Part shown: one piece after another, positions 1 through 22,846 of the stretch
Layout: every line of letters begins with the position of its first letter
Position numbering within the stretch: the first letter of the stretch is position 1
DNA from: a virus
IMG/VR virus record: IMGVR_UViG_3300027659_001993
Span: 1-22,846 of that record
Length of the DNA: 22,846 nucleotides
Strand: one strand, 5' to 3'
Notes under the pieces: model-generated
Told to the model about the DNA's origin: nothing
The model's input: the letters and a program-made list of their open reading frames with translations, nothing else
The model's database searches: none
Program-made: the position numbers and the translations under genes

Positions 1-78
1 TAAATCGCTTCCTTCCAATTGCACACCGTTGTCGGTATCTAGGTCGTCTTCGTCTTCATCCCAGTAGTTGTTGCTCAT
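1..78 (-). CDS. Partial acidic protein, scaffold candidate (cut by left edge)
   Basis: The first 26 codons of a minus-strand gene run off the left edge. The start is ATG at 78-76, preceded by the purine-rich AGAAGGGTGGG. The visible N-terminus begins MSNNYWDEDEDDLDTDNG and is strongly acidic: 10 of the first 16 residues after Met are Asp, Glu or Asn. Acidic, disordered N-termini are common in phage scaffolding proteins, and the gene lies downstream of terminase, portal and protease in the direction of transcription, where a scaffold and then a capsid gene would be expected. The scaffold call is inference from composition and position; no domain is visible. Confidence 0.5.
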   Translation of the reverse strand, partial: MSNNYWDEDEDDLDTDNGVQLEGSDL

Positions 79-203
79 AGCAACCCACCCTTCTATTCGT
101 TGTAGTCGCAAGCCTCAGATTCTGGTCGGGGAACCAGCCTGGCTCTTGCTATCGGTCTAGTACGCTATGTGAGGCCGATGGATTCACATAGGATTCTATT
201 TGT
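79..203 (-). other. Structured intergenic region with nested hairpins
   Basis: This 125-base gap is the largest inside the otherwise tightly packed virion operon. It holds an 8-bp inverted repeat, CTATGTGA (165-172) with TCACATAG (184-191), around an 11-base loop. It also holds a second stem, CTGGT (122-126) with ACCAG (133-137), enclosed by GCAAGCC (108-114) pairing imperfectly with GGCTCTTGC (141-149). No U-run follows either hairpin on the minus strand, so it does not look like an intrinsic terminator. A promoter, an mRNA-processing or a stabilising element before highly expressed head genes would fit, but this is inference. Confidence 0.4.
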
Positions 204-1460
204 TTAAATCATACCTCTGGCTTGAGAGGCAAATGACCTGCTACCTGCTACTCCAGAACGTCTGGAAAATCTTGCTCCTTCACGTTCTGCTAAATCTGCA
301 AGTCTTTGAAGTTCAATAGCGTTCTGGTCAAATGTTGCTGACACTGCTTGCTCTGTTGTGTAAGCCTGTGTTGGGGTTATACCAGTTTCAAATGATGTTA
401 ACCTTTGTGCCTCTGGTAATATTTGCGCTACTCTTCCAAATTGTGGACCTGCAGTTTGGAATGTCTGACCCTTAGAAACTAAGTCAGATGCTAGTGCTTC
501 ACTTACTTCAATTCCCTGCATACCACCCGCAGCAATTACTCCAGCCTTCTTGACCGTACGCTCTAATTGTTTTACACCCTCTGGGCCAGTTAATAATGCT
601 GTAGCAAGTTGTGCTCTAGTTACTGTTGGCAATGTCTTTGCTATCTGTTGTTTAACTGGGGCTGGCGCATTGTCAATTAAATCAAATACATCAGTAATAA
701 TTTCAACGCTTTCATCTACTGATTTACCAGTAGCCATAACTGTATTTAAAAATGTTTCGTTTGCTAAGTCACCTAATGCTGAACGACGAAGGATGTCGCC
801 TAATTTTTGTTGGGAGTTTATATACTCTGCAATAGTTGGAACATCAATAGCCTCACCCTTAAGGCGACGTTCCTGTAATTTAAATATACCACTGAATCTA
901 TTGGTAAATTCTGGTATGGCCTTTTCTTGTTGTGCTTGGTATAAAGCAAGATTGATTGAATCTTGTATTGATGCACCATCTTTATAAAATCCAGAAACTA
1001 ATTTATATAACTCAGATACATAAGGCTTAGATGCTTCTTCTTTGCTACCCATAAGCAATGCAAGGGTATTAATAAAGAAATCTCTAGCAAGTACTGGTCC
1101 AGTTGTGCCAACTGGAGTATCGCCTACTTTTTTATCATCTTGTGTTGCTACTTTATTTGGAGTAAGCGCAAGGGTTACTGGGTCAACACTGAATCCCGCT
1201 GCTGATGCTTGGGTTTTTAATTTTTCTGTTTGAACATCTGCGCCAGCGAAAACTTTTTCAAATTGTGCCCTAATTTTAGGGTCCTTAATCTGAGATACGT
1301 TTGCTCTTGCCTCTTCATAGGTAGTGGCTCTAGTTGTATCAGCAGGTTGATTAGTAATGTTTCTTACAGCATCAACTGGGCTTGGTTGTGCGTTTAATGC
1401 TGCAAGTTGACGCTCTAATTCTTTTGCTAACTTATCTGCCTCTGTTGGTTTCCTAGCCAT
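204..1460 (-). CDS. Structural-module protein, 418 aa, unknown function
   Basis: A 418-residue protein that I cannot assign to a family. It is predicted to be largely helical and soluble, with a charged Lys/Glu-rich start (residues 1-20), many Ala/Gln/Thr segments and an Arg/Ser/Gly-rich tail. There is no signal peptide or clear membrane segment. Its start overlaps the stop of the 289-residue gene by one base (TAATG), implying translational coupling. It is the last gene before the structured gap and the acidic scaffold candidate. Position suggests a virion or assembly protein; the sequence gives no direct evidence of role. Confidence 0.8.
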   Translation of the reverse strand: MARKPTEADKLAKELERQLAALNAQPSPVDAVRNITNQPADTTRATTYEEARANVSQIKDPKIRAQFEKVFAGADVQTEKLKTQASAAGFSVDPVTLALTPNKVATQDDKKVGDTPVGTTGPVLARDFFINTLALLMGSKEEASKPYVSELYKLVSGFYKDGASIQDSINLALYQAQQEKAIPEFTNRFSGIFKLQERRLKGEAIDVPTIAEYINSQQKLGDILRRSALGDLANETFLNTVMATGKSVDESVEIITDVFDLIDNAPAPVKQQIAKTLPTVTRAQLATALLTGPEGVKQLERTVKKAGVIAAGGMQGIEVSEALASDLVSKGQTFQTAGPQFGRVAQILPEAQRLTSFETGITPTQAYTTEQAVSATFDQNAIELQRLADLAEREGARFSRRSGVAGSRSFASQARGMI

Positions 1461-2329
1461 TATGATACTCCAAATCCAAGTGCTCTACCAAGTTCTGTTG
1501 CTGCATCAATTGCATTGTTAATTTCTGCTCTAGTCTTGTCTCTATTTGGGTGCTTAAGTGCAGCACGGGTTGCATCACCTACAGATACTGGTGGCACCTT
1601 ACCAATGACGCCATCTGGTCTGATTAACTTATCAATAAATGGGTCATTTAAAGGAAGAGTATTAATATCAACTTCCCAAGTATCTGCAACTGCTCTTAGC
1701 ACTGGATTAACTAAATCTCTTACGGTTGCACCAGGTGTAGTCTTAAGACGTTCTGCATATTGTGGATACTCTATAGCAGCCTTTGCTGCCAATTGAGTCT
1801 TGTAATCGTTTGTGGTAATCTTGCCACTAGCAATTTGCTTAGCAGCCTCCTGAATTTCTACCTCAGATACAGTGCTTAGGTTAAATTCTCTAGCAATACT
1901 ACGAGCCTCAGTAAGCGCATTTAGGGCTTTGGCTCCAAGAGTAGCCTCATCTTTAAAGTTTACCTTTGACCAGATAAAATCTCTAGTAAAAGACTTTGGG
2001 TCAAAGAAAGATGGATACTTAGTGGTAATAATATTTTTGACGGTTGCAGTAATATCTTCAGTTTTACCAGAAGGAGTAGTTTCTTTAGCCTCACGAACAA
2101 CAGTGTCCAATTGTTCGTTAGCATTTTTGTTATAGGCTGCAACAAATGCCGCTATATCTTCTTTACTAAATTGACCAGTAAACTGAACATCTTCAGCAAT
2201 ACTTTGCAGTAATTGTTTTGCTGCTGTTGGGGTAAGTTTAATGGCTTCCCTGGATATAGTTTTTCCACTATCACCTTTTGATAATTGTGAAAGTAGAGCC
2301 TCTAACCTTGCTTCTTGTTCTGGGGTCAT
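1460..2329 (-). CDS. Structural-module protein, 289 aa, unknown function
   Basis: A 289-residue protein without a recognisable domain. The composition is helical, with alternating Ala/Lys/Glu-rich stretches and no Cys pairs, signal peptide or membrane segment. The start overlaps the end of the 1689-residue gene by four bases (ATGA), and the stop overlaps the next gene by one base, so the three form a coupled group. It contains two CTTAAG sites (1553 and 1742), half of those found in the left 12 kb. It is probably a partner of the neighbouring large protein or a minor virion component, by position only. Confidence 0.8.
   Translation of the reverse strand: MTPEQEARLEALLSQLSKGDSGKTISREAIKLTPTAAKQLLQSIAEDVQFTGQFSKEDIAAFVAAYNKNANEQLDTVVREAKETTPSGKTEDITATVKNIITTKYPSFFDPKSFTRDFIWSKVNFKDEATLGAKALNALTEARSIAREFNLSTVSEVEIQEAAKQIASGKITTNDYKTQLAAKAAIEYPQYAERLKTTPGATVRDLVNPVLRAVADTWEVDINTLPLNDPFIDKLIRPDGVIGKVPPVSVGDATRAALKHPNRDKTRAEINNAIDAATELGRALGFGVS
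1740..1749. promoter_or_regulatory. GTCTTAAGAC palindrome inside a virion gene
   Basis: One of only two full palindromes in the left 12.3 kb, in the 289-residue gene. Confidence 0.4.
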
Positions 2330-5300
2330 TGGCTTCCGTCCTTCTTGGTGGCATCTTTCATAGTATCCTCTTCAAAGTAACGATTAATTAAAAGTTGCAC
2401 TTTTGGGTGCCAAGTTTTTGAAATATCATCAATATAATCTATATAATTATTTTTTAATGTAGACTTGTTTGGACTACCATATGGCAATCCTTGATAAGCA
2501 GATACAACAGTATTTCTTATTTCCATAAAAGTAGATATATCTTCCCATACTTTTGTCTTGCCGTATTTTTCCATCCAGGCTTTATTGTTTACAATTTCAT
2601 TTAAGCCATAAGCATAACGGAAAGATTTATCTCCACGCACCGCATCATTATACTCTGTCCACCAGTCTTCGCTTTGGCTTCTAATGTATTCTCTTGCATA
2701 GGTTCTTCTAGCCTCTAGTAAATCTGGATAAGAACGTAAAGATTTATTTTCTCTACGGTCAGCAGCAACTTCTTTAAGTTTATCTGTAACCTCGTTATAT
2801 AAAGCCCAAGCACGATTTACCTGTCTTTTTTGTTCTTCTTGCTTAGGGTTTAATTTTAAGTTATTTAATAAACTACCATCTGGAAGTTTTGTTTCTGGGT
2901 CATTTAATATTCTGTATACAGATAGATTAAATTCTTCTTTATTCATATCTACATCAAGGCCAAGCAAGCCGACCAATTCTGGATTTTGACTAGCAAGTTT
3001 TTCGGCTAGGCCAGTTGAGTCCTCAAATATACGCTTGTAAGATTCATAGTTTGGCGCAATGTAAGACCTAGCACTTGAACCTTTAAAGGTGACTCTATCT
3101 AGCGGAAAGTTTGCACCCATCTTGGCAGTAAATTCAGCACCAGCAAGTTCACGGGCAGTCTTTTCGTTATTGGCAATCATTCTATACTTGTTAACCAATA
3201 AGTCATAAGCATCTTCATATATAGCCATTGGGTTGGTATCAACCTTTGCGGGTGCACCAAAAATAGATGCAAATGACCAACCCGCCCTGACTGCAAAGTT
3301 TTTTCTGGTATCACGATAAACGGTTTCAGCACCAGGGTATTTTGTAATGCCTAGTTCATCTAATGTTCTGTAATAGTTATGAACATCTTTCCAAGAGTTC
3401 AAGAAATCTTGATTACCTTCAGGTCCATTTAAATAGAACCAAGCATCTTTTGCCCAGCGTGGGACGAATGAAGATGTCCAATCGGTTTGTGGACCATATG
3501 GAAATAAAACATCATAGTTAGAGCCTAACCAGGACTTCATTAAGTCTTCCATATCTGGTTTACGCTTATAAATTTCTGATACCGCTATATTAGAAAATAT
3601 AGATGGAGATGGATAGTTAAGTAAGAATCCAATAGAACGAGCATTTAATCTAATGCCCTTATCGCCAAAGAATCCCATTTCCTTGGTTCCTGGTACTACT
3701 AAGTGTGTAGCCTTCATTGGGTCATCAGTAGGATTGCCGTACTGGTCTACACCAAATGACCTAAATGCTGCTTGATAGTTATATAGGAATTGACCTACAC
3801 GCTCTGGATTCTTTAATGTAAATCGTCCATAACGATAAAAAGCATTAAGGGAAGCAGTAGGAAAAGCAGTTGCTACACGAGCAGCATACAGTGCTCTATT
3901 CTGTCTACGAATTGTATAAAATGTTTTTTCATTGGCCTCTAGGGCGTCACGAGTTGCTGCTGCACGCAAAGAATTTATTCTGTCAAAGTCTGTGGTTCCA
4001 TCTTTTTTTACAAAAGACATACCTTGTTCTGCTAACCGATTAGCACGTTTAGCCAAGGCGTCTGCAAAAAACATATCGGCAGTAGCAAAACGAATTGGAT
4101 TTTCTGGTCTAGTTAAATAACTAAATACTTTTGAAGCCCCACGACTAATTGCGCCTTCAATTTTATTTAAGTTGCTGTATCCAAATTCAGATGCTGTGTG
4201 AACATTAAAATCTAAAGGATGAATCGGGCTAAGTCTATTTAATTGGTCACCTAAAATTTTAGCCAGTTCAGAAGAGTTAACCTCTTTAGATAAAGCAAGT
4301 GCTTGCGCTTCAACATTAGGTAAATATCTGTTTACTAAACCAATCCTATCACGCACTGTCTCTACTATAAAAGATGGAGTGACTTCTCCAAATTGCTGGA
4401 AATAAGTCTTACCCTCAGATGTAAGTCCCCAATCAATTAATTCTTTTTCAGTATTTCTAGCAAAAATTCTATCAATTAATTTATCTCCACGAAGTGAGCG
4501 ATTAACAAAAAATGCTAATTCATCAAAATACAATGGGTCATTTACAAACGTAACGGTAGATGGGCCACGCCTTAAAATTAAATTGGAGTGAACGCCAAGT
4601 CCAACCTCACCAAGATAACCTGCGGACATTGTTCTTGAGTTAGAAAATTCTGGAGTAAAAGAAGAACCAAATTGATTTTTACTAAATAGTGAATCAAATG
4701 GAATCCATTGTCCAGCAATCATTCTATATTGTTTTGGTTTTCCATAACGACGCTCTTTATAAGCAGCATCTTTTAAATATACATCAGCCTGTGCTGTGCG
4801 TGCCTTACCAAGTTGACCGTAAATATCATCAATTTCTTTATATTGCCTAGCGATTTCTTTATTAGCAGCCAAAATTTCTTTAGAGTCTGGGGTAAGGGTA
4901 TGTATAGAACCCTTAGCCTTAGTAATAGCAGATTTAGCATTAGCAATTTGAGCGCCGTACTTGGCAGTTCCTCCAGGTAAAGATTCTAAAAATTGCACTC
5001 TGCGTTCTAAAGAGGCAATGCTTGGAACTGTAGACATTTTAGCAAAAGGTCGAACTGCGTCACGTAATTCAAATTCAATATCGTCAACTAGTTTAGATGC
5101 AGCCTTTAGGTCAGCCAAAATTAAAGGTCGATTATCTTTAAGAGTTTTAGGAGATAATTTAATCCCGTATTTTTCTGGCTCTAAATACAATGCTGCGTGA
5201 GCGGTTAAATTGTCAAGTAAATTAACGGCTTCGTTTAATTGATTTGTTAAATCATTAACTGCCTTATCAACCGCTTCAAATTCTTTTTTATTTAAAACTT

Positions 5301-7395
5301 TATTTGCTGTACCTAAAACTCTTTGCTTGTTATTAAACAAGAAGTTTTTGCTCATAGTGGGAACGCCATCTATAACAGCCTTATTTCCAAATGCCATCAT
5401 AGAACTAAGTGATGGTTCAAATAAAGAGTTTTTTGGAATATAGGTTAAGCGACCAAGTGCTCCTATAGTCCAATACTTAGTAAATGTTTCATAAAAAAAT
5501 TTAATTGCATCGTTAGTTACGTCTAATGCTTTTTTAGATTTGCTTTTTTGTATAGCGGTATTAAGTTCTCTTTCAATTATACCCCAAGGAATCATACGTC
5601 GACTATCGATTAATTGACGCTGAGTTTGTGGGTTAACAAGAATGCGTTCGCCTTGGGCATCCATTCCGTAACCTTTTTGGGCTATAGAATTGGTTGCACC
5701 AAATATTTGATTTTTAATTTCTGTAGTAAAAGATTTTATTGCACCAGCGTCAGAAAAACCTTTTGTGTAACCAATGATTAAACCCATTTGGTCATCTAAT
5801 TTATCAAGGATATTATTACGCTCTATATTTGTTTTTGCATTAACAAACTCGGATTTGATTTGAGTCCTATACTCACCAGCACTTATTGAATCCCTGGGTG
5901 TAATTTTTATTAAATTTGAACCATTGCGAAATAAATCAATATCATCAAACCAAGCATCAATTTCTTTTAGTCCATCAAGCGGGCGAGCACCTGAATAGGT
6001 AACAAATCCCAGAGGTTTTTCAGTGCCAACAAATCTAACAATTTTTGTAATAGGGCCATTTAGGGAACGACCAAGAATTCTTTCTTCAATTCCACCAAGT
6101 TTAGTAAAGTCTCTGGTTACGGAAGCGGTTTTTAAATCTTGAAATTTCTCACGAGTTTTAATAAATGCACCCTTGCCAATAACAGGCTCCATTGGTACAT
6201 AGTCTCTTCCAAACATAGTTGGAGTACCAGTCTTAGAATCAAGTAGGGCATCTTTAATAAATTGATACTCTGGCACTCTAGCAATAGCATCATCAAATGC
6301 TGCATTTAAGCGAGTCCAAGCCTCATCTGAAAACTCTAATGGCTTGCCTTCTTCAATTCTTCTTGCACGAAATACAGAGTTCATATCTGCAATTTCATAA
6401 AGGTCTGCAGGAACATTTTTAGATAATCTATCTAATGCTGGCAGATATCCCTTGTCGGCAAGAATTAAATCTTTAACTGTATTTGGGTTTGTTGCTCTTT
6501 GGATAGGACCATAAAGATTAATGTTATTTGTATATTTGTTAAGTATTGTGGATACTTCTTCTATATCTGAAGTACTTGCTAACTTATTAATATCATTTCC
6601 AATTGTGGTTTGACGACCAGACGCTGCACTGCTTTGGGTATATAGAATGCCATCATCAATGTCTTTTTCAATCTTATTAAAGTTATTTGCTTTAGTTGTT
6701 AAACCAGCCTTGCGAGCACTTAAGTAGCCACTTTTAGCAGCGAGGCCAAATGCACCGCCAATCGCTAAATTAGATACTGTAAAATCTGTTATTCCAGTAA
6801 AATATTTACCAACCGTATTGTCAACAAATGCTCTTTGAATATCATCATCATTCCATAAATCAACCTGGTCTAAATCAATTCCACCCTTATCAAATACAAG
6901 ATTAGTAATTTCTTTAATTGGATTTAGGTCTGATTTAGTTAATGCTTGTCCAAGGCTAACTTCTTCAGAGCGGTTATAAGCCTCTGTAATATCTGATAGT
7001 TGAAATCCTTTAGTAAATTCATCTGAATATAAAGGTGAATCAAGGTCTGTAAGTAATGCTGCGGAGGCAATTGGACGGGTTACGTATGGAGATATAACCT
7101 CATCGTGAAGTTTTACTCCAGCCTGTAATACTAAGTCATTGCTGGTTGCTTGATTTTTTACTGAATACTTTAAATTTTCTTTAACAATATTTTGCGCTTG
7201 TTTTTCTAATCCAAGAGCGGTTAATTGTTTACTGGTACCAATATCAACACCAGCAGAAATAGCAATGTTTGAAATAGCCTGAGAAGGTGAGGCTAGGTTA
7301 CCAGTAAATGTACCTATGAAAGTTTCAGGAATCTTAGCAATTGCACCACCTACAGGTTTGGCGATATTGTCTAGGAAACTACTCCATAATGACAT
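2326..7395 (-). CDS. Giant virion-module protein, 1689 aa
   Basis: At 1689 residues this is by far the largest gene and takes about 40% of the virion module. I see no catalytic signature. It is rich in Lys, Asn, Asp and Ile, with long helical stretches (for example around residues 700-880, with repeated charged heptad-like patterns) and a Gly/Ala-rich hydrophobic segment near residues 205-225. That profile fits the large internal (ejection) proteins of podovirus-like phages or a large minor head protein in the MuF-like position after the portal. A tape-measure protein is less likely, because no tail genes surround it. It starts 9 bases after the 64-residue gene behind an AAGGAG-like site and ends in an ATGA overlap with the 289-residue gene. 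The function is inference. Confidence 0.85.
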   Translation of the reverse strand: MSLWSSFLDNIAKPVGGAIAKIPETFIGTFTGNLASPSQAISNIAISAGVDIGTSKQLTALGLEKQAQNIVKENLKYSVKNQATSNDLVLQAGVKLHDEVISPYVTRPIASAALLTDLDSPLYSDEFTKGFQLSDITEAYNRSEEVSLGQALTKSDLNPIKEITNLVFDKGGIDLDQVDLWNDDDIQRAFVDNTVGKYFTGITDFTVSNLAIGGAFGLAAKSGYLSARKAGLTTKANNFNKIEKDIDDGILYTQSSAASGRQTTIGNDINKLASTSDIEEVSTILNKYTNNINLYGPIQRATNPNTVKDLILADKGYLPALDRLSKNVPADLYEIADMNSVFRARRIEEGKPLEFSDEAWTRLNAAFDDAIARVPEYQFIKDALLDSKTGTPTMFGRDYVPMEPVIGKGAFIKTREKFQDLKTASVTRDFTKLGGIEERILGRSLNGPITKIVRFVGTEKPLGFVTYSGARPLDGLKEIDAWFDDIDLFRNGSNLIKITPRDSISAGEYRTQIKSEFVNAKTNIERNNILDKLDDQMGLIIGYTKGFSDAGAIKSFTTEIKNQIFGATNSIAQKGYGMDAQGERILVNPQTQRQLIDSRRMIPWGIIERELNTAIQKSKSKKALDVTNDAIKFFYETFTKYWTIGALGRLTYIPKNSLFEPSLSSMMAFGNKAVIDGVPTMSKNFLFNNKQRVLGTANKVLNKKEFEAVDKAVNDLTNQLNEAVNLLDNLTAHAALYLEPEKYGIKLSPKTLKDNRPLILADLKAASKLVDDIEFELRDAVRPFAKMSTVPSIASLERRVQFLESLPGGTAKYGAQIANAKSAITKAKGSIHTLTPDSKEILAANKEIARQYKEIDDIYGQLGKARTAQADVYLKDAAYKERRYGKPKQYRMIAGQWIPFDSLFSKNQFGSSFTPEFSNSRTMSAGYLGEVGLGVHSNLILRRGPSTVTFVNDPLYFDELAFFVNRSLRGDKLIDRIFARNTEKELIDWGLTSEGKTYFQQFGEVTPSFIVETVRDRIGLVNRYLPNVEAQALALSKEVNSSELAKILGDQLNRLSPIHPLDFNVHTASEFGYSNLNKIEGAISRGASKVFSYLTRPENPIRFATADMFFADALAKRANRLAEQGMSFVKKDGTTDFDRINSLRAAATRDALEANEKTFYTIRRQNRALYAARVATAFPTASLNAFYRYGRFTLKNPERVGQFLYNYQAAFRSFGVDQYGNPTDDPMKATHLVVPGTKEMGFFGDKGIRLNARSIGFLLNYPSPSIFSNIAVSEIYKRKPDMEDLMKSWLGSNYDVLFPYGPQTDWTSSFVPRWAKDAWFYLNGPEGNQDFLNSWKDVHNYYRTLDELGITKYPGAETVYRDTRKNFAVRAGWSFASIFGAPAKVDTNPMAIYEDAYDLLVNKYRMIANNEKTARELAGAEFTAKMGANFPLDRVTFKGSSARSYIAPNYESYKRIFEDSTGLAEKLASQNPELVGLLGLDVDMNKEEFNLSVYRILNDPETKLPDGSLLNNLKLNPKQEEQKRQVNRAWALYNEVTDKLKEVAADRRENKSLRSYPDLLEARRTYAREYIRSQSEDWWTEYNDAVRGDKSFRYAYGLNEIVNNKAWMEKYGKTKVWEDISTFMEIRNTVVSAYQGLPYGSPNKSTLKNNYIDYIDDISKTWHPKVQLLINRYFEEDTMKDATKKDGSQ

Positions 7396-7404
7396 TATAT
7401 CTCC

Positions 7405-7599
7405 TTAAATTCTTTTACGTTTAGGGGTGCTGCCTTGAGGCTGTTCTTGTGTGATTGCTTCTATAAAAGCATCTCTATCATCTACTGAATCCCAAGGGAT
7501 TAATGATAGTTTAACTATTATTCCTAGATTTTGATAACCTAAAGAATTTGCAAACTTGTCTACATTGTCAAAAATACTACCAGGAATAAATGCACTCAT
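7405..7599 (-). CDS. Small protein, 64 aa, unknown
   Basis: A 64-residue protein between the 152-residue protein and the giant protein. The first 45 residues look folded (hydrophobic and aromatic positions, including a WDS motif); the tail is basic and ends in KRKRI. The start overlaps the upstream stop by four bases (ATGA), which supports it as a real gene and sets the start. I do not recognise the family. It could be a head-completion or packaging-associated small protein, but only position suggests this. Confidence 0.65.
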   Translation of the reverse strand: MSAFIPGSIFDNVDKFANSLGYQNLGIIVKLSLIPWDSVDDRDAFIEAITQEQPQGSTPKRKRI

Positions 7600-8054
7600 T
7601 GCATCTCTTTGATAACAAAATTTAAAAATTGTTTATATGAGTCTGGTGCATCAGGGTCTTGCCCTGCAGCAAGTAAGGCTGGACCATATTTGTTTATGAT
7701 TGCCTTATTCTCAATTAATCTTTCATCGCTACGAAGAGAGGCTGGTAATACGCTTTCTCCTGCGCCTCGACCAAAGTTTACGCCAGCGGATTGTGGTTCC
7801 ATTGGTCGTTGAGTATCATCTAATAAAGTTCTAATAGCACTCATATCAAGTGCTGGTGTTCCTTCTGCTTTTGCCAATTTCGCTCCACCTTGCTGTGCCA
7901 TAGTTTCTACTCCAGTAGAACCCAAACTTTTCATATCTGGTATATACATATTTGGTTGACCATCTTTAGAACCAGCACCACCTACTGCCGAAACGCCAAA
8001 ATTATTTTGTGGAGAATTTGGTTGGTTGCCACCGCTGTTTTCGTTACCAGCCAC
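7596..8054 (-). CDS. Gly/Asn-rich small protein, 152 aa
   Basis: A 152-residue protein. Residues 1-60 are rich in Gly, Asn, Ser, Gln and Pro and probably disordered. The C-terminal half is helical and contains a plausible folded region (about residues 105-152, with the segment INKYGPALLAAGQDPDAPDS). It lies directly after the Ntn hydrolase and before the 64-residue protein, with an ATGA overlap at its end. A disordered leader plus helical tail would suit an internal scaffold-like or protease-substrate protein, but I cannot assign a function from the sequence. Confidence 0.7.
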   Translation of the reverse strand: MAGNENSGGNQPNSPQNNFGVSAVGGAGSKDGQPNMYIPDMKSLGSTGVETMAQQGGAKLAKAEGTPALDMSAIRTLLDDTQRPMEPQSAGVNFGRGAGESVLPASLRSDERLIENKAIINKYGPALLAAGQDPDAPDSYKQFLNFVIKEMQ

Positions 8055-8062
8055 GATTCCTC

Positions 8063-8632
8063 CTACTTAGTAAATTGTGTTTTAACAGTTGCGGTTCCAC
8101 CGCACCACACGTTGTATTCAATTGCTATGCTGATTGCTTTCTTTGCTGCACCAGATGCTTTAGCGTGGGTTTTAGTTTCAGACTCCATCGCTGCTAATGC
8201 ACCAAGGGCTAAGGTTCCACCAGAACCTATTGCGTACAAACCTTTGTCATCTCGCATATATCCATAGTCATCACTAACTTGATATAGCCTACCATTAAAA
8301 CAAACTAATGCATCCCAACCTGAATCATCATCATTCTTTGTTTTAGGTGTTGGGTCGTATCCGCCATCTAATATAGTTTGCTTCATAGATGGTAATACTC
8401 TAATCATCATAAATCTATCTGGGTCTTGCGTTTTAATTACTTTAGGTGGTTGCCATAAGTTATTAAGGATATCTCCCACAATTGCATCACCTGCAACTGC
8501 AATTAGATACTCACCAATCTTAACTATCTTCTCACACCCTTTAGCCACGTATGGTCTATCTTGATATGAGGTTGTAGTATCTGCGCCTAGAACAGCCCAG
8601 CCTTTGCCTTGTATTCCAACTATTGCTGTCAT
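8063..8632 (-). CDS. Proteasome beta/HslV-like Ntn hydrolase (peptidase T1 type)
   Basis: This 189-residue protein matches the HslV/20S proteasome beta fold in length (HslV is about 175). It begins Met-Thr-Ala-Ile-Val-Gly-Ile. Removal of Met would expose Thr2 as the N-terminal nucleophile, as in bacterial HslV. The conserved GAD motif is at residues 16-18 (Asp18), the Lys region at 31-38 (KGCEKIVK), AVAGD at 45-49, and the AIGSGG motif typical of HslV/proteasome subunits near residues 134-140. No HslU-like ATPase is in view. Its place right after the portal is where phages usually carry the capsid maturation protease, and no other protease is visible in the module, so a prohead-protease role is a reasonable inference. 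A host-directed peptidase is the alternative. Confidence 0.8.
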   Translation of the reverse strand: MTAIVGIQGKGWAVLGADTTTSYQDRPYVAKGCEKIVKIGEYLIAVAGDAIVGDILNNLWQPPKVIKTQDPDRFMMIRVLPSMKQTILDGGYDPTPKTKNDDDSGWDALVCFNGRLYQVSDDYGYMRDDKGLYAIGSGGTLALGALAAMESETKTHAKASGAAKKAISIAIEYNVWCGGTATVKTQFTK

Positions 8633-8646
8633 TGTCCCCTACCTAG

Positions 8647-10416
8647 TTATCCTCTGGTTACGACTCGTGCCCCTGCTTTACCAGATGCGGTAAGGCTTGA
8701 AAGAATTGTTTGAATATCTGGTGCTTCTTCCTGTGGTGGAAGAGCGCCTCCTACTGGCGAGGCTTCGGGAGCAGGGGACGTTTGCTCAACCATCTGTGCC
8801 TGACCAGCAGGAGGAACCTGTGGTTGTGCAGGAGCAGGTGCTGGCGCAAATACCTCAGCAATTGCTTCCTCTATTGTCGTCCCTTTTTGTCTTAGTTTAA
8901 TTACGTTTGCAATTTTCTTTACAATGTCACTTGGGTCTTGACCCTGTGCTGCCATACCAGGAATTGCCTGGCTGTATGCTTGAATTGAAGATAACAACGA
9001 TTGACGCATATTTTCAATTTCAATCTTTTCTTGTTCTTGTCCAACGTTAACAGAGAATGGCATTTCACGCATAGCCATATCTTTGGAGATAAGTCCGCCA
9101 CCCAATGCCTGTAGCATAAAGATTAATCCCTGGGCAGGATTTAAACCTGCAAGCATTCCATATCGAACATCGGCTGAGTAGTCGCCCTTGATGTCTCTTG
9201 ATGGTTCGTAGGTAATCTCATATGGAGAGCCAGAATCTACGCCACGTATAGTTTTGGAGCCAGGGAATACTTTTTCGTCCACCTCAAAACAGATACTGAT
9301 TACTTCACGAAGGGCTGATGCAAAGATTGCTTGTGCTGATTTAATCTGTGTATCAAATGCACCCATCAAAGCCTGTACGCCCTGACCAGTTACAATTGAA
9401 GCATCAATGTTTCCTGTACGAGATTCAGGATAACGTGAGCCTACACGAAGTTCTTGATTTAATATTGTTTGTTCTGTGAATGCACCTTGTGGAAGAGTAA
9501 GTTCTACACGACGTACACCTGCTGGATTGGCTGTGCGGATAATCGCATCGCCACCAAGTTGTAATTCATTTACATCGCTAGGAAGTACAATTGGAGACTG
9601 TACAGATTTCTCTGCTGCTTCCATTGCAAGCATAGCAAAACGATTGCGAAGCAATTGAATACCAAGAACATCATCAAACTGTCCACGAATATCATCATCA
9701 ACATTTGGTCTCTTGGCAACCACAATCATTAATTTGTTGATTGGGTTTTTGGCTTTTGATAAAACTAAATTATCACGACGTGGTACGTAAATAACTGATT
9801 GGTCTTTATCGTAGTAACGTATAATCTCAATCAATCCATTTAGGTCTTGGTCATAACCCATAGGTCCAAGCAGTTGGCGCTCATACTCTGGGAACTGTGC
9901 GGTCAATTCACCTAATGTTAGAGAATATAACTTAGCAAATGCAATGCAGCGCCCATAGCGGTCAAATTCGGGATAAGCCATCCTAGAGTTTTCTATGCGG
10001 ATGCGAGGCATTTGGTTTTCTTCGTCGAGTTCAATTACGAACGCAGCGAAACCATAAGTTATATATCTATCTGCTCCTGAGTACATTTGTACCGCAAGGT
10101 CAGAATGGTTAAAATAATTAGAAGCAATGCGAGTGCGCTTATCAGCAAAAGCACGGGCACGGTCAGAAACAGAATTCGCCGCAGAACAGTTGACTGCTGG
10201 CAGTGGTGCCATAACCTCGGAAAGGTCCCTAGCAACAATATCAATAAAATTTGCAACGACATTTACATCTACGCCCTCTGGGAAAAAGTCAGGATAAACG
10301 TCGGCAATCTTGCCTTGACGTACAGCAAGTACATCTCCAGCACGAGCATCACGCTCTGCAGCACGGAACTTGAGTGACTCAACTCGTGCAGCAATTTGTC
10401 TAATGTCTAAAGCCAT
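8647..10416 (-). CDS. Portal protein
   Basis: A 589-residue protein next to the terminase, with the length and composition of a dodecameric phage portal. Portals form the ring at the head vertex through which DNA is packaged and ejected. Residues 1-400 carry the typical mixed alpha/beta body. The segments ADRYITYGFAAFVIELDEEN and the following RIENSRMAYPEFDRYGR look like portal wing regions. Residues about 320-380 contain the helical segment with SIVTGQGVQALMGAFD. The tail, from about residue 520, is rich in Pro, Gln and Ala and is probably disordered. It starts 7 bases after the terminase stop, so the two are co-transcribed. The call rests on context and general pattern rather than on a diagnostic motif. 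Confidence 0.8.
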   Translation of the reverse strand: MALDIRQIAARVESLKFRAAERDARAGDVLAVRQGKIADVYPDFFPEGVDVNVVANFIDIVARDLSEVMAPLPAVNCSAANSVSDRARAFADKRTRIASNYFNHSDLAVQMYSGADRYITYGFAAFVIELDEENQMPRIRIENSRMAYPEFDRYGRCIAFAKLYSLTLGELTAQFPEYERQLLGPMGYDQDLNGLIEIIRYYDKDQSVIYVPRRDNLVLSKAKNPINKLMIVVAKRPNVDDDIRGQFDDVLGIQLLRNRFAMLAMEAAEKSVQSPIVLPSDVNELQLGGDAIIRTANPAGVRRVELTLPQGAFTEQTILNQELRVGSRYPESRTGNIDASIVTGQGVQALMGAFDTQIKSAQAIFASALREVISICFEVDEKVFPGSKTIRGVDSGSPYEITYEPSRDIKGDYSADVRYGMLAGLNPAQGLIFMLQALGGGLISKDMAMREMPFSVNVGQEQEKIEIENMRQSLLSSIQAYSQAIPGMAAQGQDPSDIVKKIANVIKLRQKGTTIEEAIAEVFAPAPAPAQPQVPPAGQAQMVEQTSPAPEASPVGGALPPQEEAPDIQTILSSLTASGKAGARVVTRG

Positions 10417-10423
10417 TTATTTC

Positions 10424-12292
10424 CTAACTGTATGTTTCAGCCCATTGTTCTGCGAAGGCTTCATTTAAGTCGATTGAGTGTCTTTGTTGTCTTTGTGCTT
10501 TAGTCGCCCAACGATTATTAGCGAACTTGGAAGCGGTTGAAGTTTGTTGCATTAATTCTCTTACCCTGATAATAGCAAACCACAGAGCCATCACGGTATC
10601 TGTAGGGTTTCTAGTATCTGGCTTCCAAGTAATTAATTGTTGAACTAATGTCTTAAGACCTTCAGAGCCTTCGTTGGAAGGAAGTTCAATGATGTTGTTA
10701 TCTTGAAACCGTGAGTCACGGGTATTACCAAACAGCATAGCCATAGAGGCCACACCGAAAGATGCGTCCCACTTATTCTTACCAGTAAAGTGTGAGTTGA
10801 GTTGGCAACCGTATTGGCCTAGCCAGTTTCTCAAATCATCATCTAAGGCGTAAGCCTTCTGGTGTGCGTTGATTTCAATTCTTATCTCTTGGGGTTTGTA
10901 CTTGATAACCCACTCTTCGATAAGGTCTCTGATTCTTTGTGGAGTAGTGTCAGTCATATTGACACAATCCAAAATATAAATTTTTCCGTCAGAGCGATTG
11001 TAAGTAATTGCTACCGCTCCTGTGGCTCCTGCCATCGCTGGGTCGAGGCCAATAACTGTATATGCAGATTCAATATGCTTCGGATGTCCTGGTACTCCAG
11101 GCTTGAGAGGTCCTCGTTTTCGCATTCCATTGACGCTACCTGCGATACAGGTCGGCGAAAATATGGAGTTCTCGATAACATCTTCTTGTTGATATACCAT
11201 CGCCCAAACCGAGGGCGTAACTTCTGAACGCCTTGTGAATAAGGCTGGTCCATCCCACTTTGCATATAATCCATCTTCGCCTGGTTCATCAATTTCAATT
11301 TCTGGTCTATCGGTTTTTGGCCAAAGCGTTTTCCATTTTTCTGGCTTCTCATCAAACTCTAAAACTGCAGGACAAGCAAAGTAGGTAAATGGAGATTTAC
11401 CACCTGTCCATTGCGAGCCGTCCCTTAGCATTTTATATAAATCTATTGGGGCAACACGGGTTCCTACTATAAGCAGTTTTCCGTGTCGTCCCAAACGGGT
11501 GATGACTTCTTTTTGAAGCCATTCAATTTGCTTCTCCCATTCGTGGGCATTTGCATTCATCACCACATCGTCTAAGATGATTAAGTCAGCACGGGCTCCA
11601 TAAATCTGGGAGCCAATACCTAAGGCTTGAACCGTAGGGTCCTTCTCGCCAGAGTCACGTCCTGTGCCTAGATAAATCATATCTGCTGACCATTGGGTAG
11701 CGTCAGACTTGTATCCACCATTAGGACCAAATGCGGTATGTAACTTGGTAAAGTTTGGGTGGGTCAACCTATCCTTGATTTGTCCCAAAAATTTTCGAGC
11801 CATACTCTGAGTTTTAGAAACTATGATAACTCGTGAGTTAGGATTGGTTACGATTTTCCAAGTTACATAATTTGAGGTTATGGTTGTGGACTTGGCGTGC
11901 TCAGGTGGCACATTGATTAGGATGCGCTTGTCTGAGGCTTTTTCGTAAATCATTGAGGGGTGAATCCAAGATGGGTCCTTGCCCTCTATCAACTCAATCC
12001 AGTTGCGTTGGTGAGGAAAAATCTGGCTATCTAAAAATTGATTACAGAATTCCTCGTAGGTGATGTCCTTGAGGTTGGCTAGGTCGGCCTTGAAGCCCTT
12101 ACCCGCTAGGCGGGCCTTGTCAGATGCTTCCTTGAACTCTGGGTTCTGCATCGACCATTGGCGGAAGGTGACATCGTTTCGTCCCACCGCTGACATAGCG
12201 TTAGTAATTGTGGAGCCTTGCTCCAGTAGGGCTAGAACTTTCTTCTGAGCCTCGCCCTTTGGGATATTTTGTACCCCTGGTTTTCTGCCCAT
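10424..12292 (-). CDS. terL: Terminase large subunit with N-terminal helix-turn-helix
   Basis: A DNA-packaging motor of 622 residues. The ATPase domain has a Walker-A-like PPEHAKST at residues 129-136, a Walker B LIILDD at 237-242 (Asp241/Asp242) and a coupling motif LLIVGTR at 273-279. The C-terminal RNase H-like nuclease shows its first acidic residue at Asp417 in GLDPAMAG, then EIRIEIN and a late Asp in NPTDTVMALW. Residues 13-60 resemble a small helix-turn-helix of the kind found in small terminase subunits (SAVGRNDVTFRQW), and no separate small subunit is visible, so the recognition function may be fused here. It is the first gene of the leftward virion operon, starting at the edge of the divergent intergenic region. 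Confidence 0.95.
   Translation of the reverse strand: MGRKPGVQNIPKGEAQKKVLALLEQGSTITNAMSAVGRNDVTFRQWSMQNPEFKEASDKARLAGKGFKADLANLKDITYEEFCNQFLDSQIFPHQRNWIELIEGKDPSWIHPSMIYEKASDKRILINVPPEHAKSTTITSNYVTWKIVTNPNSRVIIVSKTQSMARKFLGQIKDRLTHPNFTKLHTAFGPNGGYKSDATQWSADMIYLGTGRDSGEKDPTVQALGIGSQIYGARADLIILDDVVMNANAHEWEKQIEWLQKEVITRLGRHGKLLIVGTRVAPIDLYKMLRDGSQWTGGKSPFTYFACPAVLEFDEKPEKWKTLWPKTDRPEIEIDEPGEDGLYAKWDGPALFTRRSEVTPSVWAMVYQQEDVIENSIFSPTCIAGSVNGMRKRGPLKPGVPGHPKHIESAYTVIGLDPAMAGATGAVAITYNRSDGKIYILDCVNMTDTTPQRIRDLIEEWVIKYKPQEIRIEINAHQKAYALDDDLRNWLGQYGCQLNSHFTGKNKWDASFGVASMAMLFGNTRDSRFQDNNIIELPSNEGSEGLKTLVQQLITWKPDTRNPTDTVMALWFAIIRVRELMQQTSTASKFANNRWATKAQRQQRHSIDLNEAFAEQWAETYS
10640..10649. promoter_or_regulatory. 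GTCTTAAGAC palindrome inside the terminase gene
   Basis: The second full palindrome in the left part, in the 3' region of terL. Confidence 0.4.
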
Positions 12293-12387
12293 TAAGTTGC
12301 CCTCTGTGTCCCTTTTAAATCGGTATAATAACGGTCCCTAAAAACGGTAGACCTCTGCTATTAATTATATTATTATTATATATATTA

Positions 12388-12419
12388 GGAGTTGCCGTAG
12401 AGCAAACGGAGGCAACTCC
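12388..12419. repeat. 9-bp inverted repeat with 14-base loop
   Basis: GGAGTTGCC (12388-12396) pairs perfectly with GGCAACTCC (12411-12419). It is the most GC-rich stem in an AT-rich tract and is followed on neither strand by a T-run, so it is not a standard terminator. It could be a structural element of a replication origin or a protein-binding site. Confidence 0.6.
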
Positions 12420-12422
12420 GTT

Positions 12423-12443
12423 AAGATAATATATTATTATCTT
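12423..12443. repeat. 9-bp inverted repeat with 3-base loop
   Basis: AAGATAATA (12423-12431) is followed, after TAT, by its perfect inverse TATTATCTT (12435-12443). It sits just 3 bases after the previous inverted repeat, so the two form a tandem pair of hairpins or palindromic binding sites at the edge of the AT-rich tract. Confidence 0.55.
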
Positions 12444-12633
12444 TACATATATAGATAACCTGTTTTTTTCTTAAAACCGAACAGATAATCCTAATAATTT
12501 TTTATAATGTCCGAATTATACATATATTAGGGCGAATATAACAGAAAAATTTAGGGTAAGTATATATATATAATACTACGCAAATTAAATAACCCTAGGG
12601 TCAAATGCCAGTCCTGAAGGACTTGGGAAAGTC

Positions 12634-12668
12634 TAACCCTTTACTTGAGGTTTAGGGTTATCTTTTTT
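12634..12668 (+). terminator. Possible intrinsic terminator facing right
   Basis: TAACCCT (12634-12640) can pair with AGGGTTA (12654-12660), and the stem is followed at once by TCTTTTTT on the plus strand. The 7-bp stem is weak, with a 13-base loop. It could stop rightward transcription that enters from upstream, or act as an attenuator if a promoter lies in the AT-rich tract. A full GTCTTAAGAC palindrome follows directly at 12669-12678. Confidence 0.35.
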
Positions 12669-12678
12669 GTCTTAAGAC
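12669..12678. promoter_or_regulatory. GTCTTAAGAC palindrome
   Basis: A perfect 10-base copy of the dispersed palindrome lies in the divergent control region, directly after a possible terminator. It is the only full copy on the terminase side of the rightward genes, so it could serve as an operator for both directions. Confidence 0.5.
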
Positions 12679-12771
12679 TTATTAAAAGGAATTTACCAAG
12701 GGATAAAATAAATTTATTTGGATTGATTTAAGGTTGGACTATCCCCCCTTCCAATTCTGCGGGGTCATTAA

Positions 12772-12781
12772 TTGTCGACAA
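12772..12781. promoter_or_regulatory. TTGTCGACAA palindrome, operator-like
   Basis: A perfect 10-base palindrome, extended to AATT on either side with one base offset, lies about 135 bases before the first rightward gene. A TTGACA hexamer follows at 12783-12788, but I do not see a matching -10 box at the usual distance. Palindromes of this size near promoters are usually repressor sites; this is inference. Confidence 0.35.
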
Positions 12782-12860
12782 ATTGACATTATCTCTCAGA
12801 TAATTCTCAGGTAGAATTCACCTGTTGTTCACCTGTAGAATTGGTCAATTGGTCAGTTAT

Positions 12861-12873
12861 CCGATACTATCGG
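12861..12873. promoter_or_regulatory. CCGATACTATCGG palindrome, operator-like
   Basis: CCGATA and TATCGG form a perfect 6+1+6 palindrome about 45 bases before the SprT-like gene. The GATACT within it (12863-12868), with TTGGTC at 12841-12846 (16-base spacing), could serve as a weak -10/-35 pair. In that case the palindrome would overlap the promoter like an operator. Both readings are tentative. Confidence 0.35.
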
Positions 12874-12881
12874 CTTATTAA

Positions 12882-12917
12882 GAGGGAAATTCCTTCTTAA
12901 GACAGGAGAAAAAGAAA
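12882..12917 (+). promoter_or_regulatory. Composite start-associated element 1 (palindrome, CTTAAGAC, RBS)
   Basis: An inverted repeat, GAGGGAA-A-TTCCTTC (12882-12896, one G-T wobble), runs directly into CTTAAGAC (12896-12903), then AGGAGAAAA as ribosome binding site, with ATG at 12918. The same order recurs before the next two rightward genes, which makes a functional unit likely. Similarity in layout to the start-associated sequences of certain mycobacteriophages is from general knowledge; the sequence is different. Confidence 0.65.
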
Positions 12918-13604
12918 ATGAAAACAGCAACAAAAAAGGCAACAAAAGCAAAAACCGCTGGAGATATTTTCCAAGCACCAAAAACTGAAAACCTTTCAGT
13001 TATTGTAAAAGCACTTGAAGAGGCTCACTCTTTAATCCAAAAAGAAACAGGAGCACCAAGGGCGGTTATTTCAATTGGACGCTCTTCAAAAGTCCACGGC
13101 TCTTTCACGCCTTGGACACCTTGGAAAGCAGAGGGCGAAAATTTCCACGAAATCTTTATTTCTGCCTCCTCTTTCGATAGGGGAGCAGAGGCAATCCTTG
13201 GAACTCTTTTACACGAAACCGCCCACTCTTTGGATTTGAAAGCGGGAAGAAATGGCGTCAGCCAAGAGGGCTATCACAATAAAACTTTCAAGGCCACCGC
13301 AGAAAGTCTTGGCCTAGAAATTGAGCAGGCAAAAAGAATTGGCTGGTCAACAACAAAAGTCCCAACATCTTGCATCAAAAGATGGGAAGAGGCCTTTGGA
13401 ATTATTGCAGAGGCTTTAAAGTTGGTGGCGGTCAATGACAGCGAAAAGCCAAAAGGCAGAAACAAAAACAACAAGGTGGCAATCTGCCAATGCGGAGAGA
13501 AAATCCGCTTAAGTCTTAAGACATACAATCTCACCCGCCCAGTTTGCCAAAACTGCGACAGTGAATTCAAACTAGAGGACGAGGAGGGAAACGGGGACGA
13601 ATAG
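12918..13604 (+). CDS. SprT-like zinc metalloprotease
   Basis: A 228-residue protein with the metalloprotease motif HETAH at residues 99-103 and a likely third zinc ligand, His120, in EGYHNKTF, the arrangement of SprT/Spartan-like domains. A C-terminal zinc ribbon follows: CQCG near residue 193 and CQNC near 216. Residues 1-14 are a Lys/Ala/Thr-rich basic leader that may contact DNA. Spartan relatives cleave DNA-protein crosslinks, while bacterial and phage SprT roles are less clear. It is the first gene of the rightward operon, with a strong AGGAGAAAA site and a composite start-associated element directly upstream. It contains CTTAAG twice in tandem (13508 and 13515), encoding part of the zinc-ribbon region. 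Confidence 0.85.
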   Translation: MKTATKKATKAKTAGDIFQAPKTENLSVIVKALEEAHSLIQKETGAPRAVISIGRSSKVHGSFTPWTPWKAEGENFHEIFISASSFDRGAEAILGTLLHETAHSLDLKAGRNGVSQEGYHNKTFKATAESLGLEIEQAKRIGWSTTKVPTSCIKRWEEAFGIIAEALKLVAVNDSEKPKGRNKNNKVAICQCGEKIRLSLKTYNLTRPVCQNCDSEFKLEDEEGNGDE

Positions 13605-13726
13605 TCCCCCTGTCCTATTGACAACAGCCCGCCAAGGTGGAAAAATCTGAGGTGCAAATCCTCAGACGGGCGCAGGGTTAGGGAGAAATTCTCCCCGACT
13701 TAAGACAGAAAAGACAGGGGCAAAAA
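13605..13726 (+). promoter_or_regulatory. Structured leader with tRNA-like arm and composite element 2
   Basis: GCCCG (13627-13631) pairs with CGGGC (13667-13671) and encloses a perfect 7-bp hairpin, TCTGAGG/CCTCAGA (13646-13652 and 13660-13666), with the 7-base loop TGCAAAT. The hairpin abuts the closing stem as a T-arm abuts an acceptor stem, but the D and anticodon arms are absent, so this is not a tRNA. The palindrome GGGAGAA-A-TTCTCCC (13681-13695), CTTAAGAC (13699-13706) and a GACAGGGG ribosome site before ATG 13727 follow. Confidence 0.5.
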
Positions 13727-13996
13727 ATGGCTACAAAATATAAGCACAGCGTCGAGATAGTTCACGAAGGGCACAGCGGAGTGATGGAGTTCAAATTCAC
13801 AGCCGACGAGAACACCGACCCTTCAAAAATCTTTGACCAATTCGTTGGTGAGTTAAGTATCATAATCCACGACGTCGAGGAATTAGAGTTTGAGGATTGC
13901 GACGGGTGCTGTGATGAATTTGACGTGGAGGAATTAATTGAGGACGAAAACGCAGGGCTTAAGTTTTGCAAACTTTGCAGAGAGGAAAACAAATAA
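13727..13996 (+). CDS. Acidic zinc-binding-like protein, 89 aa
   Basis: An 89-residue protein. Residues 1-50 have an alternating hydrophobic pattern fitting a small beta/alpha domain. Residues 55-89 are very acidic and hold CDGCC followed by CKLC near the end, a CxxC...CxxC pair that probably binds zinc. I do not recognise the family. It is preceded by a structured leader and a full composite start-associated element, and it carries CTTAAG in its own 3' end (13968). It may be a small DNA- or protein-binding adaptor; that is inference from the Cys pairs only. Confidence 0.75.
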   Translation: MATKYKHSVEIVHEGHSGVMEFKFTADENTDPSKIFDQFVGELSIIIHDVEELEFEDCDGCCDEFDVEELIEDENAGLKFCKLCREENK

Positions 13997-14111
13997 CGTC
14001 TTAAGACATAAAGCCCCTCACCCTTAACCAGAGGGCGCAGGTTCACGACCTAGCGGGGCACGGGTTGGAGGGAAATTCCTTCCGACTTAAGACATAACGA
14101 CAGGAGAAAAA
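13997..14111 (+). promoter_or_regulatory. Second structured leader and composite element 3
   Basis: It opens with GTCTTAAGAC (13998-14007). GCCCC (14013-14017) pairs with GGGGC (14055-14059) and encloses two small hairpins, CCCT/AGGG (14021-14024 and 14032-14035) and AGGT/ACCT (14039-14042 and 14048-14051), the latter with a TTCACGA-like loop. This again gives a reduced cloverleaf look. The palindrome GGAGGGAA-A-TTCCTTCC (14067-14083), CTTAAGAC (14086-14093) and GACAGGAGAAAA before ATG 14112 follow. The layout parallels 13605-13726. Confidence 0.5.
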
Positions 14112-14357
14112 ATGCTGGTAAGAATAGCAACGACGAACGACGCAAGCGGAAACCCTCGACGGGGCTGGTTAAGATTAACCGCAGGCGGTCAGGTTATAGG
14201 CTGGACAGAAGAGGGCTACCTTGGACGTGGTGCAATCGAAGGCTACGACGACGGCGAGAGCCCTACAATTTACGTTAAGCCTTCAGAGTATAAGCGTTTC
14301 AAAAAATGGGGCGAAACAATTCAAGAGAACTTTACAAAGGAGGAGTTAAATGTCTAA
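14112..14357 (+). CDS. Small phage protein, 81 aa, unknown
   Basis: An 81-residue protein starting MLVRIATTNDASGNPRRGW, with a strong GACAGGAGAAAA site 4 bases before the start. The body looks beta-rich (Gly/Tyr/Trp at turns), and the segment TIYVKPSEYKRFKKWG precedes a charged helix. I know no function; the pattern is of a short soluble accessory protein. Its end overlaps the next gene by 8 bases, and the AGGAGT of its own last codons serves as ribosome site for that gene. Confidence 0.8.
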   Translation: MLVRIATTNDASGNPRRGWLRLTAGGQVIGWTEEGYLGRGAIEGYDDGESPTIYVKPSEYKRFKKWGETIQENFTKEELNV

Positions 14358-14526
14358 CGACTTAAGACATAAAAGCAAAACCTATTACCAAGTTAGAAAG
14401 GTGGTGCGCCTCGTATTTTGGGGCGCATTACTGGCGGGCGTCTATTATATAGCGACCCATTTAAATTGGGTTGGAGATGGATACTGCTGGGGAACAATGG
14501 AGAAGTGCTACTTAGGGGGTAAGTAA
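14350..14526 (+). CDS. Small membrane protein, 58 aa
   Basis: A 58-residue protein starting MSNDLRHKSKTYYQVRK, with a single hydrophobic segment at about residues 18-36 (VVRLVFWGALLAGVYYIA), then a short polar tail with two Cys. The basic N-terminus suggests the N-terminus stays in the cytoplasm. The start overlaps the upstream gene by 8 bases and sits 5 bases after AGGAG, and the stop overlaps the next ATG (TAATG). Codons 4-7 are the dispersed element itself (GACTTAAGACAT). Holin-like or superinfection-exclusion roles are possible for a one-span phage protein, but nothing here decides. Confidence 0.65.
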   Translation: MSNDLRHKSKTYYQVRKVVRLVFWGALLAGVYYIATHLNWVGDGYCWGTMEKCYLGGK

Positions 14527-14624
14527 TGGTTGACGACTTAAGACATAAAGATAAAGAAGTGCAATTAGTTGTTTGCGGTGATTGTCTTTATCCAATTAGT
14601 ATTTGTAAGGGTTGTGCGTCTTAA
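14526..14624 (+). CDS. Cys-pair mini-protein, 32 aa
   Basis: A 32-residue peptide starting MVDDLRHKDKEV, with CGDC at residues 17-20 and CKGC at residues 27-30, enough for one zinc knuckle. The start overlaps the upstream stop (TAATG). The N-terminal DLRHK repeats that of the preceding gene because both contain GACTTAAGACATAAA as coding sequence, and the stop codon TAA lies inside a GTCTTAAGAC copy (14618-14627). Function unknown; confidence is moderate because of the small size. Confidence 0.5.
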   Translation: MVDDLRHKDKEVQLVVCGDCLYPISICKGCAS

Positions 14625-14627
14625 GAC
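14618..14627. promoter_or_regulatory. GTCTTAAGAC palindrome over a stop codon
   Basis: A full 10-base palindrome that contains the TAA stop of the 32-residue gene and lies 28 bases upstream of the strong promoter at 14656. Confidence 0.5.
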
Positions 14628-14655
14628 GTGAGGCGAACAACACAAACAAGTTGGC

Positions 14656-14683
14656 TTGACACAATAGACAGTTGTGTTATAGT
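14656..14683 (+). promoter_or_regulatory. Strong sigma-70-type promoter with internal operator-like repeat
   Basis: TTGACA (14656-14661, a full -35 match) is followed after 16 bases by TATAGT (14678-14683, 5 of 6 to the -10 consensus). The inverted repeat ACACAA (14659-14664) with TTGTGT (14672-14677) fills the spacer, placing a possible repressor site exactly over the promoter. It lies 30 bases before the gene at 14713 and is the best promoter in the window, probably driving the rest of the rightward operon. Confidence 0.65.
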
Positions 14684-14712
14684 TCTACTAAGCAACAGAC
14701 AGGAGAAAACAA

Positions 14713-14925
14713 ATGGCACTATTGACAAATACAGGTGAAGGAAGATGGGAGACCCACGACGGGAAGTATTATTTGTATGGCGAATATACAGATAGAAACT
14801 CACGAGTGCGTTATTCAATCGGAAAACACACACCTCAAGGTGATGAGCATATACAAGATGTGCTAGGGCTACGACAAGCACGAGCATTCTTGCAGGACTT
14901 ACTACTTAAGACAGGAGAAAACTAA
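14713..14925 (+). CDS. Small phage protein, 70 aa, unknown
   Basis: A 70-residue protein with a GACAGGAGAAAAC ribosome site ending 4 bases before ATG. Residues 1-40 look beta-rich (repeated Tyr, Gly and Arg), and residues 45-65 form a helix. The tail LLLKTGEN is encoded by the dispersed start-associated sequence (14899-14918) that also supplies the ribosome site for the next gene, so the last residues reflect the signal rather than protein function. The first gene after the strong promoter at 14656. No family recognised. Confidence 0.75.
   Translation: MALLTNTGEGRWETHDGKYYLYGEYTDRNSRVRYSIGKHTPQGDEHIQDVLGLRQARAFLQDLLLKTGEN
14899..14918 (+). repeat. 20-base start-associated repeat, copy 1
   Basis: TTACTACTTAAGACAGGAGA occurs identically here, at 15304-15323 and at 16443-16462, each time ending in the ribosome site of the next gene. 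This copy overlaps the last codons of the 70-residue gene. Confidence 0.8.
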
Positions 14926-15303
14926 ATGGACACAAGTTCGACGCTAACCGTAAGCAAATCATTTACAGTTGGTGAATTATGGGAAGCGGTATGGGGTTGT
15001 GATGGTGCTGGTATGTATTACTGGTGCAGGAAACTACGCAAACCAAACTACCAAGGCATAGACCTATGGAAAAGAGTTGACGGCAAGATTACGCCAAACC
15101 CTCAGCCCGTAAGAGTTTATGACAGCATAGAAGAGAAGTCTTATGTGGTTGAGATTGACGACTTAAGACGTGGTTATGAGTTGGCAATCAAGGCAGGACA
15201 AACCCACTGCGGTGGTTATCCACTGGATACAGAGGATTATGACGCTTGCTTTGGGGATTTCATTGTGCAATATGCAATCTTCGGCAAGTTAATTTACGGT
15301 TAA
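14926..15303 (+). CDS. Conserved-looking phage protein, 125 aa, unknown
   Basis: A 125-residue protein starting directly after the upstream TAA, 7 bases beyond AGGAGAAAA. The segment FTVGELWEAVWGCDGAGMYYWC (about residues 14-35) looks like a well-conserved core with many aromatic residues, followed by IDLWKR and the C-terminal AGQTHCGGYPLDTEDYDACFGDFIVQYAIFG. I recognise the look of an accessory protein found in phages of actinobacteria, but not a function. A CTTAAGAC copy at 15162 encodes DDLRRG. There is no membrane segment. Confidence 0.8.
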   Translation: MDTSSTLTVSKSFTVGELWEAVWGCDGAGMYYWCRKLRKPNYQGIDLWKRVDGKITPNPQPVRVYDSIEEKSYVVEIDDLRRGYELAIKAGQTHCGGYPLDTEDYDACFGDFIVQYAIFGKLIYG

Positions 15304-15323
15304 TTACTACTTAAGACAGGAGA
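15304..15323 (+). repeat. 20-base start-associated repeat, copy 2
   Basis: An exact copy of the 14899-14918 repeat in the short gap between two genes, directly before ATG 15330. This shows that the repeat is kept even where it is not coding. Confidence 0.8.
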
Positions 15324-15329
15324 AATATA

Positions 15330-15689
15330 ATGGGAGCAAGAACAAACTTTCACTTCAAGCAAGGGGATAATTACTTAACTCTTTATTCCCACTGGGGTGG
15401 AGATAGTAAAATGCAAGACTTAGCCTATGCAATTTCTATGGCTGAGCCAAGATGGGAAGACGTTGGATACGCTACTAGAATTATGGTTAGCGTATTAATA
15501 GGCGATAGTTGGACAAGTGAAACTGGCTATGGACTACACGCTGACGCAATCGGTGGTGAAGAAAGTTATGAACACACCATCATTGACCTAGATAATAAAG
15601 TTGTGATAGTTGATGGGGAACCTAAACCTTTCAAGGACTTTATCTCTTATCACTCAAATACATTTCACGTTGGTGAGATGGTTAACTAA
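15330..15689 (+). CDS. Phage protein, 119 aa, unknown
   Basis: A 119-residue soluble protein. The start, MGARTNFHFKQGDNYLTLYSHWGGDS, and the central segment suggest a compact alpha/beta domain rich in Trp, Tyr and His. The N-terminal His/Trp/Gly cluster could be a ligand site, but no catalytic motif is certain. Two acidic-plus-His stretches (GYGLHADAIGGEESYEHT) are notable. The start is fixed by the 20-base start-associated repeat 6 bases upstream. No family assigned. Confidence 0.8.
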   Translation: MGARTNFHFKQGDNYLTLYSHWGGDSKMQDLAYAISMAEPRWEDVGYATRIMVSVLIGDSWTSETGYGLHADAIGGEESYEHTIIDLDNKVVIVDGEPKPFKDFISYHSNTFHVGEMVN

Positions 15690-15692
15690 CGA

Positions 15693-15706
15693 CTTAAGAC
15701 AGGAGA
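15693..15706 (+). promoter_or_regulatory. CTTAAGACAGGAGA start-associated site
   Basis: The site lies in the 22-base gap before ATG 15712 and fixes that codon as the start over an in-frame upstream alternative that would run far back into the previous gene. Confidence 0.7.
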
Positions 15707-15711
15707 ATAAT

Positions 15712-15993
15712 ATGGATACAATGCAAGACATAAAAATAACTGGAGTAAGGCACGAAGAAACTGCGTGGAAAAGATATATTTATTTTAAATATAAAAATGT
15801 AGAATACAGTGTCTTATTATTTTGGGACGAGTTTAATGGTTATGAACTATACTGGAAAAATGAAGACAGTGCTCTTATAAATTCTCGCAAAACCCCTGAG
15901 TGGGCGGTTGAGTGGAACGAAGATGGGCACGATTTTATGACACTGGAGCACTACTTAGATGAATTAACCTACGACAAACAGGAGGCAAAGTAA
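15712..15993 (+). CDS. Small phage protein, 93 aa, unknown
   Basis: A 93-residue protein. The reading frame stays open upstream to 15610, but CTTAAGACAGGAGAA ends a few bases before ATG 15712, which is therefore the start. It is Tyr/Trp- and acid-rich (YIYFKYKNVEYSVLLFWDEF), with an apparent beta-rich body and an acidic helical C-terminus. No motif recognised. The last codons contain AGGAGG, the ribosome site for the gene starting immediately after its stop. Confidence 0.75.
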   Translation: MDTMQDIKITGVRHEETAWKRYIYFKYKNVEYSVLLFWDEFNGYELYWKNEDSALINSRKTPEWAVEWNEDGHDFMTLEHYLDELTYDKQEAK

Positions 15994-16215
15994 ATGGGAG
16001 CAAGTCCTAAATGGAAAGTGTATGACGCAAGTAATCAATATGTAGCAAGCGTAAGGGATACAGAGGGCGCAAGTCTTTTGATGAGCCTATACGGAACTGG
16101 TGCAACAATTCGACTAGACCATAGAAGAATTGTGTGGACTGAAGGGGCAGATGGAAACGCCTCCGAAAGTTATGACGAAACAGCAATCAAAATCCAAGAA
16201 CGATTGATGTCTTAA
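15994..16215 (+). CDS. Small phage protein, 73 aa, unknown
   Basis: A 73-residue protein starting one base after the upstream TAA. The pattern WKVYDASNQYVASVRDTEGASLLMSLYGTGATIRLDHRRIVWTEG suggests a small alpha/beta fold with a central helix (about residues 23-33) between strands, and a C-terminal helix. The stop TAA lies within the GTCTTAAGAC copy at 16209-16218. Function unknown. Confidence 0.8.
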   Translation: MGASPKWKVYDASNQYVASVRDTEGASLLMSLYGTGATIRLDHRRIVWTEGADGNASESYDETAIKIQERLMS

Positions 16216-16224
16216 GACGGGAGA
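16209..16224 (+). promoter_or_regulatory. GTCTTAAGACGGGAGA start-associated site
   Basis: A full palindrome fused to GGGAGA, overlapping the stop of the previous gene and ending 5 bases before ATG 16230. Confidence 0.7.
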
Positions 16225-16229
16225 ATAAA

Positions 16230-16466
16230 ATGACAAGACAATATCACTTTGTTATTATGTTTGATGAAGAAACTAAACAATGGGACTTTGATATAGATAA
16301 TGAAGAGGTGGCTTTTAATAACGGCACCATCTATAATAAAGAAACAGAAGAGTGGGAGTTTGGCTACGAGGGTGATGGAAAGTTTGTCGGTATGGAAGAT
16401 AAACTTGCAACACAATTAAGCCAACAACTAGATAGATGGAACTTACTACTTAAGACAGGAGAGTAA
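16230..16466 (+). CDS. Acidic small protein, 78 aa
   Basis: A 78-residue acidic protein (many Asp and Glu, with repeated EETK/ETEEWEF patterns) behind a GGGAGAATAAA site. Two similar half-segments, DEETKQWDFDIDNEE and KETEEWEFGYEGD, suggest a short internal repeat, perhaps paired beta hairpins. The last residues, LLLKTGE, come from the 20-base start-associated repeat (16443-16462), as in the 70-residue gene. Function unknown; an acidic DNA-mimic role can be imagined but has no direct support. Confidence 0.75.
   Translation: MTRQYHFVIMFDEETKQWDFDIDNEEVAFNNGTIYNKETEEWEFGYEGDGKFVGMEDKLATQLSQQLDRWNLLLKTGE
16443..16462 (+). repeat. 20-base start-associated repeat, copy 3
   Basis: An exact copy of the 14899-14918 repeat, overlapping the last codons of the 78-residue gene and ending 4 bases before ATG 16467. 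Confidence 0.8.
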
Positions 16467-16586
16467 ATGTCATATGGCAGATGTTGGGTGTGTGGTTGTG
16501 TGATGAGTGGCGACAGCCAAACAACAGATGGTAAAGTAATGTGCGATAGATGTGGGTGGAATTCCCACAAGGACGGGAGTTATTAA
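16467..16586 (+). CDS. Zinc-ribbon mini-protein, 39 aa
   Basis: A 39-residue protein starting directly after the upstream TAA, with the start-associated repeat as ribosome site. CWVCGC at residues 6-11 and CDRCGW at 26-31 form a CxxC...CxxC zinc ribbon with almost nothing else. Such single-ribbon proteins are usual in phage accessory regions and often bind nucleic acid or a host protein. Partner unknown. Confidence 0.65.
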   Translation: MSYGRCWVCGCVMSGDSQTTDGKVMCDRCGWNSHKDGSY

Positions 16587-16587
16587 A

Positions 16588-16683
16588 ATGGATATGGAAC
16601 AAGAACTAGAGGGCTTGGATATATTTCAAAGCCTTACACTATTAGCCGAACGGTTAGTAGAACTGACGGGAGAAAACAAATGA
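16588..16683 (+). CDS. Helical mini-protein, 31 aa
   Basis: A 31-residue peptide, acidic at the N-terminus and amphipathic helical through LDIFQSLTLLAERLVEL. It starts after GGGAG and overlaps the next gene by four bases (ATGA). The tail LTGENK is again encoded by ribosome-site sequence (ACGGGAGAAAAC). The coupling supports it as real, but it could be merely a translated leader for the next gene. Confidence 0.45.
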   Translation: MDMEQELEGLDIFQSLTLLAERLVELTGENK

Positions 16684-16823
16684 CTAAGGAGATATGTCAA
16701 TTCTGTGGGTGGGAAGTGCCTAGCCCTGATTGGTATAACTATTACAATCAATCCCCAATGTGTGATGATTGCAATATGGATATGATGGTTAGTAGACAGC
16801 GAGAACTGGAGAACAGTAAGTGA
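16680..16823 (+). CDS. Zinc-ribbon mini-protein, 47 aa
   Basis: A 47-residue protein with CQFC at residues 6-9 and CDDC at 28-31, a two-pair zinc knuckle, followed by a charged helix. Its ATG overlaps the upstream stop (ATGA) behind GACGGGAGAAAAC. Its TGA overlaps the next GTG start. No further family evidence. Confidence 0.65.
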   Translation: MTKEICQFCGWEVPSPDWYNYYNQSPMCDDCNMDMMVSRQRELENSK

Positions 16824-17008
16824 GCGACTACAAAGACTATGAGGTTAGGGTTAGTTATAATGGTGGTATCTATATCTCTGCTCTTAATGAGGAGGAGGCA
16901 ATAGAGACAGCCAAAAATATTATGTTAGAGGAAACTAATCCTGATATGGCTAAGTATCTAACCTATGAGGTAGAACAAACCGTGCTAAAGCAGGTGCAAA
17001 ATGCCTGA
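16820..17008 (+). CDS. Small alpha/beta protein, 62 aa
   Basis: A 62-residue protein with a GTG start overlapping the upstream TGA (GTGA). The pattern DYEVRVSYNGGIYISALNEEEAIETAKNIMLEE gives strand-strand-helix, as in small dsRNA- or metal-binding-like folds, but I cannot name a family. It overlaps the next gene by 8 bases. Confidence 0.65.
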   Translation: MSDYKDYEVRVSYNGGIYISALNEEEAIETAKNIMLEETNPDMAKYLTYEVEQTVLKQVQNA

Positions 17009-17165
17009 GCCACGCTACTTAATGGGAGATAATTACGCCTTAAGTGGAATAGAGTTAGACATAGTTAAATGTAAAGAGTGCAAGTGTGAGTATGATTATA
17101 GCGAGTATCATTCCTACACCTGCTCAGACTGCGAAGACAAAATGATTGCGAGGTTAAAGAAGTGA
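17001..17165 (+). CDS. Zinc-ribbon mini-protein, 54 aa
   Basis: A 54-residue protein with CKECKC at residues 24-29 and CSDC at 41-44, a zinc ribbon with an extra Cys, and a basic C-terminal helix. It starts inside the end of the preceding gene and ends in a GTGA overlap with the next. CTTAAG at 17039 lies in codons 13-15. The ribosome site is weak, so translation probably depends on coupling. Confidence 0.6.
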   Translation: MPEPRYLMGDNYALSGIELDIVKCKECKCEYDYSEYHSYTCSDCEDKMIARLKK

Positions 17166-17389
17166 AACAATTTTCTGTGATTTACAATGTCAAAGGCACA
17201 AAGATTGTGGACATATATCTACCCGACGGTATCGAATTGCCTGAAGATTGGCAGAGCCTTACCGTTGAAGAGCAAGATGAATTCTTGTATGCTAACCAAT
17301 CTCATTCTGTCTTAAGAACAGAAGACCTAGACTATGGCAAAGTCTTTGAGATATGGGAGAACAAAGATGTTTTAAGGTTGGTTAAATGA
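17162..17389 (+). CDS. Small phage protein, 75 aa, unknown
   Basis: A 75-residue protein starting at GTG within the upstream stop. The sequence is acidic (LPDGIELPEDWQSLTVEEQDEF) with an N-terminal strand pair and a central helix. CTTAAG at 17311 encodes part of SVLRTED. It ends in an ATGA overlap with the whiB-like gene, so it is part of the same transcript and may be co-regulated with it. No family recognised. Confidence 0.65.
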   Translation: MKQFSVIYNVKGTKIVDIYLPDGIELPEDWQSLTVEEQDEFLYANQSHSVLRTEDLDYGKVFEIWENKDVLRLVK

Positions 17390-17628
17390 GCCTAGACATA
17401 GGCTTGTTGCCACCTGACTGGACTAAAGAAGCCTTGTGTGCTGAGGTTGACCCAGTAATTTTCTTTCCTGAAGCGGGTGAGAAAACTGCGGACGCAAAAA
17501 GAATATGCAGGGCTTGTGATGTTAAGACCCAATGCCTTGAATATTCCATAACCAACAACGAAAGGTTTGGTATATGGGGCGGATTAACAGAGTTCGACAG
17601 ACGAAGGCTCAGAAGAAAAGCAAGTTAA
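17386..17628 (+). CDS. whiB: WhiB-family iron-sulfur transcription regulator
   Basis: An 80-residue protein with the full WhiB signature: Cys18, then Cys41-x2-Cys44-x5-Cys50, which ligate a [4Fe-4S] cluster, the beta-turn GIWGG at residues 62-66, and a basic C-terminus (RRRLRRKAS) for DNA contact. WhiB proteins bind the principal sigma factor of actinobacteria and retune promoters. The family is almost confined to actinobacteria and their phages, and it is the main evidence for the host. The gene overlaps its upstream neighbour by ATGA. Phage WhiB proteins can repress host WhiB genes or block septation (known from mycobacteriophage TM4); a similar role here is inference. Confidence 0.9.
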   Translation: MSLDIGLLPPDWTKEALCAEVDPVIFFPEAGEKTADAKRICRACDVKTQCLEYSITNNERFGIWGGLTEFDRRRLRRKAS

Positions 17629-18032
17629 TAAGAAAACGGGTGGTGGCTACGGCCTTGTTAGTCATCACCCTAATCTTTTTCCCTATACAGAAACTAACAG
17701 CACCGCATAAATCCCCCACTCCTGAGCCTACAAAGGCTACAATGGAGCAGAAGAAAGCCAACAAAGCCTTGGCTAAAAAGATTGCTTGGGCTGGCTACGG
17801 GTGGAAAGATAAAGAGTGGGCTTGTCTTGACAAGATATTTTATAAGGAGGCAAAGTATGACCATCTTGCAAAGAACCAAGCAGGTTCAAGTGCATATGGA
17901 ATTGGTCAACGTCTTAAGGAGAAAAGCAAAGACCCTATGACACAGTTGCTACATACTTATAAATATATTCAGCATAGGTATAAAACTCCCTGCTTTGCTT
18001 GGCGGTTTCATACTAAGAATAACTATTACTGA
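17574..18032 (+). CDS. Membrane-anchored lytic transglycosylase-like protein
   Basis: A 152-residue protein with a highly basic start (residues 1-22), one hydrophobic segment at about 23-38 (VVATALLVITLIFFPI) and a Pro/Thr-rich linker. A lysozyme-like domain follows at about 72-150: CLDKIFYKEAKY with probable catalytic Glu92, then SSAYGIGQ and the actinobacterial pattern ending in YIQHRYKTPCFAWRFH. It would cut cell-wall glycan after export, either as endolysin or for wall remodelling. The ATG at 17574 lies within whiB (55-base overlap) behind GAAAGG. GTG codons near 17640 are later alternatives that would shorten the basic start. Endolysins are usually larger, so the size is slightly odd. 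Confidence 0.75.
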   Translation: MGRINRVRQTKAQKKSKLIRKRVVATALLVITLIFFPIQKLTAPHKSPTPEPTKATMEQKKANKALAKKIAWAGYGWKDKEWACLDKIFYKEAKYDHLAKNQAGSSAYGIGQRLKEKSKDPMTQLLHTYKYIQHRYKTPCFAWRFHTKNNYY

Positions 18033-18208
18033 TGTTCGACTTAAGAGGAGAACCAGCATTTGTATGTATCTGTGGGTCAAAGATGTGGAACCTAAAGGTA
18101 ATGTGGGACACCGAGACTAGGCAGGTGGGAATGTATTTGTTAGACCAAGTATGTGATGAATGCGGAGCAATCGCCACTGCTCCAACCGAGATAGATGGGT
18201 GTGAATAA
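18032..18208 (+). CDS. Zinc-ribbon mini-protein, 58 aa
   Basis: A 58-residue protein with CIC at residues 12-14 and CDEC at 41-44, a zinc-ribbon arrangement around a beta-rich middle. The start overlaps the upstream stop by one base (TGATG), and the stop overlaps the next ATG (TAATG). Codons 3-7 read GACTTAAGAGGAGAA, a variant of the start-associated element lacking two bases, which gives the N-terminal DLRGE. Confidence 0.65.
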   Translation: MFDLRGEPAFVCICGSKMWNLKVMWDTETRQVGMYLLDQVCDECGAIATAPTEIDGCE

Positions 18209-18345
18209 TGTATAAAGAAGTTAAAGTATCTAAGTTATATTTATCTTTTGGTTTTTCTTTTAAAAGATTTGCCATTGGATTTAGTATAGATAAATACCAT
18301 ATGGAACTGGACTTAATGTTTATTTGGGTTGCGATAGAATACTAG
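18208..18345 (+). CDS. Small aromatic-rich protein, 45 aa
   Basis: A 45-residue peptide rich in Phe, Tyr, Ile and Leu (LYLSFGFSFKRFAIGFSID) in an alternating pattern that suggests amphipathic beta strands rather than a membrane helix. It is coupled to the preceding gene by TAATG, and its stop overlaps the AGGAGG ribosome site of the FmdB-like gene. No function known. Confidence 0.55.
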   Translation: MYKEVKVSKLYLSFGFSFKRFAIGFSIDKYHMELDLMFIWVAIEY

Positions 18346-18353
18346 GAGGCATA

Positions 18354-18530
18354 ATGCCAACATATGAATACAGATGTAATAAATGTCAAGCAGTTTATGT
18401 CTTAAGTAGAAGTGTAGATGAACGAAGCCACGAAGTTAAATGTGTATGTGGTGATGTAGCAGAAAGAGTTTTTAACTCTGTCTCTGTTCAATTCAAGGGC
18501 ACAGGTTTTTACAAAACGGACAACAAATGA
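18354..18530 (+). CDS. FmdB-type zinc-ribbon protein, 58 aa
   Basis: A 58-residue protein with the start MPTYEYRCNKC and a second pair, CVCG, near residue 30, then VFNSVSVQFKGTGFYKTD, which is the FmdB/CxxC-CxxC-SSSS regulatory-domain pattern including the characteristic FKGTGFYKTD end. The reading frame is open from 18324, but the perfect AGGAGG at 18344-18349 places the start at 18354. The family is common in bacteria, and the biochemical role is poorly known. It is the last clear gene of the rightward operon. Confidence 0.8.
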   Translation: MPTYEYRCNKCQAVYVLSRSVDERSHEVKCVCGDVAERVFNSVSVQFKGTGFYKTDNK

Positions 18531-18607
18531 AAGACTTAATTAGTTTCATCTTTAGTTTTGGGAAGTTGTCCCTCACTGTCACTATGATTTTCATTATGCT
18601 TTTCTAA
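18527..18607 (+). CDS. Possible hydrophobic peptide, 26 aa, antisense to sigma-like gene
   Basis: A 26-codon frame whose ATG overlaps the FmdB-like stop (ATGA). The product (MKDLISFIFSFGKLSLTVTM, then IFIMLF) is almost wholly hydrophobic after Lys2-Asp3 and could span a membrane once. It lies antisense to the last 24 codons of the minus-strand sigma-like gene, which by itself could create a frame by chance. The coupling and membrane character are the only support. Confidence 0.4.
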   Translation: MKDLISFIFSFGKLSLTVTMIFIMLF

Positions 18608-19222
18608 ATCAACATCATTGTAAGGTTTAAACCCACCAAGTCTGCGGATTAATCTGTTAAGTGCACGACGTTGCCTCATACGAGCAGTATCTTCTGAACC
18701 TAATTCAAGAGTATCAGCAATCAACTTATATTCTAATGACTCTGCGTGTCTTAAGAATAAAATCTTTCTATCTTCTTTAGATAGTTTCCAATAAGCATAA
18801 TCAATCTCTATCATCATAGCCATAAGATTGCCACCCTCAGCAGGAGCAGAGGTTCCCCTGACGCCACCTAAATCTAATTTATGTCCAACATTTATCTCAC
18901 CCCTTAAGACAGAAGGCAACAGAGCCTCGACCAAACCCGCCTCATAGTAGTATAAATCACTGGTTTCGTAGCCACTTGTGTTGGCCTTCCACTCCTGACA
19001 ATAGTCTAAGGCGTGGTTGCGGAGAGAGCGATAGATTAAATTCTTTGCATCTTTTTCGCCAATCTTTTCCCATTCTTCCACTTTGTTCGGGTGTTCATAG
19101 AACCATTGGTACAAAGATTGTTTAATATCTTTTAGTTCAACCATTTGAAATTTCTTGTGATACTCAGAAGCAACAGCGTCTATCACATAATTCCATTCTT
19201 TAATTTTATTCCAATCCATCAC
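18536..19222 (-). CDS. Sigma-70-like (ECF-size) factor
   Basis: A 228-residue protein. Residues about 15-75 (EYHKKFQMVELKDIKQSLYQWFYEH then LIYRSLRNHALDYCQEWKA) resemble sigma region 2. Residues about 140-195 (YWKLSKEDRKILFLRHAESLEYKLIA, then a second helix with RMRQRRALNRLIRRLGG) resemble the region 4 helix-turn-helix that reads the -35 box. The tail is acidic. GTG at 19222 and ATG at 19219 are both possible starts; each overlaps the stop of the preceding gene. Known phage sigma-like factors redirect host polymerase to late genes; that role is inferred here. It is the last gene of the leftward replication operon, converging with the rightward one. Confidence 0.7.
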   Translation of the reverse strand: MMDWNKIKEWNYVIDAVASEYHKKFQMVELKDIKQSLYQWFYEHPNKVEEWEKIGEKDAKNLIYRSLRNHALDYCQEWKANTSGYETSDLYYYEAGLVEALLPSVLRGEINVGHKLDLGGVRGTSAPAEGGNLMAMMIEIDYAYWKLSKEDRKILFLRHAESLEYKLIADTLELGSEDTARMRQRRALNRLIRRLGGFKPYNDVDLEKHNENHSDSEGQLPKTKDETN

Positions 19223-19608
19223 GATAATTTTATGCCTAACTCTAATGGTAAAAAGGTAACTAACTTTGTTGTCTTTGATTTATCTTGAAACTCAGTAGTA
19301 GTCGGTAGCCACTTCTCAACCCATTCTAAATTTTGAACTACTGTCTTAAGCGGAAAAGACCAGACGCCAAGAGGCGTTGAGTTTATATACCAAGGTGTAT
19401 AACCAAGAACGTCTGCGGTCAAGACTAGAAAATCAAACTTCTTTCTTTCCAACAACAGAGTATCGTAGTGAGTATTCCTAGACTTAAGTTCAATAAACAT
19501 TTTATAGTGACCGCTTGTGCAATCAAAACCGTCATATTCTTTACTAGATTTTTCTAAGTCAGAGTAATGACCAGCCTTTAGCCAATCAAATAATTCCTGT
19601 TCTTTCAT
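19219..19608 (-). CDS. PD-(D/E)XK nuclease-like protein, 129 aa
   Basis: A 129-residue protein with a nuclease-like core: DGFDC (Asp26/Asp29), then strand FIELKSRN with Glu40-x-Lys42, then a helix-strand continuation (LLLERKKFDFLVLTAD). This is the arrangement of the PD-(D/E)XK superfamily in a minimal protein. The ATG start overlaps the upstream stop (ATGA). The substrate could be branched or damaged DNA, or host DNA. A CTTAAG copy (19345) encodes FPLKT. Confidence 0.65.
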   Translation of the reverse strand: MKEQELFDWLKAGHYSDLEKSSKEYDGFDCTSGHYKMFIELKSRNTHYDTLLLERKKFDFLVLTADVLGYTPWYINSTPLGVWSFPLKTVVQNLEWVEKWLPTTTEFQDKSKTTKLVTFLPLELGIKLS

Positions 19609-19991
19609 TCTTTGTTATCCCATTGTTGTCTTAAGACTAAGAGAGAAATGATGGAGTAGTTAGCCATATCTTTGAACGAGTCTTCAAGGGATTCGTGTTG
19701 TGGGTTTCTACTGTTGTCAACAAGGTTATTAATCCTTGCAAGTTTATCGTGCATACGTACTCGCAATCCATTGATAGGTCCACCAGGTGATTCGCTGATG
19801 TTCTTCGGACCGTAATCAAGGTGTTTGCTGAGGAGTAATTCTTTGAGTTCATTAAAGGTGTCCTCTACATCTTTCTTGAATTGTTTGTTAAGAGCAGGGG
19901 AATCTTCAAGGTTAATAGCAAGGTGCTTTGGTAAATCTCTTTCGAGTAAACTTGGAATCCTTGTTTTTCCAAGTGGGTTATAATCTGCCAT
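19605..19991 (-). CDS. DUF1599/Nmad1-like protein
   Basis: A 128-residue helical protein. The pattern FNELKELLLSKHLDYGPKN (about 48-66), then GGPINGLRVRMHDKLARINNLV and ESLEDSFKDMANYSIISLL matches the DUF1599 family (also described as a nucleotide-modification-associated domain), common in phages and MazG-like in its helix-with-acidic-residue layout. It is probably linked to nucleotide metabolism or modified bases. The start has GAGAGTGAAGA upstream, and the stop overlaps the nuclease-like gene. It ends with a full GTCTTAAGAC palindrome (19628-19637) inside its last codons. Confidence 0.75.
   Translation of the reverse strand: MADYNPLGKTRIPSLLERDLPKHLAINLEDSPALNKQFKKDVEDTFNELKELLLSKHLDYGPKNISESPGGPINGLRVRMHDKLARINNLVDNSRNPQHESLEDSFKDMANYSIISLLVLRQQWDNKE
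19628..19637. promoter_or_regulatory. GTCTTAAGAC palindrome inside a gene
   Basis: A full palindrome inside the 3' end of the DUF1599-like gene, encoding LVLR. It shows the element also exists in the leftward operon. Confidence 0.5.
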
Positions 19992-19997
19992 ATTTCT

Positions 19998-20369
19998 TCA
20001 CTCTCCACTTTCATTGGTAGGTTTTTCCTCTTCTAATAATGTCTTAAGACTATCATCAAAATCTTTTAATGCTGACTTAACCACCATATCTTCTATCAAT
20101 TCTTCGATAGGTTCATAACCATTTTCTGAAGCAAATAAAGTCACATAAGTAGATTGGGTAATTAACTTAATTTGGTCAGGGTTACCTGCATTGTTATAGA
20201 TAAACCTAAGCATTGAGCCAAGTAACAACCTATATCCATTAGGTAATACCAAGTATGGGTCAAACTCTTCATCATCTTCTAATAAGTGGTCAACTAATTC
20301 AAAGGAACTTTCAAAGACCTGCCCACATTCGTTGCAAGTATTATGGGGTGGCTGGTCTTCTAAGTTCAT
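19998..20369 (-). CDS. Zinc-finger-like protein, 123 aa
   Basis: A 123-residue protein. Residues 12-28 resemble one C2H2-type half (CNEC, then His28 twelve residues later), but a second His at the usual place is not clear, so the finger may be incomplete or use Asp/Glu. The rest is acidic and helical (EELIEDMVV, LLEEEKPTNESGE). The start overlaps the TOPRIM gene stop by ATGA. GTCTTAAGAC (20041-20050) lies in SLKTLLE. Function unknown. Confidence 0.7.
   Translation of the reverse strand: MNLEDQPPHNTCNECGQVFESSFELVDHLLEDDEEFDPYLVLPNGYRLLLGSMLRFIYNNAGNPDQIKLITQSTYVTLFASENGYEPIEELIEDMVVKSALKDFDDSLKTLLEEEKPTNESGE
20041..20050. promoter_or_regulatory. GTCTTAAGAC palindrome inside a gene
   Basis: A full palindrome in the 3' part of the zinc-finger-like gene, followed by TATC on the plus strand as in other leftward copies. 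Confidence 0.5.
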
Positions 20370-20986
20370 TTATTATTAATCTTATTGTGAAAATACTCTG
20401 CACCTTCTTGTACGAACATTGAGTTAACGTCGTGACTATCAGGCAACTGAACAATAGTTACTGGTAGTTCACGTGCAAGGCTACGAGCAAACTCAGTTCC
20501 TGCTTGGTCTCCGTCTGCAAATACAAATACTCTTTCAAAGTCAGCAAGCAATCTTGTGTAGTGCTTCTTCCAACTATTAGCACCAGGAACGCCAATGCAA
20601 GGTATGCCTATACACATAGACATAGTGATGGTATCTAGTTCACCTTCGCATACTCCAATAAAGTTTGTTGCTTTTTCAATATCAAGTACATTGTACATTC
20701 TAGTTTCTGCACCAGTTAAACCCATATACTTAGGTTCAATAGCAGGATGAAGAGCCCGAAAACGCAAATCGACAACGCCAGTCTTGGTAATATACGGTAT
20801 GGATAATCTTCCTTTGTATGCTTCGTGTCCAACTTCAGCCTCTTCTACTACGCCTAATTGAGCCAGCCGTGCTATTTCCATTGGAATTCCCCTGTTTTTT
20901 AGGTAGTCTTCCGCCCGATAAATGTTTGCCCCGTACTTTTCCGTTGCCTTCCCCAGTAATTCTTTCTGCAATGTGCTTTGCTTCAC
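20366..20986 (-). CDS. Primase TOPRIM part
   Basis: A 206-residue open frame with a clear TOPRIM fold: Glu114 in VCEGELD and Asp158/Asp160 in ADGDQAG, the acidic triad that binds the catalytic metals of DnaG-type primases. The N-terminal region AEDYLKNRGIPMEIARLAQLG (residues 25-45) is the linker typical of phage primases, where it follows the zinc domain. A GTG at 20986 with AAGAAGGGG about 10 bases upstream can start it alone, but it overlaps the zinc-domain gene by 152 bases. It synthesises RNA primers for replication. Whether it is made alone or as a frameshift fusion is open. Confidence 0.85.
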   Translation of the reverse strand: MKQSTLQKELLGKATEKYGANIYRAEDYLKNRGIPMEIARLAQLGVVEEAEVGHEAYKGRLSIPYITKTGVVDLRFRALHPAIEPKYMGLTGAETRMYNVLDIEKATNFIGVCEGELDTITMSMCIGIPCIGVPGANSWKKHYTRLLADFERVFVFADGDQAGTEFARSLARELPVTIVQLPDSHDVNSMFVQEGAEYFHNKINNK

Positions 20987-21215
20987 GTAGATTTACCCCT
21001 TCTTGTTTGCTAATGATTTGTAAACTGTTACCTTGCATTCCGCAGGCGAAACAGATGAATATATTATTGTTGAGATTAGCACTTCCTGACTGGTGAGTAT
21101 CGGAGTGGAATGGGCACTTGAGATTAACTTGCCCGTAAGTTTGTCGTATATGTGCTCCGTAGTGTGTAAGTACTTCTCTGATACTTGGTAGGTCGTTATC
21201 ATTTTTTATCACCAT
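20835..21215 (-). CDS. Primase zinc-binding part
   Basis: A 126-residue frame with the CHC2-type primase zinc motif: Cys34-x2-His37 in CPFH and Cys55-x2-Cys58 in CFAC. This domain recognises the template for the primase. The start is placed at ATG 21215 after GAGAGGCAGGG rather than at the upstream 21251 codon inside the previous gene. The normal primase helix ends near AKHIAERITG, after which this frame gives a low-complexity Gly/Arg/Asn tail that looks out of frame. The continuation in primase style lies in the +1 frame, so this gene may end by frameshifting into the TOPRIM gene. Confidence 0.85.
   Translation of the reverse strand: MVIKNDNDLPSIREVLTHYGAHIRQTYGQVNLKCPFHSDTHQSGSANLNNNIFICFACGMQGNSLQIISKQEGVNLREAKHIAERITGEGNGKVRGKHLSGGRLPKKQGNSNGNSTAGSIRRSRRG
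20951..20954 (-). other. Candidate +1 frameshift site (GGGG)
   Basis: On the minus strand the zinc frame reads ACT-GGG-GAA. Slipping of the Gly tRNA by one base on GGGG gives ACT-GGG-(+1)-AAG, which leaves ITG joined to KATEKYGANIYRAEDYL, exactly the primase-like continuation of the TOPRIM frame. The join needs a +1 (or -2) shift, and the four-G run is the only homopolymer I see where pairing is kept. Confidence 0.4.
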
Positions 21216-21546
21216 ACCCTGCCTCTCTAAGCAGATTAACTGCATCTTCAAGTCTTAAGACTACAACCCAATCTTTAATTTTCTGTTCCCCCTGTCCGTT
21301 AAGTCTTAGGCAAACTAACCCAAGAATTCCATTCTTTGCACGTTCCTTTAATTGTGCAATAGCACTAGATGGATTAAACCCAGTTCGTGCTTTTACTTCC
21401 CAATCAACACCAATACAACCAGTTATGTCAGAACCACTGCGTCCCGCTCCCGTGCTTTCAGCATACGGAAATCCATTCTCCGCTAAGTACATAGCCAAAA
21501 CTTTTTGACTACGATAACCTCTATGCTTACGGGATTGTGATGGCAC
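21199..21546 (-). CDS. VRR-NUC/Holliday-resolvase-like PD-(D/E)XK nuclease
   Basis: A 115-residue protein starting with GTG 21546 overlapping the upstream TAG. The basic N-terminus (SRKHRGYRSQK) is followed by Glu30, GRSGSD with Asp40, and VDWEVKAR with Glu50-x-Lys52, which fits the compact PD-(D/E)XK nucleases such as VRR-NUC or Hjc-type resolvases. Length fits. Role: cutting branched or recombining DNA during replication and packaging; the exact substrate is inference. GTCTTAAGAC (21252-21261) lies in VVLRLED. Confidence 0.75.
   Translation of the reverse strand: MPSQSRKHRGYRSQKVLAMYLAENGFPYAESTGAGRSGSDITGCIGVDWEVKARTGFNPSSAIAQLKERAKNGILGLVCLRLNGQGEQKIKDWVVVLRLEDAVNLLREAGYGDKK
21252..21261. 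promoter_or_regulatory. GTCTTAAGAC palindrome inside a gene
   Basis: A full palindrome in the 3' part of the nuclease-like gene, about 40 bases before the start of the primase zinc gene. Confidence 0.5.
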
Positions 21547-21740
21547 TAGTATGCACTCTTGTCCTTCTTTAAAATTCTAATAGCCCAATCTAATCCTTGA
21601 TTAAGACCATCACCCCACTCATCCGTAGGTTTAATCTTTGCTTGTTCAATCTTATTAATAAAGTTTTGTATTTCTGCATTAACTTCAAGCAATACAAGTT
21701 GTCGTATCTCTTGAGTCATATCATCTTCTTCTTGTATCAT
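21546..21740 (-). CDS. Small helical protein, 64 aa
   Basis: A 64-residue protein. The frame is open to 21794, but ATG 21740 follows AAGGAG and lies one base after the previous stop, so it is the better start. A helical acidic peptide (MIQEEDDMTQEIRQLVLLEV) ends in DWAIRILKKDKSAY. An internal ATG in MTQEIRQ is a second option. It may be a small regulator or nuclease partner; no family recognised. Confidence 0.65.
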   Translation of the reverse strand: MIQEEDDMTQEIRQLVLLEVNAEIQNFINKIEQAKIKPTDEWGDGLNQGLDWAIRILKKDKSAY

Positions 21741-21741
21741 A

Positions 21742-22221
21742 CTACTCCTTAAACTCAGTGACTGGCACTCGCCAACCATTAATATAGGAATCATACCATT
21801 CGTCCTTCATATACTGGGTAGGCGCAACGTATCCATATACCTCAACTTTTGAGTAGTAATCTGTATCTAATACCTTCGCCCCAAAAATTAATTTGTCTAA
21901 ATCCTTTTCCCAAAAAGGAATAGATGTTTGTGTCCGCACTGACCTTACCTCAAACCTATCTCCAACATCGGGCAGGGATTGGCGTCTAGTATGTAAGCCA
22001 TTCGGATACCAAGGAACATTCCAAGATGCGTTGTATTGCTTCGCTACTGCCCATTCGCAAACATTAGCCCGCACATTAGATAGCAACTCGTGTTCCAATT
22101 TTCCATCTGCTTTGCCTTGGGCATAGTTGGGTTTGTCAATCGAGCCAAACTTTGTAAGCCAACGTTCAGTAGCCAACATAGTGCACACACGCACTTCTTC
22201 CTGACTTAAGTCAACAATCAT
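21742..22221 (-). CDS. PD-(D/E)XK-like nuclease variant, 159 aa
   Basis: A 159-residue protein. NVRANVCEWAVAKQYNASW (Glu56), PDVGDRFEVRSVRT with Asp85/Asp88 and Glu91-x-Arg93, then a late strand KVEVYGYV and YINGWRVPV form the usual core of a phage PD-(D/E)XK family in which the catalytic Lys is replaced by Arg (EVR). It lies next to helicase and primase, so a replication or recombination role is likely. Start ATG 22221 overlaps the helicase stop by one base. Confidence 0.65.
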   Translation of the reverse strand: MIVDLSQEEVRVCTMLATERWLTKFGSIDKPNYAQGKADGKLEHELLSNVRANVCEWAVAKQYNASWNVPWYPNGLHTRRQSLPDVGDRFEVRSVRTQTSIPFWEKDLDKLIFGAKVLDTDYYSKVEVYGYVAPTQYMKDEWYDSYINGWRVPVTEFKE

Positions 22222-22846
22222 TATATGTTCTCTGGTATATCATCCATAAACATATACTCAGGATTAAAGGCTAACCACGTCAGTAAGTTAGCATTAGCGT
22301 CTGCTCTGCCGTATCTATTCTTGACAGGAGCAACAGCCATAGAAGTACCAACAACACCCAAGGTACAGATGAGGGCAGGTAGTTGTGCCACTTTTCCTTG
22401 AAGGGCGGAACGTGGTTGACAAGGGTCTCCTGACACAGCCTCACTTGTATGATGAAGAACAATAATTGCTGCGTTAGTAGCACGAGCAAGATACTTCAAC
22501 TCTTTCATAATCGCTCTCATTGAAGCAAACTCTTCGCCACCGTCAGTGGCAATATCCATTAAGTTATCTACAAAGATAGCAACTGGAGGACATCCCCATA
22601 GTTCTTCAAAGGCTTGAACCTCTTCATCAATATCTTGTAGTGATGGACTAGATTCAAATGACCACACAATGTGTGAACCCTTAGCAAGTGTTGCCTTAGT
22701 CCATCCATAATCTGTATTCATTAAACCTTCTACATCAGTTTGATTCTTACCTGAAATCATTGAGGCTAATCGCATAGCCATAGTGTGAGCATTAGTATCT
22801 GCTGATATATATAGGCTAGGTACTTTCATCTTTAACGCTAAGGCTA
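22221..22846 (-). CDS. Replicative helicase/RecA-like ATPase, partial
   Basis: The last 208 residues of a larger protein. The frame is open to the right edge (ALALK before the Met at 22829), and the text ALALKMKVPSLYISADT is the stretch that follows a Walker A loop, so the P-loop lies just outside. Visible are Walker B VAIFVDNLMDI, the sensor-like IIVLHHTSE and the late VAPVKNRYGRAD loop, as in DnaB- and RepA-type helicases. Positioned upstream of primase, it most likely unwinds DNA at the fork. The true start is beyond the window; 22829 is not the start. Confidence 0.85.
   Translation of the reverse strand, partial: ALALKMKVPSLYISADTNAHTMAMRLASMISGKNQTDVEGLMNTDYGWTKATLAKGSHIVWSFESSPSLQDIDEEVQAFEELWGCPPVAIFVDNLMDIATDGGEEFASMRAIMKELKYLARATNAAIIVLHHTSEAVSGDPCQPRSALQGKVAQLPALICTLGVVGTSMAVAPVKNRYGRADANANLLTWLAFNPEYMFMDDIPENI

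Follow-up and report, generated by a model that had tools for sequence, protein, structure and literature searches.

The window analysed here, a stretch of viral DNA of 22,846 nucleotides, carries near its middle the head of a rightward operon in which the first three genes are each preceded by a structured leader; genes, hairpins and tRNA-like elements are all given on the plus strand. Gene 1 (12918..13604) encodes a SprT-like metallopeptidase (Pfam SprT-like, E 2.8e-4, below the curated cut-off; PHROG 6361, E 5.9e-37). Gene 2 (13727..13996), an open reading frame of 89 amino acids, and gene 3 (14112..14357), of 81 amino acids and conserved in 44 viral contigs, follow it. Between the upstream stop codon and the leader hairpins of genes 2 and 3 lies a tRNA-like element (TLE) of 45-47 nt, here called TLE-A and TLE-B, which is absent from leader 1. 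The preliminary description of this locus, which recognized an inverted repeat, the motif CTTAAGAC and a ribosome site as a three-part element, thus missed the larger unit present upstream of two of the three hairpins.

Leader hairpins and the repeated motif beside them

The three inverted repeats are found exactly where they were first reported, with centres at 12889, 13688 and 14075, and CTTAAGAC begins after them at 12896, 13699 and 14086. The spacing of 0-3 bases claimed between repeat and motif applies to leaders 2 and 3 (gaps of 3 and 2 bases), but in leader 1 the two overlap by one base. The window holds 33 repeats with a single-base centre (arms of at least 7, G-T pairs allowed), and four of them adjoin one of the 21 plus-strand CTTAAGAC sites, against about 0.24 expected; these are the three reported and a fourth, intragenic, at 1733. 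The arms do pair as described, but they had been drawn too short, as folding gives stems of 10-11 bp that close a 3-nt loop and partly use CTTAAGAC itself. The resulting hairpins lie at 12878..12900 in leader 1 (10 bp), at 13676..13700 in leader 2 (11 positions, 4 bases past TLE-A) and at 14063..14087 in leader 3 (11 bp, 3 bases past TLE-B). A further hairpin, GGGGAC-GAATA-GTCCCC, can be read from the sequence upstream of TLE-A, where it overlaps the gene 1 stop codon (13593..13609), and is the same in one relative (L026).

Pairing in these stems is maintained while their sequence changes. Among six sequence-anchored variants of the leader of gene 1 orthologs, 100% of pairs are kept, two pairs are changed on both sides, and at one position A/U, C/G and U/A are all seen. 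When 15 hairpins, drawn from relatives as well as from all three leader types, were aligned on their loops by hand, 92.7% of positions were paired and 8 of 11 pairs were doubly changed, compared with 46-68% pairing in slid controls; of the two sets, the one of six sequences gives the cleaner test. The fold and covariation of the leader 2 and leader 3 hairpins agree with this picture. Covariation among related leaders was the check proposed when selection on an RNA hairpin was first suggested, and the arms of orthologous leaders do covary, which supports that suggestion. Since the changes are compensatory, the repeats act as RNA hairpins of 10-11 bp.

The motif at the base of these hairpins behaves differently. 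In leader 1 it forms part of CTTAAGACAGGAG, a start-associated motif with a Shine-Dalgarno core (12896..12908); in leaders 2 and 3 it occupies 13699..13706 and 14086..14093. In the form CTTAAGAC(A/G)GGAG it is fused with the Shine-Dalgarno sequence and is found before six rightward starts. It had been described as one part of the three-part element but is not specific to the leaders, as it also occurs elsewhere, on both strands and within genes, as part of the palindrome GTCTTAAGAC. The hexamer CTTAAG is present 35 times in the window against about 7 expected, and GTCTTAAGAC itself 10 times (for example at 1740, 10650, 12669, 19628, 20041 and 21252), strongly enriched on both strands within leftward genes and in gaps. 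Leftward coding sequence contains five copies against 0.16 in synonymous-codon shuffles, and one site inside the terminase gene is retained throughout a large clade. As the sequence of GTCTTAAGAC is conserved on either strand, within genes as well as between them, the palindrome is best interpreted as a site for DNA binding, and CTTAAGAC/GTCTTAAGAC is probably a separate DNA-level repeat, a putative operator, which overlaps the base of the hairpin. A 35-kb relative (L182+L183) has its 10 copies of GTCTTAAGAC all within the middle 10 kb. Two short open frames of the window, at 14350 and 14527, start with CTTAAGAC read as codons (MSNDLRHK and MVDDLRHK), so that the motif occurs just inside starts as well.

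One copy of GTCTTAAGAC, at 13998..14007 between the gene 2 stop and TLE-B, fills the place held in other phages of the family by TGTGA-N6-TCACA. Sites of the CRP/GlxR type have a fixed spacer of six, and the spacer of this second palindrome is 6 in 32 of 32 copies, with none at spacers of 3-5 or 7-10. An initial reading of the stop-proximal TGTGA..TCACA as an RNA hairpin was dropped on account of this spacer and the conserved arms, in favour of a CRP/GlxR-type DNA site. Such CRP/GlxR-like palindromes occur at L031 3364, L048 7943, L186 1435, L152 22684 and other places, beside tRNA-like elements and also in the divergent promoter region of related phages. They offer a standard for the idea that the inverted repeats of the leaders are themselves DNA sites for a dimeric protein. 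Although the repeats are palindromic at the DNA level, their arms vary from site to site and from relative to relative in a compensatory way that includes G-T pairs, whereas the operator-like sites (TGTGA-N6-TCACA and GTCTTAAGAC) keep both sequence and spacing. A dimer-binding site built of arms that change freely while their pairing is kept is therefore highly improbable, contrary to what had been entertained at first.

Of the proposed parallel with the extended start-associated sequences (ESAS) of mycobacteriophages, only the general layout stands. Like the SAS and ESAS of Cluster K, the leaders combine inverted repeats with a conserved motif at the ribosome site before a subset of rightward actinophage genes. 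ESAS of Cluster K are imperfect 17-bp inverted repeats with a genome-wide consensus and spacers of 4-13 bp (PMC3203893); the window shows neither a genome-wide repeat consensus nor such spacers, and its arms are about 10-11 bp long, enclose a 3-nt loop and differ among the three sites. The 13-bp SAS GGGATAGGAGCCC, which lies at the ribosome site in Cluster K, has no match in the window with up to two mismatches allowed. The system described here differs from SAS and ESAS in having another motif, variable and covarying arms, and an added tRNA-like element.

A tRNA-like element without an anticodon arm

The TLE has an acceptor-like stem of 7 bp, a middle arm that is short and a T-arm ending in a T-loop; an anticodon arm is absent. 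In TLE-A (13627..13671), recognized by folding and by a structural descriptor, the acceptor-like stem is GCCCGCC/GACGGGC, the T-arm is GAGG-TGCAAAT-CCTC and the middle arm is reduced. In relatives its T-stem is swapped between GAGG/CCTC and GGAG/CTCC, and the TLE-A copies of relatives match the covariance model R1 only weakly. TLE-B (14013..14059), supported by its R1 match (46.1 bits, E 2.5e-9), by folding and by ortholog alignment, has the stem GCCCCTC/GCGGGGC, the middle arm CCCT/AGGG and the T-loop TTCACGA, and is followed by A73-C74.

Between relatives the sequences of these elements diverge widely and the anatomy is constant. A descriptor based on structure alone recovers 40 units in relatives, compared with 3 when the sequence is reversed. 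Across twelve TLE cores, 97.2% of cells are paired, double changes are seen in 12 of 15 pairs, and the covariation score is 0.78, compared with 0.26 for shuffled and at most 0.17 for slid alignments. A second set of nine, partly overlapping the first, is 100% paired with 9 of 15 pairs doubly changed, and RNAalifold arrives without guidance at the same fold. Both parts of the module, TLE and hairpin, are RNA structures.

The positions that do remain constant are those of the tRNA-like ends and of the T-loop. Among 80 distinct cores, G1-C72 is present in 77, A73 in 77 and C74 in 79, and the T-loop has C56 in 75 and R57 in 76. The determinants of tRNA processing (an acceptor/T-stem stack of about 12 bp, a T-loop, G1-C72 and a purine at 73) are found in most of the 80, with the T-stem short in some. 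The TLE therefore has tRNA-like geometry and end nucleotides. A73-C74 is conserved, but position 75 is C in none of the 80, so that CCA is unencoded and the 3' RCCA of RNase P substrates is lacking throughout this set. RNase Z substrates are tRNA ends without an encoded CCA, and it is this kind of end that the TLE matches. Departures from a regular tRNA include the missing T54 in 21 of 80 T-loops, a T-stem of just 3-4 bp in many copies and a middle arm that differs from a regular D-arm.

The TLEs are not tRNA genes with a cloverleaf of D-, anticodon and T-arms: ARAGORN detects no tRNA gene in the window or in the scanned loci of relatives, Rfam gives no tRNA match in the window, and R1 matches none of the 22 annotated tRNAs of Immanuel3. 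No Rfam family matches the TLEs at threshold; the best match is mascRNA-menRNA (RF01684), at 21.7 and 20.3 bits, below the gathering cut-off of 42.5. A three-way junction with a T-loop in a 5' leader could also suggest a ligand-binding riboswitch or an attenuator. This is very unlikely given that no invariant core able to form a ligand pocket is present, that several copies stand before different genes and that, of two terminator-like sites between 12300 and 14700, neither lies at the leader hairpins, where no terminators were found.

Promoter-like sequences lie close to some of these elements. GATACT stands about 20 bases upstream of the leader 1 hairpin, and in orthologs of this leader (L148-L150) TTGACC and GATACAT, a sigma-70-type promoter, lie immediately upstream of the hairpin. 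Only TLE-A is overlapped by a promoter-like pair (TTGACA-17-AAAAAT, 13618-13646), which is conserved in relatives, and TLE-A may thus have a double role. Many TLEs carry TTGAC in their middle arm; this was considered as a promoter -35 and set aside, as inspection by eye showed no -10 to match it at a distance of 16-18 nt. L065, L066, L072 and L077 belong to a lineage that has a promoter downstream of the TLE, ahead of the following gene; in L065 9125-9176, L066 9190-9241, L060 363-414 and L072 4479-4533 a TLE is followed by a sigma-70-like promoter, and the ribosome site does not directly adjoin. A strong promoter-like sequence is also found in the window at 14656-14683 (TTGACA-16-TATAGT, 11/12, with TG), before a gene at 14713.

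Recurrence of the module and its proposed role in mRNA punctuation

The module of TLE and hairpin recurs in dozens of related contigs. R1 has 71 matches in a set of 81 loci, 53 in a set of 35 and 58 in a set of 29 (the sets partly overlap), with 1-4 matches per contig of 28-46 kb, clustered at the head of the rightward operon and limited to its first few gaps. Neither the TLE pattern search nor the search for terminase relatives had a match in bacterial genome contigs. Cultured relatives are the Planktophila phages E7 and F5 (OX376640 and OX376641), isolated on 'Ca. Planktophila' LanE-43 (PMC10202952). Their terminase is 78% identical to that of the window, they carry three and two TLEs, respectively, and the window's WhiB and sigma-like genes fit the description of their family. 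The sigma-factor-like gene lies at 18536-19222 and the WhiB gene at 17386-17628, as in E7 and F5. The phage family with TLEs infects abundant freshwater Actinobacteria (Nanopelagicales).

The stop codon is followed in fixed order by (operator palindrome or hairpin), TLE, hairpin, Shine-Dalgarno sequence and start. A reading frame precedes 98 of 100 TLEs, with a median of 9 nt from its stop codon to the first TLE base, and a ribosome site and start lie downstream of 97 of 100, with a median of 47 nt to the start codon. For the 80 distinct cores the stop-to-TLE gap peaks at 7-8 nt, with an operator palindrome often within longer gaps, and by a strict test for a 5-bp stem only 51 of the 80 copies have the 3' hairpin, the rate in shuffles being 11%.

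This order, the CCA-less tRNA-like ends and mascRNA-menRNA as the closest Rfam family together suggest cutting by RNase P and RNase Z and a hairpin cap. We infer that the polycistronic phage mRNA could be cut at the TLEs by these two enzymes, leaving a hairpin-capped downstream message, and assign this reading a probability of roughly one half. Host RNase P would cut in front of the acceptor-like stem and RNase Z behind the discriminator A, so that the freed downstream cistron would begin within a few bases of a stem-loop, which may shield it from 5' decay and keep the ribosome site single-stranded. The lack of a TLE in leader 1 would be explained by its hairpin, which is close to the promoter-made 5' end in any case. 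Bacterial RNase P prefers RCCA, and the proposal is genuinely weakened by the unencoded CCA, by T-stems that are short and by the confinement of the elements to a few gaps. The irregular middle arm, the T-loops that lack T54, the promoter overlap of TLE-A, the promoter after the TLE in the L065 lineage and the presence of the hairpin in only 51 of 80 copies also count against cutting.

The spacing could also be accounted for by an uncut structure. It is conceivable, though somewhat unlikely, that TLE and hairpin remain in place as a folded 5' leader bound by the ribosome or by a protein (for instance a host protein that binds tRNA or a phage protein that binds RNA) and control translation or re-initiation of the next gene. 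A position 7-8 nt past the stop is close to the leading edge of a terminating ribosome, and the fixed distances to stop and start codons and the restriction to few genes would fit such a role; against it, no specific protein site is visible, sequence conservation being almost nil beyond the tRNA-like ends and T-loop, and the genes behind the elements are unrelated. The several differing copies per genome and a tRNA-like acceptor and T-arm without an anticodon could, in turn, point to a trans-acting tRNA mimic, excised or standing, such as a decoy that draws off a host enzyme or defence directed at tRNA, for which the gap is merely a convenient location. This appears improbable, as a trans-acting RNA would need neither the downstream hairpin nor strict stop and start spacing.

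Cutting at the TLEs would have parallels in known systems. As in the tRNA punctuation of mitochondrial polycistronic RNA, tRNA-shaped elements lie between genes and proposed cutting at both ends would free mRNAs; mitochondria use real tRNAs, whereas the phage elements have no anticodon arm and occur only at the head of one operon, and their cutting is putative. mascRNA-menRNA, released by RNase P and RNase Z, is likewise tRNA-like with a reduced anticodon region inside a longer transcript, but forms the 3' ends of vertebrate lncRNAs and has no sequence kinship with the TLE, which instead precedes a downstream gene. Phage transcripts are also cut by bacterial host RNase P in phi80 M3 RNA, P1/P7 C4 RNA and T4 gene 32 mRNA (PMC11143913), although these are single cases without a repeated modular intergenic element and hairpin. 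No account of tRNA-like punctuation in phages was found in the open-licence literature searched.

The broader proposal, which we hold at slightly less than even odds, is that this Nanopelagicales phage family has evolved anticodon-less tRNA mimics as reusable punctuation, each with a 5'-protecting hairpin, so that host tRNA-maturation enzymes would cut the transcript into single-gene messages. The TLEs form a strongly covarying RNA family not found in Rfam or in the literature searched, and the existence of a cultured phage-host pair makes cutting directly testable. If true, this would be tRNA punctuation outside organelles, in viruses of very abundant freshwater bacteria, and would provide a compact, portable module to separate genes in bacterial operons.
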